Assembly: GCF_000153165.2 (NCBI RefSeq)
Contig: NC_014472.1
Coordinates: 3,344,001 to 3,408,000 of the forward strand
Reading direction: 5' to 3'
DNA from: Maribacter sp. HTCC2170
Lineage (GTDB): Bacteria > Bacteroidota > Bacteroidia > Flavobacteriales > Flavobacteriaceae
Length of the DNA: 64,000 nt
Shown: one piece after another, positions 1 to 64,000 of the stretch
Position numbering within the stretch: position 1 is the first letter of the stretch
Layout of the letters: every line of letters begins with the position of its first letter
Notes under the pieces: model-generated
What the model saw: only the letters and a program-made list of their open reading frames with translations
The model's database searches: none
What the model was told of the DNA's origin: nothing
Translations under genes and position numbers: made by a program

Positions 1-41
1 AGTGACAAAACCAAATTCAGTGCAAAAATAAACCTAATAAA

Positions 42-158
42 CTATTTATCGTCTTTTTTCTTACTTAGTTTAATGGCCAACCAAATAAAACCGACTACAA
101 AATGAAGAATGATAATGCCTGCTACTATATAGATTACTGCATTTGAACTATCTCTCAT
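42..158 (-). CDS. 38-residue single-span membrane microprotein
   Basis: This short open frame begins with ATG (complement of 156-158) and ends with TAG. The product starts MRDSSNAVIYIVAGIIILHF, has one hydrophobic segment at about residues 8-29 and a lysine/aspartate tail (KLSKKKDDK), so a small inner-membrane protein with a basic cytosolic end is the natural reading. It has its own perfect -7 element (TACTTTTG on the minus strand, 173-180) only about 15 bases ahead of the start, which supports it being a real gene. It is divergent from the ABC importer genes. No family is recognised and no function is proposed. Confidence 0.6.
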   Translation of the reverse strand: MRDSSNAVIYIVAGIIILHFVVGFIWLAIKLSKKKDDK

Positions 159-172
159 GTTTAAAATTTATT

Positions 173-180
173 CAAAAGTA
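173..180 (-). promoter_or_regulatory. -7 element for the 38-residue membrane protein
   Basis: On the minus strand the bases read TACTTTTG, a full match to the Bacteroidota -7 consensus TAnnTTTG. No clear TTG is seen 19 bases upstream. Transcription would begin close to the ATG at 158. Confidence 0.4.
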
Positions 181-255
181 AAATACAATATCCTTTAAAA
201 TTGTGACATTTGTTACCTTGCGCAAATTGGTATAACATTTCATCCATATTTCAAT

Positions 256-1401
256 ATGAACATTAGAATCCTTGCAATCTTATTTGTTTTTCTTTCTTCC
301 TGCAAGGAAGCAAAGAAGGCAGAATTGCCAAATCCAGTTACAACAAATTCCACCTCAATTGAATATGCCAAGGGGTTTACTATTGAAAAACAATCAAACG
401 GAATAACTGTAATGAATATATCTTCACCATGGCCAAATGCCAAAACTGGATTTAAATATGCCCTGGTACCAAAGGATAAAATGGCATCCATCAGTTTGAA
501 CAAGAATGAATTTGATGCAATTATTGGTACCCCAATAAATTCAATGGTCGCAACTTCTACAACGCATATTCCAGCTTTGGAAGCTCTTGGTGAAATTAAA
601 AAATTGACGGGTTTCCCCGACACACAATACATTTCTTCGAAAAAAGCAAGAAATCGTATTGACGAAGGAAAAATCAAAGAATTGGGGAACAATGAATCCA
701 TTAACACCGAGATGGTCATTGAATTGCAACCTGAAGTGGTCATAGGGTTCAGCATCAACAGTCAAAACAAAGCGTATGAAACTTTAATGCGTTCAAACAT
801 TCCAGTGGTTTATAATGGGGATTGGACGGAGGAAACCCCATTGGGAAAAGCAGAATGGATTAAATTCTTTGCCCCTTTCTTTCAAAAAGAGCAATTAGCG
901 GATAGTATTTTCAAGGAAATTTCAAATTCTTATAATCAAGCCAAATCTTTGGCTAAAAAAGCAAAAAACAGGCCTACTGTTTTAAGTGGGGCGCTGTACA
1001 AAGATGTATGGTATTTACCCGGAGGCAATAGTTGGGCTGCAAAATTTATTGAAGATGCGAATACCGAATACCCTTGGTCAGACAATGAGCAGACAGGGAG
1101 TCTTAATATGAGTATCGAAAGTGTTTTGGCCGAAGGTCATGATACTGACTTTTGGATATCACCTTCTCAATTCATTTCATATGAAGAAATGAAGAATGCA
1201 AATGTTCATTACCTAAAGTTTAAGGCGTTTCAAAACAAAAACATCTATACATTTGCAAACACCAAAGGAGATACTGGCGGACTTTTGTATTATGAACTGG
1301 CTCCAAATCGACCCGATTGGGTACTAAAAGACTTAATACACATTTTCCATCCAGAACTGTTACCTGATCATGAATTGTTCTTTTTTAAGCCATTGAATTA
1401 G
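256..1401 (+). CDS. ABC importer substrate-binding lipoprotein (BtuF/FepB-like)
   Basis: The 381-residue protein carries a lipoprotein signal (hydrophobic stretch, then LSSC with Cys16), so it should be anchored to a membrane facing the periplasm. The body fits the periplasmic-binding fold of iron-siderophore, heme and cobalamin importers: two lobes joined by a long helix, with motifs such as PEVVIGFS near residue 155. The next two genes are the FecCD-type permease and ATPase, so this is the first gene of a complete importer. The ligand cannot be told from sequence; neither a cobalamin riboswitch nor a TonB receptor lies beside it here. A poor -7 candidate (TACCTTGC, 214-221) lies upstream. 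Confidence 0.85.
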   Translation: MNIRILAILFVFLSSCKEAKKAELPNPVTTNSTSIEYAKGFTIEKQSNGITVMNISSPWPNAKTGFKYALVPKDKMASISLNKNEFDAIIGTPINSMVATSTTHIPALEALGEIKKLTGFPDTQYISSKKARNRIDEGKIKELGNNESINTEMVIELQPEVVIGFSINSQNKAYETLMRSNIPVVYNGDWTEETPLGKAEWIKFFAPFFQKEQLADSIFKEISNSYNQAKSLAKKAKNRPTVLSGALYKDVWYLPGGNSWAAKFIEDANTEYPWSDNEQTGSLNMSIESVLAEGHDTDFWISPSQFISYEEMKNANVHYLKFKAFQNKNIYTFANTKGDTGGLLYYELAPNRPDWVLKDLIHIFHPELLPDHELFFFKPLN

Positions 1402-1402
1402 T

Positions 1403-2434
1403 TTGTTTAACACCAGCAAATACAAATCTAGATTTCTATATCTGACGGCAGCACTATTGCTGTGCTTGATTGCGAACATTAGTTTAGGTTCTGTTTCTAT
1501 TCCTTTTAGCGAAACAGTAAAGGCAATCTTGGGAAGTGAATTAAATAATGGTTCCTGGAGCTATATTGTGTGGAATTATCGAGTTCCAAAGGCATTGACT
1601 GCCATTCTTGTAGGTGGCGGACTTGCCCTAAGTGGGTTGTTGATGCAAACACTTTTCAGAAACCCTTTGGCGGGGCCATTCGTTTTAGGTATTAGTTCAG
1701 GAGCAAGTTTGGGGGCGGCACTTTTAATCATGGGCGCGTCTCTGTTTTCTGGTTTTTATGCAATAGGAATGATTGGTGATATTTCATTAGCCATAGCTTC
1801 TAGTATTGGTAGTTTTTTGGTTCTTTTGGTTGTTGTAATTGTAGCCTATAGAATAAAGGACACTATGGCCCTTTTGATAATTGGGCTCATGTTTGGAAGC
1901 ATTACCGCGGCCGTGGTAAGTGTTCTTTCGTATTTCACAGATGCCGAAAAATTACAGCAATACATCTATTGGTCTTTTGGGAGTGTCGGGAACCTTACAT
2001 GGCAACAATTAGTGATTTTGTTGGCCATTGTTTTTATTGGAGTAATTTTGAGTGTACTATCTATTAAAGCATTGAACTCACTGCTTTTAGGTGAAACGTA
2101 TGCTCGCAGTTTAGGTGTTGATTTGAAAAAATCGCGCTATTTGATTATTGCTGCAACTGGACTTTTGGCTGGCGGAATTACAGCCTTTGCTGGTCCAATA
2201 GCCTTTATAGGTTTAGCTGTTCCACATTTAACAAGACAGATTTTCAATACAACAGATCATAGAATTTTAGTGCCTGCTGTTTTGATTTATGGTGCCATTT
2301 TAATGCTGATATGTGATACTGTTGCCCAATTACCTAATTCGGCCAACGTATTGCCAATTAACGCAATTACATCCATAGTGGGAGCACCGGTGGTTATATG
2401 GCTACTTGTTAGAAAAAAGAAGATGATATTTTAA
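1403..2434 (+). CDS. FecCD/BtuC-family ABC importer permease
   Basis: The 343-residue integral membrane protein has about ten hydrophobic segments and the family landmarks: GGGLALSGLLMQTLFRNPLA near residue 70, and GLAVPHLTR at 270-278, which contacts the ATPase. It forms the channel that passes the chelate from the binding lipoprotein across the inner membrane. The start is TTG at 1403, one base after the lipoprotein stop codon; an in-frame TGA at 1394 rules out a longer protein except from ATT at 1397. Tight spacing indicates one transcript with its neighbours. Confidence 0.92.
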   Translation: MFNTSKYKSRFLYLTAALLLCLIANISLGSVSIPFSETVKAILGSELNNGSWSYIVWNYRVPKALTAILVGGGLALSGLLMQTLFRNPLAGPFVLGISSGASLGAALLIMGASLFSGFYAIGMIGDISLAIASSIGSFLVLLVVVIVAYRIKDTMALLIIGLMFGSITAAVVSVLSYFTDAEKLQQYIYWSFGSVGNLTWQQLVILLAIVFIGVILSVLSIKALNSLLLGETYARSLGVDLKKSRYLIIAATGLLAGGITAFAGPIAFIGLAVPHLTRQIFNTTDHRILVPAVLIYGAILMLICDTVAQLPNSANVLPINAITSIVGAPVVIWLLVRKKKMIF

Positions 2435-2435
2435 A

Positions 2436-3239
2436 CTGAATAAAATCAATCATAAAGAAAAACATACCGCCCTTTCAGTTAATAACCTTTCAATAGGTTA
2501 TAAATCGAAAAATGTAGCCTCGGTAGTTGCGGAGGGCTTAAGTTTTTCACTCTCTCAAGGAGAAGTTGCAGCTATTGTAGGTGTAAATGGTATAGGAAAA
2601 TCAACACTCTTGCGTACTCTAGGAAAAGTACAATCCAAACTCGATGGGGTCATTTCTCTTAACAATAAAAAGTTGCAAGATTACGCATCCCTAGAATTTG
2701 CTTCGACTATCAGTTTGGTACTTACCGAGGGTCTCGCCTCAAAAAATCTAACAGTATTGGAGCTTATTGCTTTGGGTCGACAGCCGTACACCAATTGGAT
2801 AGGTAGTTTGAGCGAAAATGATAAAAACAAAATAAAAGAAGCCCTTAGAATGGTCGACTTAGAAGGCCTAAAGGATAAAAAATGTTATGAATTAAGTGAT
2901 GGTCAATTGCAGCGTGTGATGATAGCCAGGGCTTTGGCCCAGGATACCTCAATTGTATTGTTAGATGAACCAACCTCTCACCTAGACCTTCATCACAAAG
3001 TGCAGATATTGAAGCTTTTGAAACAAATAGCACATAAAACACATAAAACCATTTTGTTCACAAGTCATGAGATTGAAATGGCCATTCAGCTCTGTGATAA
3101 AATACTGATTATGAACAAAAAAGGTCATGAATTTGGTCAACCTAGTGAATTAATTGAAAATGGGTCTTTTGAACGGCTTTTCCCCCAAGACACGGTGAAG
3201 TTTGACTCAAAAACGGGTTCATTTAGAATAGAAAAGTAA
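2436..3239 (+). CDS. FecE/BtuD-like ABC importer ATPase, start probably CTG
   Basis: The frame encodes a complete ATPase: Walk A GVNGIGKST (residues 49-57 counting from CTG at 2436), signature LSDGQ (153-157, Asp for the usual first Gly), Walk B IVLLDEP (173-179) and an H-loop in TSHE. It powers the importer made by the two preceding genes. An in-frame TGA at 2424 closes the frame, and no ATG, GTG or TTG occurs before TTG at 2610, which would discard Walk A. CTG at 2436, one base after the permease stop, gives the start (M)NKINHKEK and a 267-residue product of normal length; ATC at 2445 is an alternative. Confidence 0.85.
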   Translation: MNKINHKEKHTALSVNNLSIGYKSKNVASVVAEGLSFSLSQGEVAAIVGVNGIGKSTLLRTLGKVQSKLDGVISLNNKKLQDYASLEFASTISLVLTEGLASKNLTVLELIALGRQPYTNWIGSLSENDKNKIKEALRMVDLEGLKDKKCYELSDGQLQRVMIARALAQDTSIVLLDEPTSHLDLHHKVQILKLLKQIAHKTHKTILFTSHEIEMAIQLCDKILIMNKKGHEFGQPSELIENGSFERLFPQDTVKFDSKTGSFRIEK

Positions 3240-3303
3240 CAGAATCTGTTCTAAAGGTTTCATGTCAAACCGTTATCTTTACAACAACGAATTACAAGTA
3301 CTA

Positions 3304-4650
3304 ATGAATATTTACCTTGTTTACATTATCATTGGAGTTTTATGCCTAGCCATTGGCTACTTTTTGGGTGTCTATATCCAAAAACTAAAGACAAAATCCA
3401 ATCAAGGTACTTTTGAAGAAGAACGCCGTCATTTAGAACATTCCAAAAAGGATTTGGAAAATCGAAATCTGGCCCTCGAAAATGAAAAAGATGATTTACG
3501 CTCAGAAAAAGAACAAATAGGTAATGAAAATGTTCGATTTCAAGCAGATTTAGAGCATTTGTCTTTAAAGAACAAAGAGCAAAAAGAGGAAGTTGAAAAA
3601 CTTCAGGAGCGTTTTACTAAAGAATTTGAAAATCTTGCGAATAAGATTCTTGAGGAAAAAAGCACAAAGTTTACCGAGCAGAATCAAAAAAACATAAAAA
3701 ACTTATTGTCCCCGCTTCAGGAAAAAATAAAAACCTTTGAGGATAAAGTCGAAAAATCCCAAAAAGAAAGCATTAGTATGCATTCTGCATTAAAAGAGCA
3801 GCTTTTAAACCTTCAGAGCCAGAACTTAAAAATAACCCAAGAAGCCGAAAATCTTACTAAAGCATTAAAAGGTGACAGTAAAATGCAGGGGAATTGGGGA
3901 GAATTGGTCTTGGAACGTGTACTTGAGAAATCGGGCTTGGAAAAAGACCGGGAGTATTCGGTACAGCAAAGTTTCACTAGAGAAGATGGCACAAGGGTTC
4001 TTCCCGATGTAATCATCAATCTTCCTGATGGTAAAAAAATGATTGTGGATTCCAAGGTTTCACTTACCGATTATGAGCGGTACATGAATGCTGAAGATGA
4101 ATTGCGTGAAAAATTCTTAAAGGACCATATCAATTCAATCAGAAAGCACGTTGACCAATTGTCCGCAAAAAAATACGAGGATCTTTATGAAATGGAGAGT
4201 CCTGATTTTGTACTAATGTTCGTTCCTATAGAACCTGCATTCGCCATTGCCATTAACCAAGATAATAGTTTGTATAACAAGGCATTTGAGCAAAACATTG
4301 TAATTGTTACTCCCGCAACCTTATTGGCAACATTACGCACCATAGATAGCATGTGGAACAATGAAAAACATCAACGAAATGCGATTGAAATTGCGAGACA
4401 AGCTGGGGCGTTATACGATAAATTCGAAGGTTTTGTAACTGATCTAACCAAGGTTGGGAAGAAAATGGATGAGGCCAAAAATGAATATAAAGGTGCCATG
4501 AACAAACTGGTTGAAGGCCGTGGTAATTTGGTGACAAGTATTGAAAAGTTGAAAAAAATGGGAGCCAAAGCAAAAAAATCATTACCTGACCAAATATTAA
4601 AACGAGCTCAGGAAGACGATTTTGAGGAAGAACCTAAATTAGAATTATGA
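3304..4650 (+). CDS. rmuC: RmuC family protein
   Basis: RmuC proteins limit recombination between inverted repeats and contain a PD-(D/E)XK nuclease-like core. Here a single N-terminal span (residues about 3-23) is followed by a long charged coiled coil (to about 180) and the RmuC core with GNWGELVLERVLEKSGL and DVIINLPDGKKMIVDSKVSL, the acidic/lysine pattern of the core. I place the start at ATG 3304 because the product then begins with the membrane helix as in the family. An upstream in-frame ATG at 3262 adds 14 residues and overlaps a TATCTTTA promoter-like sequence. The stop overlaps the next gene by four bases. Confidence 0.9.
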   Translation: MNIYLVYIIIGVLCLAIGYFLGVYIQKLKTKSNQGTFEEERRHLEHSKKDLENRNLALENEKDDLRSEKEQIGNENVRFQADLEHLSLKNKEQKEEVEKLQERFTKEFENLANKILEEKSTKFTEQNQKNIKNLLSPLQEKIKTFEDKVEKSQKESISMHSALKEQLLNLQSQNLKITQEAENLTKALKGDSKMQGNWGELVLERVLEKSGLEKDREYSVQQSFTREDGTRVLPDVIINLPDGKKMIVDSKVSLTDYERYMNAEDELREKFLKDHINSIRKHVDQLSAKKYEDLYEMESPDFVLMFVPIEPAFAIAINQDNSLYNKAFEQNIVIVTPATLLATLRTIDSMWNNEKHQRNAIEIARQAGALYDKFEGFVTDLTKVGKKMDEAKNEYKGAMNKLVEGRGNLVTSIEKLKKMGAKAKKSLPDQILKRAQEDDFEEEPKLEL

Positions 4651-5012
4651 AAAAGATACTGGTATTAGCCCTTGCAACCATAATTGCTGTGTTCCTTTTG
4701 ATTTATGCATTCGTTTACTTTGTGCCTTATAGTGAAGGGGTTCGTTCCGGAGAACTTATCAAAATTAGTCGAAAAGGGGTATTGGCAAAAACCTGGGAAG
4801 GTGAGATTAGTCAAGGTATTTCTGGTGCGCAGATATTTACATTTTCAGTGTTGGATAAAAACCAAGAAGTCATTAACAAACTAAAAGAATATCAGGGGGA
4901 ATATGTGAAATTGGATTATGTAGAAAGATATGCTACTTTTTTCTGGCTTGGGGATACAAAATACTTTATTACCAATGTTGAACCTGAAAAATCTCCCCAT
5001 TTCAGGGATTAG
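4647..5012 (+). CDS. Small membrane-anchored protein of unknown function
   Basis: The 121-residue product has an N-terminal hydrophobic segment (residues 3-25) and a soluble domain with no motif I recognise (VRSGELIKISRKGVLAKTWEG, then FTFSV). The start codon overlaps the rmuC stop (ATGA), so translation is probably coupled to rmuC. It sits just before the 6-phosphogluconate dehydrogenase gene, and I recall relatives being labelled with that name in databases; nothing in this sequence (no GxGxxG, no KxxxN) supports that enzyme activity. It could be a signal-anchored periplasmic protein. Confidence 0.75.
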   Translation: MKKILVLALATIIAVFLLIYAFVYFVPYSEGVRSGELIKISRKGVLAKTWEGEISQGISGAQIFTFSVLDKNQEVINKLKEYQGEYVKLDYVERYATFFWLGDTKYFITNVEPEKSPHFRD

Positions 5013-5051
5013 GGATTAATACTCAATATTTATTATAGACAAGAACGTCTT

Positions 5052-5059
5052 TATTTTTG
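5052..5059 (+). promoter_or_regulatory. -7 element ahead of gnd
   Basis: TATTTTTG matches TAnnTTTG fully, with TTTA 19 bases further upstream (5029-5032) in place of the usual TTTG. It would give gnd its own transcript separate from the rmuC pair. Confidence 0.4.
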
Positions 5060-5093
5060 GTTTATAAACATGAATAAAAAATGAATATAATTT

Positions 5094-6506
5094 ATGGTTG
5101 AAGTTTCGTATGATTTTGGTTTAGTAGGTCTTGGTGTCATGGGGCGTAATTTCATTTTGAACGTGGCAGATAAAGGCTTCAATGCATTTGGCCATGACCT
5201 AGATGAAACCAAAGTTAAATCACTAATTGAAGAAGGTGGTAACGTGAATAACGTTAATGCTTCTTCCAATGTAACGGACTTCGTAAACTCCTTATCCACT
5301 CCAAGAAAAATAATGTTGTTGGTACCGGCTGGGAAAATTGTAGATTCTGTAGTCGAAAGTATACTACCGCATTTAGATTCAGGGGATATCTTGATTGATG
5401 GTGGGAACTCGTTCTTTACTGATACAGATAGAAGAGAGGAATACCTAAAATCAAAAGAAATCCATTTTTTTGGAACCGGTGTTTCTGGCGGTGCAAAAGG
5501 TGCTAGACTTGGTCCTAGTATTATGCCAGGAGGGTCAAAAGAAGCTTACAAGATGGTACAGCCAATTTTTGAAGCTGTAGCAGCAAAATTCAAAGGAGAA
5601 CCTTGTGTTGCCTATTTGGGACCAAAATCGGCCGGAAACTACGTTAAAATGGTTCATAATGGTATTGAATACGGATTAATGCAGCTTACATCGGAAATTT
5701 ATGATATTCTCAAGAAGCTCGGCGGATATAGTAATTCTGAAATTCAGGAATTGTTCGCTTCATGGAACAAAGGGAGATTGCAGTCCTTCTTGGTTAATAT
5801 AACAGCCGATATCCTTACGAAAAAAGATGAAATCACTCGTGCTGATCTTGTGGATTTGATATTGGACAAAGGCAAACAAAAAGGTACTGGAAAATGGACA
5901 TCACAGAACGCCATGGACTTGGGGATCCCTATTCCCTCAATTGACATTGCAGTTACCATGCGTGAAATCTCAGCACTCAAAAAAGAACGTGATACCGCTG
6001 CAGAAATATATTCAAGACCAAATCTAGAGCAAATAGCTAAATCCGAATTGGCGAAAAGGGCAGAACAGTCATTGTTTTTTGGGTTTATTGTGACTTATGC
6101 CCAAGGTTTTCACCAGTTAAGTGAAGCTTCAAAAGAATACTCTTACGAATTGAACCTCAGTTTAATAGCCAAAATATGGAGAGCCGGATGTATTATTAGG
6201 GCTTCTCTTTTGGAAGACATTTCAAGTGCCTATGAAAAAGATTCGAGTCTTTCCCATTTGCTATTCAATGACGTTATGGCGAAACAAATAAAACTTACAA
6301 TAAGTGATGTTAGGCAAACAGTTGCCCTTGGCATTAAAAATGGTGTACCCCTACCCGGTCTTACAAATTCACTCACCTATTTTGATAGTTTGACATCCAA
6401 GAGATTACCTATGAATATTATACAGGCACAACGAGATTATTTTGGGTCCCACACCTATGAAAGAACCGATAGGGATGGAATTTTTCATACCCATTGGGAA
6501 GAATAA
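5094..6506 (+). CDS. gnd: 6-phosphogluconate dehydrogenase (decarboxylating)
   Basis: This cytosolic enzyme of the oxidative pentose phosphate pathway converts 6-phosphogluconate to ribulose 5-phosphate and CO2, making NADPH. The 470-residue length is typical. The dinucleotide-binding motif GLGVMG is at residues 12-17, the substrate loop DGGNSFFTDTDRR near 106, GTGVSGGAKGARLGPSIMPG near 130, and the catalytic lysine and asparagine fall in YVKMVHNGIEYG (Lys185, Asn189; the E. coli equivalents are two lower). The gene appears to be transcribed alone, bounded by a -7 element upstream and a strong hairpin downstream. Confidence 0.97.
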   Translation: MVEVSYDFGLVGLGVMGRNFILNVADKGFNAFGHDLDETKVKSLIEEGGNVNNVNASSNVTDFVNSLSTPRKIMLLVPAGKIVDSVVESILPHLDSGDILIDGGNSFFTDTDRREEYLKSKEIHFFGTGVSGGAKGARLGPSIMPGGSKEAYKMVQPIFEAVAAKFKGEPCVAYLGPKSAGNYVKMVHNGIEYGLMQLTSEIYDILKKLGGYSNSEIQELFASWNKGRLQSFLVNITADILTKKDEITRADLVDLILDKGKQKGTGKWTSQNAMDLGIPIPSIDIAVTMREISALKKERDTAAEIYSRPNLEQIAKSELAKRAEQSLFFGFIVTYAQGFHQLSEASKEYSYELNLSLIAKIWRAGCIIRASLLEDISSAYEKDSSLSHLLFNDVMAKQIKLTISDVRQTVALGIKNGVPLPGLTNSLTYFDSLTSKRLPMNIIQAQRDYFGSHTYERTDRDGIFHTHWEE

Positions 6507-6512
6507 AAAAAC

Positions 6513-6552
6513 CCAAACAACAATATATCAAAGCATTGAAATTGTTGTTTGG
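6513..6552. terminator. Hairpin between convergent gnd and carB
   Basis: CCAAACAACAAT (6513-6524) and ATTGTTGTTTGG (6541-6552) form a perfect 12-bp stem around a 16-base loop. It sits in the 65-base gap between two convergent genes, so it may act in both directions, although the run of U is short on each side. Confidence 0.65.
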
Positions 6553-6571
6553 ATTTAGGTTGTATGCCCTT

Positions 6572-9424
6572 TTACTTACTCAGATACATTTTTCTTCTAG
6601 AATAAAGATTATAGAATTCATCATCCTTTAAGCTATCAATAAAGAGTATACTTTCTCCTGTACTCTTCATCTCTGGTCCCAAATTCTTGTTCACATTCGG
6701 GAATTTATTAAAAGAGAAGACCGGTTGTTTAATCGCGAATCCGTCTAATTGGGGATTGAAGTTGAAGTCTTTCACCTTCTTTTCTCCCAACATAACTTTA
6801 GTTGCATAATTTACATAAGGCTCTTTATAAGCCTTGGCAATAAAAGGAACCGTTCTTGATGCCCTTGGATTTGCCTCGATGATATAAACCATGTCATCTT
6901 TAACCGCAAATTGTATATTTATTAAACCTACAGTATTCAATGCCAATGCAATTTTCTTGGTATGGTCCTTAATCTGTTGCATTACAAATTCACCTAAATT
7001 AAATGGAGGCAACGTAGCGTTCGAATCACCTGAATGAATACCGCAAGGCTCTATATGCTCCATGATACCAATAATATAAACATCAGTGCCATCACATATC
7101 GCATCTGCCTCTGCTTCTATTGCACCATCTAGATAATGGTCAAGCAACAATTTATTGTTAGGTATTTTACGAAGCAAATCAACTACGTGTTGTTCTAATT
7201 CCTCTTTATTGATTACAATTTTCATTCCTTGGCCACCAAGCACATAAGACGGTCTAACAAGCAAGGGAAAATCTAATTTATCTGCCAATTCCAAGGCTTC
7301 ATCCGCTGTTTCTGCAACACCAAATTGTGGGAACGGAATGTTGTTCTCTTCCAACAAGGTTGAAAAACTACCTCGATCTTCGGCCAAGTCCAATGATTCG
7401 AAACTTGTTCCAATAATTTTGATTCCGTATTTGGAAAGCTTTTCAGCAAGTTTTAATGCGGTCTGACCTCCTAATTGAACAATTACACCCTCTGGTTTCT
7501 CATGACGGATAATATCATAGATATGTTCCCAGAAGACCGGTTCAAAATATAGCTTATCGGCAGTATCAAAATCGGTAGATACTGTTTCAGGATTACAATT
7601 GATCATTATGGTTTCATAACCACATTCGGCAGCTGCCAAAACCCCATGAACACAACAATAATCAAACTCGATACCCTGACCAATTCTATTTGGGCCAGAA
7701 CCAAGTACTACGATTTTCTTTTTGTCAGTTACAATACTGTCGTTCTCCACGGTGCGCACGCCATCAGCCGTTTCATATTCCGCTTCAAAAGTGGAATAAT
7801 AATAAGGTGTCATTGCCTTAAACTCTGCCGCACAAGTATCAACCAGTTTATAAACTCGGTTAATATTCAGCTCATCTCTTTTGTTATATACCTCACTTTC
7901 GTAACAATCCAACATATGGGCTATTTGCCTATCTGCAAACCCTTTTTGCTTAGCTTCCAACAGCAAGTCTTTGGGTACGCTTGCAATTGTATATTGTGAT
8001 ATCTCCTTTTCAAGAAAGTGTAACTCTTCATATTGCTTTAAGAACCACATATCAATTTTGGTAATCTCATGGATTCTGCTCAAAGGAATACCCAATTGAA
8101 TGGCGTCATAAATCACAAAAACACGATCCCATCCAGGAATGGTAAGTTTTTTAATTATTTGTTCATAGTCTTTATACCCTTTCCCATCAGCGCCAAGTCC
8201 GTTTCTTTTAATTTCAAGCGATTGGGTAGCTTTATGCAATGCCTCTTGGAACGAACGTCCTATACCCATTACTTCACCAACAGATTTCATTTGAAGTCCA
8301 AGACTTCTATCCGATCCTTCAAACTTATCAAAATTCCATCTAGGAATCTTTACAATGACATAATCCAGTGTCGGCTCAAAGAGCGCAGATGTAGACTTCG
8401 TGATTTGATTATCAAGCTCATCTAAATGATATCCTATAGCCAATTTTGAGGCAATTTTTGCGATGGGATATCCTGTAGCTTTTGAAGCCAGGGCCGATGA
8501 TCTTGAAACCCTAGGGTTAATTTCAATTGCAATAATATCTTCTTTCTCATCAGGACTAACGGCAAATTGCACATTACATCCTCCTGCAAAATCGCCAATA
8601 CTCCGCATCATCTTAATGGCCATATCCCTCATTTTTTGGAATGTCCTATCTGATAATGTCATTGCGGGTGCTACCGTAATCGAATCCCCTGTGTGAATCC
8701 CCATCGGATCCATATTCTCAATCGTACAAATAATCACTACGTTGTCGTTCTTATCACGCAGCAATTCCAATTCATATTCCTTCCATCCCATTAAGGCCTT
8801 ATCGATCATTACTTCATGAATAGGGGAAATCTCTAGCCCCCTACTCAAAAGTTCATCAAAATCCTCAGGCTTGTAAACAATAGAGGCCCCTGCCCCACCT
8901 AGTGTGTACGAAGCACGAATCACCAGCGGAAAACCAAATTCCTGGGCAATTTCCTTTCCTTTCAAAAAAGATGTGGCCGTTGCCTGTGGCGCCATGCCAA
9001 TACCAATTTTAAGCATTAGCTCACGAAACTGCTCGCGATCTTCGGTAATGTTAATCGCATCAATATCAACGCCAATTATTTCAACATCAAAATCTTCCCA
9101 GATTCCTTTTTCATCGGCCTCTATACATAAGTTCAATGCGGTTTGTCCCCCCATTGTAGGTAAAACAGCATCTATTTGAGGGTGTTCCTTTAAAATATCA
9201 ATGATAGATTTTGTTGTCAAAGGTTTAAGGTAAACATGATCCGCCATTGTGGGATCAGTCATGATCGTAGCCGGGTTACTATTGATTAAGATGGTTTCTA
9301 TGTTGTCTTCACGTAAACTACGTAAAGCTTGGGAACCCGAATAATCAAACTCACAGGCTTGTCCTATGATAATAGGTCCTGATCCTATTATCAATATCGA
9401 CTTTAAATCTTTTCTTTTTGGCAT
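6572..9424 (-). CDS. carB: Carbamoyl-phosphate synthase large subunit, short form
   Basis: The protein makes carbamoyl phosphate from bicarbonate, ammonia (from the small subunit) and two ATP, feeding pyrimidine and arginine synthesis. Two ATP-grasp halves are visible: GSGPIIIGQACEFDYSGSQA near residue 13 and GSGPNRIGQGIEFDYCC near 565, each followed by glycine-rich loops and NPRVSRSSALASK or NPRASRTVPFIAK. At 950 residues it is roughly 120 shorter than the enterobacterial protein and stops after the second synthetase unit, so the C-terminal MGS-like allosteric domain is absent. No carA lies within the window. The gene lies downstream of rpmH on the same strand, behind its terminator. Confidence 0.96.
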   Translation of the reverse strand: MPKRKDLKSILIIGSGPIIIGQACEFDYSGSQALRSLREDNIETILINSNPATIMTDPTMADHVYLKPLTTKSIIDILKEHPQIDAVLPTMGGQTALNLCIEADEKGIWEDFDVEIIGVDIDAINITEDREQFRELMLKIGIGMAPQATATSFLKGKEIAQEFGFPLVIRASYTLGGAGASIVYKPEDFDELLSRGLEISPIHEVMIDKALMGWKEYELELLRDKNDNVVIICTIENMDPMGIHTGDSITVAPAMTLSDRTFQKMRDMAIKMMRSIGDFAGGCNVQFAVSPDEKEDIIAIEINPRVSRSSALASKATGYPIAKIASKLAIGYHLDELDNQITKSTSALFEPTLDYVIVKIPRWNFDKFEGSDRSLGLQMKSVGEVMGIGRSFQEALHKATQSLEIKRNGLGADGKGYKDYEQIIKKLTIPGWDRVFVIYDAIQLGIPLSRIHEITKIDMWFLKQYEELHFLEKEISQYTIASVPKDLLLEAKQKGFADRQIAHMLDCYESEVYNKRDELNINRVYKLVDTCAAEFKAMTPYYYSTFEAEYETADGVRTVENDSIVTDKKKIVVLGSGPNRIGQGIEFDYCCVHGVLAAAECGYETIMINCNPETVSTDFDTADKLYFEPVFWEHIYDIIRHEKPEGVIVQLGGQTALKLAEKLSKYGIKIIGTSFESLDLAEDRGSFSTLLEENNIPFPQFGVAETADEALELADKLDFPLLVRPSYVLGGQGMKIVINKEELEQHVVDLLRKIPNNKLLLDHYLDGAIEAEADAICDGTDVYIIGIMEHIEPCGIHSGDSNATLPPFNLGEFVMQQIKDHTKKIALALNTVGLINIQFAVKDDMVYIIEANPRASRTVPFIAKAYKEPYVNYATKVMLGEKKVKDFNFNPQLDGFAIKQPVFSFNKFPNVNKNLGPEMKSTGESILFIDSLKDDEFYNLYSRRKMYLSK

Positions 9425-9455
9425 GCTCTCGGTTATTTTAATACTACTATAAGGA

Positions 9456-9490
9456 CAAAAAAAAGGTGCTACTTTTAAAAAGTAACACCT
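9456..9490 (-). terminator. rpmH terminator
   Basis: Read on the minus strand, AGGTGTTACTTTT pairs with AAAAGTAGCACCT (9464-9490, one G-U pair) and is followed by eight U. It lies between rpmH and carB, so carB expression depends on read-through or on a promoter in the remaining 30 bases. Confidence 0.8.
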
Positions 9491-9515
9491 TAATATTTTA
9501 TAAAAACTTCAATCA

Positions 9516-9683
9516 TTATTTTTTGTGTCTCAGCTCAGAGGATACAGATATTTTCTTTCTTCCTTTCGCTCTTCTTCTAGAAAGAACTTTTCTACCATTA
9601 ACGGTTGCCATACGCTCCCTGAAGCCGTGCTTATTTTTTCTTTTTCTTTTTGATGGCTGATATGTTCTTTTTTGACCTGGCAT
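9516..9683 (-). CDS. rpmH: 50S ribosomal protein L34
   Basis: The 55-residue product begins [20 protein letters not shown] and continues with [19 protein letters not shown], which is the L34 signature nearly unchanged. L34 is a very basic protein of the large ribosomal subunit. The start codon is complement 9681-9683 and the stop complement 9516-9518. The gene is shorter than common length cut-offs and is overlapped by spurious open frames on both strands. A textbook promoter and a terminator frame it, so it is a single-gene transcription unit. Confidence 0.95.
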
Positions 9684-9739
9684 TGTTGAATACTTTTCGT
9701 TGTTTTATTATTGAGCAGAACGACCTGCAAAACTGGGCG

Positions 9740-9770
9740 CAAATATACAAAGAGTTTTTACTTTGGCAAA
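9740..9770 (-). promoter_or_regulatory. rpmH promoter (full -33/-7 match)
   Basis: On the minus strand TTTG (9767-9770) is followed by a 19-base spacer and TATATTTG (9740-9747). Both elements and the spacing match the Bacteroidota primary sigma-factor consensus exactly, making this the best promoter in the window. Confidence 0.8.
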
Positions 9771-9826
9771 CCTTATCAAAAAAATATTTTTTTAGAATGC
9801 CTTACCTCCTACAGATAGGTTTTTAT

Positions 9827-9834
9827 TACTTTTG
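9827..9834 (+). promoter_or_regulatory. -7 element for the TPR membrane protein gene
   Basis: TACTTTTG matches TAnnTTTG fully; the -33 position is poor. The predicted transcript would have a leader of about 55 bases before the ATG at 9894. Confidence 0.4.
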
Positions 9835-9893
9835 CCTCACCAACGATTAAAGTCTATTTGACCACAATCATACACTAATAATAGAGAAACAAC

Positions 9894-10409
9894 ATGTTTA
9901 ACAAAAACATTAAACTAGTCATCGCAGGGCTTATAATAGCTTATTCCGTTTATCAATTTATAGAGGGGAACCTTGGAAATGGTATCTCTTTGATTCTTCT
10001 AGCCTCTATCTTCATATTTCTATATTTTAGAAATGAGATTATATTACTTGCATTTCTGAGAATGAGGAAGCAAGATATGGAAGGTACACAAAAGTGGTTG
10101 GATAAAATTAAAAACCCAGAAGCTTCACTAATCACCAAACAGCAAGGGTACTATAATTATCTTCATGGAATACTTCACTCACAAAAAAACCTGACCAAGG
10201 CCGAAAAGTTTTTTAGAAAAGCTTTAAAACTAGGGCTTACCATGGACTATGATATTGCAATGGCCAAATTAAGTTTAGCTGGAATTGCAATGCAAAAACG
10301 TCGTAAAAGGGAAGCTACCACGCTTCTGAACGAAGCCAAAAAACTTGACAAAAGCAATATGTTGACTGATCAAATAAAAATGATGCAGCAACAAATGAAG
10401 AAAATCTGA
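9894..10409 (+). CDS. Membrane protein with tetratricopeptide-like repeats
   Basis: The 171-residue protein has two adjacent membrane spans (about residues 8-25 and 30-48), then a helical region with TPR-like pairs: YYNYLHGILHSQKNLTKAEKFFRKALKLGL and a second unit ending LLNEAKKLDKSNM. TPR domains mediate protein contacts, so a scaffolding role at the inner membrane on the cytosolic side is plausible but not shown. It converges on the lytic transglycosylase gene with only four bases between the stops. Confidence 0.8.
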   Translation: MFNKNIKLVIAGLIIAYSVYQFIEGNLGNGISLILLASIFIFLYFRNEIILLAFLRMRKQDMEGTQKWLDKIKNPEASLITKQQGYYNYLHGILHSQKNLTKAEKFFRKALKLGLTMDYDIAMAKLSLAGIAMQKRRKREATTLLNEAKKLDKSNMLTDQIKMMQQQMKKI

Positions 10410-10413
10410 TTTC

Positions 10414-11373
10414 TTATTTGCTTACCTTGTAGTATCCCTTATTAGGAATTTCAATGGTATATTTTTTTCCTGACGAATTATTTAAATGCGCCTCTCTTAG
10501 CCAAGGGTTATGTCGTTTAAGTATTTTGTAGTTGATTTCATATTTATTGGCGAAATCAGCAAAACTAGCTACAGGATCATCAATCTCAACCTTGAAAGTA
10601 GGTACCGAGTTATACATATCTTTCTTATCAATATCAAAACCGTATTTATCAGGATTTGAAAGAATCTCTTTTATGGCCATAATCCTAAAAACATACCTAC
10701 CTGTCTCTTGACCTAAGAGCAGATCATAGTAATCATCTACCTTTTGGGTTCTCATATATTTATTTATCCCACCTGGGCCGGCGTTATATGCCGCTGCCGT
10801 AAGGGTCCAAGTTCCATATCTTTTTTTCCATTTATTCAAATAATCACAAGCTACTTGGGTTGATTTTTCAAGATGATAACGCTCGTCTACATTCGAATTG
10901 ACCTCAAGGCCATACTCCTTACCTGTTCCTTTCATTATCTGCCAAAAACCAGTTGCTCCAGCATGGGAAACAACATTGGTCAATGCACTTTCTGCCACGG
11001 CCAAATACTTAAAATCATCAGGAATTCCGTTTTTGGCAAGAATAGGCTCAATTATTGGAAAATACTTATTTGCTCTTTTCATTAACAACAGTGCATTAGA
11101 CTGCCAATAGGTATTCACCAAAAACTCCCTGTCTACCCGCTCCATTATCTCTGGGTCATCTTGTGGCACTATTTCTCCTGCAAAATTCAAATCTACGGGA
11201 ATATCTATCGCCGAAATTCTATAGGTATCAGAAACACTCTTATCTTCATCATTCTCAGCAACATCCTGAACATCTGGAGTTACAGAATCGTTGTTGTTTT
11301 GAACAGCAAAAATTAGGGTTGTTATAACAAAAAACACTCCCAATAGCATTAAAATATTCTTTAAAATCTTCAT
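10414..11373 (-). CDS. Lytic transglycosylase (SLT domain, MltD-like)
   Basis: The enzyme cleaves the MurNAc-GlcNAc bond of peptidoglycan with formation of an anhydro end. An N-terminal hydrophobic signal or anchor (residues 5-24) is followed by the SLT fold: catalytic glutamate in AESAL (Glu128), GATGFWQIM (139-147) and AAYNAGPGG (194-202), all in family order. The last 60 residues (FADFANKYEINYKILKRHNPWL) resemble a LysM-type cell-wall-binding unit. The protein is exported and acts on the wall. It appears monocistronic. Confidence 0.92.
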   Translation of the reverse strand: MKILKNILMLLGVFFVITTLIFAVQNNNDSVTPDVQDVAENDEDKSVSDTYRISAIDIPVDLNFAGEIVPQDDPEIMERVDREFLVNTYWQSNALLLMKRANKYFPIIEPILAKNGIPDDFKYLAVAESALTNVVSHAGATGFWQIMKGTGKEYGLEVNSNVDERYHLEKSTQVACDYLNKWKKRYGTWTLTAAAYNAGPGGINKYMRTQKVDDYYDLLLGQETGRYVFRIMAIKEILSNPDKYGFDIDKKDMYNSVPTFKVEIDDPVASFADFANKYEINYKILKRHNPWLREAHLNNSSGKKYTIEIPNKGYYKVSK

Positions 11374-11418
11374 AATTCTTTAGTTAGCTTAGCACTCAAA
11401 GGTATTAATACAACTCTC

Positions 11419-12081
11419 TTATTCCAAAATAATTGTGGGTAAGTGCTCATTAAACCATCGGGCTCTATGAATAATCATGGTGTGCGTGCCATTTTTGACA
11501 GGGATACAATCTTTGATGTGGTTTATTGGGAAAACAACATCTTTTTCCCCGTGAATATGTACCAAATTCTCTGGCGAGGTCATTTGTTTCCAATTAACGA
11601 TCTGATCAATGGACCAATCAATATAATACTTATCCCTTATCGACAAATACTGCTCGTACAACTCTAATCGTTTGTGCACAGTTTCACCAAAAGCATATTT
11701 AGCCAATAATTCCACATTGTTCACCAATCCTGTGGGGAGTAATTTGTGAACTTTGGTATACTTAGCAAAAATCATTCTCTTTGGCAGCTCTGATGTTTGT
11801 TTAACACTTGAAACAACAATCACCTTTTTAACAGGAATGACCTTGGACATTTCCTGGACCAAAATCCCTCCAAAAGAAACACCCACAAGAACAGGATTGG
11901 GAGATGTAATACTTTTCGCCATCTTTTTCGCATAATCAATAAGGGTCATGTTCTTTTCTGGAACAAACCACTCTAACCTATGCACTTCAAAACTTTCTTT
12001 AGGCAATTTGATATTATCAAATATCGATGAATTGGCAGCCATTCCCGGCATAAGGTAAACCTGAATTTTATCTTGGCTCAT
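11419..12081 (-). CDS. Alpha/beta hydrolase
   Basis: The 220-residue cytosolic protein shows an alpha/beta-hydrolase core: an early PGMAANSSIF oxyanion-type loop (residues 12-21), the nucleophile elbow GVSFGG with Ser69, an acid in HGEKDVVFP and a histidine in NGTHTMIIHRA. The substrate is unknown; the small size and lack of a lid suggest an esterase or thioesterase-type enzyme. No signal peptide is present. Its promoter region also carries the divergent promoter of the GNAT gene. Confidence 0.8.
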   Translation of the reverse strand: MSQDKIQVYLMPGMAANSSIFDNIKLPKESFEVHRLEWFVPEKNMTLIDYAKKMAKSITSPNPVLVGVSFGGILVQEMSKVIPVKKVIVVSSVKQTSELPKRMIFAKYTKVHKLLPTGLVNNVELLAKYAFGETVHKRLELYEQYLSIRDKYYIDWSIDQIVNWKQMTSPENLVHIHGEKDVVFPINHIKDCIPVKNGTHTMIIHRARWFNEHLPTIILE

Positions 12082-12127
12082 ACGGGTTAGTATTACGAAT
12101 TTCTTAGGAAACTCGTATTTTTTTTAT

Positions 12128-12135
12128 TACTTTTG
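12128..12135 (+). promoter_or_regulatory. -7 element upstream of the GNAT gene
   Basis: TACTTTTG is a full match to the -7 consensus; TTAG lies near the -33 position. It implies a leader of roughly 105 bases before the ATG at 12247, in which I see no riboswitch or strong hairpin. Confidence 0.35.
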
Positions 12136-12246
12136 TATTCTGTTTTAAATATAACCCTATCATATTTAACAACTAAGTAAAAGTATAAAATTACGGTAAG
12201 AGAACATCGTGATTTTTTTGTCTAGACCAATTTAAAATCAAACTAT

Positions 12247-12540
12247 ATGAATGAAGTAGAAATAAAGGACAATAGTTTCTTACGCCAATTTGAAACTAGA
12301 GTTGATGGTCATTTAGCCAAGATCGAATATTCTTCACAAGAACGTAAAGTTTTTTTAACCAAATTAGTAGTGCCTGAAGAAATCACTAAGGACGGCTTTA
12401 AAGAGGATTTCATAAAATCGGTTCTACATCATATTCAAGAACAGAATCTAAGGGTTGTACCTACTAGTCCGCAAATTGCTGGATTTTTAAGAAAAAACAG
12501 ACAGTATAAAGAAATGCTTCCTGTTGGGATTCGAATCTAA
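12247..12540 (+). CDS. Small GNAT-type acetyltransferase (COG2388-like)
   Basis: The 97-residue protein matches the compact YjdJ/NATD1 class of GNAT proteins: GHLAKIEYS strand pair, FLTKLVVPEE, then a helix and the acetyl-CoA-side region LRVVPTSPQIAGFLRKN, which corresponds to the conserved CPYV-type segment. The acceptor substrate is unknown. A strong bidirectional terminator follows directly, so the gene is transcribed alone. Confidence 0.85.
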   Translation: MNEVEIKDNSFLRQFETRVDGHLAKIEYSSQERKVFLTKLVVPEEITKDGFKEDFIKSVLHHIQEQNLRVVPTSPQIAGFLRKNRQYKEMLPVGIRI

Positions 12541-12560
12541 CTATAACAATATTTAAATAA

Positions 12561-12589
12561 AAAAACCCGCTTTTTAAGCGGGTTTTTTT
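12561..12589. terminator. Bidirectional terminator between GNAT gene and mtaB
   Basis: AAAAACCCGCTT (12561-12572) pairs perfectly with AAGCGGGTTTTT (12576-12587) around a three-base loop, with T runs on both strands. It serves both convergent genes. Confidence 0.92.
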
Positions 12590-12597
12590 ATACTTTA

Positions 12598-13911
12598 CTA
12601 TTCCTTTAAAAACTCAAACCTAACTAAACCATCAACATCTATTTCTTTAAGGGTAACCTCGTGTAAGGTATTTACCAAACTTGGTTTCCAAGGTGATTTT
12701 ACTTTTACATAATTCTCGGTAAATCCATGTATATATCCGTCTTTATTTTCCCCTTCAAACAAAACAGTTTTCCTTCTGTTCAATTGCCCTTCATAAAACG
12801 CCCTCCTTTTTTTAACCGATAAAGCACGTAGCATTTTACTTCTTTTTGTTCGTACTTTTTGCGGCACGGGGTCGGTCATCTCGGATGCAGGTGTATTATC
12901 ACGCTCGGAATAAGTAAAAACGTGTAGGTAGGAAACATTAAGTTCATTCAAGAAATGGTAAGTCTCCAAAAAATGATCATCGGTTTCACCAGGAAATCCA
13001 ACGATAACATCTACACCTATACAAGCAAAGGGCATAACATCTTTTATTCGCTTTACCCTATCAACATATAGTTCTTTTTGATACCTCCTTTTCATCAACC
13101 TTAAAATTTCATCGCTACCGCTTTGTAGAGGTATATGAAAGTGTGGTACGAACGAATTACTTTTTGAAACGAAATCAATGGTTTCATTTTTCAGCAAATT
13201 AGGTTCTATGGATGAGATTCGTAATCTGTGAACACCATCTACGTTGTCAAGAGCATTAACCAGGTCCAAAAATGTATGTTCATGCTTTTTATTACCAAAC
13301 TCGCCTTTGCCAAAGTCACCAATATTAACACCTGTAAGAACAATTTCTTTTATTCCTTTACTAGAAATTTCGGCAGCGTTCTTAAGAACGTTATCCATGG
13401 TATCTGAGCGGGAAATCCCCCTCGCCAATGGTATTGTGCAAAAAGTACATTTATAGTCACAACCATCCTGTACTTTTAGGAAAGCCCTTGTTCTATCTCC
13501 AATGGCATAGCTACCTACAAAGGAATCTGCCTCATCTATTTCACAAGAATGCACCTCTCCTATCTCATTCTTTGACAGATCATTTATATAATCACTTATT
13601 TTGAATTTTTCAGTAGCCCCTAATACCAAATCAACTCCATCAACAGCTGCGAGTTGTTCCGGTTTTAATTGGGCGTAACAACCTATTGCGGCTATAAATG
13701 CTTGTGGATTTTTTTTAATCGCCTGTTTTACAATGGTTTTGAATCGTTTATCCGCATTCTCAGTAACTGAGCAAGTATTGATAACATACATATCGGCATG
13801 TTCGGAAAAGTCTACTCGCTCATAACCATCTTTTTGAAACCCTCTTGCTATAGTAGATGTTTCAGAAAAATTGAGCTTGCAACCCAATGTATAAAATGCA
13901 ACTTTTTTCAA
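12598..13911 (-). CDS. mtaB: tRNA t6A37 methylthiotransferase MtaB
   Basis: MtaB is a radical-SAM enzyme that adds a methylthio group to N6-threonylcarbamoyladenosine at position 37 of certain tRNAs. The 437-residue protein has the N-terminal UPF0004 domain with cluster cysteines (Cys11 in TLGCKLN, Cys47 in NTCSVT, Cys78 in IGCYA), the radical-SAM motif CDYKCTFC (Cys151, Cys155, Cys158) and a C-terminal TRAM-like segment (RRKTVLFEGENKDGYIHGFT). TLGCKLN, rather than TFGCQMN, separates MtaB from MiaB. It is cytosolic. Confidence 0.94.
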   Translation of the reverse strand: MKKVAFYTLGCKLNFSETSTIARGFQKDGYERVDFSEHADMYVINTCSVTENADKRFKTIVKQAIKKNPQAFIAAIGCYAQLKPEQLAAVDGVDLVLGATEKFKISDYINDLSKNEIGEVHSCEIDEADSFVGSYAIGDRTRAFLKVQDGCDYKCTFCTIPLARGISRSDTMDNVLKNAAEISSKGIKEIVLTGVNIGDFGKGEFGNKKHEHTFLDLVNALDNVDGVHRLRISSIEPNLLKNETIDFVSKSNSFVPHFHIPLQSGSDEILRLMKRRYQKELYVDRVKRIKDVMPFACIGVDVIVGFPGETDDHFLETYHFLNELNVSYLHVFTYSERDNTPASEMTDPVPQKVRTKRSKMLRALSVKKRRAFYEGQLNRRKTVLFEGENKDGYIHGFTENYVKVKSPWKPSLVNTLHEVTLKEIDVDGLVRFEFLKE

Positions 13912-14020
13912 ACCTTTGTAAAATTCAAATTACCAATACCCCGTGCCTCAAAACGGCTTGCAAATATACAACCTTAGACAACATGCCCAATATTGAAAAA
14001 TGTAATGGTTTTCTTAAGAA

Positions 14021-15193
14021 TTAGTAATTTCTCCAGTTTTTGGTAAGTTCAAAAACGTGATTTAAGATATTTGCCTCTTTTTCATCAAACTCCACCCCTC
14101 TTCTGGCCATCATTACTTTTGCGGCCTCAAAAGCCTTCACAGGTAGGTAAGTAGAGAAACCCGAAGCCCCACCCCAACTGAAGCTGGGGACAAAATTTCT
14201 AGGAAAGCCAGGAACATAGATATTGCAGTTTACTCCAATAACCGTTCCGGTATTCAACATAGTGTTTATTGCTGTTTTGCTATGGTCCCCCATCATTAAA
14301 CCACAAAACTGCAATCCTGTTTGCTCAAATTTTTCAGATGCGTAGTTCCATAACCGAACTTTAGCATAATTGTTCTTTAAGTTCGAGTTATTCGAATCAG
14401 CACCAATATTACACCATTCCCCTAAAACGGCATTACCAAGATACCCTTCATGACCTTTACTGGAATATCCAAATATTACAGCATTACTGACTTCGCCCGC
14501 TACTTTAGAATATGGGCCAACCGTTGTTGCACCATACATTTTACCACCCATTTTAACTGTACCATGCTCACAAAGGGCAAAAGCACCGCGAATTAGGGCT
14601 CCTTCCCATACCTGTGCATTTTTACCAATATATATTGGCCCGTCAGTAGCATTTAACATGCAGTACTCTACAATAGCCCCTTCCTCCAAGAAGATATTAT
14701 CGCGGTTTATAAGGTTATTGGTCTTTGAAATAGGAGCACTTGTTCTTCCTTCTGTGATAAAATCAAAATCAGCCTGCAAGGCTTCAGCATTTTTAGAGAA
14801 AATATCCCAGGTATTTTCTATCCTGAGTACTTCTCCTTCGAATTCGATACTGTTGAAAGTTGAAAAATCAATTTCCTGTCCTTCTTCTGAGAAAAAAGCG
14901 ATCACTTCCTCCCCGTTAAAAATTGCTTCATTCTTTTTCAAGGAGCGAACAATTGAGACCAGCTCTTCATTTGGAAGAAATGAAGCGTTAATCAGTACAT
15001 TCTCCTCCATTTCCACCATTGGATACTTTTCAGCAAGATAATCCTCAGTAACAGTTGTGGTGGTGGAACTCAAGTATTTTTCCCATTTTTCACGAATAGT
15101 AAGGATTCCCACTCTAATATCGGCCACTGGTCTGGTAAATGTAAATGGCAACAAGGCATCCCTAACGGTTCCATCAAATAGAATATAGTTCAT
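14021..15193 (-). CDS. GlmU-like sugar nucleotidyltransferase/acetyltransferase (alternative bacterial family)
   Basis: The 390-residue protein begins MNYILFDGTVRDALLPFTFT, the characteristic N-terminus of the Bacteroidota alternative GlmU family. The N-terminal part is a reduced nucleotidyltransferase-like domain, and the C-terminal half (from about residue 165) is a left-handed beta-helix of hexapeptide repeats (IYIGKNAQVWEGALIRGAFAL, then GNAVLGEWCNIGADSNNSNL). By family it is expected to work in UDP-GlcNAc formation for peptidoglycan, but the normal GxGxRM-type signature is not evident in the N-domain. It lies downstream of rpmE2 on the same strand, past a hairpin. Confidence 0.82.
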   Translation of the reverse strand: MNYILFDGTVRDALLPFTFTRPVADIRVGILTIREKWEKYLSSTTTTVTEDYLAEKYPMVEMEENVLINASFLPNEELVSIVRSLKKNEAIFNGEEVIAFFSEEGQEIDFSTFNSIEFEGEVLRIENTWDIFSKNAEALQADFDFITEGRTSAPISKTNNLINRDNIFLEEGAIVEYCMLNATDGPIYIGKNAQVWEGALIRGAFALCEHGTVKMGGKMYGATTVGPYSKVAGEVSNAVIFGYSSKGHEGYLGNAVLGEWCNIGADSNNSNLKNNYAKVRLWNYASEKFEQTGLQFCGLMMGDHSKTAINTMLNTGTVIGVNCNIYVPGFPRNFVPSFSWGGASGFSTYLPVKAFEAAKVMMARRGVEFDEKEANILNHVFELTKNWRNY

Positions 15194-15223
15194 TTGTGGT
15201 TTTTAAAACAAATTTAAATAATA

Positions 15224-15252
15224 ATGCCCCCGATAATAACTATCGAGGGCAT
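15224..15252 (-). terminator. rpmE2 terminator hairpin
   Basis: ATGCCCCCGATA (15224-15235) pairs with TATCGAGGGCAT (15241-15252) with one C/A mismatch that becomes a G-U pair in the minus-strand RNA, followed by a U-rich stretch. It therefore works better for the minus-strand rpmE2 transcript. Confidence 0.65.
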
Positions 15253-15281
15253 AACTTTATTGTAGTGAAAAAATAGTTCTA

Positions 15282-15551
15282 CTATTCTTCTTTCTTTTCT
15301 GTCTTTTGAAATTTCTTGTACTTGTTCTTGAATTTATCAATTCTACCAGCAGTATCCAAGAATTTGGCCTTTCCTGTATAGAAAGGGTGAGAAGTTCTAG
15401 AGATTTCTAATTTTACCAAAGGATATTCTACTCCTTCAACCTCTAAGGTTTCTTTTGTGTTAGCTGTGGATTTAGTTATAAAAACATCCTCATTCGACAT
15501 GTCTTTGAAGGCAACTAATCTATAATTCTCTGGGTGTATTCCTTTTTTCAT
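15282..15551 (-). CDS. rpmE2: 50S ribosomal protein L31, type B
   Basis: The 89-residue product starts [20 protein letters not shown] and contains [22 protein letters not shown], the classic L31 core. The zinc-binding cysteines of the A type are absent, so this is the zinc-independent type B protein. A well-formed promoter lies directly upstream and a hairpin downstream. Confidence 0.95.
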
Positions 15552-15602
15552 CTTATAAAATCTTTAGCACGCCCATTCCAACAGGCATTTATTTTAAGGC
15601 TG

Positions 15603-15633
15603 CAAATTTACGCTTTTTTCGCAAAAAGACAAT
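15603..15633 (-). promoter_or_regulatory. rpmE2 promoter
   Basis: On the minus strand ATTG (15630-15633) is followed by a 19-base spacer and TAAATTTG (15603-15610). Spacing and -7 element match the Bacteroidota consensus exactly. Confidence 0.7.
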
Positions 15634-15732
15634 AAATTACATGAAAAAGAAAAAAGAAAAATTTGTACCTTTAAATGTAACAAATCTAATTTGCAATCAA
15701 CTAATTAATCAAACCTCTAAAAACTAAATAAA

Positions 15733-16254
15733 ATGGAAGAAAATCAACCTAAAACTGGAAAATTCGCTATGAACTATGGTGTTCTATTAGGTGTAGTAGG
15801 AGTAATATTTGGGCTTATGCTCTTTTCTATGGATATGCATTATGACCAAGGTTGGGCCATAAGAAGTGTCAGTTTGGTATTATCTTTTGCTGCAATATTT
15901 TTTGGTATTACACAGTTCAAAAAAGCAAATGAAGGCTTTTTGACTATTTCACAAGCCTTGAAATTGGGAACTGGAATTGCTTTGATTGCAGGAATTATTA
16001 GTCTAATCTATTTCTTTCTGCTTTCAAATGTTATTGAACCAGATTTCATGGATAAAATGTATGAAATAGGAAAAACGAAAGCAATGGCCGACAACCCAAA
16101 ATTAACAGAAGAGCAGATTGATCAAGGAATTGAAATGCAAAAGAGTTTTGCTTGGGTATCGTATCCTATTATTTTGGTTATGAACATAATCATAGGCTTG
16201 ATTTTTGGTTTAATAAGCGGCCTTATAATGAAAAAACAAAAACCGGCTTATTAA
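15733..16254 (+). CDS. DUF4199 family membrane protein
   Basis: The 173-residue protein has four hydrophobic segments (about residues 15-32, 43-59, 77-98 and 139-165) with the loop TISQALKLGTGIALIAGIIS between spans 2 and 3, and a C-terminal MKKQKP tail; this is the layout of DUF4199, common in Bacteroidota and of unknown function. The loop between spans 3 and 4 (MYEIGKTKAMADNPKLTEEQ) is hydrophilic. It precedes the glycosyltransferase by 41 bases; that gene has its own -7 element, so co-transcription is optional. Confidence 0.87.
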   Translation: MEENQPKTGKFAMNYGVLLGVVGVIFGLMLFSMDMHYDQGWAIRSVSLVLSFAAIFFGITQFKKANEGFLTISQALKLGTGIALIAGIISLIYFFLLSNVIEPDFMDKMYEIGKTKAMADNPKLTEEQIDQGIEMQKSFAWVSYPIILVMNIIIGLIFGLISGLIMKKQKPAY

Positions 16255-16265
16255 CATCAAATTCG

Positions 16266-16273
16266 TACTTTTG
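16266..16273 (+). promoter_or_regulatory. -7 element for the glycosyltransferase operon
   Basis: TACTTTTG, a full consensus match, lies 22 bases before the ATG at 16296. The -33 position falls in the end of the DUF4199 gene and is not conserved. Confidence 0.35.
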
Positions 16274-16295
16274 AAAAGAAATTCAGAAGTATTAA

Positions 16296-17267
16296 ATGAA
16301 CTTATCGATAGTAATACCATTACTTAACGAGGAAGAATCGTTAAATGAACTTCACGATTGGATTGTAGATGTTATGCAATCCAATCGTTTTTTATATGAA
16401 ATTCTTTTTATCGATGATGGTAGTACGGATACTTCTTGGGATATAATATCACAACTTTCACTTAAGAACCCATGCGTAAAGGGCATTCGTTTCACAAAGA
16501 ATTTTGGCAAATCTCAGGCTTTGCACGCAGGTTTTAGAGCAGTCAAAGGTGATGTCATAATTACCATGGATGCTGACCTTCAGGACAATCCCGAAGAGAT
16601 TCCTGAACTATATGATTTAATACACAACCAGGGTTTTGACCTTATTTCAGGCTGGAAAAAAAAGAGATACGACTCCGTCATAGCCAAAAATATTCCTTCA
16701 AAGCTTTTTAATTGGGCTGCGCGCAGGACTTCTGGAGTTAAGTTGAATGATTTTAATTGTGGACTGAAAGCTTATAAAAAAGATGTTGTCAAAAACATAG
16801 AGGTCAGAGGTGAAATGCATCGTTACATTCCCGTATTGGCCAAAAGCGCTGGTTTTTCAAATATAGGAGAAAAGATTGTGCAGCATCAGGCACGAAAATA
16901 TGGTAAGACAAAATTTGGTATGGAAAGATTTATAAATGGATTCCTTGACTTGATAACAATTTGGTTTGTATCCAAGTTTGGACGACGCCCCATGCATTTA
17001 TTTGGAGCACTAGGTGTGGTCATGTTCATTATTGGGTTTGGGTTTGCTCTGTTTTTGGGTATAGACAAGTTGTTCATAAACCCGACTGCAAGGCTAATTA
17101 CCCAAAGACCTGAATTTTACATTTCATTGACAGCGATGATTATTGGAACACAATTGTTTTTAGCCGGATTTTTAGGCGAAATAATGGTGCGCTCCAGAAA
17201 AAACGAAAAACGTTATAGAATATCTGAGAAATTGAACCTCCACAAAAAGAAAGAACAATTTTCTTAG
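16296..17267 (+). CDS. Family 2 glycosyltransferase with two C-terminal membrane spans (DPMS/GtrB-like)
   Basis: The 323-residue enzyme has the GT-A fold: VIPLLNEEESLNEL at the start, FIDDGSTDTSW (residues 39-48) and the metal-binding DADLQDNPEEI (Asp92-Asp94). Two membrane spans near residues 230-255 and 272-292 place it with dolichyl-phosphate mannose synthase/GtrB enzymes, which load a sugar onto polyprenyl phosphate at the inner face of the membrane. The sugar is unknown. The phosphosugar mutase and MsbA-like exporter that follow fit an envelope-glycan role (inference). Confidence 0.9.
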   Translation: MNLSIVIPLLNEEESLNELHDWIVDVMQSNRFLYEILFIDDGSTDTSWDIISQLSLKNPCVKGIRFTKNFGKSQALHAGFRAVKGDVIITMDADLQDNPEEIPELYDLIHNQGFDLISGWKKKRYDSVIAKNIPSKLFNWAARRTSGVKLNDFNCGLKAYKKDVVKNIEVRGEMHRYIPVLAKSAGFSNIGEKIVQHQARKYGKTKFGMERFINGFLDLITIWFVSKFGRRPMHLFGALGVVMFIIGFGFALFLGIDKLFINPTARLITQRPEFYISLTAMIIGTQLFLAGFLGEIMVRSRKNEKRYRISEKLNLHKKKEQFS

Positions 17268-17295
17268 TAATTTAACTTATCAAAACTAAAAATTA

Positions 17296-19005
17296 ATGGA
17301 TTCTATTATTAATACAGCAAAAAGCTGGTTGACTGATTTTTTTGATGATGAAGTACAGGTTGAGATTCAAAATCTTATGGCCAATGATCCTGAGGAACTA
17401 AAAGATCGCTTCTATAAGAATATGGAATTCGGCACAGGTGGTATGCGCGGTTTAATGGGTGTTGGCACCAACCGAATCAATAAATATACGTTGGGAAAAA
17501 GCACTCAAGGGCTTAGTAATTATATTAAAAAAGCCTGCCCTGGTGAAGAACATAAGGTTGTAATCGCTTATGACTGCCGCCATAACAGCAATACGCTTGC
17601 AAGAACGGTAGCGGAGGTCTTATCTGCGAATGATATTAAGGTGTTTTTATTTTCAGAGCTTAGAACCACTCCAGAACTTTCATTTGCTGTCCGGCACTTA
17701 GGTTGCCACGCAGGTATAGTTTTAACCGCATCTCACAATCCACCGGAATACAACGGATATAAAGTCTACTGGACCGATGGTGGTCAAATTGTTCCTCCTC
17801 AAGACGGCGATATCATTTCTGAAATCAATGGGCTGGCCTATGAAGAAATAAAATTTGACGCCAATGAAGAATTGATTGAAATAATCGATACTGAAGTTGA
17901 CGAAGCTTTCATGAATGCTTCTGTAATCAATGGAAATTTTAATGCTGCAGGCAAAGATGACTTTAAAATAGTGTTCACATCATTACATGGAACATCAATT
18001 ACTGCAATTCCTGAAGTGTTGAAACGTGCTGGATATAACAATGTCAGTATTGTTGAAGAACAGGCGAAGCCCGATGGTAACTTCCCAACCGTTGAATCAC
18101 CCAATCCTGAAGAACCAGAAGCGTTATCTATGGCAATTAAACAGGCCAAAGATATTGGTGCTGATATGGTAGTAGGTACCGACCCTGATAGTGATAGATT
18201 AGGTATTGCAGTTCGAAATCTCGAGGGAGAAATGGAAATACTCAATGGCAACCAGACCATGATGCTGATGACCAAATTCCTATTGGACCAAAGGAAAGCC
18301 AAAGGAATGCAAGGCAACGAGTTCATAGCTTCCACAATTGTTTCAACACCTATGATGCTTTCTTTGGCAAAAGCGTACAAAGTAGAATGCAAAGTAGCTT
18401 TGACGGGTTTTAAATGGATCGCCAAAATGATCAAGGATTTCCCTGAACAGTTTTTCGTTGGTGGTGGCGAAGAGAGTTTTGGATTTATGGTAGGCGATTT
18501 TGTTAGGGATAAAGATGCTGTTACCGCTACCCTATTGGCATGCGAAATTGCTGCAGCAGCAAAAGCCAAAGGAAGTTCTTTTTATAAAGAATTGATTCAA
18601 TGTTATGTTGATTATGGCTTCTACATGGAAAAGTTGGTTTCCATGACCAAAAAAGGAATAAGTGGTGCAGAGGAAATAAAACAGATGATGGTCGATTTTC
18701 GAGAAAATCCAATCAAGGAAATTGACGGTTCAAAAGTAGAATGGATTCATGATTATGACACGTCGGTAGCTACAAATTTATTGAACGGGAAAACCGAAAC
18801 TATTAGTGTTCCTAAATCCAATGTTTTAATATACACTACTGAAGATGGCACAAGAATGGCTGCCAGGCCGAGTGGAACAGAACCTAAGATAAAGTTTTAC
18901 TTTAGTGTAAATGGGAATTTGAATGAAACTGGTAGTTTCATTGCAAAACGTTCAGAATTGGAAAACAAGCTTTCGCGAATAGTGAGTGAGCTTAAACTTG
19001 GTTAA
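17296..19005 (+). CDS. Phosphoglucomutase/phosphomannomutase family protein
   Basis: The enzyme interconverts hexose 1- and 6-phosphates through a phosphoserine. The 569-residue length fits the larger PgcA-type class. The active serine is in TASHNPPEYNGYK (Ser146), the metal loop is GTDPDSDRL (Asp294, Asp296, Asp298), the sugar-binding loop is GGEESFGF and the phosphate-binding loop is RPSGTEPKIKFY near the C-terminus. It is cytosolic. The stop codon overlaps the next start by one base (TAATG), so it is in one operon with the exporter. Confidence 0.95.
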   Translation: MDSIINTAKSWLTDFFDDEVQVEIQNLMANDPEELKDRFYKNMEFGTGGMRGLMGVGTNRINKYTLGKSTQGLSNYIKKACPGEEHKVVIAYDCRHNSNTLARTVAEVLSANDIKVFLFSELRTTPELSFAVRHLGCHAGIVLTASHNPPEYNGYKVYWTDGGQIVPPQDGDIISEINGLAYEEIKFDANEELIEIIDTEVDEAFMNASVINGNFNAAGKDDFKIVFTSLHGTSITAIPEVLKRAGYNNVSIVEEQAKPDGNFPTVESPNPEEPEALSMAIKQAKDIGADMVVGTDPDSDRLGIAVRNLEGEMEILNGNQTMMLMTKFLLDQRKAKGMQGNEFIASTIVSTPMMLSLAKAYKVECKVALTGFKWIAKMIKDFPEQFFVGGGEESFGFMVGDFVRDKDAVTATLLACEIAAAAKAKGSSFYKELIQCYVDYGFYMEKLVSMTKKGISGAEEIKQMMVDFRENPIKEIDGSKVEWIHDYDTSVATNLLNGKTETISVPKSNVLIYTTEDGTRMAARPSGTEPKIKFYFSVNGNLNETGSFIAKRSELENKLSRIVSELKLG

Positions 19006-20825
19006 TGGAATATTTCAAAAAAATACTTCGTTTTGCGAAGCCTTATAAAAATTACGGCTTTCTTAATATTTTCTTCAATATCCTGTATGCTCTATTCAGT
19101 GCTTTATCTTTTGCAGCACTGATTCCTATGCTTGATGTTCTTTTCAAACCAGAGAAAAAAATTAAGATAGAACCAGTATTTACCAACATTGGACATTTAA
19201 AAGATTATCTACAAGATTACATCAACTTTAGGGTCAACGCATATTCTGGCGATGACCAGATGAAAGGTTTGGTTTTGGTCATTGGTTTGGTTTTGATATT
19301 GTTTTTACTGAAAAACTTTTTCAACTACCTAGCCATGTATTTTATTACATTTTTACGTAATGGGGTTTTAAAGGATTTACGGAATAAAATGTTTCAAAAA
19401 ATTGTTGAGCTACCAGTATCGTATTATTCCGAAAAAAGAAAGGGCGATGTAATTGCTCGAATAACCTCAGATGTTCTTGAAATTCAACACTCATTTCTTT
19501 CAATTTTAGAATTGATAGTTCGCGAACCGTTGACCATATTATTCACGATTTTAATCATGTTTGGAATAAGTGCAAAACTAACTTTGTTTGTATTTATTTT
19601 TATTCCAATCGCAGGCGCCATTATATCCAGAATTGGAAAATCACTCAAGAAAAAATCTGATAGAGTACAAAGGGAACAGGGCGAGTTTTTATCAATTGTT
19701 GAAGAAACACTTGGAGGGCTTAGGGTTATTAAGGCTTTTAATTCAGAATCTCGGTTTTATAACACATTTGGCAAATCAACCGAACGTTTCTTCAGGTTTT
19801 CCAACAAATTGTTGAATCGCCGAAACTTGGCGTCACCCACAGGGGAGTTTTTAGGAATACTTGTTATTGGCGTTCTATTATGGTTTGGGGGTAAAATGGT
19901 TTTAATCGACAAGACTTTGGACGCCTCATCTTTCATAGCATATATGGGACTGGCCTATAACATACTTACACCAGCAAAAGCTATCAGTAAAGCATCATAT
20001 GGTGTTAAAAAAGGAAATGCCGCTGCCGAAAGGGTATTGGAAATTCTTGAAACCGAAAACCCAATTGTTGATAAGGAAAATGCTATTGAAAAAACTGCCT
20101 TTGATTCGGAAATAACCTTGAATGATGTTTCGTTCAAATATGAAGATGACCTGGTACTCAATGATTTTGATTTAAAAGTTTCAAAAGGAGAAACTGTCGC
20201 ACTAGTAGGGCAATCAGGAAGTGGTAAAAGTACCATCGCCAACTTAGTTACACGTTTTTATGATGTTAACGATGGGGCAATCAATATAGATGGGGTCAAT
20301 ATAAAAGATATTAGCAAAAAATCTCTAAGAGGTTTAATGGGCTTGGTAACACAAGATTCCATATTGTTCAATGGCAGCGTTAAGGACAATATCGGCTTAG
20401 GTAAAGAAAATGCAACGGAAGTTGAAATTATTGAAGCCGCAAAAATAGCTAATGCCCATGATTTTATCACAGAGCTACCTATGGGTTATGACACGAATAT
20501 CGGTGATAGCGGCAATAAACTTAGTGGTGGTCAAAAACAACGGTTATCAATCGCGAGGGCTGTACTTAAAAATCCGCCAATAATGATTCTTGACGAGGCA
20601 ACATCTGCCTTAGACACAGAGAGCGAGCGACTTGTTCAGGATGCTTTGGAGAAAATGATGCGCAATAGAACATCAATAGTAATTGCCCATAGACTATCAA
20701 CAGTTCAAAACGCCAATAACATAGTAGTTCTCCAAAAGGGGAAAATTGTTGAACAAGGGTCACATAAAGAATTAATGGCTCAGAAAGGTGTTTATAAGCG
20801 ACTAGTGGCAATGCAATCGCTTTGA
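19005..20825 (+). CDS. ABC exporter, MsbA-like half transporter
   Basis: The 606-residue protein fuses a six-span membrane domain (about residues 1-330) to an ATPase: Walk A GQSGSGKST (402-410), signature LSGGQ (506-510), Walk B IMILDEATSALD. It should act as a homodimer at the inner membrane. Proteins of this type flip lipid A core or other lipids, or export peptides; the coding overlap with a phosphosugar mutase and nearness to a polyprenyl glycosyltransferase favour a lipid or glycolipid substrate, which is inference. No peptidase C39 domain is present. Confidence 0.93.
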   Translation: MEYFKKILRFAKPYKNYGFLNIFFNILYALFSALSFAALIPMLDVLFKPEKKIKIEPVFTNIGHLKDYLQDYINFRVNAYSGDDQMKGLVLVIGLVLILFLLKNFFNYLAMYFITFLRNGVLKDLRNKMFQKIVELPVSYYSEKRKGDVIARITSDVLEIQHSFLSILELIVREPLTILFTILIMFGISAKLTLFVFIFIPIAGAIISRIGKSLKKKSDRVQREQGEFLSIVEETLGGLRVIKAFNSESRFYNTFGKSTERFFRFSNKLLNRRNLASPTGEFLGILVIGVLLWFGGKMVLIDKTLDASSFIAYMGLAYNILTPAKAISKASYGVKKGNAAAERVLEILETENPIVDKENAIEKTAFDSEITLNDVSFKYEDDLVLNDFDLKVSKGETVALVGQSGSGKSTIANLVTRFYDVNDGAINIDGVNIKDISKKSLRGLMGLVTQDSILFNGSVKDNIGLGKENATEVEIIEAAKIANAHDFITELPMGYDTNIGDSGNKLSGGQKQRLSIARAVLKNPPIMILDEATSALDTESERLVQDALEKMMRNRTSIVIAHRLSTVQNANNIVVLQKGKIVEQGSHKELMAQKGVYKRLVAMQSL

Positions 20826-20832
20826 CCTAATA

Positions 20833-20922
20833 TTCAACACACAAGAATTGGTCTTTGGTTGCGTTCTAATTATATGACTTTCAGTCTTTTTTGCTGGAAT
20901 TACAAATAAAATTTGTGTTGAA
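20833..20922 (+). repeat. Inverted repeat in the leader of the ECF sigma-factor gene
   Basis: TTCAACACA (20833-20841) and TGTGTTGAA (20914-20922) are a perfect 9-bp inverted repeat separated by 72 bases, with flanking A/T allowing a little extension. They enclose most of the gap between the exporter stop and the sigma-factor start. It could close a structured leader or terminator-like element, or be chance. Confidence 0.35.
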
Positions 20923-20973
20923 TTAAACCTTTTGTCTAATTCAAAGTCCAACACCAAACCAAATTAATATCGT

Positions 20974-21516
20974 TTGATTGCTGAAGAGACTTTACTAAAC
21001 GAATTAAAACAGCTAGAAACACAAGCTAAAGCTTTTGAAGTGTTGGTCAACACTTATAAAGAGCGTTTATATTGGCATATAAGAAGAATTGTCCTCAATC
21101 ATGATGATGCGGATGACGTACTACAGAACACTTTCATTAAGGTCTTCAAAAACATAGAAGGATTCAAAGGGGATAGTAAGTTATTTTCTTGGATGTACAG
21201 AATCGCCACCAATGAATCTCTCACCTTTCTCAAGAAAAAATCGAACAAACTTGGAATTTCCAATATCGAATTACAGGACAGAATGGTAAATAATCTGCAG
21301 GCCGATGTATATTTTGAAGGAGATGAGATTCAAATGAAGCTTCAAAAAGCCGTTGCCGCACTACCAGAGAAGCAGAAGCTCGTATTTAACATGAAATATT
21401 TTGAGGAAATGAAGTATGATGACATCTCTGAAATACTCAATACTTCGGTAGGTGGATTAAAGGCCTCATATCATTTAGCAGTTAAAAAAATCGAAGCATA
21501 TATAAAAGAGGATTAA
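20974..21516 (+). CDS. ECF-type RNA polymerase sigma factor
   Basis: The 180-residue protein contains sigma region 2 (FEVLVNTYKERLYWHIRRIV, then DDADDVLQNTFIKVFKNI with the usual core-binding acidic residues, and WMYRIATNESL) and region 4 (LPEKQKLVFNMKYFEEMKYDDISEILNTSVGGLKAS). No other sigma regions are present, so it is an ECF factor. The start is TTG at 20974; no in-frame ATG precedes it. The following two genes look like its membrane anti-sigma factor and a target, so it is likely held inactive at the membrane until an envelope signal arrives. Confidence 0.93.
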   Translation: MIAEETLLNELKQLETQAKAFEVLVNTYKERLYWHIRRIVLNHDDADDVLQNTFIKVFKNIEGFKGDSKLFSWMYRIATNESLTFLKKKSNKLGISNIELQDRMVNNLQADVYFEGDEIQMKLQKAVAALPEKQKLVFNMKYFEEMKYDDISEILNTSVGGLKASYHLAVKKIEAYIKED

Positions 21517-21549
21517 ACCTTTTAAGTATTTGACAGTCAAATTAAAAGC

Positions 21550-22077
21550 ATGAACAAGAGCAACAAAAATAATGATTTCAAAACCCCAGAAGGTTACTTT
21601 GAAGGGTTTACTGATAGTTTGTTGGACCGTATGTCCAATGACATACAGAATGAATCAATATTGCCAAAAAAACCTGGATTCAAGGTCCCGGAGGGTTATT
21701 TTGATAGTTTGAACAATAAAATTCAGGAGAAACTACAAGAGGAACAAGCAAAAGTTATCACTATTAATTCAAGAACCAAGTTTTACTATTATGCAGCTGC
21801 AGCCGTTGCCGCAGTGTTTCTTTTAACTATTGGAATTCGTAATACGACAAATGTGGAACCAACTTTTGATGATTTGGCCAAAAATGAAATTGAGGACTAT
21901 TTTGAAAACACTGACCTAGGTTTGAGTACTTTTGAAATAGCGGAAGTTATCCCAGTTGATGATTTGGAAATTTCTGATATTCTAGACACTCAATTAAATG
22001 AAGATAACATTATTGATTATTTAGACGATAATCTTGATACGATTGAAGAATTAAACTTTACAGATTATGATTACTAA
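21550..22077 (+). CDS. Putative anti-sigma factor with duplicated PEGYF motif
   Basis: The 175-residue protein has a cytosolic N-terminus, one membrane span (residues 78-96) and a very acidic periplasmic C-terminus rich in Asp and Glu. Two copies of one motif occur before the span: FKTPEGYFEGFTDSLLDRM (10-28) and FKVPEGYFDSLNNKIQEKL (44-62). Position right after an ECF sigma gene and the single-span topology support anti-sigma function, but no zinc-binding HxxxCxxC motif is present, so this is inference. It overlaps the next gene by 11 bases. Confidence 0.7.
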   Translation: MNKSNKNNDFKTPEGYFEGFTDSLLDRMSNDIQNESILPKKPGFKVPEGYFDSLNNKIQEKLQEEQAKVITINSRTKFYYYAAAAVAAVFLLTIGIRNTTNVEPTFDDLAKNEIEDYFENTDLGLSTFEIAEVIPVDDLEISDILDTQLNEDNIIDYLDDNLDTIEELNFTDYDY

Positions 22078-22522
22078 CAAAAAAATAGCAACCCTATTCT
22101 TATTGTTGTTTGTAGCTACCTTGTCGTTTGCACAACGCAGACCGGACAAAGAGAAGATAAAATCATTGAAAGTGGCCTATATTACAGAGCGTTTGGATTT
22201 GACTAGTAGTGAAGCCCAAGCCTTTTGGCCTATTTACAATGCCCACGAAGAAAGAATGGAAGCTTTTCGACAACAGGAACGTACCCAAATCTATGCTAAG
22301 CTGCGCGATATGGAATCATTATCTGATAAGGAAATTGACGATTTATTTCAAGACCTTGTTTCACTTGAAAAACAAAAACATGAAGTTCGCCAGCAATTTC
22401 TTAAAGATATTAGAAAGGTGGTTTCAGCAAAGAAAACATTCCTTTTATTGAAGACTGAAAATGGTTTCAAAAGACGCTTATTAAAGCAATACAGGCAAAA
22501 GCATGGAGGTGATCCCAAATAA
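22067..22522 (+). CDS. Periplasmic Spy/CpxP-like helical protein
   Basis: The 151-residue product carries a signal peptide ending near SFAQ (residue 22) and is then almost entirely helical and charged. LTSSEAQAFWPIYNAHEERM resembles the LTxxQ-type repeats of Spy/CpxP-like envelope chaperones and of sensor-associated proteins in Bacteroidota. The start overlaps the putative anti-sigma gene by 11 bases and a strong terminator follows, so it closes the three-gene sigma operon. A role in sensing or buffering envelope damage is inferred. Confidence 0.72.
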   Translation: MITNKKIATLFLLLFVATLSFAQRRPDKEKIKSLKVAYITERLDLTSSEAQAFWPIYNAHEERMEAFRQQERTQIYAKLRDMESLSDKEIDDLFQDLVSLEKQKHEVRQQFLKDIRKVVSAKKTFLLLKTENGFKRRLLKQYRQKHGGDPK

Positions 22523-22544
22523 CATACATTTCGTTAAAATACAC

Positions 22545-22571
22545 AAAAAGGAGCTAATAAGCTCCTTTTTT
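22545..22571 (+). terminator. Terminator of the ECF sigma operon
   Basis: AAAAAGGAGC (22545-22554) pairs with GCTCCTTTTT (22561-22570) around TAATAA, followed by further T. Confidence 0.9.
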
Positions 22572-22668
22572 CATTAAACCCTACACCAAAACACAAGTCA
22601 AAGAACTATAACCTGATCCAACTTTTATTCCACAATGGAAGACGTTTAGGATCATAAAAAATTAAGCT

Positions 22669-23019
22669 ATGAAAAATTTTAAAATCATTATGGTCATTTT
22701 GGTCTTCATTGGTAGTATGGCATCTATGAACGCCCAAAAAAAAGTAGTTAAGGTTTATCCTAAACATGGTACAGTTATCACCAAAGTTTATAAACCAAAA
22801 ATTGTTGTGCACAAAGGTGCCAAATTCCATTTTGCAAAAGGGGTTTGGTATAAAACCAGAGGGAAGAAGTTTGTTGTCTGTGCCGCACCAATTGGTATTA
22901 AAGTTAGGCACTTACCAAGAGGATACAAAGTAGTACGGGTAAATGGAAGAAAAATGTACAAATACAAAGGTATTTGGTATCAAAAAAAGAGAGGTGGGTA
23001 TATTATAGTAAACGTATAG
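22669..23019 (+). CDS. Small basic secreted protein, DUF6515-like
   Basis: The 116-residue protein has a signal peptide (cleavage near MNAQ, residue 23) and a mature part rich in Lys, Tyr and Val. Repeating FHFAKGVWYKTRGKKFVV and MYKYKGIWYQKKRGGYIIV units flank PIGIKVRHLPRGYKVVRVNG; this pattern of G(V/I)(W/Y)Y hairpins around a PP/PIG core is that of DUF6515 proteins, often found near envelope-stress genes. It probably sits in the periplasm or outer membrane. It is transcribed separately from the sigma operon, between two terminators. Confidence 0.75.
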   Translation: MKNFKIIMVILVFIGSMASMNAQKKVVKVYPKHGTVITKVYKPKIVVHKGAKFHFAKGVWYKTRGKKFVVCAAPIGIKVRHLPRGYKVVRVNGRKMYKYKGIWYQKKRGGYIIVNV

Positions 23020-23041
23020 TTGGTTTGGTTGATTGTTTTAG

Positions 23042-23065
23042 GAGGAGCTCACGGGCTCCTCTTTT
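23042..23065 (+). terminator. Terminator after the DUF6515-like gene
   Basis: GAGGAGC (23042-23048) pairs with GCTCCTC (23055-23061) around TCACGG, followed by TTTTA. It touches the stop codon of the convergent BNR gene. Confidence 0.85.
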
Positions 23066-24095
23066 ATTTAAAAGTAAGTCTGGCTATTCTATTTTTTCCT
23101 GCTGCATAGGCAATCGAATCATTTTTAAACCGAATAGTGTAAAAAGATTCCTTGGACAACTCAGTCCAATTTTCTCCCATATCACTTGAGTATGAAATCC
23201 CGGTAAACCCAAGTGCCACAATTCCTTTTCCTTTTGTGCCTGGCACAAACTGTATACAGCTTTTATAATCGGGCTCTTCCCCATCTGCCATTAAGTTCCA
23301 AGTTGCGCCTCCATCTTTGGTCACTGCTAAATTTCCCATCGCATCTTCAGGCTTGGTATAATCACCTCCAATAGCTACTCCCAAGTTTTCGTCGTAAAAA
23401 TCAATTGAATAAATACCTTGTGTTGGTTTCTTCCTTACAATAGGAGTTTGTTGCAATTGCCAAGTTTGCCCTTTATCATTTGAAAAATAAATTGTACTAC
23501 TTGTAGTGGCAATCCAAGTTTTGTTATCCACAGTTCTTATGTTGGTATTACTGGCTGCAAAAGCCCCTTCCCCTTCTACGCCCTCAGGTAAATCGGAGCA
23601 AGGTATTTTCTTCCAGCTTTTACCTCCATCACGAGTAATAATAATTGACAAACAACCGTCAACCGTATCGCCAATAGCTATGCCTTCGCTATTATTCCAA
23701 AAGGTCATTGCATCATAAAAAACGCCTTCCCCTTCTTCTTTATAGACCAATTCCATTCCACCAACTCCAGTTTTATATAATAAGGCAGGGCTTCCGACAG
23801 ATAGCATAAAGAAATCTGTGGATGTGTGGGCTATTGCCCTAAAACCGGGAAGAACTGAATCATATTTCTGAACATTGGTTCGAATTTTATTTGTCGTTAA
23901 ATCGATACTGCCAAATGTGCCCTTATTTGCAGCGAAAGCCAAACTATTATCCATTAATTCAATAGCCCTAATACTTAAAGAGTCTTCAAAAACTGTATCT
24001 ACACTCACCTCCGTAAATGGTTCCTTGGGATGCTCAATCCCGCAAGCAGTTAACAATAAAAAAGCAAGGAAAACTGTGTAAAAACGCATAGTCAT
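23064..24095 (-). CDS. BNR/YCF48-type beta-propeller lipoprotein
   Basis: The 343-residue protein has a lipoprotein signal with Cys18 in LLTACG and a body of repeated beta blades holding Asp-box motifs: ITRDGGKSWKKI, FSNDKGQTWQLQ, VTKDGGATWNLM and YSSDMGENWTEL. This is the sialidase-like/YCF48 propeller found in many Bacteroidota proteins labelled oxidoreductase; no catalytic residues of sialidases or redox motifs are visible, so it is better called a propeller lipoprotein of unknown role. A second start, Met3 at 24089, is possible. Confidence 0.82.
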   Translation of the reverse strand: MTMRFYTVFLAFLLLTACGIEHPKEPFTEVSVDTVFEDSLSIRAIELMDNSLAFAANKGTFGSIDLTTNKIRTNVQKYDSVLPGFRAIAHTSTDFFMLSVGSPALLYKTGVGGMELVYKEEGEGVFYDAMTFWNNSEGIAIGDTVDGCLSIIITRDGGKSWKKIPCSDLPEGVEGEGAFAASNTNIRTVDNKTWIATTSSTIYFSNDKGQTWQLQQTPIVRKKPTQGIYSIDFYDENLGVAIGGDYTKPEDAMGNLAVTKDGGATWNLMADGEEPDYKSCIQFVPGTKGKGIVALGFTGISYSSDMGENWTELSKESFYTIRFKNDSIAYAAGKNRIARLTFK

Positions 24096-24206
24096 TATTT
24101 TCTTTAAAAATAGCTCGAATGTAACTTAAAACAATATCTTTAATCCACATAATTTGCATCGCCCTCCGAATTCAAGTATATAGTTCTAATTCAATAAATC
24201 TTTTAA

Positions 24207-25427
24207 ATGTCAGTCTCAAAAGACAAACCACATATTCTCCAACCACTAAATCTACCGTGTGGCGCTTCATTAAAAAATAGAATAGCAAAAGCTGCTATGA
24301 CAGAACGCTTGGCAAGCGGGAATTCCAAAGCAAATAAATCCCATTCCAATTTATACAAGAAATGGGGTGAATCTGGCACAGGTCTGATTATTACCGGGAA
24401 TGTCATGGTAGACGGTAGATATAAAGAATCTTCAGGAAATATTGTAATAGAAGACAAAAGTGGTCTAGAAGAATTGCAAAATTTAACTGCGAATGGATTA
24501 AGAAGTGGTAATCATATTTGGGCACAGATAAATCACGCTGGTAGACAATCTACCATCTTCTCAACCTTTAAACCTATTGCTCCTTCAGCCGTACAATTAA
24601 AAAAACTAATGCTTTTTGCCAAACCTAGGGCAATGACTATTGAAGAAGTTGAAAACGTAATCGACAGATTCATAAATACAGGTGTGATTTGCAAAAAAGC
24701 AGGTTTTACAGGTATTCAGATTCATGCAGCCCATGGGTATTTGATAAATCAGTTTTTATCGCCTAATACAAACTTGAGAACCGATGAATATGGAGGTTCC
24801 ATTGAAAACAGGTCACGTGTTTTATTGGAAATTGTAAGGCGGTTAAGGATTAAGTTGGGTCCACATTTTCCAATTTCTGTAAAGTTGAATTCAGCCGATT
24901 TTCAACGGGGTGGATTCAATGAAAAAGATGCCCTTTTCGTCATAGAAAAACTCTATGAATTGAAAATAGATTTGCTTGAAATATCAGGTGGAACTTATGA
25001 AAATACAGTTTTTCTGACCAAAAGAAGTGAGCGGGAATCAACGCGAAAAAGAGAGGCATACTTCTTAGACTTTGCAGCAAAAATCAGAAAGCATACCAAT
25101 ATTCCACTTATGGTCACTGGTGGATTTCGAACCTTTGATTTCTGCGAACAGGTACTCAAGAACAAGGAATTGGATATGATCGGATTCGCAAGGCCTTTTT
25201 TAAACGATAAAGACTTTCCATCAAGTTTTATTAAAGGGGATACCAAAAAAGTAGAGGATGCCAATTTTGATTTTAAAATAAAAAAACTAGCCGATTTTGC
25301 TGAAGCTGGTTTTTATGATTACCAAATTCACCAAATCGCAAAAGACAAACCACTAAAACCAAATTACAATCCCTATTTAGGCGTGTTGAGATTCACCAAA
25401 AATGAACTAATAAAAGGCTGGTTTTAA
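24207..25427 (+). CDS. NADH:flavin oxidoreductase, Old Yellow Enzyme family
   Basis: The 406-residue FMN enzyme contains the family segments: NRIAKAAMTERLA for flavin binding near the N-terminus, WAQINHAGRQ (residues 105-114), the substrate pair HAAHGYLINQFLSP (173-186) followed by DEYGGSIENRSR, and the late phosphate-binding GFARPFL. It lacks the Fe-S cluster and the second nucleotide domain of the dienoyl-CoA reductase class. Such enzymes reduce activated double bonds; the physiological substrate is unknown. It is cytosolic. Confidence 0.92.
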   Translation: MSVSKDKPHILQPLNLPCGASLKNRIAKAAMTERLASGNSKANKSHSNLYKKWGESGTGLIITGNVMVDGRYKESSGNIVIEDKSGLEELQNLTANGLRSGNHIWAQINHAGRQSTIFSTFKPIAPSAVQLKKLMLFAKPRAMTIEEVENVIDRFINTGVICKKAGFTGIQIHAAHGYLINQFLSPNTNLRTDEYGGSIENRSRVLLEIVRRLRIKLGPHFPISVKLNSADFQRGGFNEKDALFVIEKLYELKIDLLEISGGTYENTVFLTKRSERESTRKREAYFLDFAAKIRKHTNIPLMVTGGFRTFDFCEQVLKNKELDMIGFARPFLNDKDFPSSFIKGDTKKVEDANFDFKIKKLADFAEAGFYDYQIHQIAKDKPLKPNYNPYLGVLRFTKNELIKGWF

Positions 25428-25503
25428 AAATGCTTGATCAGCAAACCAATCCCCTCATTTTCAAAATAATGCAAATATTGATTTTTAAATCTTTGTAAAA
25501 GAA

Positions 25504-25511
25504 TACCTTTG
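25504..25511 (+). promoter_or_regulatory. -7 element upstream of the RsmB-like gene
   Basis: TACCTTTG is a full consensus match, 18 bases before the ATG at 25529. TTG occurs upstream but at about 23 bases instead of 19. Confidence 0.45.
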
Positions 25512-25528
25512 CAGCCTTATTTTTTATT

Positions 25529-26740
25529 ATGAAACTACATAGAAACCTTGTATTTGCGGTAATTGATGCTTTAGGACTCATTTTTAATGAAGGGGAATAT
25601 GCCGACAAGGTTGTAGAAAAAGTACTAAAGAGAGACAAGCGCTGGGGATCCCGTGATCGAGGGTTCATCGCTGAGACGACTTATGATATTGTTCGTTGGA
25701 AAAGGTTGTATGCGGAAATTGCCGAAGTAAAAGCCCCTTACAGCCGCGCAAATTTATTTAGATTATTTACCGTATGGGCCGTTTTAAGGGGAATAGATTT
25801 ACCCGACTGGAAACAATTGGAGCCTGTGCCAGCAAGAAGAATCAAAGGTAGATTTGATGAACTTTCCAAAATTAGAAAATTTAAGGAATCAATTCCCGAT
25901 TGGATTGATGAACTGGGTGTAAAAGCTTTGGGTGAAAAACTTTGGACAAGTGAAATTGCCGCCTTGAATAAACAGGCAGATGTTATTCTCAGGGTAAACA
26001 GCCTAAAGACCACCAAGGAAAAACTAAGAAAATCATTGCTTGATGATGGTATAGTTGCCGAGCCGATAAAAGGGTACTCATCCGCACTGAAACTTGCAGA
26101 GCGGACTAATGTTTTCACCAAACAATCTTTTAAAGATGGTTGGTTTGAAGTTCAAGATGCTTCATCGCAATTGGTATCTGAATTTTTGGATGTACAACCA
26201 GGACAACGTGTTGTAGATACATGTGCGGGAGCAGGCGGAAAGACATTACATTTAGCTGCCCTTATGCAAAACAAAGGACAATTGATTGCCTTGGACATCT
26301 ACGACAACAAATTGAAGGAATTAAAGCGTAGAGCTCGAAGAAATGGTGCCCATAATATAGAGCCTCGTCATATCAGCTCAACTAAAATCATTAAAAAGTT
26401 ATATAATAAGGCCGATAGAGTATTGATAGATGCTCCTTGCACTGGCTTGGGAGTACTTCGTAGGAACCCAGGTGCCAAATGGAAAATGCAACCAGATTTC
26501 TTGGAAAAAATCACAAAAACCCAACAAGAAATTCTTAGAAGCTATAGTAAAATGGTAAAATCTGGTGGTAAAATGGTGTATGCCACTTGCTCAATTTTAC
26601 CACAAGAAAATAATGAACAAGTAAAATCATTCTTAGCTTCGGAAGAGGGCAAAGATTTCACTTTGGCAAAAGAGAATAAAATCTTTGCGTCCAAATCGGG
26701 TTATGACGGATTTTATATGGCATTACTTGAAAGAGCCTAG
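25529..26740 (+). CDS. RsmB/NOP-family RNA cytosine-C5 methyltransferase
   Basis: The protein transfers a methyl group from SAM to C5 of a cytosine in RNA, probably rRNA. An N-terminal NusB-like helical domain (to about residue 140) precedes the catalytic domain with the SAM loop TCAGAGGKT (231-239), the PC motif DAPCTGLGVLRRNP (Cys304) and the nucleophile motif YATCSILPQEN (Cys354). Both cysteines needed for the two-cysteine mechanism are present. The exact target is not evident. The stop codon overlaps that of the convergent M20 gene in the sequence CTAG. Confidence 0.92.
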   Translation: MKLHRNLVFAVIDALGLIFNEGEYADKVVEKVLKRDKRWGSRDRGFIAETTYDIVRWKRLYAEIAEVKAPYSRANLFRLFTVWAVLRGIDLPDWKQLEPVPARRIKGRFDELSKIRKFKESIPDWIDELGVKALGEKLWTSEIAALNKQADVILRVNSLKTTKEKLRKSLLDDGIVAEPIKGYSSALKLAERTNVFTKQSFKDGWFEVQDASSQLVSEFLDVQPGQRVVDTCAGAGGKTLHLAALMQNKGQLIALDIYDNKLKELKRRARRNGAHNIEPRHISSTKIIKKLYNKADRVLIDAPCTGLGVLRRNPGAKWKMQPDFLEKITKTQQEILRSYSKMVKSGGKMVYATCSILPQENNEQVKSFLASEEGKDFTLAKENKIFASKSGYDGFYMALLERA

Positions 26741-28335
26741 TCCTTTTTCAATGTAGGATATTCTATACCCAATTGCTCTAAATAGCTATCGTATTTAGTT
26801 TCATCATAATAGAATTTCTCTAATGCTTCTCTAAACTCACCCTGTTTATCTTCGTTTAGATATATTGGAGGCGTATCGCTTTCAGATATCATTGGAAAAA
26901 ATTGAGTTTCCTTGGTCTGTTCATTATTGAAATAATTCCACGCTTCTTTTACCAATTCTGGTTTTAAGAGAAAATCAAGAATGGTCATAGCTTCTACTTT
27001 AGCACCCGCAACGACACCTTTATGAGCTATAGGGGTGGCCATGGTGATCGCATTACTCCAATGATGACCCTGCAAACCAGGAATATTCGAAGGAAAACGC
27101 ATAGTAACTGTTGGTGTTTTCCAAGAAACATCACCAATATCATCAGAACCACCACTCACAGGAACTTTAACCGGTAGTCCTAGCGGCGATAGTTTTGTGG
27201 CAAGTCCCTCGCTCTTTTTAGACTCCACCTCTTTCTGAACAGCTACCGCGAGTTCATTATCAGCTTCAGACCAATTTGGCAAGCCCACATCCTTTATATT
27301 TTCATACATGGTTTCGGCTATCACCTTGTTAAAATGTCGTGGCCATGCTGCCCCTAAAACTTTTGAGGTCATTTTGGTTCCGGTCATAAGTGCTGCTCCC
27401 TTTGCAATATCATTTGCTTCACCGTACATCTCCATTATACCATCGTACTCAATGTCCCTAAAATAAAACCAGATTGATGCCTTTGAGGGCACAACATTTG
27501 GTTGATCACCAGCATCAGTAAAGATTGAATGAGACCTTTTTAAAGGGTGCAAATGCTCTCGTTTGTAATTCCAACCAATATTCATAAGTTCTGCTGCATC
27601 CAAGGCACTTCTTCCTCTCCAAGGTGAACCGGCGGAGTGCGCTGCCTCACCTTCAAATGAGTATTCAACTGATATGAGTCCGGTTCCCCGTGAAGGTCCA
27701 TAAGACACAGATAAATTACTGCTCACATGAGTAAAAATGCACATATCAATATCGTCAAAAAGTCCATCCCGTACATACCAGGCTTTAGCTGCAACAAGTT
27801 CTTCCGCAATTCCGGGCCACATAATCAATGTCCCCCCAATTTGCTCCAGTTCCATGATTTGTTTTACGGCAAGTACTGCACTAATGTTCAAGGGGATTCC
27901 AGAATTATGACCTTCCCCATGACCCGGAGCACCTTCAATTATAGGTTTATGATAAGCAACTCCAGGGTATTGCGAAGCTTTTGGAATACAATCAACATCG
28001 CTTCCCAATGCAATTACAGGTCCTTCCCCATTACTCCATTTAGCAAACCATGCTGTTGGAATCCCGGAAATAGAATGTTCTATTTCAAAACCATTTTTCT
28101 CTAATATTCCTGTAAGGTATTTTGATGATTCGATCTCCTGAAAGCCCAGTTCAGCAAAACTGAACACCTTATCTACCATTACTTGCGACTGTTTTTTGTT
28201 AGCCTCAACAATTGCAGCAACTTCACTCTTTAACTTTTCAATTTGTCTATTGGATTTTTTTCTTTGTCCGTAAATGAACGGGGTAACAGCCATCAACATT
28301 GCAATGGTCAAAATCAAGGTGGTATTTCTTTTCAT
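26737..28335 (-). CDS. M20-family amidohydrolase (AbgB-like), secreted
   Basis: The 532-residue protein has a signal peptide (to about Gln24) and an M20 zinc-hydrolase core: SFAELGFQEIESS, ALGSDVDCIP (metal aspartate), the glycine- and histidine-rich GAPGHGEGHNSG, GIAEE with the catalytic and metal glutamates, and a lid domain starting near TGLISVEYSFEGEAAHSAG. The architecture is that of p-aminobenzoyl-glutamate hydrolase subunit B and related carboxypeptidases. It is probably periplasmic; the substrate is unknown. No terminator separates it from the convergent rRNA methyltransferase gene. Confidence 0.88.
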   Translation of the reverse strand: MKRNTTLILTIAMLMAVTPFIYGQRKKSNRQIEKLKSEVAAIVEANKKQSQVMVDKVFSFAELGFQEIESSKYLTGILEKNGFEIEHSISGIPTAWFAKWSNGEGPVIALGSDVDCIPKASQYPGVAYHKPIIEGAPGHGEGHNSGIPLNISAVLAVKQIMELEQIGGTLIMWPGIAEELVAAKAWYVRDGLFDDIDMCIFTHVSSNLSVSYGPSRGTGLISVEYSFEGEAAHSAGSPWRGRSALDAAELMNIGWNYKREHLHPLKRSHSIFTDAGDQPNVVPSKASIWFYFRDIEYDGIMEMYGEANDIAKGAALMTGTKMTSKVLGAAWPRHFNKVIAETMYENIKDVGLPNWSEADNELAVAVQKEVESKKSEGLATKLSPLGLPVKVPVSGGSDDIGDVSWKTPTVTMRFPSNIPGLQGHHWSNAITMATPIAHKGVVAGAKVEAMTILDFLLKPELVKEAWNYFNNEQTKETQFFPMISESDTPPIYLNEDKQGEFREALEKFYYDETKYDSYLEQLGIEYPTLKKD

Positions 28336-28442
28336 GAGGTTGGTTTTAATTAAGATAAAAGATACTAAAAACAGACAGACTAATTAACAATTATCGTTTA
28401 AAACTGTTAACTATTCACACAATATGGTAGCCTAAAAAAATG

Positions 28443-28450
28443 TAAATTTG
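28443..28450 (+). promoter_or_regulatory. -7 element for purL
   Basis: TAAATTTG, a full match to the -7 consensus, lies 33 bases before the purL ATG. No convincing -33 TTTG is found at 19 bases. Confidence 0.45.
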
Positions 28451-28482
28451 CGTTTTCTCAAACTAAACAATTCTTAGGATAC

Positions 28483-31400
28483 ATGATTCACTTTTTCGGG
28501 GATGTCACGACTAAAGTATTTGCTGTACAGACGCAGCAAGAACTTTCTCAGAAAGATACTAATAAACTTACATGGCTATTCGGCAATCAACCTAAAATAA
28601 ATAGGGCGTCTCTTGACGCCTTTTTTGTTGGGCCAAGAGCAGCAATGATAACACCATGGAGTACCAATGCCACAGAAATTACCCAAAATATGGGAGTTGA
28701 AGGCATACTCCGTATTGAAGAGTTTGAATCCGTTGATAAAACCTACAGTGATTTTGACCCAATGCTTTCCCAAAAATTCAATAGCTTAACACAGGAAACT
28801 TTTAAGGTTGATGTTGTACCAGAAGCTATTCTTGAAATTGATGATATTTCAGCCTACAATAATCAAGAGGGACTTGCACTTAGTGATGATGAAGTTGAGT
28901 ATTTAAATCAACTTTCAGAAAAAATAGGTCGAAAATTAACCGATTCTGAAGTTTTTGGTTTTAGTCAAGTGAATTCTGAACATTGTCGTCATAAAATTTT
29001 CAATGGGACCTTTATAATTGATGGGGAAGAAATGTCATCTTCCTTGTTTAAATTGATAAAGGAAACCTCAAAAGAAAATCCTAACGACATTGTTTCGGCT
29101 TATAAAGACAATGTGGCCTTTGTAAAAGGCCCAAAAGTCGTACAGTTTGCACCTAAAAGCGCTGATAAGCCAGATTTTTACGAAGAAAAAGAATTTGAGT
29201 CAGTAATTTCTTTAAAAGCTGAAACACATAATTTCCCGACTACGGTCGAACCTTTCAATGGGGCAGCTACAGGTTCTGGCGGTGAAATACGAGACCGATT
29301 GGCAGGCGGCAAAGGTTCTTTGCCTTTAGCTGGGACAGCGGTATATATGACTTCTTATTCTAGATTGGAAGAAAACAGACCCTGGGAAAAAGCAATGCCA
29401 GAACGTGAATGGCTGTACCAAACCCCAATGGATATCCTAATAAAAGCTTCTAATGGAGCTTCTGACTTTGGGAACAAATTTGGACAACCTTTAATTGTTG
29501 GCTCTGTTCTTACTTTTGAACATACTGAAGATGCGCGCCGTCTAGGTTTCGACAAAGTAATAATGCAAGCAGGCGGAATTGGTTATGGCAAAGCTGAACA
29601 AGCTTTAAAAGACGTTCCTAATACAGGGGATAAAATAGTGATTCTTGGCGGTGACAATTACCGTATTGGGATGGGTGGCGCTGCTGTTTCTAGTGCCGAT
29701 ACAGGAGAATTTAGCTCAGCTATAGAACTAAATGCTGTACAACGTTCCAATCCTGAAATGCAAAAAAGAGCAGCCAATGCTGTTCGAGGAATGGTAGAAA
29801 GCGAGATAAACCCTATTGTATCTATTCATGATCATGGGGCAGGCGGCCACCTCAACTGTTTATCTGAATTAGTGGAAGATACTGGTGGTAAAATTGACTT
29901 GGACAAATTGCCCATCGGTGACCCTACCCTTTCTGCTAAAGAAATAATAGGAAATGAATCCCAAGAACGAATGGGGTTGGTCATAGGTCAAAAAGATGTT
30001 GATTTACTGCATAGAATAGCAGATCGCGAGCGTTCGCCAATGTATGAAGTTGGTGATGTTACTGGAGATCATAGATTTACTTTTGAATCTGAAACCAAAG
30101 GGGACAAACCCATGGATTTGGATTTAGAGGATATGTTCGGAAGTTCTCCAAAAACCATAATGAATGATATTACCGTTGACAGAAACTATGAAAACGCTGC
30201 TTATAGCTTAGAGAACTTTCATGACTACTTAGATCAAGTACTTCAACTAGAGGCAGTTGCTTGCAAAGATTGGTTGACCAACAAGGTTGACCGTTGTGTT
30301 GGTGGTAAGGTTGCCAAACAACAGTGTGCTGGCCCATTACAACTTCCACTTAACAATTGCGGAGTAATGGCTCTAGATTATAAGGGGAAAGAGGGAATTG
30401 CAACTTCTATTGGCCACTCGCCTATCTCAGGTCTTATAGACCCAGTTGCTGGAAGTAGAAATAGTATTACCGAATCTTTGACAAACATCATTTGGGCTCC
30501 ATTGAAAGATGGATTAAAATCTGTATCCCTTTCCGCTAACTGGATGTGGCCTTGTAAAAATGAAGGCGAAGATGCTCGTTTGTATAAAGCTGTTAAAGCT
30601 ATATCTGACTTCTCCATTGATTTGGGTATCAATGTCCCAACTGGGAAAGACTCCCTTTCAATGAAACAAAAATACAAAGATGGTGACATAATATCCCCTG
30701 GCACTGTAATCATCTCAGCATCAGGTAATTGTGATGACATCACTAAAGTTGTCGAACCAGTGTTACAAAAAGATGGAGGTAATATTTATTACATCAACCT
30801 ATCAAAAGATAGTTACCATTTAGGTGGCTCTTCATTCTCACAGGTTTTAAACAAAATTGGAAACAAAGCTCCAACCGTCGTTGATGCTGGCTACCTTAAA
30901 ACAGTATTCAATACAATGCAAAAAGCGATTAGAAATGGGCAAATATTAGCTGGGCATGACGTTGCCGCAGGGGGACTGATAACAACATTGTTGGAACTAT
31001 GTTTCTCAGATGTCGATTTAGGTGCGGATTTGGACCTATCGGCACTTGGTGAATCTGACAGTATTAAACTCCTTTTTGCAGAGAATGCAGGAATTGTGTT
31101 CCAAGCAAAAGATGCTTCAGCCATCGAGTCTTTTAGATTCGAACAAATCGAAGTCATTAAAATTGGTTCTGTAACCTCTGAGTCAAAATTGACCATTAAA
31201 AATGGTGGCATGGAACTAGGTCTTAATGTAAATTCTTTAAGAGATACTTGGTATAAGACCTCTTATTTATTGGACCAAAAGCAAACAGCCAACAATCTTG
31301 CTGACGATAGATTCAAGAATTATAAAAATCAACCTTTACAATACAACTTCCCGAATTCCTTTACAGGAGAATTACCCTCTCAAGTGCAAAAAAGACCAAA

Positions 31401-32139
31401 GGCGGCAATTCTTAGGGAAAAAGGCAGTAATTCTGAACGTGAAATGGCAAATGCCATGTATTTGGCCGGCTTTGATGTAAAAGATGTTCACATGACCGAT
31501 TTGATTTCGGGTCGTGAAAGCTTTGAAGATATTCAGTTTATAGGTGCTGTTGGCGGATTCTCAAACTCAGACGTGTTGGGAAGTGCCAAAGGATGGGCCG
31601 GAGCGTTTAAATACAATGAAAAAGCGAACAAAGCTCTTAAAAACTTCTTTGCAAGACCTGACACACTTTCAGTTGGTATTTGTAATGGGTGTCAATTATT
31701 TATGGAATTGGATTTAATAAATCCGGATCACGAAAACCACGGGCGTCTTTTACACAATGATTCCCACAAACATGAAAGTGGTTTTACTTCTGTAGATATT
31801 CAAAAGAACAATTCGGTAATGTTATCTAATTTGGAGGGTGCAACCTTGGGTGTCTGGATTTCACATGGAGAGGGTAAATTCAGTCTACCTTATACTGAGG
31901 ACAAATATGACATTGTTGCTAAATACGGGTATGAAGGATACCCTGCAAACCCAAACGGAAGTGACTTCAATACCGCTATGCTATGCGATAAAACCGGTCG
32001 TCATTTGGTTATGATGCCACATATAGAACGTTCTATATTCCCATGGAACTGGGCAAACTACCCAATAAGTTCTGAAGACAAAGTATCACCATGGATTCAG
32101 GCATTTGTTAATGCTAGGGAATGGGTGGAGAACAAATAA
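28483..32139 (+). CDS. purL: Phosphoribosylformylglycinamidine synthase, single-chain
   Basis: The enzyme converts FGAR, glutamine and ATP to FGAM in purine synthesis. At 1218 residues it is the large single-chain form: an N-terminal PurS-like part, the linker with SQVNSEHCRHKIFNG (residues about 160), two AIRS-type ATP-binding halves (AETHNFPTTVEPFNGAATG, then GKDSLSMKQ) and a C-terminal glutamine amidotransferase with the nucleophile in GICNGCQLF (Cys1067) and the partner PHIERSIFPW. All key residues are present. A -7 element sits upstream; the GH20 gene follows after 15 bases. Confidence 0.97.
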   Translation: MIHFFGDVTTKVFAVQTQQELSQKDTNKLTWLFGNQPKINRASLDAFFVGPRAAMITPWSTNATEITQNMGVEGILRIEEFESVDKTYSDFDPMLSQKFNSLTQETFKVDVVPEAILEIDDISAYNNQEGLALSDDEVEYLNQLSEKIGRKLTDSEVFGFSQVNSEHCRHKIFNGTFIIDGEEMSSSLFKLIKETSKENPNDIVSAYKDNVAFVKGPKVVQFAPKSADKPDFYEEKEFESVISLKAETHNFPTTVEPFNGAATGSGGEIRDRLAGGKGSLPLAGTAVYMTSYSRLEENRPWEKAMPEREWLYQTPMDILIKASNGASDFGNKFGQPLIVGSVLTFEHTEDARRLGFDKVIMQAGGIGYGKAEQALKDVPNTGDKIVILGGDNYRIGMGGAAVSSADTGEFSSAIELNAVQRSNPEMQKRAANAVRGMVESEINPIVSIHDHGAGGHLNCLSELVEDTGGKIDLDKLPIGDPTLSAKEIIGNESQERMGLVIGQKDVDLLHRIADRERSPMYEVGDVTGDHRFTFESETKGDKPMDLDLEDMFGSSPKTIMNDITVDRNYENAAYSLENFHDYLDQVLQLEAVACKDWLTNKVDRCVGGKVAKQQCAGPLQLPLNNCGVMALDYKGKEGIATSIGHSPISGLIDPVAGSRNSITESLTNIIWAPLKDGLKSVSLSANWMWPCKNEGEDARLYKAVKAISDFSIDLGINVPTGKDSLSMKQKYKDGDIISPGTVIISASGNCDDITKVVEPVLQKDGGNIYYINLSKDSYHLGGSSFSQVLNKIGNKAPTVVDAGYLKTVFNTMQKAIRNGQILAGHDVAAGGLITTLLELCFSDVDLGADLDLSALGESDSIKLLFAENAGIVFQAKDASAIESFRFEQIEVIKIGSVTSESKLTIKNGGMELGLNVNSLRDTWYKTSYLLDQKQTANNLADDRFKNYKNQPLQYNFPNSFTGELPSQVQKRPKAAILREKGSNSEREMANAMYLAGFDVKDVHMTDLISGRESFEDIQFIGAVGGFSNSDVLGSAKGWAGAFKYNEKANKALKNFFARPDTLSVGICNGCQLFMELDLINPDHENHGRLLHNDSHKHESGFTSVDIQKNNSVMLSNLEGATLGVWISHGEGKFSLPYTEDKYDIVAKYGYEGYPANPNGSDFNTAMLCDKTGRHLVMMPHIERSIFPWNWANYPISSEDKVSPWIQAFVNAREWVENK

Positions 32140-32154
32140 CTTAATTCATTTAGT

Positions 32155-33786
32155 ATGAGATCAATACTTATTATTCTGGTAACTTTTATTTTTGCCAGTA
32201 GTTGTACCGAAAAGAACAAGACATTTTTGGCATCTGAAATTTCGATAATTCCAAAACCAGCAGAATTAAGCCTAGTAGAAGAATCATTCGCATTTGAAAA
32301 TGGCCTTAAAATATCTGTAACAGGTAATGAACAAAATGCAGCTGCCGATTTTCTGATTAACAGTTTACAACAAAATGCCAATGTGAGTCTTGTAAAATCA
32401 AATTCTGATTCCACATCCTCAATTGTATTTTCAAATGATACAAGCTTGAAAGTTGAGGCTTATAAATTGAATATAACTCCAAATCAAATAAAGGTTAGTG
32501 CAAATAGTCCTTCTGGCTATTTTTATGGAGTTCAGTCCATTCTTCAATTGTTGACCAAGGACGAAACCTCTACAGAGAAATGGCTAGTTCCCTCCGTAGT
32601 GATTAATGATGTTCCAAAGTTTAAATGGCGGGGATATATGCTCGATGAGTCTAGATATTTCCAAGGGGAGGAATTTGTAAAGCTTGTCCTTGATCAGATG
32701 GCATACTTAAAGATGAATGTTTTTCATTGGCATTTGACCGATGACGGTGGTTGGCGTATGGAAATAAAAAAATATCCAAAATTAACAGAAATTGGTTCGC
32801 ATAGGGTTGACAGTGAAATTGAAACGTGGAAAAGTGGAAAGACCTCTGGTGAACCGCACGGTGGCTTTTATACCCAAGAACAAATCAAAGATATTGTTGC
32901 ATATGCTGCTAAAAGGCATATTACAATAGTACCGGAATTTGAAATGCCCGGTCATGCCAGTTCAGCCATCGCTGCGTATACTTGGTTAGGTACTGCAGGA
33001 AAGGATATTGATGTTCCAATAAAATTTGGAAGACATTACGATAACTACGATATAACCAAACCTGAGGTTATTCAATTCGTAAAGGACGTATTGATTGAAA
33101 TGTTCGAAATGTTTCCGTCTGAAGTAATACACATTGGAGGAGATGAAGTTGGATATAAAGTTTGGGAAGACGCCAAACATGTACAGAATTACATGAAACA
33201 GAATGGATTGCAGACTCCAGCTGACCTTCAGGTAAATTTCACCAATGAAATTTCTAAATTCATTGAACAGAATGGCAGAAGAATGATGGGATGGAATGAA
33301 ATCATGGGCAAAAATATTCACCAAGGATTTGAAGAAAAAAAAGACGACAAAGACGCAGAAACCGCATTGGCTAAAAACGTTGTAGTGCATTTTTGGAAAG
33401 GAAATTTAGATTTAGCTACCGAAGCCGCTAAAAAAGGTTATGGTATCGTCAATTCTCTTCATAGCGAGACATATTTAGATTATGCCTATGATAACATAAC
33501 TCTTGAAAAAGCGTACAGTTTTAATCCGATTCCAGATGGTTTGGAAGAAAAATATCATAAGAATGTATACGGTCTTGGTTGCCAAATGTGGACTGAATGG
33601 ACCCCAACTACAAAAGATGTTGTCTACCAGACATTTCCAAGAATTGCGGCCTATGCAGAAGTTGGATGGACCGATGATGAAAATAAGGATTTTGAGGTTT
33701 TCAAAATTCGCCTAAAAAAATTACAACAACATTGGGACAAACTGAATATAGCATATGCAGAATTCTTAGATGACCCAGTAAATTAA
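32155..33786 (+). CDS. Beta-N-acetylhexosaminidase, GH20 lipoprotein
   Basis: The enzyme removes terminal GlcNAc or GalNAc by substrate-assisted catalysis. A lipoprotein signal (Cys17 in FASSCTEK) is followed by the GH20b domain (about 30-150) and the GH20 barrel beginning KFKWRGYMLDESRYFQG; the catalytic pair is in HIGGDEV (Asp330-Glu331), with FHWHLTDDGGWRMEI and EFEMPGHASSAIAAY as supporting motifs. It is likely on the cell surface or in the periplasm, for chitin, glycan or peptidoglycan turnover. Its nearness to purL looks coincidental, though co-transcription is possible. Confidence 0.94.
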   Translation: MRSILIILVTFIFASSCTEKNKTFLASEISIIPKPAELSLVEESFAFENGLKISVTGNEQNAAADFLINSLQQNANVSLVKSNSDSTSSIVFSNDTSLKVEAYKLNITPNQIKVSANSPSGYFYGVQSILQLLTKDETSTEKWLVPSVVINDVPKFKWRGYMLDESRYFQGEEFVKLVLDQMAYLKMNVFHWHLTDDGGWRMEIKKYPKLTEIGSHRVDSEIETWKSGKTSGEPHGGFYTQEQIKDIVAYAAKRHITIVPEFEMPGHASSAIAAYTWLGTAGKDIDVPIKFGRHYDNYDITKPEVIQFVKDVLIEMFEMFPSEVIHIGGDEVGYKVWEDAKHVQNYMKQNGLQTPADLQVNFTNEISKFIEQNGRRMMGWNEIMGKNIHQGFEEKKDDKDAETALAKNVVVHFWKGNLDLATEAAKKGYGIVNSLHSETYLDYAYDNITLEKAYSFNPIPDGLEEKYHKNVYGLGCQMWTEWTPTTKDVVYQTFPRIAAYAEVGWTDDENKDFEVFKIRLKKLQQHWDKLNIAYAEFLDDPVN

Positions 33787-33809
33787 TTCGAAATAGAAGA
33801 AAATCAAAA

Positions 33810-33840
33810 AAGGAGCCCCAATTGGTGGCTCCTTCTTTTT
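33810..33840. terminator. Terminator between GH20 gene and GH10-like gene
   Basis: AAGGAGCC (33810-33817) pairs with GGCTCCTT (33827-33834), extended by CCA/TGG with one bulge, with T-rich DNA after it on the plus strand and on the minus strand. It lies between convergent genes. Confidence 0.85.
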
Positions 33841-33842
33841 TA

Positions 33843-33857
33843 CTCAACTCAACTCAA
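33843..33857. repeat. Short tandem repeat CTCAA x3
   Basis: Three perfect copies of CTCAA are followed by a degenerate copy (CTAA) and another CTCAA. They lie between the terminator and the stop codon of the minus-strand gene at 33871. Such arrays can change length by slippage but here they lie outside coding DNA. Confidence 0.6.
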
Positions 33858-33870
33858 CTAACTCAAATAA

Positions 33871-34992
33871 TTATTCTTCTATTTTATTGTAGTCCTTGTA
33901 AATGGCCTTTTCAAAGGCCTCCCAATGTTCAGCTTTCATTCGTCCTGGGGTAAACAAACAAATACCAGCAGCACCGTTTTCCATAGATGTTCTTATAGCC
34001 GTTTCAATTTCTGAAGGTAAAAGACCATGATTTTCAGGATCGTTTTCATTCGTTTTGTTCTCGGGATTAGGACAAATGAACAATCCGCTATAAATTGGTT
34101 TTAAGCCCTTTACCGCTGCAACTTCTTCCTTGGTAACCTCACCCACCCATTCTGGTCCTTTCAGGTAGAAGTCGTTATAATTCATAGGATAAATTGCATC
34201 TAAATCCCATTTATTCCATTCTTGTCTTACCAACTTCTTCGCAATCGATGGGCCTGGAAAAACAGCTGCATTCAAAACCTTACCTTTTTCATGAACAACT
34301 TTTGATAATCTATTCACCATCTTGGTAATCAAATCATATCTAAATTGTTTCCACTCCTGTATTTGAGAAGGGTCTTCTACCTCATTAATATCAATACCTG
34401 TCAGCTCTTTAAAATCAGAGGTGCATTTTTCACAATAACAATAATCGTATTCAGGAAATTCTTGATCCATGACCAGCCCATATTTGTCCCATAGACCTTC
34501 GGCCAATATCACATCGGGAAAACGAATATAGTCCAGGTGAATACCGTCAACTTCCTCAACTTCGGCAACACTACCATACATATCGGATAAAAATTCATAG
34601 GTGCCTTCTTTATTTGGACATAAAAATTTATAGTAATTCACATATGCCGGTTTTTCAAAGGCCGACTCCCCGTTTCGATTATGTGCGTAAAGGTCTTTAG
34701 CTATTTTCGGGTTTTCACCTTGAACCATGGTTGGTATCCAAGTATGAAATTCCATCCCGGCTTCTTTAACCAAGGCCCCTACCCTTTTGTAGGTTGCTGG
34801 GTTTTGTCCACCATTGTACATTAAACCGTCTATGCCCTTTGCTTTTAAATCATCAAAATTAGCCTTCAACACAGAGTCCGTTGCCTCTCCAGGGCCTCCC
34901 ATCCATGCATATACAGGAATTTTAACTTTTTCTGCTTCAGTACATGAAACCATAGTAAGCAAAAGTGAACAAATCAAAAACAGCCTTTTCAT
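33871..34992 (-). CDS. GH10-like (GHL10-type) putative glycosidase lipoprotein
   Basis: The 373-residue protein carries a lipoprotein signal (Cys17 in TMVSCTEA) and a TIM-barrel-like body: IPVYAWMGGPGE, LKAKGIDGLMYNGG, GMEFHTWIPTM, DGIHLDYIRFPD and LDAIYPMNYNDFY. The IHLDYIRFP and YPM(N/D)Y motifs are typical of the GHL10/DUF187-like glycosidase group. A CYCEKC cluster near residue 190 may bind metal. No catalytic assignment can be made with confidence. It faces away from the acyl-CoA ligase gene; the 269-base gap between them shows only weak promoter-like sequences. Confidence 0.72.
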   Translation of the reverse strand: MKRLFLICSLLLTMVSCTEAEKVKIPVYAWMGGPGEATDSVLKANFDDLKAKGIDGLMYNGGQNPATYKRVGALVKEAGMEFHTWIPTMVQGENPKIAKDLYAHNRNGESAFEKPAYVNYYKFLCPNKEGTYEFLSDMYGSVAEVEEVDGIHLDYIRFPDVILAEGLWDKYGLVMDQEFPEYDYCYCEKCTSDFKELTGIDINEVEDPSQIQEWKQFRYDLITKMVNRLSKVVHEKGKVLNAAVFPGPSIAKKLVRQEWNKWDLDAIYPMNYNDFYLKGPEWVGEVTKEEVAAVKGLKPIYSGLFICPNPENKTNENDPENHGLLPSEIETAIRTSMENGAAGICLFTPGRMKAEHWEAFEKAIYKDYNKIEE

Positions 34993-35261
34993 TTACATTA
35001 TCTTAATTGGAGATTGAACTTACTAAATAAAATGTTTTGCAATTCAATTCTTAGCTTAACAACAAGACTACGAACATAAACAACATTGTAAAGACGAAAT
35101 GCAAATGAAAATATTCATTTCACAAGAAGTTTCAGACAAGGCATTTTATTGGTCATGATCCATTTATAAACTATTCTCATAAAATATGCTTCAAATCGAC
35201 AATCTCATTTTAGAATCCCATCTGCTTTTCCTATTTTGCAATAACCTATCAGAAACTTAGT

Positions 35262-37034
35262 ATGCAAAAAATTACCAGACTCTTTGACTTTCCTAATTAC
35301 CAATTAGAAAAATACAACCTCGACAAGTCTCTTATCTCAAAATATAATGGTGAGTGGGTAGCCACTTCCACAAAAGAATATATAGACAAAGCCAATGCAA
35401 TTAGTAGAGGGCTATTGCGAATGGGAGTTGAGAAGAATGACAAGATTGCTGTTATATCAATGACCAACAGGACAGAATGGAATATTGTTGACATAGGTGT
35501 TTTACAACTGGGTGCGCAGAATGTACCTATATACCCGACCATATCGCAATCGGACTATGAATATATCTTGAATCATAGTGGAGCCAAATATTGTTTTGTT
35601 TCATGCGTTGAAGTATTAGCGAAAATCAATGCTATCAAAAAAAATGTTCCTACTTTAAAAGAGGTTTTTTCTTTTGATACTATTGATGGGTGCCAGAACT
35701 GGAATGAAGTCTTGAAAACAGGGGAAGATTCTTCCAATCAAAACTTAGTTGAAGAGAGTAAAAACAACGTATTGCCAGTTGATTTGGCCACTTTGATATA
35801 CACGTCGGGCACTACCGGAAGACCAAAAGGTGTAATGTTGTCCCATAATAATCTTGTGACCAACGTAATTGATAGTGAAAAGCATGTTCCACTAAGAAAT
35901 GGTAATTCAAAGGCTTTAAGTTTTTTACCTGTATGCCACGTTTTTGAACGAATGATATTGTACTTATATCAATATTGTGGTGTTGAAATCTACTTTGCTG
36001 AATCATTGGAAAAAATGACTGAAAATCTTAAAGAAGTTAGGCCAAACGTGATGACAGCCGTACCGCGCTTATATGAAAAGGTTTATGATAAGATTGTTAC
36101 TAAAGGAAGTGATTTAACAGGTTTGAAAAAAGCTATATTCTTTTGGGCCGTTGATGTTGGATTAAAATATGAACCTTATGGTGCCAACGGATGGCTGTAT
36201 GAACAAAAATTAAAGCTAGCTAGAAAATTGATTTTCAGTAAGTGGCAAGAAGCACTAGGTGGAAACTTGGAGCTGATGGTCTCTGGGAGTGCAGCCTTAC
36301 AAGCAAGATTAACACGCATTTTTGCAGCTGCAGGCATGCCCATAATGGAAGGTTATGGTTTAACTGAGACTTCACCCGTTGTGTCTGTAAATGATCAAAC
36401 CAATGGAGGCTTTAGAATTGGTACTGTCGGAAGGGTTATCGATAATGTAGAAGTGAAAATAGCGGATGATGGTGAGATATTGGTAAAAGGACCCAATGTG
36501 ATGCAGGGTTATTATAAAGATCCTGAAAAAACCGCTTCCGTAATGACTGGTGATTATTTCCATACCGGCGATATTGGTGAAATAGACAGTGATGGTTTTT
36601 TAAAGATCACGGACCGTAAAAAGGAAATGTTCAAGACCTCGGGAGGTAAATATGTTGCGCCAGCTTTGATTGAAAATCAGTTGAAACAGTCTAGGTTCAT
36701 TGAACAGGTTATGGTTGTCGGTGAAGGTGAGAAAATGCCAGCAGCACTTATTCAGCCCGATTTTGATTTCCTTAAAGAATGGGGAAAAAGACATGACCTC
36801 AATTTCGAAAATATGACTGAGGTTGTTTCACATGAGCAGGTAGTTAATCGCTTTCAAGAAGAAATTGACCTTGCCAATGAATACTTTGCTAAATGGGAAA
36901 AGGTGAAAATGTTTAAGCTTACGCCCAGTGCTTGGACAATTGATGGAGGTCATTTGACCCCTACAATGAAAATGAAGAGAAAAAAAATCAAGGAAATATA
37001 CATGAGCCTATATAATGACATTTATGGTCATTGA
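35262..37034 (+). CDS. Long-chain acyl-CoA ligase (AMP-forming)
   Basis: The enzyme activates fatty acids with ATP and CoA. In the 590-residue protein the AMP-binding P-loop is YTSGTTGRPKGVMLSH (residues 180-195), followed by FLPVCHVFERM, the adenine motif YGLTETSP near 370, the TGDIGEIDSDGFLKITDRKKE hinge and a C-terminal lysine region (PTMKMKRKKIKE). This is the bacterial FadD15/FACS class with the extended lid. It is cytosolic or membrane-associated and supplies substrates to the beta-oxidation genes downstream, which lie in a separate transcription unit. Confidence 0.93.
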   Translation: MQKITRLFDFPNYQLEKYNLDKSLISKYNGEWVATSTKEYIDKANAISRGLLRMGVEKNDKIAVISMTNRTEWNIVDIGVLQLGAQNVPIYPTISQSDYEYILNHSGAKYCFVSCVEVLAKINAIKKNVPTLKEVFSFDTIDGCQNWNEVLKTGEDSSNQNLVEESKNNVLPVDLATLIYTSGTTGRPKGVMLSHNNLVTNVIDSEKHVPLRNGNSKALSFLPVCHVFERMILYLYQYCGVEIYFAESLEKMTENLKEVRPNVMTAVPRLYEKVYDKIVTKGSDLTGLKKAIFFWAVDVGLKYEPYGANGWLYEQKLKLARKLIFSKWQEALGGNLELMVSGSAALQARLTRIFAAAGMPIMEGYGLTETSPVVSVNDQTNGGFRIGTVGRVIDNVEVKIADDGEILVKGPNVMQGYYKDPEKTASVMTGDYFHTGDIGEIDSDGFLKITDRKKEMFKTSGGKYVAPALIENQLKQSRFIEQVMVVGEGEKMPAALIQPDFDFLKEWGKRHDLNFENMTEVVSHEQVVNRFQEEIDLANEYFAKWEKVKMFKLTPSAWTIDGGHLTPTMKMKRKKIKEIYMSLYNDIYGH

Positions 37035-37105
37035 GAGTGCTCTTTAAAAAGTAACAATTAACATATCCCGGTAAATTAGCATTTGAAAATTATACAACTA
37101 ATCAG

Positions 37106-37324
37106 ATAAAAACGTACAGCAGAACCTTACTTGTCATAGGAATTGTTGTATTACTTATCATGTGCGTTGTATTAGGCTATTCCTTATATCCAATAGCAAA
37201 TGGTACAGATTCCATACTTATCTATAGGGTTCCAACACTTCTCGGGCCGCTCTCCATCTTTACCTTATTGTTTTCTACCAAGTTCACCAGCGAAATCAAA
37301 AAAAGGGAGAAAAACAATCTATAA
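37106..37324 (+). CDS. Small two-span membrane protein without a standard start codon
   Basis: An open frame between the acyl-CoA ligase and marR encodes TYSRTLLVIGIVVLLIMCVV, then GYSLYPIANGTDSILIYRVP and LLGPLSIFTLLFSTKFTSEI with a basic tail ending KKREKNNL: two hydrophobic segments split by a polar loop, as in real small membrane proteins. The frame is open from 37055 but the first ATG (37160) falls inside the first span and would leave 54 residues. ATA at 37106 gives a well-formed 72-residue protein starting (M)KTYSRT. This suggests a non-standard start, a start-codon mutation or a sequence error. No family is recognised. Confidence 0.5.
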   Translation: MKTYSRTLLVIGIVVLLIMCVVLGYSLYPIANGTDSILIYRVPTLLGPLSIFTLLFSTKFTSEIKKREKNNL

Positions 37325-37365
37325 GCTTCATACCAAATAAATTATCTACAGTAAAACAATTTATC

Positions 37366-37393
37366 AAATTTATTATGCATGCATAATAAATTT
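37366..37393. promoter_or_regulatory. 28-bp perfect palindrome, probable MarR operator
   Basis: The half-site AAATTTATTATGCA (37366-37379) is followed directly by its exact reverse complement (37380-37393). It ends three bases before the -7 element TATATTTG and covers the -33 position, where a bound dimer would block RNA polymerase. The next gene is a MarR regulator, so autoregulation and control of the downstream beta-oxidation genes is the natural inference. Confidence 0.75.
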
Positions 37394-37396
37394 TTA

Positions 37397-37404
37397 TATA
37401 TTTG
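37397..37404 (+). promoter_or_regulatory. -7 element of the marR/beta-oxidation operon
   Basis: TATATTTG matches the consensus fully. Transcription would begin near 37410, which rules out the TTG at 37402 as the marR start and leaves a leader of about 13 bases. Confidence 0.6.
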
Positions 37405-37422
37405 GTAGCCAATTTGTCCCGC

Positions 37423-37875
37423 ATGAAAGAAATGACCATAGATTATACACTGAGAGCCACTTGGCAATCGGTTGCTAGAATGTACAATGAAGAAGCTAAG
37501 GGATTTGGTTCAACGATGGCTGTTGGCTTTACCTTGTTAAGTATTGACCCTAAAACCGGTACTCCTTCTACAGCTTTAGGACCAAAAATGGGAATGGAAG
37601 CAACCAGTTTATCAAGGATCTTAAAAAGTATGGAGGAAAAAGGGCTGATTGAAAGAAAGCCCAATCCTAAAGATGGAAGAGGAGTCTTGATACACCTCAC
37701 TGAATTTGGTCTAGAGAAAAGAAACGACTCCAAAAATGCCGTTTTCAATTTTAACGATAAGGTCAAAGCAAATGTTACGGAGGAACAATTGAATAACTTT
37801 TTTGAGGTAATGGATACCATTAATAGGTTAATATCTGAAAAAAACATAACAATAAAAGAATCAACAACTAATTAA
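37423..37875 (+). CDS. MarR-family transcriptional regulator of the beta-oxidation operon
   Basis: The 150-residue protein (start ATG 37423, chosen because the promoter overlaps any earlier start) is a winged-helix regulator: helix MYNEEAKGFGSTMAVGFTLLS, recognition region MEATSLSRILKSMEEKGLI and wing ERKPNPKDGRGVLIHLTEFG, as in MarR proteins. Such proteins act as dimers on palindromes and release DNA when a ligand binds; an acyl-CoA or fatty acid is a reasonable guess from context. The gene is 15 bases before the FadN-like gene and is probably co-transcribed with it. Confidence 0.9.
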   Translation: MKEMTIDYTLRATWQSVARMYNEEAKGFGSTMAVGFTLLSIDPKTGTPSTALGPKMGMEATSLSRILKSMEEKGLIERKPNPKDGRGVLIHLTEFGLEKRNDSKNAVFNFNDKVKANVTEEQLNNFFEVMDTINRLISEKNITIKESTTN

Positions 37876-37890
37876 TACAGCTTATAATAA

Positions 37891-40296
37891 ATGAACAAGC
37901 ATATTAAAAAAGCAGCAGTTATTGGCTCGGGTATAATGGGAAGTGGCATAGCCTGTCATTTTGCCAACATCGGTGTCGAAGTACTGTTATTGGATATAGT
38001 TCCACGAGAACTAGACGAAAAAGAAAAGGCCAAAGGCATGACCCTTGAGGACAAGGCAGTACGTAATAGATTGGTGAACAGTTCTTTGGCAGCGGCCTTG
38101 AAATCAAAGCCATCCCCTATTTATCATCAAAAATTTGCCTCAAGAATAACCACAGGTAATCTTGAAGACGATATTTCCAAAGTAGCTAAGGTAGATTGGA
38201 TTATCGAAGTTGTGGTCGAACGATTGGATATTAAGAAAATAGTTTTTGAAAACCTTGAAAAGCATAGAACTCCAGGAACACTGATTACTTCAAATACTTC
38301 AGGTATTCCTATCAAATTTATGTCGGAAGGAAGAAGTGATGATTTCCAAAAGCACTTCTGTGGAACGCATTTCTTTAATCCAGCCCGTTATTTAAAATTG
38401 TTTGAAATCATTCCTGGTCCAAAAACTTCACCTGAAGTATTGGATTTCCTTAATGGATATGGTGAGCAATTTTTAGGAAAAACTTCAGTGGTTGCTAAAG
38501 ACACTCCTGCATTTATTGGCAATAGAATTGGAATCTTCAGTATTCAGAGTCTTTTCCATATGGTGAAAGACATGGGAATGACCGTTGAGGAGGTTGATAA
38601 ACTAAGTGGACCGGTAATTGGGAGACCAAAATCCGCCACATTCAGAACTGTTGATGTTGTTGGTTTGGATACATTGGTGCACGTCGCCAATGGTATTTAT
38701 GAGAATTGTTCCGATGATGAAAAACATGAGCTTTTCAAACTTCCAGATTTCATCAATACAATGATGGAAAACAAATGGTTGGGTAGTAAATCAGGGCAAG
38801 GATTCTACAAAAAAATAAAGAACGATAAAGGAAAAAGTGAAATCCTGACCTTGGATTTGGACACGATGGACTATCGCACCAAAAAAAGAGCCAGTTTTGC
38901 TACACTTGAGCTAACAAAGACCATTGATAAGGTTGTTGATAGATTCAAAGTTCTTGTCTCAGGTAAAGATAAAGCGGGCGAATTCTATAGGAAGAGTTTT
39001 GCAGCCTTATTTGCCTATGTGTCGCATAGAATTCCTGAAATTACCGATGAACTTTATAAGATTGATGACGCTATGAAAGCGGGATTTGGATGGGAACATG
39101 GTCCTTTTCAGATTTGGGATGCCATAGGCCTTGAAAAAGGAATGGAAATCATGAAGGCTGAAGGTCAAGAACCAGCAGCATGGGTTTCTGAAATGGCCGC
39201 CGCCGGAATAAATTCATTTTATTCGGTAAAAGAAGGAGCTACATATTTCTACGATATTCCTAAAAAATCCATGGAGAAAGTTCCTGGTCAAGATTCATTT
39301 ATCATTTTGGACAACATTCGTAAATCCAACGAAGTATTCAAAAATAGTGGTGTCGTTATTGAAGATTTGGGCGATGGTATATTGAATGTAGAATTCCAAT
39401 CCAAAATGAACACGATTGGTGGTGATGTTTTAGCAGGATTGAACAAAGCAGTTGATTTAGCCGAAAAAGACTTTCAAGGACTGGTTGTCGGCAATCAAGC
39501 AGCAAATTTCTCTGTTGGTGCCAACATTGGAATGATTTTCATGATGGCCGTGGAGCAGGAATATGATGAGCTGAATATGGCAATAAAAATGTTCCAGGAC
39601 ACGATGATGCGCATGCGTTATTCTGCGATTCCAACGGTATCGGCTCCTCATGGAATGTGCTTAGGTGGTGGTTGCGAATTGTCCTTACACGCTGATAAGG
39701 TTGTTGCCGCTGCAGAAACTTATATTGGTTTAGTTGAATTTGGTGTAGGTGTTATACCAGGTGGTGGCGGTTCTAAGGAATTTGCCCTGAGAGCTGCTGA
39801 TACGTTTAAGAAGAATGATGTTGAATTGAACGTTTTGCAAGAATATTTCTTGACTATTGGTATGGCAAAAGTTTCGACCTCTGCTTATGAAGCCTATGAT
39901 TTAGGAATTCTTCAAAAAGGCAAGGACATTGTTGTAGTAAATAAGGACCGACAAATAGCCACAGCCAAAGCACATGCCAAATTGATGGCTGAAGCCGGTT
40001 ATACACAACCCGTAAAAAGAAAAGATATCAAGGTACTTGGTAAACAAGCATTGGGTATGTTCTTGGTAGGTACAGATGCTATGGAAGCAAGTCACTATAT
40101 AAGCGAACACGACCATAAAATAGCAAATAAATTAGCCTATGTAATGGCCGGTGGAGATCTTTCCGAACCAACCATGGTAAGCGAACAATACTTATTGGAC
40201 ATTGAACGCGAAGCATTTTTAAGTTTATGTACAGAACGTAAAACTTTAGAGAGAATTCAGCATATGCTTAAAACAGGTAAACCATTAAGAAATTAA
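37891..40296 (+). CDS. fadN: 3-hydroxyacyl-CoA dehydrogenase/enoyl-CoA hydratase (FadN-like)
   Basis: The 801-residue bifunctional enzyme performs hydration and NAD-dependent dehydrogenation in fatty-acid beta-oxidation. The dehydrogenase comes first: nucleotide motif GSGIMGSGIACHFAN (residues about 12-26), then HFFNPARYLKLFEIIPG with the catalytic histidine, and the 3HCDH helical domains. The enoyl-CoA hydratase follows in the C-terminal third (SVGANIGMIF, GMCLGGGCELSLHAD, FGVGVIPGGGGSKE). This order is that of Bacillus FadN, the reverse of E. coli FadB. It is in an operon with marR, the thiolase (3 bases later) and the acyl-CoA dehydrogenase. Confidence 0.94.
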   Translation: MNKHIKKAAVIGSGIMGSGIACHFANIGVEVLLLDIVPRELDEKEKAKGMTLEDKAVRNRLVNSSLAAALKSKPSPIYHQKFASRITTGNLEDDISKVAKVDWIIEVVVERLDIKKIVFENLEKHRTPGTLITSNTSGIPIKFMSEGRSDDFQKHFCGTHFFNPARYLKLFEIIPGPKTSPEVLDFLNGYGEQFLGKTSVVAKDTPAFIGNRIGIFSIQSLFHMVKDMGMTVEEVDKLSGPVIGRPKSATFRTVDVVGLDTLVHVANGIYENCSDDEKHELFKLPDFINTMMENKWLGSKSGQGFYKKIKNDKGKSEILTLDLDTMDYRTKKRASFATLELTKTIDKVVDRFKVLVSGKDKAGEFYRKSFAALFAYVSHRIPEITDELYKIDDAMKAGFGWEHGPFQIWDAIGLEKGMEIMKAEGQEPAAWVSEMAAAGINSFYSVKEGATYFYDIPKKSMEKVPGQDSFIILDNIRKSNEVFKNSGVVIEDLGDGILNVEFQSKMNTIGGDVLAGLNKAVDLAEKDFQGLVVGNQAANFSVGANIGMIFMMAVEQEYDELNMAIKMFQDTMMRMRYSAIPTVSAPHGMCLGGGCELSLHADKVVAAAETYIGLVEFGVGVIPGGGGSKEFALRAADTFKKNDVELNVLQEYFLTIGMAKVSTSAYEAYDLGILQKGKDIVVVNKDRQIATAKAHAKLMAEAGYTQPVKRKDIKVLGKQALGMFLVGTDAMEASHYISEHDHKIANKLAYVMAGGDLSEPTMVSEQYLLDIEREAFLSLCTERKTLERIQHMLKTGKPLRN

Positions 40297-40299
40297 AAG

Positions 40300-41490
40300 A
40301 TGAAAACAGCATATATAGTAAAGGCATATAGGACAGCGGTTGGTAAGGCACCCAAAGGTGTGTTCCGTTTTAAAAGAACCGACGAGTTGGCTGCAGAAAC
40401 CATCGAATACATGATGAAAGAGTTGCCTGATTTTGATAAAAAACGTATTGACGATGTCATCGTAGGTAACGCCATGCCTGAAGGATCACAGGGATTGAAC
40501 ATGGCACGTTTGATTTCTCTAATGGGCTTGGATATTGTTGATGTCCCCGGAGTAACAGTAAATCGATTCTGTTCTTCAGGAATTGAAACCATTGGTATCG
40601 CAACAGCAAAAATACAAGCAGGTATGGCCGATTGTATTATTGCGGGTGGAGCAGAGAGTATGAGTTCAGTACCTATGACCGGTTATAAAACTGAGTTGAA
40701 TTACGATTTAGTTAATTCAGGTCATGAAGATTATTACTGGGGCATGGGAAATACTGCGGAAGCGGTGGCCAATGAATTCAAAGTGTCAAGGGAAGATCAA
40801 GATGAGTTTGCCTACAACTCTCATATGAAAGCATTGAAAGCATTGGCTGAAGATCGTTTTCAAGATCAAATTGTTCCAATTGAAGTTGAGCAAACATACC
40901 TTGATAATAATGGCAAAAAAGCCACAAAAAAGTACACGGTAACTAAAGACGAAGGACCCCGTGCTGGAACCAGTAAAGAGGTACTTGGGAAACTAAGGGC
41001 TGTTTTTGCCGCTGGCGGAAGTGTAACCGCAGGTAATTCATCTCAAATGAGTGATGGCGCTGCTTTTGTTATGGTGATGAGTGAAGAAATGGTAAAAGAA
41101 TTGAATCTTGAACCAATTGCCAGAATGGTCAACTACGCCGCAGCGGGTGTGGAACCTAGAATCATGGGTATAGGACCAGTAAAAGCTATTCCAAAAGCCT
41201 TGAAACAAGCCGGTTTAAAACAAGATGATGTTGAGCTAATAGAATTGAACGAAGCGTTTGCTTCCCAATCACTAGCAGTTATGAGAGAATTAGACCTTAA
41301 CCAAGATATTGTCAATGTCAATGGTGGCGCAATTGCATTAGGTCATCCTTTAGGATGTACAGGGGCTAAATTATCAGTTCAATTATTTGATGAAATGCGT
41401 AAGAGGGATATGCAGGGCAAATACGGAATGGTAACAATGTGTGTAGGTACAGGTCAAGGGGCTGCTGGTATCTACGAGTTTTTGAAATAA
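40300..41490 (+). CDS. fadA: Acetyl-CoA C-acyltransferase (thiolase)
   Basis: The enzyme performs the last step of beta-oxidation, cleaving 3-ketoacyl-CoA with CoA. The 396-residue protein has all thiolase landmarks: the acyl-accepting cysteine in VNRFCSSGIETI (Cys91), NEAFASQS near 319, His349 in ALGHPLGCTGA and the second cysteine in MCVGTGQGAAG (Cys381). It starts three bases after the FadN stop and is 24 bases before the acyl-CoA dehydrogenase, so translation is probably coupled. Confidence 0.96.
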   Translation: MKTAYIVKAYRTAVGKAPKGVFRFKRTDELAAETIEYMMKELPDFDKKRIDDVIVGNAMPEGSQGLNMARLISLMGLDIVDVPGVTVNRFCSSGIETIGIATAKIQAGMADCIIAGGAESMSSVPMTGYKTELNYDLVNSGHEDYYWGMGNTAEAVANEFKVSREDQDEFAYNSHMKALKALAEDRFQDQIVPIEVEQTYLDNNGKKATKKYTVTKDEGPRAGTSKEVLGKLRAVFAAGGSVTAGNSSQMSDGAAFVMVMSEEMVKELNLEPIARMVNYAAAGVEPRIMGIGPVKAIPKALKQAGLKQDDVELIELNEAFASQSLAVMRELDLNQDIVNVNGGAIALGHPLGCTGAKLSVQLFDEMRKRDMQGKYGMVTMCVGTGQGAAGIYEFLK

Positions 41491-41514
41491 GAAAAGTTTA
41501 AAAAATTTAAGACT

Positions 41515-43326
41515 ATGAGTACCGAATCAAAAGAAAAAGACCTTTTAAGAGGTGGGCAATTTCTAGTTAAGGAAACCAAGTGTGAAGATGTATTTACATT
41601 GGAGGATTTGTCAGAAGAGCAACGCATGATGCGTGATAGCACAAAGGAATTTGTAGATCGCGAACTTTGGGCACATTGGGAACGTTTTGAAAAGAAAGAC
41701 TATGCCTATACAGAAGAGTGTATGCGCAAAGCAGGAGAACTCGGTCTTCTTTCCGTTGCTGTACCGGAGGCTTATGGCGGAATGGGTATGGGCTTTGTAT
41801 CCACAATGTTGGTATGTGACTATATTTCTGGTGCCACAGGTTCATTTAGTACTGCCTTTGGTGCTCATACAGGTATTGGCACCATGCCGATTACACTTTA
41901 TGGCACTGAGGAGCAAAAACAAAAATATGTCCCTAGATTGGCTTCTGGTGAATGGTTCGGAGCTTATTGCTTAACAGAACCAGGTGCAGGATCTGATGCA
42001 AATTCAGGAAAAACCAAAGCGGTTCTATCCGAGGATGGCAAACACTACTCAATCACCGGTCAAAAAATGTGGATTTCAAATGCTGGTTTTTGCAATATGT
42101 TCATTGTATTTGCTCGAATTGAAGACGACAAGAACATTACAGGTTTTATTGTAGAGAATGACCCAGAAAATGGAATTACTATGGGTGATGAAGAGAAAAA
42201 ATTAGGTATTCACTCCTCCTCTACCCGCCAAGTTTTCTTTAGCAATACAAAAGTACCCGCTGAAAATATGCTTTCTGAGCGTGGCAACGGATTTAAGATT
42301 GCCATGAACGCCTTGAATATTGGACGAATAAAACTGGCCGCTGCTTGTTTGGAAGCGCAACGAAGAATCATTGGTGAGGCAGTTAATTATGCAAACGAAA
42401 GAATTCAATTCAAAACACCAATAATCAATTTTGGGGCGATAAAAGGCAAAATTGCAGATATGGCTACTGATACCTATGCTGGGGAATCAGCAAGTTATAG
42501 AGCTGCAAAAAATATAGAGGATCGGATTGCACTCCGTGTTGCTGCTGGTAATTCACATCAAGAGGCTGAATTAAAAGGGATTGAAGAATATGCCATTGAA
42601 TGTTCTATTCTAAAAGTTGCGGTTTCAGAAGATGTACAGAGTACCACCGATGAAGGACTACAAATCTTTGGCGGTATGGGCTTTAGTGCCGATGCACCTA
42701 TGGAAAAGGCATGGAGAGATGCAAGGATTGCAAGAATTTATGAAGGCACCAATGAGATCAACCGAATGCTTTCAGTAGGTATGTTGGTTAAAAAAGCAAT
42801 GAAGGGTCATGTTGACCTTTTAGGCCCAGCAACCAAAGTTGGCGAAGAATTAATGGGGATTCCTTCTTTCGATGCTCCAGATTTTTCAGAATTGTTCGCT
42901 GAAGAGAAAGATTTGGTGGCCAGACTAAAAAAAGTGTTCTTAATGGTCGCAGGTAGTGCTGTCCAAAAATTTGGTCCTGCATTGGAAAAACACCAACAAT
43001 TGATGATGTGTGCCGCAGATATCCTAATCGAAATCTATATGGCGGAATCAACCATTCTTAGAACTGAAAAGAATGCCAAACGTTTTGGTGAAGAAGCACA
43101 GATTACTCAGATAGCAATGTCTAAACTTTATTTGTACAATGCTGTTGAAATAGCCATTTCTAAAGGAAAAGAAGCCATAATTTCTTTTGCTGAAGGTGAT
43201 GAGCAACGTATGATGTTAATGGGACTTAAGCGTTTCACAAAATATACCAATAACCCAAATGTAGTTGCTTTACGCACTCAGATTGCTGATAAGATTGCTG
43301 CAGACAACGGTTACACCTTTGACTAA
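41515..43326 (+). CDS. fadE: Acyl-CoA dehydrogenase (FadE/VLCAD-type)
   Basis: The flavoenzyme catalyses the first oxidation step of beta-oxidation. In the 603-residue protein the FAD-contacting region is AYCLTEPGAGSDANSGKTKA, followed by GQKMWISNAGFCN, LGIHSSSTRQVFF and the C-terminal signature GFSADAPMEKAWRDARIARI plus YEGTNEINR. The extra C-terminal domain (about 150 residues) places it with the very-long-chain class, not the 380-residue short-chain enzymes. It closes the operon; a strong terminator follows. The electron acceptor (ETF) genes are not in the window. Confidence 0.94.
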   Translation: MSTESKEKDLLRGGQFLVKETKCEDVFTLEDLSEEQRMMRDSTKEFVDRELWAHWERFEKKDYAYTEECMRKAGELGLLSVAVPEAYGGMGMGFVSTMLVCDYISGATGSFSTAFGAHTGIGTMPITLYGTEEQKQKYVPRLASGEWFGAYCLTEPGAGSDANSGKTKAVLSEDGKHYSITGQKMWISNAGFCNMFIVFARIEDDKNITGFIVENDPENGITMGDEEKKLGIHSSSTRQVFFSNTKVPAENMLSERGNGFKIAMNALNIGRIKLAAACLEAQRRIIGEAVNYANERIQFKTPIINFGAIKGKIADMATDTYAGESASYRAAKNIEDRIALRVAAGNSHQEAELKGIEEYAIECSILKVAVSEDVQSTTDEGLQIFGGMGFSADAPMEKAWRDARIARIYEGTNEINRMLSVGMLVKKAMKGHVDLLGPATKVGEELMGIPSFDAPDFSELFAEEKDLVARLKKVFLMVAGSAVQKFGPALEKHQQLMMCAADILIEIYMAESTILRTEKNAKRFGEEAQITQIAMSKLYLYNAVEIAISKGKEAIISFAEGDEQRMMLMGLKRFTKYTNNPNVVALRTQIADKIAADNGYTFD

Positions 43327-43357
43327 TTCAGATTGAAATTTTTGATTATTCTGAAGT

Positions 43358-43388
43358 AAAAAGCCACCCGTACGAGGGTGGTTTTTTT
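43358..43388 (+). terminator. Terminator of the beta-oxidation operon
   Basis: CCACCC (43364-43369) pairs with GGGTGG (43376-43381), extended by A/T pairs outside, followed by seven T. Confidence 0.9.
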
Positions 43389-43525
43389 GTTTTCAGGCTA
43401 ATTGAACCAACTTTTTGATGCCAAACATAGTAATTTGCACATTTCTTAATTATATCACAATTTTTTTAGCATTTGTTAAATTATATTAATATTTTCAACC
43501 GATAAATTATAAAAACCATTAGAAA

Positions 43526-44959
43526 ATGAAAAAAAGTTTAACCCCACTAAAAAGAAGCTGGATGCCATTATTAATGGCATCATTATTTTTAACATCATGT
43601 TCAACTGATTCAACTGAAACCGAAATTTTTGAGAGCGAAGAAATCAATGCTGTTTATGCAAAATCCTCCTCAAAAAAGGATTACATGGTAATACTTAAAA
43701 AGGAAAGTATTTCTGCTGGATTCGAAGCTCATCTGCAAGATATGGGAGCTACGGTCAAATCTGTCTCTCCAGAAATTGGAGTTGTTGTGGTTTCGTCGAG
43801 TAATAAGGTTAGTAAATCCATTGAATCCTTATCAATGGTTCGCTCCGTGGTACCTGATTATAATGTACAGTGGATTGATCCACAATTGCATCAGCAAGCA
43901 TCACCTCCAAGTATCGGAAGTGACGAATGGTTCTTTAACGAACTTTGGGGAATGGATGCCATAGATGCACCTGAAGCATGGAATACCGGCCAGACTGGAA
44001 CTGGAGTTAGAGTTGCGGTCTTGGATTCTGGGATAGATGCTAGTCATACTGATTTGGCTCCAAACTTAAATACAGATCTTAGTAGGTCATTTGTTTATGA
44101 TGAAAATGGTATACTTGAAGATTGGCAATCTAATAGCAATTTTAATCATGGCACCCATGTTTCCGGTACCATCGCTGCTGCTGACAATCAATTCGGAGTG
44201 ATAGGTGTGGCACCTAATGCAGAATTAGTTGCCGTAAAGGTACTTTCAGAGTTTACTGGGTCAGGAGCTTTTAGCAGTATCAACAATGGTATTGTATATG
44301 CAGCTCTTATAGATGCTGATGTAATAAATATGAGTCTAGGAGCCACATTTAATAAAAACGGCTTTATAACCCTTGATGATGGATCGGTTATCAAAGTTCC
44401 TGGGAAATACATTGCTGAAATTAGGCACGCACAACAAAGAGCCATCAATTTTGCATATAGGAATGGTACAACTATTGTTGTTGCCGCAGGTAATGACGGC
44501 ACTAACCTTGATGGTAATGGCTCCGCAGTTAAACTACCAGCGAGTCTCAATAATGTAATTTCCGTTTCTGCAACAGCACCCTATAACCTGTTTGAATACC
44601 CTTCAAGTGATTTGGATATTCCAGCTCATTATTCAGATTATGGCAGAAGTCATGTTACGGTTTCTGCTCCAGGAGGAGATTTTGATGCCTATTACGATGG
44701 GTTTACTTCTACTTATGTATATGATATGGTCCTTAGCACTAATCCTGGTGGGAGTTGGTTTTGGAGTGCGGGCACCAGTATGGCATCGCCACATGTTGCG
44801 GGAGTAGCTGCTTTGATTATTGGCAAGAATGGTGGTTCGATGGATCCACACGAAGTGACCCAACAAATAACGAATACTGCTGATAAAGTAGACGGTAACG
44901 GAGCCAGTCTTTACCACGGTAAAGGAAGGGTAAACGCCTATCGCGCTGTCACTGAATAA
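43526..44959 (+). CDS. Subtilisin-family (S8) serine protease lipoprotein
   Basis: The 477-residue precursor has a lipoprotein signal (Cys25 in FLTSCSTD), a propeptide of the I9 inhibitor type (about 51-118, starting KDYMVILKKE) and a subtilisin domain with the full triad: Asp167 in VAVLDSGID, His208 in NHGTHVSGT and Ser418 in GTSMASPHVAG, with oxyanion Asn in VAAGNDG. It lacks an added C-terminal sorting domain. It is probably surface-attached and auto-processed. A terminator follows, and the convergent M49 gene shares it. Confidence 0.95.
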   Translation: MKKSLTPLKRSWMPLLMASLFLTSCSTDSTETEIFESEEINAVYAKSSSKKDYMVILKKESISAGFEAHLQDMGATVKSVSPEIGVVVVSSSNKVSKSIESLSMVRSVVPDYNVQWIDPQLHQQASPPSIGSDEWFFNELWGMDAIDAPEAWNTGQTGTGVRVAVLDSGIDASHTDLAPNLNTDLSRSFVYDENGILEDWQSNSNFNHGTHVSGTIAAADNQFGVIGVAPNAELVAVKVLSEFTGSGAFSSINNGIVYAALIDADVINMSLGATFNKNGFITLDDGSVIKVPGKYIAEIRHAQQRAINFAYRNGTTIVVAAGNDGTNLDGNGSAVKLPASLNNVISVSATAPYNLFEYPSSDLDIPAHYSDYGRSHVTVSAPGGDFDAYYDGFTSTYVYDMVLSTNPGGSWFWSAGTSMASPHVAGVAALIIGKNGGSMDPHEVTQQITNTADKVDGNGASLYHGKGRVNAYRAVTE

Positions 44960-44980
44960 AAGTAAACACCTTGTACAATT

Positions 44981-45012
44981 AAAAAAGCCGCTCCCAAAAG
45001 GAGCGGCTTTTT
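44981..45012. terminator. Bidirectional terminator between subtilisin and M49 genes
   Basis: AAAAAAGCCGCTCC (44981-44994) pairs with GGAGCGGCTTTTT (45000-45012) around CAAAA; T runs lie on both strands. Confidence 0.93.
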
Positions 45013-45033
45013 ATTATTATATGTAAGTATTAA

Positions 45034-47052
45034 TCAATCTAAAAAGCTATACATTTTAGCATATTTCAACATCTGCTTTTCAAAGCTTTCTGGTTGTTTA
45101 ACCTTAATATTCACAATCTCTCCAGCATCATTGGTCTCAGGAACCAAAACAGGGTTTACAAAACCACTGTACGGTGCTGATTTAAATTGCTGATTACGGT
45201 CTAAAACCTCAGCATGTAATGCTTGATCAACTTTTACGCCGTAGCCCTCAACCAAATCCTGGGCGGCTTTAAAGTCGCCTTCGGATTTTATGCGTTGTGT
45301 TTCTTTCAATAACTGGCCGAACAAATCCCGTAGCTTGGCATAATCAGTGATGTTATAGTAGGTTTTACCATCTTTTTCGATTTTCTCTATCACATTATCA
45401 GCTGCCCCTTTTTCAAAAGCCCAAGCAGATACCCATTGTCTGTTTACCATATGATCTTCCTCTATATCATCACCGAGGTTAATACGTACCAATTGTGTGA
45501 TTAGACCATTTCTAATGTAGCCATCATAAGCAGCTTTGCCTATTTCTTCCGAATTTTCAACTAAACCAAGTTCTTGTAATTTGGGATCCATTAAATAATA
45601 AAGTCCAACTAAGTCAGCTCTACCTTCTTCCATAGTGGAAGCATAATTTTTTAAGGTTTCTTTAGGCTGGCCAATTCCTGGATTAATCTGTCCGGAAGCA
45701 TGGCCAACTACTTCATGTAGTGCTGTATGTAATTTATCGGCCAATTTTCCATGTTTTTCCTCAAGCTCTATTTCCTCGGCATCATATGCGTATTCCTTTA
45801 ATCTACCACTTCCACCTGCATTATTATAGGCATCAATGATATTCCCTAATGAAACAGATTTACTGCCGTGCTCTTGACGAATCCAGTTGTTATTTGGTAG
45901 GTTCACTCCTATTGGAGTGCTTGGCGACGCATCTCCTGCCTCACCTGCGACATTAATAGTTTTATAAGAAATACCAACAACACTATCCTTTTTATGGGAA
46001 TCCATTAATGGGGCATTATCCTCGAACCATTGTGCATTTTCAGAAAGGACCGCCATTTGTTTGGACATTTCAAAATCTTTCACTTGAATAATACTTTCAT
46101 AAGAACCTCTATAGCCTTTTGGGTCATTATAAACTTCAATAAAGCCATTGATCCAATCAATATTACCTTCTGTGGAAGTTGCCCATTCAATGCAATATTG
46201 ATCCCAAATGTTTAAATCACCAGTTTTATAATAATCAACCAATAGACCTAATGTTTTGGCCTGCTTGTCATTTTCAGCGACACTCTTGGCCTTTTCTAAC
46301 CATTTTATTATTTCATCGATAGCAGTACCGTACATTCCACCTGATTTCCAGACTTTTTCAACGATTTTTCCATTTTCGCGGACCAATGTAGAGTTTAAAC
46401 CTGCTTCAATAGGTCTGTCTTTGGGACCTTTATCGGCCGTGGCATAAAAAGCCTCAACATCTGCATCTGTTATTGATGGGTCATAAAAATTGATTGCAGA
46501 AGACGCTACATTATCAACCCCTTTTTTCTTATTTACCTTTTTATCGTCCTTTTCATTGAAAATAACATCAAAGGCCTCCCCTTCAAGATTAGTATCTGTT
46601 TCTTTTAATAAATAGGTCAAGAAATCAGCATTGAATTTTGGTTTGATTTTATCATTGGAATAATGATGATGTATTCCATTTGAAAACCATACTCTTTTCA
46701 GGTATTCCTCAAACGCCAACCAATCCTTGCCGGTCTTTTCACCTGCATAGGAAGTATAAACATTTTCAAGAGCGTCTCTTATCTCTAGATTGTGGCGATA
46801 GTTTTGATCCCACATAATGTCTCTACCCGCCAGACCAGCTTGGGTCATGTAATACAACAATTGCTTTTCCTTTAAGGTCATTTCATCAAATCCCGGAATC
46901 TGATAACGGAGTATCTTAATATCTGCAAATTGGTCAACTAGGTAATCGAACTTCTCTTCTACTATAACCTGTTCAGGTTCTTCTGTTTTTTCTTTGCACG
47001 ACCATAAGAGACCAATAACAAGAAATACACTTAATATATGTTTTATTTTCAT
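45034..47052 (-). CDS. Dipeptidyl-peptidase III family (M49) zinc peptidase, lipoprotein
   Basis: The 672-residue protein has a lipoprotein signal (Cys19 in LLWSCKEK) and the hallmark M49 zinc motif HEVVGH (His446, Glu447, His451) followed by a second ligand motif EEGRAD (475-480), where the animal enzymes have HELLGH and EECRAE. DPP III enzymes release dipeptides from oligopeptide N-termini. A periplasmic lipoprotein location differs from the cytosolic eukaryotic enzyme and fits peptide scavenging. The two motifs lie closer together than I recall for animal DPP III. Confidence 0.88.
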   Translation of the reverse strand: MKIKHILSVFLVIGLLWSCKEKTEEPEQVIVEEKFDYLVDQFADIKILRYQIPGFDEMTLKEKQLLYYMTQAGLAGRDIMWDQNYRHNLEIRDALENVYTSYAGEKTGKDWLAFEEYLKRVWFSNGIHHHYSNDKIKPKFNADFLTYLLKETDTNLEGEAFDVIFNEKDDKKVNKKKGVDNVASSAINFYDPSITDADVEAFYATADKGPKDRPIEAGLNSTLVRENGKIVEKVWKSGGMYGTAIDEIIKWLEKAKSVAENDKQAKTLGLLVDYYKTGDLNIWDQYCIEWATSTEGNIDWINGFIEVYNDPKGYRGSYESIIQVKDFEMSKQMAVLSENAQWFEDNAPLMDSHKKDSVVGISYKTINVAGEAGDASPSTPIGVNLPNNNWIRQEHGSKSVSLGNIIDAYNNAGGSGRLKEYAYDAEEIELEEKHGKLADKLHTALHEVVGHASGQINPGIGQPKETLKNYASTMEEGRADLVGLYYLMDPKLQELGLVENSEEIGKAAYDGYIRNGLITQLVRINLGDDIEEDHMVNRQWVSAWAFEKGAADNVIEKIEKDGKTYYNITDYAKLRDLFGQLLKETQRIKSEGDFKAAQDLVEGYGVKVDQALHAEVLDRNQQFKSAPYSGFVNPVLVPETNDAGEIVNIKVKQPESFEKQMLKYAKMYSFLD

Positions 47053-47208
47053 GATGATAAATGCGTTTTATTTAGCACATCAAATTTAACAAACATCTAC
47101 GAAATCATACTCATTTATAACAAGAAGTTATTAGTCTATTTATGGGTTTTGTTCATAATTTACATGGTTAGATTTCATTTATATTTAACTACTTCATAAT
47201 TTAGGCTT

Positions 47209-48642
47209 ATGGACAAATCTTTATTGAAAATTGCATATTCACCAGAAGGTTTTAGAAAAAGAGGTCATGAGTTAGTCGACCAATTGGCAGACCATTTGGA
47301 TGCTACTCTAAATGGTAAATCAAAGAAGGTTATAAATTGGAACTTGCCAGAAGATGAATATGCTTTTTGGAATGGTTTTCTAGAAAATGGAGAGAGCTCC
47401 CAACTTTTTACGGAAATAGTAAAACGAACCACTCACGTTCATAACCCCAAGTATATTGGACATCAAGTGAGCCCAGCTGCACCCTTGGCTTCCTTAGGAG
47501 GACTCATTAGCTCTTTATTGAATAACGGGATGGCGGTGTATGAAATGGGCATGGCTCCCTCAGCAATAGAAAGAGTAATCACTGAGTTTATTTGTTCCAA
47601 AATTGGGTATGACGAACAATCAAGAGGCTTTTTGACATCAGGAGGTACACTTGCAAATTTGACCGCATTACTAACCGCAAGAAAAGTGAAAGTTGAGCAT
47701 GATATTTGGAATGACGGACATCAGGAATCTTTGGGCATTATGGTTTATGAGGAAGCCCATTACTGCGTAGATAGGGCTGCTCGAATAATGGGCCTTGGTG
47801 ATAAAGGTGTTATTAAAATTCCGGCAAGTTCAAGCTATAATATGGATGTTTCCCAATTAGAGGAACACTATCAAAAAGCACAAAAAGAAGGCATCCACGT
47901 TTTTGCAATCGTGGGTAGTGCACCCTCAACAGCTACCGGAATGTATGACGACTTATTGGCCATAGCTGATTTTAGTATGAAACACAATCTCTGGTTTCAT
48001 ATTGATGGTGCCCACGGAGGTGCATCTATCTTCTCACCAAAATATAAACATACGGTAAAAGGAATAGATCGGGCCGATTCAGTTGTTATTGATGGTCACA
48101 AAATGATGATGATGCCAATCATCACCACTGCCCTACTTTATAAAAATGGAAATCATTCACATTCGACGTTTAGTCAAAAGGCAGATTACCTTTTGCAACA
48201 ATCAGAAGATGAAGATTGGTACAATTACGCCAAACGAACATTTGAATGTACCAAAACCATGATGAGTATTCAGTGGTTTACCTTACTGAAAACTTATGGT
48301 GAAGGTATTTTTAATGAATATGTTACTACTTTGTACGACCTTGGGCATCAGTTTGGTGAATTAATCTTGGCAAACCCGCAATTTGAATTGGCCATAAAAC
48401 CTATGTCAAACATTGTTTGTTTTAGATACATCGATGATATTCTCAACAATATTGAGTTGAATGAACTTAACGCAACCATTAGGCAACAGCTATTGGAAGA
48501 AGGTGAATATTATATAGTTCAAACCAAAGTGAATGGAGTTCATTACCTCAGAACCACAATAATGAACCCGTTTACCACAAGTGAGCATCTAGAACAGTTA
48601 TTGGAAATAATAAAAGGAATCGCACTTACATTGAAATCCTAA
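47209..48642 (+). CDS. Group II PLP-dependent amino-acid decarboxylase (first copy)
   Basis: The 477-residue enzyme belongs to the aromatic-amino-acid/glutamate decarboxylase class. The PLP lysine is Lys298 in DGHKMMMMP, the aspartate pairing with the pyridine nitrogen is Asp266 in HIDGAHGGA, and the substrate loop GHQVSPAAPLASLGGLIS lies near residue 85. The substrate cannot be read from the sequence. A second gene of this class lies at the far end of the window. It has no signal peptide and is convergent with the GH15 gene. Confidence 0.88.
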   Translation: MDKSLLKIAYSPEGFRKRGHELVDQLADHLDATLNGKSKKVINWNLPEDEYAFWNGFLENGESSQLFTEIVKRTTHVHNPKYIGHQVSPAAPLASLGGLISSLLNNGMAVYEMGMAPSAIERVITEFICSKIGYDEQSRGFLTSGGTLANLTALLTARKVKVEHDIWNDGHQESLGIMVYEEAHYCVDRAARIMGLGDKGVIKIPASSSYNMDVSQLEEHYQKAQKEGIHVFAIVGSAPSTATGMYDDLLAIADFSMKHNLWFHIDGAHGGASIFSPKYKHTVKGIDRADSVVIDGHKMMMMPIITTALLYKNGNHSHSTFSQKADYLLQQSEDEDWYNYAKRTFECTKTMMSIQWFTLLKTYGEGIFNEYVTTLYDLGHQFGELILANPQFELAIKPMSNIVCFRYIDDILNNIELNELNATIRQQLLEEGEYYIVQTKVNGVHYLRTTIMNPFTTSEHLEQLLEIIKGIALTLKS

Positions 48643-48676
48643 ATTATTCCCTTTCGCTATTCCGATAAGAACGGTA

Positions 48677-50479
48677 TTACTCTCTCATAGATTCGAGGAT
48701 TCTTTCCTCTGTATCTTTTGTTGAAAAGTTAACCGCACATTCGATTAATGCCAAATGGGAATACGCTTGAGGAAAGTTTCCTAGTAATCTTTTTGTCTTA
48801 AAATCAATATCTTCACTAAAGAGACCTAAATGGTTACTATAACTTAATAATTTTTCGAAGTGGGCCATAGCTTTCACTTCCTCACCTATCTTAAACAAAC
48901 TATTGATAAACCAAAATGTACAGATTGTAAAAGATGATGAAGGCAAACCAAAGTCATCTTTGTTTTTATACCTATACAGTAAACCATCATTGCTCAAATC
49001 CTTTTCAATGGCCATTACAGTCTGTACAAACTTAGGGTCCTTTGCATGAATAAACCCATAAGATTCCATAAGTAGAACTGATGCGTCCAAATGTGTGGAA
49101 CCATAGGATTGCGTAAAGGCATTTACCTCATTGTTCCAAGAATTTTCATGGATATCAGCTTTAATTTCCTGCTCCAATTTTGTCCAAGCTTCCAGTTTCC
49201 TGGTTTTCTTTAATATACGCGCCACTTTTATTGCTCGATCAATTGCCACCCAGCAAAGTACTTTGGAAAAGGTGAAATGCCGATCTTCTTCTCGAAATTC
49301 CCAAATACCCTTATCAGGCTCCTGCCAATGCCGTGAAACAATCCAAACTATGCCCTTGGTAATTCCCCATAACTCCTCTCCATTTTCAATATCAGTACTA
49401 AATTTTGCTAATTGGGCATAAATGACATCCATTAAAATTCCGTAAATATCATTTTGTTTTTGCTTATATGCGGCATTCCCTATTCTAACTGGCTTTGACC
49501 CTTTATAACCGCTTAAGTGATCCAAAGTTTCCTCGGTTAACTTCTTTTCTTTATTGATACCATACATTATCTGTAATTTTTCATCCTTATCAGGAATCAA
49601 ATCAATAATGAACTGCAAATATCTACCCGCAACATTCTTGTGACCAAGACCTCCCATCACTTTAATGACCATTGAGGCATCCCTAATCCAACAAAAACGA
49701 TAATCCCAATTTCTTACTTCACCAATGGTCTCCGGCAAAGATGTTGTAGCCGCTGCCAAAACCGCTCCAGTTTTATCATAGCTCAATAATTTTAATGTGA
49801 TTGCGCTTCTTAGTATTTCGTCATTGTATTTTTTATAGGTTGGCGTCCTATTCGTCCAGTTTAACCAATAAACTTTTGTTCGTTCAAGGTCCAAATAGAT
49901 TTTCCGAATTGTAGGCTGCAGGATTTTCTCGTTATATCCTAAAAGAAAATAACCGTTTTCAGTAACATCTATCTCTCTGCCTTCGACCACTGCGTTCTTA
50001 TTAAAGGAAGTGTATAGAAAAATGGTATCGAATTTCACTGCATTGGTTCTGCTTACTACAAAATTCCTTTTCACGTAAGTTGTCGTCTCACCTTGGGCAT
50101 ACTCCAATTTAGGATCGTAAAATACCTTGAAGCTCGGTTTACCTTTAATGTGTTTTATATAGCGTACCAATTCTGGGGGTGAATGATAACCCCCATTTTC
50201 ATTGTAATATCGAGGCATGAAATCGTGTACTTCAAAAATGTTCTCATCATCCGAAAACTTCGTAATCAATACTGCAGTATTCTTTTTATAACGCTGCTCA
50301 ATAGTATAATTATCAGCTACTTTAATCTCGAAGCTTCCGCCTATTTCCTCATCCAATAGTTTAGCAAAAACCGATGAAGAATCAAACTCTGGAAGACAAC
50401 ACCAATCCAGTGAACCGGTTTTCGATATTAATGCCGCACTCCTACAATTTCCAATAATTCCGTAATCTAAATTGTCCAT
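48677..50479 (-). CDS. Glycoside hydrolase family 15 protein (glucoamylase/trehalase-like)
   Basis: The 600-residue protein starts MDNLDYGIIGNCRSAALISK, with the N-terminal beta-sandwich and the (alpha/alpha)6 barrel of GH15: WDYRFCWIRDASMVIKVMGG, MYGINKEKKLTEETLDHLSG, then GIWEFREEDRHFTFSKVLCW, which holds the catalytic acid glutamate. GH15 members hydrolyse alpha-1,4 glucans or trehalose. There is no signal peptide, and the gene is divergent from the trehalose-phosphate synthase/phosphatase fusion with a shared 102-base control region, so a cytosolic trehalase or trehalose-linked role is favoured (inference). Confidence 0.9.
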   Translation of the reverse strand: MDNLDYGIIGNCRSAALISKTGSLDWCCLPEFDSSSVFAKLLDEEIGGSFEIKVADNYTIEQRYKKNTAVLITKFSDDENIFEVHDFMPRYYNENGGYHSPPELVRYIKHIKGKPSFKVFYDPKLEYAQGETTTYVKRNFVVSRTNAVKFDTIFLYTSFNKNAVVEGREIDVTENGYFLLGYNEKILQPTIRKIYLDLERTKVYWLNWTNRTPTYKKYNDEILRSAITLKLLSYDKTGAVLAAATTSLPETIGEVRNWDYRFCWIRDASMVIKVMGGLGHKNVAGRYLQFIIDLIPDKDEKLQIMYGINKEKKLTEETLDHLSGYKGSKPVRIGNAAYKQKQNDIYGILMDVIYAQLAKFSTDIENGEELWGITKGIVWIVSRHWQEPDKGIWEFREEDRHFTFSKVLCWVAIDRAIKVARILKKTRKLEAWTKLEQEIKADIHENSWNNEVNAFTQSYGSTHLDASVLLMESYGFIHAKDPKFVQTVMAIEKDLSNDGLLYRYKNKDDFGLPSSSFTICTFWFINSLFKIGEEVKAMAHFEKLLSYSNHLGLFSEDIDFKTKRLLGNFPQAYSHLALIECAVNFSTKDTEERILESMRE

Positions 50480-50581
50480 ATATCAATTATCCACTAAAAG
50501 CCCCTTAATTATTGTTTTTACCATGCAATTTGACGAAATTTAAAGAAACAATCGCCAAAACACGTCAAAATCATCCTCTTT

Positions 50582-52789
50582 ATGGCTAAAACTATCATAA
50601 TCTCAAATAGACTACCTGTTCAATTACAAATCAGCAATGGAACCATATCCGCGATACCAAGTGTAGGAGGTTTGGCTACAGGAATGAAATCTGTTCACTC
50701 CGGGGGTGATAGTCTTTGGATTGGCTGGAGTGGTTTAACCGATGAAGAAATTCCCAAGGAATTGGCTCCCAAAATTGATGAGGCACTGGCTGAACATGGC
50801 TCCTCAAAAGTTAATTTGAGTTCTGCGGAGGTAGATGGATTCTATTTTGGGTTCAGTAACCGTACTATTTGGCCATTATTTCACTATTTCCTCGAATATT
50901 CTGAGTTTGAGTTAGATAGCTGGAATATATATAAAGCGGTAAACCAAAAATTTGCAGATGCCATTTTAGAAAGTGCCGACGATGATGACACTATTTGGGT
51001 TCATGATTATCAATTAATGTTGGTTCCGCAAATGGTACGCGAAAAACGCCCGAATATTTCCATTGGTTTCTTTCTTCATATCCCTTTTCCTTCATTTGAG
51101 ATTTTCAGGACTTTACCCTGGCGCGAAGATTTGCTGCAAGGGCTTTTAGGGGCTGATTTAATAGGTTTTCATACCTATGATTATGAACGGCACTTTCTTA
51201 GTTCTGTAAGGAGGTTATTAGGATTAGAGGTTAGTTTCAATGACATCTATCTTGATAATAGGATTATTAAGGTAGATTCTTTCCCTATGGGCATCGATTA
51301 TAAGAAATTCAGTAATGCGGCAAAAGAACATCAAAAAAATACGACAGCACAGCAGTCTGACCTTCAGCAACGTTTAAACGACCATAAACGCTCAACACCT
51401 GATGCCAAATTAATCCTTTCTATTGACCGTTTGGACTATTCTAAAGGTATTGCCAAACGTTTGAACGCATTCGAATATTTTCTAAATAAGTATCCTCAAT
51501 ACAAAGAGAAAGTGCGGCTTATCATTTTGGCGGTTCCATCCCGTTCCAATGTACCCCAATATCAATTATTGAAAAAAGAAATTGATGAATTGGTGGGTAG
51601 AATCAATGGCGATTTCTCCACAGTAAGCTGGACACCCATTTGGTACTTTTATCGTTCTGTACCATTTGAGAACCTTATTGACCTCTACACTTCAAGTGAT
51701 ATTGCCTGGTTAACTCCATTGCGAGATGGAATGAATTTGGTGGCTAAAGAATATATAGCTACACGAACCGATAAAACTGGGGTTTTGATTCTTAGTGAGA
51801 TGGCTGGATCCGCAAACGAAATGAACGAATCCCTTCTTATAAACCCTAATAATTTTGAGCAGATTGCTGATTCTCTTAATCAAGCCATCAATATGCCCAT
51901 TGAAGAACAACAAGAGCGGAATACCCATTTACAAAAAAGACTGGCAAGATATAATGTAGAGCAATGGGCCAATGATTTTATGTCGTCATTACAGGCACAA
52001 AAAGATAGGGATGCGGCAAATGTTTCAAAAAGATTGACGGAACACAGGCTTAATACAGTATTGGAGGATTTCTCTAAAGCGAAAAAACGACTCCTTTTTC
52101 TTGATTATGACGGTACTTTGGCAGGATTTCATGTAGATCCACAAAAAGCTGGTCCAGATAAGGAACTTTACGGATTGCTTGATGCACTAAATAGTATGGA
52201 AAACACAGACCTTTATTTGGTCAGTGGCCGAGACAAGGACACCTTCACCAAATGGTTCCTGCATAAAAAGTACAATATGATTGTTGAGCACGGAGTCTGG
52301 ATTTCGCAAGACGGAGAAGATTTTAGAATGCTCGAAAATGTAAAAAACGACTGGATGGAAAAAATACGTCCGGTACTTGAGTCATTCGTTGATAGAACTC
52401 CAGGAAGTTTCATCGAAGAAAAAAACTATTCCCTTGCATGGCATTACCGCAAAACCGATCCAGATTTCGGCAACCTCAGAGCAAATGAATTAAATACCGT
52501 ATTGACCAGTTTAATTGCTAATGATGACCTAAGTGTTTTGAATGGGAACAAAGTCATGGAGATTAAAAGCAGCAATGTGAATAAAGGGCGCGCGACGGTG
52601 CGTGTAATGGGGGAAGATGATTATGACTTTGTCTTTGCCATTGGTGATGATTGGACCGACGAATTCATGTTCCAAGAACTTCCCGAAAGCACTGTCACCG
52701 TTAAGGTTGGAAGACAAAAGACACAAGCTAGGTTCTATGTTAATGGTATTAAGCCCGTGCGCGATTTGCTAAAGCGATTTACGGATTGA
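50582..52789 (+). CDS. otsAB: Trehalose-6-phosphate synthase/phosphatase fusion (OtsA-OtsB)
   Basis: One chain performs both steps of trehalose synthesis from UDP-glucose and glucose 6-phosphate. Residues about 1-470 are a GT20 synthase (NRLPVQL at the start, GGLATGMKSVHSGGDSLWIG, WVHDYQLMLVP, LDYSKGI and LRDGMNLVAKEY). Residues about 495-735 are a HAD phosphatase with nucleophile and acid in LDYDGTLAG (Asp508, Asp510) and the late IGDDWTDEFMF. Both active sites look complete. Trehalose protects against osmotic and drying stress. The next gene follows closely on the same strand. Confidence 0.96.
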   Translation: MAKTIIISNRLPVQLQISNGTISAIPSVGGLATGMKSVHSGGDSLWIGWSGLTDEEIPKELAPKIDEALAEHGSSKVNLSSAEVDGFYFGFSNRTIWPLFHYFLEYSEFELDSWNIYKAVNQKFADAILESADDDDTIWVHDYQLMLVPQMVREKRPNISIGFFLHIPFPSFEIFRTLPWREDLLQGLLGADLIGFHTYDYERHFLSSVRRLLGLEVSFNDIYLDNRIIKVDSFPMGIDYKKFSNAAKEHQKNTTAQQSDLQQRLNDHKRSTPDAKLILSIDRLDYSKGIAKRLNAFEYFLNKYPQYKEKVRLIILAVPSRSNVPQYQLLKKEIDELVGRINGDFSTVSWTPIWYFYRSVPFENLIDLYTSSDIAWLTPLRDGMNLVAKEYIATRTDKTGVLILSEMAGSANEMNESLLINPNNFEQIADSLNQAINMPIEEQQERNTHLQKRLARYNVEQWANDFMSSLQAQKDRDAANVSKRLTEHRLNTVLEDFSKAKKRLLFLDYDGTLAGFHVDPQKAGPDKELYGLLDALNSMENTDLYLVSGRDKDTFTKWFLHKKYNMIVEHGVWISQDGEDFRMLENVKNDWMEKIRPVLESFVDRTPGSFIEEKNYSLAWHYRKTDPDFGNLRANELNTVLTSLIANDDLSVLNGNKVMEIKSSNVNKGRATVRVMGEDDYDFVFAIGDDWTDEFMFQELPESTVTVKVGRQKTQARFYVNGIKPVRDLLKRFTD

Positions 52790-52842
52790 AAAACAAAAAG
52801 GCTGATTTGAAGTATATGATAGGATTTTTTTATCTTCCTGAA

Positions 52843-54363
52843 ATGAAATATGCCTGTACCTTAACTTTTTTTCTACTTCATCTTTTCGTCTATTGCCAAA
52901 CGAATACCGATCTCTTTTTGGTGGATATTCAAAAACCCAATGATCAATTAGAATTTGTTAATGCCATTAACATAAGTAATAATGAAGGTTATGACAATCA
53001 ACCTTCATTTTATGACAATCATACAGTGTTGTTTGCTTCTACACGAAATGAACAAACCGATGTTGCCAAATATGATATTATTTCTAAAAACAGTACTTGG
53101 TTAAATGACACTAAAATTGGCAGCGAATACTCGCCCACTAAAGTCCCAAACAAAGAAGCATTTTCATCCATTCGATTGGACACCACAGGATTACAGCGAT
53201 TGTACAGTTATGATTCCGAAAACGGAAATTCAACCGAACTGATCAAAGACCTAAAAATTGGATATCATTTATGGTACGCCCCAGATATGTTGATTGCCAC
53301 GGTTTTAATTGAAAATAGAATGGATTTAATCGTAATCAATTTAAAAGATAACTTACACCAAACTGTGTACGAAAAAGTGGGAAGATCATTGCACAAAATC
53401 CCCAATTCCAAATTAATAAGTTTTGTGATGATTGGGGACAAGACAAATGTGCTCATGTCTTACGATATTGAATCTGGAGAAGCCAAAAAAATCATCAACC
53501 TCACTCCAAAATCGCAGGACGTATGTTGGTTGAATGATGGAACACTTTTAACTGGTTATGGTAAAACCTTATTAAAATTCAATCCTAAAACGGATGAAAA
53601 TTGGAACAACATTGCCCATTTCACGAATAAGAACATCAATAATATCAGTAGAATGGCGGCAAACAGTGACAATTCTAAATTGGTGTTGGTCGCTGAGGAA
53701 TCCCCAGAATATATAGTACAAAAACAAGTGGAAACTTTTAACAGCGGAAATCTTGATGCCTTCGTCTCTTGCTATTCAGAAAATGTACTGGTACGAAGAT
53801 TCCCAAATGACACTATATCTTTGGGAAAGAAAAGAATGAAAGCAGGCTATGAGCGGTTTTTTAGTAAGAATCCCAACTCCAAAGTTAAAGTCTTAAAGCG
53901 TATTATATTGAACAACACAGTAATAGATGAGGAATTAGCTACTGTGTCAGGCAAATCACATAAACAAGTTGCTATTTACGAAGTAGCAAACGGAAGAATA
54001 TCCAGCATGACATTCATTCATGACAATCCTACCAAAACAGATGTAGAAAAAGTAGTGCAAGACCAATTGGATGCCTACAATGCGAGAGATATTGAATCGT
54101 TTTCAAACACATATTCCGACGATGTTAAGGTTTACAATTTCCCTAATGAATTGCGATTTGAAGGAATTAACAAAATGAGAGAGCAATATGGACCATTTTT
54201 TGAGTCCACACCAGATTTGCATTGCGAAATTAAAAATCGCATGATAATAGGAAACAAAATCATTGATGAAGAACTTGTCACTATGGACGGAAACAATTTT
54301 AGTGCCATTGCAATCTACGAAATAGAAAACGGCAAAATTGTTAAAGTCACCTTTGTTCGTTAA
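52843..54363 (+). CDS. Exported beta-propeller (PD40/TolB-like) protein with two NTF2-like domains
   Basis: I start the gene at ATG 52843, which gives a signal peptide (MKYACTLTFFLLHLFVYCQ); a TTG at 52786 would add 19 residues and overlap the otsAB stop. The N-terminal 285 residues form WD40/PD40-like blades (YDNQPSFYDNHTVLFASTRN, EYSPTKVPN, SYDIESGEAKKI). Two tandem SnoaL/NTF2-like domains follow (about 290-392 and 400-506), each with the pattern FPN...G..M...Y..FF...IDEEL. NTF2 folds bind small ligands or act as scaffolds. The function is unknown, and this domain combination is not one I recognise. Confidence 0.75.
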   Translation: MKYACTLTFFLLHLFVYCQTNTDLFLVDIQKPNDQLEFVNAINISNNEGYDNQPSFYDNHTVLFASTRNEQTDVAKYDIISKNSTWLNDTKIGSEYSPTKVPNKEAFSSIRLDTTGLQRLYSYDSENGNSTELIKDLKIGYHLWYAPDMLIATVLIENRMDLIVINLKDNLHQTVYEKVGRSLHKIPNSKLISFVMIGDKTNVLMSYDIESGEAKKIINLTPKSQDVCWLNDGTLLTGYGKTLLKFNPKTDENWNNIAHFTNKNINNISRMAANSDNSKLVLVAEESPEYIVQKQVETFNSGNLDAFVSCYSENVLVRRFPNDTISLGKKRMKAGYERFFSKNPNSKVKVLKRIILNNTVIDEELATVSGKSHKQVAIYEVANGRISSMTFIHDNPTKTDVEKVVQDQLDAYNARDIESFSNTYSDDVKVYNFPNELRFEGINKMREQYGPFFESTPDLHCEIKNRMIIGNKIIDEELVTMDGNNFSAIAIYEIENGKIVKVTFVR

Positions 54364-54404
54364 AGAAATAATTAACTTCAAACCTTAAATAACAACCCTT
54401 GAAA

Positions 54405-55736
54405 ATGAAAAGATCACTATTCCCCTTATTTCTACTTATCCCAATCTTAGTATGTTCTCAAACCGATTCCCGAATCTATGATATTATCAATGCTGTTTCT
54501 ATGGAACGTATTGAATCTGACATCACCAAACTAGCCCATTTTGGAACACGACATACTTTAAGTGATACGGTTTCCAAAACCAGGGGAATTGGCGCAGCAA
54601 GGCGTTGGATCAGAAGTGAATTTGAAAAGACTTCAGATGCTTGTGGCGATTGCCTTGAGGTGTTCTATCAAAAAGATTTCGTGAAAAAAGGAACAGGAGA
54701 ACGTATTGTTCATGATGTGATGGTTGTAAATGTTGTTGCTGTTCAGCGTGGCACCAAATACCCAAATCGCTATATTTTAATGAGTGGTGATATTGATTCT
54801 CGGGTAAGTGACCCCAACAATTTCACTTCAGACTCGCCTGGTGCCAACGACAATGCCAGCGGAATGGCTGGAACAATGGAGGCGGCACGAGTATTATCAA
54901 AATACAAATTTGAAAACAGCATTATTTATGTTGGGCTTTCAGGTGAAGAACAAGGCCTTTTTGGTGGTAAAGGATTGGCTGCTTATGCCAAAGAGAAAGG
55001 CTGGGAGATTATAGGAATCATGAACAATGATATGATCGGGAATATAACTGGAGTAGACGGCGTTATAAATAACCGTGAGTTCCGTATTTTTTCTGAACCT
55101 GTCCCACCTACCGAAACCAAGGAACAACGTAATGCAAGACGATTTTATGGTGGGGAAGTGGACGGAATTTCAAGACAATTGGCTCGGTATGTTTATAAGA
55201 CCACAAAAACTTATATGCCAGAAATGAATCCTAAAATGATATATCGACTGGACAGGTTTGGCCGCGGTGGTCACCACAGACCTTTTAATGATGCTGGTTA
55301 TGCTGGGATTAGAATTATGGAGGCTCATGAGAACTATACTCAGCAGCATCAAGATATTAGAACTGAAAATGGTATAAACTATGGGGATGTTCTAGAGCAT
55401 GTAAATTTTGATTATGCAACTAAATTAACTGCCGTAAATGCTATAAACCTGGCATCGATTGCCTGGGCCCCTCCGGCACCAAAAAAAGTAAAAATAGGAG
55501 GCATTGTGGAGCCTTCGGCAAGATTGTTATGGAGTAAAGTTGATGGAGCGGTCAGCTATAAAATCTACTGGAGAGATACTACTGCACCAAATTGGGAGCA
55601 CAGCAGAGATGTGGGTGATATAACCGAATTCACATTAGAAGGAATTGTAATTGATAACTTCCTCTTTGGTGTTTCAGCAATTGGTAAAGATGGTTTTGAA
55701 AGTCCAGTAGTATTCCCTAATGCAATAATGAGATAA
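54405..55736 (+). CDS. M28-family metallopeptidase with C-terminal Fn3-like domain
   Basis: The 443-residue protein (ATG 54405 preferred over TTG 54399) has a signal peptide to about residue 19 and an M28 aminopeptidase-like core: SPGANDNASGMAG with a bridging aspartate, SGEEQGLFGG with the catalytic and metal glutamates, NNDMIG and a late HENYTQQHQD. At the first ligand site, where the family normally has HxD, the sequence reads MSGDIDSRV (Asp129, Asp131), so the histidine is replaced. The last 85 residues form an Fn3-like sandwich. It is followed after three bases by an M1 peptidase gene, suggesting joint peptide degradation. Confidence 0.85.
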   Translation: MKRSLFPLFLLIPILVCSQTDSRIYDIINAVSMERIESDITKLAHFGTRHTLSDTVSKTRGIGAARRWIRSEFEKTSDACGDCLEVFYQKDFVKKGTGERIVHDVMVVNVVAVQRGTKYPNRYILMSGDIDSRVSDPNNFTSDSPGANDNASGMAGTMEAARVLSKYKFENSIIYVGLSGEEQGLFGGKGLAAYAKEKGWEIIGIMNNDMIGNITGVDGVINNREFRIFSEPVPPTETKEQRNARRFYGGEVDGISRQLARYVYKTTKTYMPEMNPKMIYRLDRFGRGGHHRPFNDAGYAGIRIMEAHENYTQQHQDIRTENGINYGDVLEHVNFDYATKLTAVNAINLASIAWAPPAPKKVKIGGIVEPSARLLWSKVDGAVSYKIYWRDTTAPNWEHSRDVGDITEFTLEGIVIDNFLFGVSAIGKDGFESPVVFPNAIMR

Positions 55737-55739
55737 TAT

Positions 55740-57356
55740 ATGAAAAAGCATTTTCTATCAATATTCATGTTCCTAGTGGTATTAGGACTACCAGCACAAG
55801 AGTTTACCGAACAGGATACACTCCGCGGAAGCATTACCCCAGAACGTGCCTGGTGGGATTTAAACTATTACCATTTGGATATTGAAGTGAAACCTGATGA
55901 GAAATATATTTCAGGTACTAACCTTATTCGTTATAAGGTGTTAGAGGAGGAAAAAGTTCTTCAGATTGACTTACAACCACCATTACAAATAGAGAAAGTC
56001 ACTCAAGATGGAAAAAAACTGAAAGTAGAATCCAACGGCAATGCCCATTTCATTAAACTGAGAAAGAAACAGAAGAAAGGGGATTTTAATGAGATTATCG
56101 TTCATTATTCGGGCCATCCCAAAGAAGCTGAAAGAGCACCATGGGATGGCGGATTCTCTTGGAAAAAAGATGAAAACGGCAAACACTTTGTCGCCACGAG
56201 CTGTCAGGGTCTGGGAGCGAGTGTTTGGTGGCCCAATAAAGATCATATGTACGATGAGGTCGATAGTATGGCCATGAGTGTTAAAGTACCTAAAGGACTC
56301 ATGAATGTTTCCAATGGTCGTTTACTTAAAGTAGAAGAGGATACCAATACCTATCATTGGTTTGTTGCCAACCCAATCAACAATTATGGGGTAAATGTGA
56401 ATGTAGGTGAATATGTACATTTTGGTGAAAAATATAAAGGAGAGAAGGGCATTTTGGATATGGATTATTACGTATTACGAGATAATCTAGAAAAGGCAAA
56501 AGAACAGTTTAAGCAAGCACCAATGACAATGCGGGCCTTTGAGCATTGGTTTGGCCCCTACCCTTTTTATGAAGATAGTTTTAAATTGGTTGAAGTACCT
56601 TATTTGGGTATGGAACATCAAAGTTCGGTAACTTATGGCAACCATTACCAAAATGGTTATCTGGGAAGAGATCTATCTGGTTCCGGTTGGGGATTACTCT
56701 TTGATTTTTTAATAATTCATGAAAGTGGCCACGAATGGTTTGCCAATAATATCACTGATATTGATATTGCCGATATGTGGGTACATGAGGGCTTCACCTC
56801 CTATTCTGAAAACCTGTATTTGGATTATCATTTTGGCACAAAGGCCGCTGAAGAGTATGTAATTGGCCTACGTAAAAACATTCAGAATGACCGTCCGGTT
56901 ATTGGGCATTATAATGTGAACAATTCAGGATCAGGAGATATGTATTATAAAGGGTCGAATTTGTTGCATAACATTCGTCAACTGGTTGATAATGATGAGA
57001 AATGGCGCCAGATATTACGAGGATTGAATAAAGATTTTTATCACCAGACCGTTTCCTCTGCCCAAATAGAGCAATATTTAATAGATAAAACAGGCATTGA
57101 TCTCTCCACTATTTTTGATCAATACTTGCGTACTATTATGATACCGACATTGGAATATAAAATAGATGGCAAAAATCTTGAATATAGATATACCAACGTT
57201 GTAGATGAGTTTAAAATGCCCATACGTCTTTTTATAGATGGAGAAGTGCAATGGATAGACCCAACCCAAGATTGGCAAACTACATCAATTGAAGGTGATC
57301 TTTCAACCCTACAAATAGACAAGAACTTTTATATTGAAATTAAACCAGACAATTAA
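55740..57356 (+). CDS. M1-family zinc aminopeptidase, exported
   Basis: The 538-residue protein has a signal peptide (to about Ala19), an N-terminal beta-saddle domain and the gluzincin core: HESGHEW (His327, Glu328, His331) with the third ligand Glu350 in MWVHEGFTSYSENLY, exactly the H-x18-E spacing of M1. The substrate-binding GxMEN motif appears as GMEHQ, a noted variant. The C-terminal domain of larger M1 enzymes is reduced to a short beta unit. It probably removes N-terminal residues in the periplasm and is co-transcribed with the M28 gene. Confidence 0.9.
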   Translation: MKKHFLSIFMFLVVLGLPAQEFTEQDTLRGSITPERAWWDLNYYHLDIEVKPDEKYISGTNLIRYKVLEEEKVLQIDLQPPLQIEKVTQDGKKLKVESNGNAHFIKLRKKQKKGDFNEIIVHYSGHPKEAERAPWDGGFSWKKDENGKHFVATSCQGLGASVWWPNKDHMYDEVDSMAMSVKVPKGLMNVSNGRLLKVEEDTNTYHWFVANPINNYGVNVNVGEYVHFGEKYKGEKGILDMDYYVLRDNLEKAKEQFKQAPMTMRAFEHWFGPYPFYEDSFKLVEVPYLGMEHQSSVTYGNHYQNGYLGRDLSGSGWGLLFDFLIIHESGHEWFANNITDIDIADMWVHEGFTSYSENLYLDYHFGTKAAEEYVIGLRKNIQNDRPVIGHYNVNNSGSGDMYYKGSNLLHNIRQLVDNDEKWRQILRGLNKDFYHQTVSSAQIEQYLIDKTGIDLSTIFDQYLRTIMIPTLEYKIDGKNLEYRYTNVVDEFKMPIRLFIDGEVQWIDPTQDWQTTSIEGDLSTLQIDKNFYIEIKPDN

Positions 57357-57467
57357 ATTACAAGTAGGAAAGCATCAAAGATGTTCTCCCGTTTTTACAA
57401 TCAAGCTCGAAAAGTGAAAATACTTAAATTCTATACATACTTAGTTTCATAAAAAGCAGAACCTCCG

Positions 57468-57475
57468 TAATTTTG
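57468..57475 (+). promoter_or_regulatory. -7 element for the GT-A glycosyltransferase gene
   Basis: TAATTTTG is a full consensus match; TTTC lies at the -33 position with 19-base spacing. It lies 22 bases before the ATG at 57498. Confidence 0.5.
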
Positions 57476-57497
57476 GGTTTAAATTTCTCATGCCCCT

Positions 57498-58742
57498 ATG
57501 AATACATCACTCGCCCAAATATGTGAATCAAGTAAGAAAAATTTTGATTTGACATCGGCAGAAGATCAGGTCTATTTGTATGACCTTGTTGACCAAATTA
57601 AAAGTTTTTCCATTGCTGATACCTTAAAGTTGGGAAATGAAAAAAGTAGCCCTTTGTCGTTTCGCATTGCAGCGAAAATAGCAGATTCCAAACAGTACAT
57701 TGATTCTTGTAATCGCAAATTGAAAATAGGTGTGGTATTCGCTATGTGGGGGGAACAAAATCGCCTACAAAAGAAAAGTGATGACAATCCAAATGGGGAA
57801 GATTTATTGAACGTAAAATTAGAACAACTCAATTGGCTATTTAAAGATTCTGAAATAGCATGGAAATTATACGCTGTAGATGATGGTTGCCCGCATGGCA
57901 GTGGCACGATGGCGGAGAAAATAAAAAAAGAATCTGTGCATGCAGATAAAATTAAAGTACTGTTCTTAGAAAATAATTTACCCTCAAAAAAGCCTCCGTT
58001 GAAAAACTTGGCGTCTGCCAAGGATTCCCGTAAAGGAGGTGCCATTTTATTGGGGTGCTCAAAAGCGTTGGAAGACGGCGTTGACCTCATTGTTTATACG
58101 GATGCTGATAATTCTGTTCATTTATCGCAGACAGGACTACTTCTAAGACCACATATTGAGCATGGTTACAAAGTCGTCCTTGGCAACAGAAAAGACCCTA
58201 ACGCAGTTTTGGTAAAACAAGAGAACCGATGGGGAATTGGTATTAAAGCACTGCGGCACATGCAACGCATGATTGGGGTAAGCATCTTTTCAAGGGATAT
58301 CCGCGATTCCCAAGCAGCTTTTAAATTGTATCACAAAGATATTTTATCAGAAATACTGAAGAATCCATCTGTTTACGATTTTTCATTCGATTCAGATTGG
58401 ATAGCCTGTGTCATAGCAATGGAAGAAGAGTTTGCAAAAGTCCCTTTTGCGTTTATAGATTCCTTTGCCGAATCTGCTTCCATCGTACAGGGACCCATGA
58501 CCACTTGGGAAACCTTATTGAAAGGTTTGGTAAAAGCGGTTCGTGCAAGAAATATTTCCCATAACGAAGAAATGGCAAAAGTAGTGATGGAGCAAATAGA
58601 AAGTCACCATGATTTAGAACTACTGATAAACCACTTACCCGAAGAACTTATAGATGTTGAGGACAAAGACCTCGGAGACCCTTCAATCATGTCCCCTCAG
58701 GCTATGGAGGAATGGATAATAACCAGAAAGTTGAATCAATAA
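57498..58742 (+). CDS. Uncharacterised GT-A-fold glycosyltransferase
   Basis: The 414-residue protein has a GT-A nucleotide-sugar core from about residue 75: KIGVVFAMWGEQNRL, WKLYAVDDGCPHGS, KGGAILLGCSKAL and the metal motif YTDADNS near 200, then KVVLGNRKDPNAV and DSQAAFKLYHKDI. An N-terminal extension of about 70 residues and a charged C-terminal tail are unlike ordinary family 2 enzymes. No membrane span is seen, so it is cytosolic. The product is unknown; nearness to otsAB and lack of a lipid anchor allow a soluble glycoside such as a compatible solute, but that is speculation. Confidence 0.72.
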   Translation: MNTSLAQICESSKKNFDLTSAEDQVYLYDLVDQIKSFSIADTLKLGNEKSSPLSFRIAAKIADSKQYIDSCNRKLKIGVVFAMWGEQNRLQKKSDDNPNGEDLLNVKLEQLNWLFKDSEIAWKLYAVDDGCPHGSGTMAEKIKKESVHADKIKVLFLENNLPSKKPPLKNLASAKDSRKGGAILLGCSKALEDGVDLIVYTDADNSVHLSQTGLLLRPHIEHGYKVVLGNRKDPNAVLVKQENRWGIGIKALRHMQRMIGVSIFSRDIRDSQAAFKLYHKDILSEILKNPSVYDFSFDSDWIACVIAMEEEFAKVPFAFIDSFAESASIVQGPMTTWETLLKGLVKAVRARNISHNEEMAKVVMEQIESHHDLELLINHLPEELIDVEDKDLGDPSIMSPQAMEEWIITRKLNQ

Positions 58743-58787
58743 AATATCTTCAGACCACCGAAATTTGGTTGTTAGGTGATTTTATGT

Positions 58788-58967
58788 TTAAACACCTTCC
58801 ATCTCGTCTGCCCCTTCCAATAATCCAACCAATTGCTGTGGATTGTGAATTATAACGGGCATATGTTGTGGACAGATATAAAACTCTGTTTCTTTATGAT
58901 AAAACTTTGTTACCGGAATTTCATTTGCAGATTTCTTACAAACAAGGCATTCTTTACTGGTACTCAT
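58788..58967 (-). CDS. 59-residue Cys/His microprotein
   Basis: This short gene starts with ATG (complement 58965-58967). The product begins MSTSKECLVCKKSANEIPVT, with a CxxC pair at Cys7/Cys10, and continues with FYHKETEFYICPQHMPVII, which adds Cys32 and His35; the C-x2-C...C-x2-H set suggests a small zinc ribbon. The rest is LVGLLEGADEMEGV. It falls just under a 60-residue cut-off. A perfect -7 element lies upstream on the same strand. The function is unknown; it could be a metal or regulatory protein. Confidence 0.75.
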   Translation of the reverse strand: MSTSKECLVCKKSANEIPVTKFYHKETEFYICPQHMPVIIHNPQQLVGLLEGADEMEGV

Positions 58968-58992
58968 AATTTCAATGTTTAATTAATTAGGA

Positions 58993-59000
58993 CAAACTTA
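58993..59000 (-). promoter_or_regulatory. -7 element for the 59-residue microprotein
   Basis: The minus strand reads TAAGTTTG, a full match to TAnnTTTG, 25 bases ahead of the start codon. The -33 element is weak (CTTT). Confidence 0.45.
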
Positions 59001-59145
59001 TCCTTTATTCAAGATATAAAAGCTAACATTTATCATGATCTATGTTTTTATTATACGAAATCAAATGGCTAATTTTAAGGTTGACTTAAGCTCATAGGAG
59101 CTTGACATTGACAAATCTAATATTGCAACCAAAAATCAGAAGTAA

Positions 59146-60441
59146 ATGGTAAAAACGATTTTCAAACGAGTACTCACTTTAGTAATAGCTACCCTAGTTT
59201 TTTCCTCCTGCAAATCCAAAACAAGTGTGGTTGATTCAAAGCCAACTACTAATTCAAAAACTGCAATTGAAAAACCTTATTTGGTTTTAATTTCCCTCGA
59301 TGGCTTTCGTTGGGACTACGTTGAGCGGTACAATCCTCCCAATTTGAGCAACTTTATAAAAAATGGTGTACAGGCTGAGTCATTGATTTCTTCTTTCCCG
59401 TCAAAAACATTCCCTAACCATTATACCATAGTCACAGGTATGTACCCTGACAATCATGGTATATTGGGAAACTCTTTCTATAGCAATGAAAAGGATGTTA
59501 CGTACAAAATAGGGAATCGTGAAATGGTCGAGGACGGGTCTTTTTATGGAGGATCGCCCATATGGGTACAGGCGGATAAAGCCAATATGGTGTCTGCCAG
59601 TTACTTCTTTGTAGGCTCGGAAGCAGATGTGCAAGGAATACGACCAACCTATTATCATACTTATGACGGAAGTATAAAAAATAATGTACGGGTAGAAGAA
59701 GCCTTAAAGTGGCTAGCCTTACCTGAGAAAAAAAGGCCACATCTTATTACCATGTACTTTTCTGATATGGATGATGTTGGTCATGATTTTGGACCAAACA
59801 ATGATGAAAAACTCAAAAAAGCATTATTTGACCTGGATAATCATTTGGGCAATTTGTTCAAAGGTGCAGCAAAGACAGGCCTCCCTATTAACTTTTTGGT
59901 AGTTTCTGATCACGGTATGTCTGCACTATCAACTTCTAAATATATAGCCGTAGAAGATATCATGAATACAAGTTTATATTCAACTATTAACAATGGTGCC
60001 ATCGTTAATGTTCACCCAAAAAAAGATGTGTCTACTGATTCCGTTTATAACTATTTAAAAGCCAAAGAACATAACTTCAAAATATATAAAACCGAAAATA
60101 CACCAGGCTTCGAGTATAACCCAAAAAACAAGAATTGGGGAACCATACAGGTCATACCAGATTTTGGATATTACTTTTCAAAAAAACAGAAAATCGAAGC
60201 ATTGAAGAATCTTCCCATAACAACAGTTGGAGTTCATGGTTATGACCCTGTTCATAAAGATATGCATGGAATATTCTACGCAAATGGGCCAGCTTTTAAA
60301 AAAGGTTATGCCTTACCATCTATAAAGAATATTCACATTTATCCTTTAATGTGCAGAATATTGGATTTAGAAATCCCTTCTAATATTGATGGAAAAATTG
60401 AAGAGCTTGAAGTCATTTTAAAAACAAATTATGAGCAATAA
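59146..60441 (+). CDS. Nucleotide pyrophosphatase/phosphodiesterase (NPP-type), lipoprotein
   Basis: The 431-residue protein of the alkaline phosphatase superfamily has a lipoprotein signal (Cys22 in FSSCKSK), the metal aspartate in LISLDGFRWDYVERY (Asp52) and the nucleophile threonine in FPSKTFPNHYTIVTG (Thr88), followed by MYPDNHGI, YFSDMDDVGHDFGP, VSDHGMS and a late histidine in GVHGYDP. This is the ecto-NPP layout with two zinc sites. It should cleave phosphodiester or pyrophosphate bonds of nucleotides outside the inner membrane. The stop overlaps the next start by 11 bases. Confidence 0.93.
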   Translation: MVKTIFKRVLTLVIATLVFSSCKSKTSVVDSKPTTNSKTAIEKPYLVLISLDGFRWDYVERYNPPNLSNFIKNGVQAESLISSFPSKTFPNHYTIVTGMYPDNHGILGNSFYSNEKDVTYKIGNREMVEDGSFYGGSPIWVQADKANMVSASYFFVGSEADVQGIRPTYYHTYDGSIKNNVRVEEALKWLALPEKKRPHLITMYFSDMDDVGHDFGPNNDEKLKKALFDLDNHLGNLFKGAAKTGLPINFLVVSDHGMSALSTSKYIAVEDIMNTSLYSTINNGAIVNVHPKKDVSTDSVYNYLKAKEHNFKIYKTENTPGFEYNPKNKNWGTIQVIPDFGYYFSKKQKIEALKNLPITTVGVHGYDPVHKDMHGIFYANGPAFKKGYALPSIKNIHIYPLMCRILDLEIPSNIDGKIEELEVILKTNYEQ

Positions 60442-60814
60442 TTTAAACCAGAATAAGAAAAACGCCATCGCATTTTATAAAATGGCTTATGAAGGTAACC
60501 CCAAGCGAGCGGTTGAATTGTTTGTAGGGAATGAATACATACAACATAATCCGCTTGTGGGAGATGGCAAAAAGCCTTTCATCGCTTATTTTGAAAGAAT
60601 GCAAAATGAATACCCAAAAAAATCCATAGAATTTGTTCGTGTTATTAGTGAAGGTGATCTAGTTGCATTACATACACATCAAATTTGGCCAGATGATATG
60701 GAATATGTCACAATGGATTTTTTCCGTTTTGATCGTTATGGAAAAATCGTGGAACATTGGGATGCTATGCAAGAAATCCCAAAAAGTTCGGAAAATAAGA
60801 ATACAATGTATTGA
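60431..60814 (+). CDS. SnoaL/NTF2-like protein
   Basis: The 127-residue protein fits the SnoaL-type NTF2 fold: a long first helix (NAIAFYKMAYEGNPKRAVEL), YIQHNPLVGDGKKPFIAYFE, then strands HTHQIWPDDMEYVTMDFFRF and KIVEHWDAMQEIP. The paired H/D residues in QHNP and EHWD are typical of polyketide-cyclase-like members. There is no signal peptide. It overlaps the NPP gene by 11 bases, so coupled translation is likely, although the NPP protein is exported and this one appears cytosolic. The substrate is unknown. Confidence 0.85.
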   Translation: MSNNLNQNKKNAIAFYKMAYEGNPKRAVELFVGNEYIQHNPLVGDGKKPFIAYFERMQNEYPKKSIEFVRVISEGDLVALHTHQIWPDDMEYVTMDFFRFDRYGKIVEHWDAMQEIPKSSENKNTMY

Positions 60815-60864
60815 GAATATAAAATTTCATGTTATAATCTCTTGAAATTGAAATAGGCAAAAAA

Positions 60865-62370
60865 ATGAGGAATAAAGTTACATTAACAGTTTTAATAGTA
60901 TTGATTTTAATTGCTTGCAGAAACTCCACAGAAAAACCAAAAAATCAAATTGAATCTTCTAAATCAATTGAATTAACTTTTAGTTCTTCCAACAAAGAGC
61001 TTGAAAATGCATTCTATTGGGCCAAAGACAAAGCACTGTCTTTTACACATGACAATAACGATCCCGTGGGAGCGTGGTATGAAGCTGCTCTACCTAATAG
61101 AGAGGCTTTTTGTATGAGAGATGTATCACATCAAGCAATAGGTGCAGAAATCCTAGGTTTAGGAAAACATAATCACAATATGTTTTTGAAGTTTGCTCAA
61201 AACATAGATCCTGAAATGGATTATTGCTCCTATTGGGAAATAAATAGACATAATAGGCCTGCACCGGTAGATTATGAAAGTAAAACAGATTTTTGGTACA
61301 ATCTTCCTGCAAATTTTGATGTGCTTTTTAATGCTTTCCGCCTTTATGAATGGACAGGAAATAAGGAATATCTAGAGCATCCCGATTTTCAAAATTTCTA
61401 TGACCTTAGCATGAACCAATATATTGATCATTGGGATTTAGGTGCCGATGAGGTTTTAGCACGAGACCGATCTATGCATATAAAAAAAGAGAACTCAAAA
61501 CCAAGATTTGGAAATAAACGCGGCATCCCTACTTACAATGAAGGCGGGAGAGGAGAAACATTACTAGGTATAGATATGACCGCATCACTGATTGCTGCTC
61601 ATGAATCCTATGCGAAGATTTTAAAAATTTCCGGTGATTCTTTAAAATCAAAATTGCATGAGAAAAAGGCTTTAGAGGAACGTGAGTTCATGAAAAGGTT
61701 TTGGTGGGATTCTAAAAAACAGGAGTACCGTTCTATACTTTATAAAGGTAGTAGTTTTGACTATTTTATGGTAGGGGAAGATCAAGCTTTCTTACATTAT
61801 TTGTATTATTTCGACGCAATTGAAAATCAATCAAAAATCAATGGAGTCATCAAGAATTACCGAGATAATTTTGACAAACTAATTGTTGAGTTAAAATCTT
61901 ACTTACCAATCATGTTCTATGAAAATGGAGATACGGCAATGGCAAATAAAATGATTGTTGACCTATGTGGCCCCAATAATAAAAGAAGGGATTATCCAGA
62001 AAATTCCTTTACGGTGATTGAACATATAACCCGTGGTTTAATGGGAATAAATGGACATGCAGAAATGAACACATTTTCAACAATTTCTCGATTGGAAAAT
62101 GATTCTGTTACTGCAGAAATGAGGGGAATACCAATTCTTTCGAATAAAATATCCGTTACTCATACAGGTCTGAACAAATCTAAAGTTGGCAATATTAAAG
62201 GAGAAATTATATGGTGGAAAGCCCAAATTCCTGGACGACATGAATTTTTATATATAAACGGCAACAAAAAGAAAAGCAAACAAGAAATTAAGCATGGTAA
62301 TGAATATTCTTATCTGTTGGTGCAATTGAATCCAAACGATGCGGCTATTGTAACATCCATTCCTGAATAA
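60865..62370 (+). CDS. Six-hairpin glycosidase-like lipoprotein
   Basis: The 501-residue protein has a lipoprotein signal (Cys18 in ILIACRNS) and a helical repeat body resembling an (alpha/alpha)6 barrel: GAWYEAALPNREAFCMRDVSHQ, YWEINRHNRPAPVDY, NLPANFDVLFNAFRLYEWTG, GIDMTASLIAAHESYAKIL and DYFMVGEDQAFLHYLYYFD. The C-terminus has a beta-rich segment (WWKAQIPGRHEFLYINGNKK). The FCMRDVSHQ motif resembles the acid-bearing WxRD/xMRD segments of several six-hairpin glycosidases. The family number and substrate are not assigned. It converges on the decarboxylase gene with an 11-base gap. Confidence 0.7.
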   Translation: MRNKVTLTVLIVLILIACRNSTEKPKNQIESSKSIELTFSSSNKELENAFYWAKDKALSFTHDNNDPVGAWYEAALPNREAFCMRDVSHQAIGAEILGLGKHNHNMFLKFAQNIDPEMDYCSYWEINRHNRPAPVDYESKTDFWYNLPANFDVLFNAFRLYEWTGNKEYLEHPDFQNFYDLSMNQYIDHWDLGADEVLARDRSMHIKKENSKPRFGNKRGIPTYNEGGRGETLLGIDMTASLIAAHESYAKILKISGDSLKSKLHEKKALEEREFMKRFWWDSKKQEYRSILYKGSSFDYFMVGEDQAFLHYLYYFDAIENQSKINGVIKNYRDNFDKLIVELKSYLPIMFYENGDTAMANKMIVDLCGPNNKRRDYPENSFTVIEHITRGLMGINGHAEMNTFSTISRLENDSVTAEMRGIPILSNKISVTHTGLNKSKVGNIKGEIIWWKAQIPGRHEFLYINGNKKKSKQEIKHGNEYSYLLVQLNPNDAAIVTSIPE

Positions 62371-62381
62371 ATTTTCTTTAA

Positions 62382-63806
62382 TTATTTTACAAGGTTCCCC
62401 AATAATTGTAATGCTAAATCAACTTGCTTCAAATGAGTTCTAAAAGATAGTACAGCAAAACGTATCCAATAGGCGCCATCAATTGTTGTGGATGACAGAA
62501 AAATACGGCCGTCTTGCATAATTTGCTTCACTAATTTCAAATTATAAGCATTGGCATCTTCGGTTTTGGGAACATATCTAAAGATAGCTATTGACAGGTC
62601 TGGCTCTGGCCCCACTTCAAAGCCCAGTTTTTGTATTTCTTCATAAAAGTATTGGCACAATAGTATTTTTTCTTCCAAAGCGGCCCTAAAAGGTGCTACC
62701 CCCAATAACTGAAGGGATATCCACATACGAAGTCCACGAAAATGCTTGGTTAGCTCAGGAGAAAGGTCTGCAGGTGAGGGGTCTTCATCTAGGTTAAACG
62801 CATCTTGCATGTAGTTCGCTGTATAATGATGTGTCTGGTACAAAGCGTCTGTATCCTTTATTAAAACCGCACCGATACCATAAGACAAAAACAAACCTTT
62901 ATGTGGATCAATGGCAATAGAATCGGATAATTCTATGCCCTTAAAAGCAGGCTTTATTCTATTGGAAAGCATAAAAAACCCTCCGTAAGCAGCATCCACA
63001 TGAAACCACAATTTGTTTTCTTTGGCTATACCCCCTATTTTTTTCAATGGGTCAATGGCTCCTGTATCTGTGGTCCCTGCTGAACCAAAAACCATAAATG
63101 GCAATAAACCATTTGCTTTATCTTGTTCAATTTGGATGTTTAGTTTTTCAGGAATCATCTTAAAACTTGAATCCATAGGAATATATCGCACGATACTTTC
63201 CTTCATTCCAGCAACCCGTAATGATTTTTGCACACAATGGTGTAACTGCTTGGTCATATAAATAACACACCTGTCAACATCTTTAGCCTTAATTCCTTTT
63301 GCGTCCCTAGCCGTAGTGATAGCCGAAAGGTTAGCAATGGAACCTCCAGAAGTCAAATTACCCAAGGCCGTGACCGGATAACCAACCATCTTACACATCC
63401 ATCGAAGCAACATATTTTCCATACGCACACCCCCAGGACAGGCAAAGAAAATGCCAGCATAACGATTGGTTATCGCGGCTAGATAATCCCCAAGAGCGGT
63501 GGTAAAAACACCTCCACCAGGAATGTATCCAAAATGACCACCAGATGCTGGGTTTATATTGGGGGTATCCACATTTTCTTTCAAGCATTGCAAAACCTCC
63601 TCAATGGGTTTACCTTCATCTTCGATAGATAAATCTAGGATACCTTTACCCATATTTTCAGAAACGACAAAGGTGTTATTTTGATTGAATTCATCCAGAA
63701 AATTGTCAGCATACTTCTGTACAGAAGTATTCCAATGTGCCCTTTTGTTATTAACTGGTTCCAACTTACGTGAGATATCTTCCAACTCCATTATGCTTTT
63801 TTTCAT
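62382..63806 (-). CDS. Group II PLP-dependent amino-acid decarboxylase (second copy)
   Basis: The 474-residue enzyme has the PLP lysine Lys303 in DPHKGLFLSYG, the pyridine-nitrogen aspartate Asp271 in HVDAAYGGF, LTSGGSIANL (151-160) for phosphate binding and the N-terminal GHFGYIPGGGVFTT loop. It is cytosolic and belongs to the aromatic-L-amino-acid decarboxylase-like class. It differs clearly in sequence from the first copy (at 47 kb), which has DGHKMMMMP at the same site, so the two are old paralogues or were gained separately. The substrate is unknown. Confidence 0.9.
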   Translation of the reverse strand: MKKSIMELEDISRKLEPVNNKRAHWNTSVQKYADNFLDEFNQNNTFVVSENMGKGILDLSIEDEGKPIEEVLQCLKENVDTPNINPASGGHFGYIPGGGVFTTALGDYLAAITNRYAGIFFACPGGVRMENMLLRWMCKMVGYPVTALGNLTSGGSIANLSAITTARDAKGIKAKDVDRCVIYMTKQLHHCVQKSLRVAGMKESIVRYIPMDSSFKMIPEKLNIQIEQDKANGLLPFMVFGSAGTTDTGAIDPLKKIGGIAKENKLWFHVDAAYGGFFMLSNRIKPAFKGIELSDSIAIDPHKGLFLSYGIGAVLIKDTDALYQTHHYTANYMQDAFNLDEDPSPADLSPELTKHFRGLRMWISLQLLGVAPFRAALEEKILLCQYFYEEIQKLGFEVGPEPDLSIAIFRYVPKTEDANAYNLKLVKQIMQDGRIFLSSTTIDGAYWIRFAVLSFRTHLKQVDLALQLLGNLVK

Positions 63807-63974
63807 AAAGCGTAATTACAAAAAATAATTTAACTCAATTAGGAAGTATTGTTATTAATCTGTTCAAAAGAATGAGTTTGTAAGTAAATACCTTATTTCA
63901 TAAGTGTTCTTCTATCAAAAATTTATATTTTTAGTTGTCTTGTTCAACAGATTTAAGATTTATTTTATAAAATA

Positions 63975-64000
63975 ATGAACACGAGTAGAAAAGTTACTTA
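63975..64000 (+). CDS. Possible start of a gene cut by the window end
   Basis: An ATG at 63975 opens a frame (MNTSRKVT) that runs off the window. It lies 168 bases from the divergent decarboxylase start, in a normal promoter-sized gap. With eight codons visible, nothing can be said about its product. Confidence 0.3.

Follow-up and report, generated by a model that had tools for sequence, protein, structure and literature searches.

A perfect palindrome, AAATTTATTATGCATGCATAATAAATTT, lies directly before a marR-fadN-fadA-fadE operon in the 64,000-nucleotide stretch of DNA analysed here (the window), which raises the question of what binds it and how far such control would extend. The favoured answer, with a probability of roughly 0.8, is that the palindrome is the operator of the adjacent, autoregulated MarR, which would serve Bacteroidia as the pathway regulator for taking up and degrading fatty acids. 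The features on which this reading is built are collected in Table 1.

Table 1. Features of the marR locus, followed by the operator-like sites located elsewhere in the genome.
Feature	Position	Strand	Basis or remark
Perfect palindromic operator (predicted), 28 bp	37366..37393	.	conserved core TATGCATGCATA at 37374-37385
-7 element TATATTTG	37397..37404	+	Bacteroidota sigma-A type TAnnTTTG; 17 bp past dyad
marR, 150-aa MarR-family winged-helix regulator	37423..37875	+	Pfam PF01047 7e-11; AlphaFold2 model
fadN, 3-hydroxyacyl-CoA dehydrogenase / enoyl-CoA hydratase (FadN/FadB-type)	37891..40296	+	profile matches
fadA, acetyl-CoA C-acyltransferase (thiolase)	40300..41490	+	profile matches
fadE, acyl-CoA dehydrogenase	41515..43326	+	NCBIfam NF058590 719 bits, cutoff 600
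Intrinsic-terminator-like hairpin, operon end	43358..43387	+	sequence
Operator-like site before etfBA	C1:256782		profile search
Operator-like site before GDSL lipoprotein gene	871866		profile search
Operator-like site before 4HBT/acyl-ACP-thioesterase-like gene divergent from nitronate monooxygenase	1845117		profile search
Operator-like site before TonB-dependent receptor gene	1934712		profile search
Operator-like site before FadH/OYE-family reductase gene	2902967		profile search

The two half-sites of the palindrome abut without a spacer over exactly 28 bp, as the initial annotation had described, and their length of 14 makes it the longest perfect palindrome of the window, with half-lengths of 10 and 9 for the runners-up. 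These next-longest palindromes (63711-63730 and 32021-32038) lie within coding sequence and have a chance-like look. The annotation had also judged a chance origin very unlikely, which agrees with the longest half-length of 11 (compared with 14) in 60 first-order Markov windows and with an iid expectation of 0.0006 palindromes with a half-length of at least 14 per 64 kb. The 28-mer is single-copy in the 3.87-Mb genome at up to three mismatches. A search of the whole window for the core at no more than one mismatch recovers the palindrome plus one chance-like site at 63450 and nothing else, in line with the earlier remark that no copy precedes the acyl-CoA ligase gene (35262). The open frame 37080-37322, between this gene and the operator, reads like a short membrane peptide.

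The -7 element begins three bases past the end of the palindrome, and the ATG of marR (37423) follows about 30 bp downstream of it. The flavobacterial sigma-A box TAnnTTTG sits at -12 to -5 (PMC9723704), which places the dyad near -30 and makes the palindrome span the -33 region, so that both its proposed overlap with -33 and its three-base distance from the -7 element hold. Scanning for sigma-70 promoters is uninformative for this phylum. The mechanical ORF list lets marR begin further upstream, at TTG 37402, but all aligned orthologues begin at ATG 37423, which is the most likely start. The gene identities proposed for the operon are upheld by the PF01047 match of the regulator, the FadN/FadB-type and thiolase assignments and a FadE score above the NCBIfam cutoff.

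The regulator has typical MarR properties in its sequence and its predicted structure. Its winged-helix domain matches PF01047 with 42.3 bits (curated cutoff 24.6), and the AlphaFold2 model (pLDDT 89) shows the usual MarR fold, its top matches including relatives bound to DNA; the best Foldseek matches are MarR, SlyA-DNA and MepR-DNA at a TM of about 0.7-0.8. No GntR or TetR domain was found in the protein, which matches only MarR-type and related winged-helix models, and it is therefore distinct from the FadR of E. coli and the TetR-type FadR of Bacillus, as had been suggested. None of the NCBIfam MarR equivalogs (Saro_0803, BilQ, HpaR, SlyA) is matched above its cutoff, the best score being 43.5 bits against a required 200.

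Within the family, 284 of 301 genomes have an orthologue of this MarR; for the class as a whole the figure is 77 of 159, and in a sample of the phylum all orthologue matches (21/21) fall inside class Bacteroidia. The gene is directly followed by fadN in 137 of 138 orthologous loci. Conservation of the palindrome at such marR-fadN loci had been named in advance as the test that could refute its role. The core TATGC-NN-GCATA, counted as kept when at least 9 of its 10 bases are present before marR, was found upstream of marR in 109/109 loci of the family and 28/29 of the class; the reversed core was found in none. The proposed role therefore withstands this test. Thirteen further loci reach down to 38% protein identity (38-46% in the most diverged orthologues), and the core is exact (10/10) in 12 of them; the single locus without the core is also without an adjacent fadN. 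The site also keeps its position. Across the window and 80 named records the palindrome is present in 81/81 loci, with a distance of 17-18 bp from its dyad to the -7 box in 78. Of the other three, two are artefacts of pattern matching within an AT tract, and one is without the box as written.

The symmetry of the site is less well kept than its core. Half-site positions 2-6 are unvarying in the family set, and the outer arms are AT-rich and have lost part of their symmetry in relatives. The proposal that the palindrome is an operator is thus carried by the conserved core, and the perfect 28-bp symmetry falls away as a conserved feature, with only a core of about TATGCNNGCATA invariant. Co-variation of the arms at +-7 (Fisher p 0.03) and +-10 (p 0.014) is seen among close relatives, whose sequences are not independent, and is absent among distant ones. 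A symmetric constraint on all 28 bp, which was considered as well, consequently holds only in part. Some distant orthologues (L196, L201, L204, L221) carry two tandem operator copies upstream of marR.

The operator is not confined to the marR locus. A profile trained on marR-upstream sites alone and run against the whole genome (3.87 Mb) returns six loci at E<=8e-3, marR included, and the five others precede genes that fit fatty-acid metabolism. The following match (828937, E=0.7) lies within a gene and was set aside, as were four 3-mismatch matches (347224, 709541, 2017504 and 2995814) that are asymmetric and located within genes or at a gene start. The idea of a self-regulated fatty-acid-degradation operon is supported by these sites in all but its restriction to a single operon, the marR site being one member of a dispersed regulon. 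One gene that a regulon of this kind would be expected to contain, the acyl-CoA ligase gene adjoining the operon, is without a site at up to one mismatch in the core.

The small number of sites also bears on a reading that needs no regulator at all, in which the palindrome is a structural or repetitive element (a cruciform or a REP/MITE-like sequence) or a product of chance. Although a perfect, AT-rich inverted repeat would suit this reading, there are only six copies in the genome, all at fixed promoter positions; the letters of the core are conserved and not their pairing alone, the palindrome lies upstream of the transcription start, and its length is far beyond that found in random windows. 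Chance, a REP-like repeat and a cruciform were ruled out on the few copies, the letter conservation and the fixed promoter spacing, and the probability left to them is close to nil.

The sites outside the marR locus are found in relatives as well. In a set of 30 relatives, etfB has the operator in front of it in every genome (30/30), and the TonB receptor gene does in 24/28. Where the GDSL gene stands alone, an operator of its own lies before it in 10/12 genomes; where it comes straight after the TonB receptor gene there is none (0/14), nor is there one in the single genome where it is located behind FadL. One upstream operator can serve both genes where GDSL follows the TonB receptor, and the appearance of an operator with the GDSL gene once the operon splits is strong evidence of function. 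Loci L152, L154 and L303-L317 illustrate this: many relatives have the GDSL gene right behind that of the TonB receptor, whereas in the lineage of the window it is on its own and each of the two genes has an operator; in L191, FadL-GDSL occupies the place of GDSL. The arrangement of GDSL with a TonB receptor or FadL suggests a lipid-uptake system, which makes the uncharacterised TonB receptor and the GDSL lipoprotein a likely pair of lipid-uptake components.

Taken over this genome and its relatives, 38 of the 40 non-marR sites examined precede a small recurring gene set, which consists of the families seen in this genome plus a second TonB receptor, KAS III, fabH-accBC and FadL-GDSL. The same operator before several fatty-acid operons, kept in relatives, is what marks a fatty-acid regulon, and it is observed here. 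In L163, L167, L182 and L184 (sites at about 3000-3100), operators also stand before fabH-accB-accC and KAS III genes, a hint that the regulon of some lineages extends to fatty-acid synthesis.

The operator and the regulator are distributed together. Exact TTATGCRYGCATAA sites number 66 in 34 MarR-bearing genomes, against 4 for the reversed pattern, and 2 in 17 MarR-less genomes. One of the latter two (G015, L133, about 1500-1514) precedes a KAS III gene in a genome that is 84% complete, the other (G210, L135, about 1500-1514) precedes acpP, and a search for MarR at E<=1e-3 found none in either genome. These sites may reflect a second regulator of the motif or the loss of MarR. They are also what speaks for a genuine operator of the same regulon that is bound by another factor (e.g. 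a TetR- or GntR-type protein encoded elsewhere) and not by the adjacent MarR, whose assignment is itself predicted from sequence. Against this, nearly all orthologous loci of the class have the site immediately upstream of marR, and the motif is almost missing where MarR is missing. Autoregulated MarR genes, moreover, typically carry palindromic sites over their own promoter, as is the case here, and a factor other than MarR is improbable. The operator, its conservation, the regulon and the co-distribution with MarR can be read directly from the genomes, and the MarR-operator pair very probably controls fatty-acid catabolism and uptake through much of class Bacteroidia.

If the adjacent MarR is the cognate regulator, the proposed mechanism would start with a MarR dimer on the core TATGC-NN-GCATA. 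Because the site overlaps the marR-fadN-fadA-fadE promoter at its -33 region, the bound dimer would keep the operon from being transcribed, and such autorepression is the simplest inference. Once fatty acids have been imported and activated, their acyl-CoA would probably bind MarR, release it from the operator and thereby induce the beta-oxidation operon. The same MarR would bind the operators before etfBA, which encodes the electron acceptor of FadE, before the TonB-dependent receptor and the GDSL lipoprotein, both with a probable role in lipid uptake (FadL-GDSL in one relative), and before the thioesterase/nitronate-monooxygenase pair and the FadH/OYE-like reductase. MarR binding, repression, the acyl-CoA ligand and the role of the TonB receptor are what we infer. 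The ligand is predicted from pathway logic and by analogy with related MarR proteins, among them CouR, for which p-coumaroyl-CoA is the releasing ligand (PMC4737184).

The predicted regulon can be compared with several known systems. Its content is strikingly similar to that of the TetR-type FadR of Bacillus subtilis, which jointly controls fadNAE, etfBA and a FadH-type reductase; the FadR operons are lcfA-fadRB-etfBA, fadNAE and fadH (PMC6529636). Here, by contrast, the regulator is a MarR protein encoded inside the fadNAE operon, the operator is different, outer-membrane uptake genes (TonB receptor, GDSL, FadL) are included and the adjacent acyl-CoA ligase is without a site. The predicted regulon also resembles those of E. 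coli FadR (GntR) and the proteobacterial PsrA/FadP (TetR), in that a presumed acyl-CoA sensor controls beta-oxidation and uptake across the whole pathway (PMC5343134), yet the DNA-binding family and the operator found here are unrelated, as in a non-orthologous replacement. CouR, HcaR and similar regulators are likewise MarR repressors beside catabolic operons, and a CoA-thioester ligand releases CouR (PMC4737184). HcaR shows weak sequence and fold similarity to this MarR, and the Saro_0803 model is another weak match. Both CouR and HcaR, however, serve aromatic-acid pathways and not fatty-acid genes with a multi-operon regulon, and the scores are far below the family cutoffs. FabT, a MarR protein of Streptococcus, also regulates lipid genes, in its case those for fatty-acid synthesis in Firmicutes. 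Its DNA-bound structure, 6jbx, is one of the fold matches, but at 19% identity orthology is without support here.

Bacteroidia are major degraders in the sea, in soil and in fish-associated habitats, and neither a fatty-acid regulator for them nor a description of this regulator or its motif was found in the open-access literature, to which the search was restricted. The novelty of a MarR regulator and operator as a lineage-wide fatty-acid control of Bacteroidia is provisional to this extent. The beta-oxidation genes of F. psychrophilum are strongly induced by fish mucus and plasma, and the main text of that transcriptome paper neither mentions MarR nor names a regulator (PMC9723704). The MarR regulon is a candidate explanation for this induction by host material, and it offers a specific gene, a precisely defined operator and a set of predicted targets for testing in a flavobacterium amenable to genetics.

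The distance from the dyad to the -7 box differs between the members of the regulon. It is 17-18 bp at marR, about 27 at etfBA (to a -7-like box), 44-45 at the TonB receptor and 44-47 at GDSL, where the boxes of the latter two were assigned by consensus alone. In the TonB and GDSL cases the dyad is thus 44-47 bp upstream of the box instead of over it, so that simple occlusion fails to explain every site. A dual regulator would account for this: MarR would repress at promoter-overlapping sites (marR-fadNAE, nitronate monooxygenase), activate the TonB receptor and GDSL genes from sites centred about 56-59 bp before the start, and in some genomes also touch fatty-acid synthesis genes. This is a refinement of the best explanation and not an exclusive rival. 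It is consistent with the conservation of the distance classes, with the asymmetric right flank GCATAATTTTTT common to the TonB and GDSL sites and with the sites before KAS III, fabH-accBC and acpP in relatives. Positions alone, however, are no proof of activation, and repressors can also act from about -60; dual regulation can be entertained tentatively. A broader version, in which a single MarR is an ancient global fatty-acid regulator of class Bacteroidia and a non-orthologous counterpart of FadR, repressing catabolism at promoter-overlapping sites and, from sites further upstream, activating genes of uptake or synthesis (the TonB receptor and GDSL, joined in some lineages by KAS III, fabH-accBC and acpP), is rather unlikely. 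In the TonB-receptor promoters of L154, L165, L170, L174, L177 and L178, a shared TAnnTTGS box lies about 44-45 bp past the dyad; it is similar to TAnnTTGY, the alternative motif SM5 in F. psychrophilum (PMC9723704).
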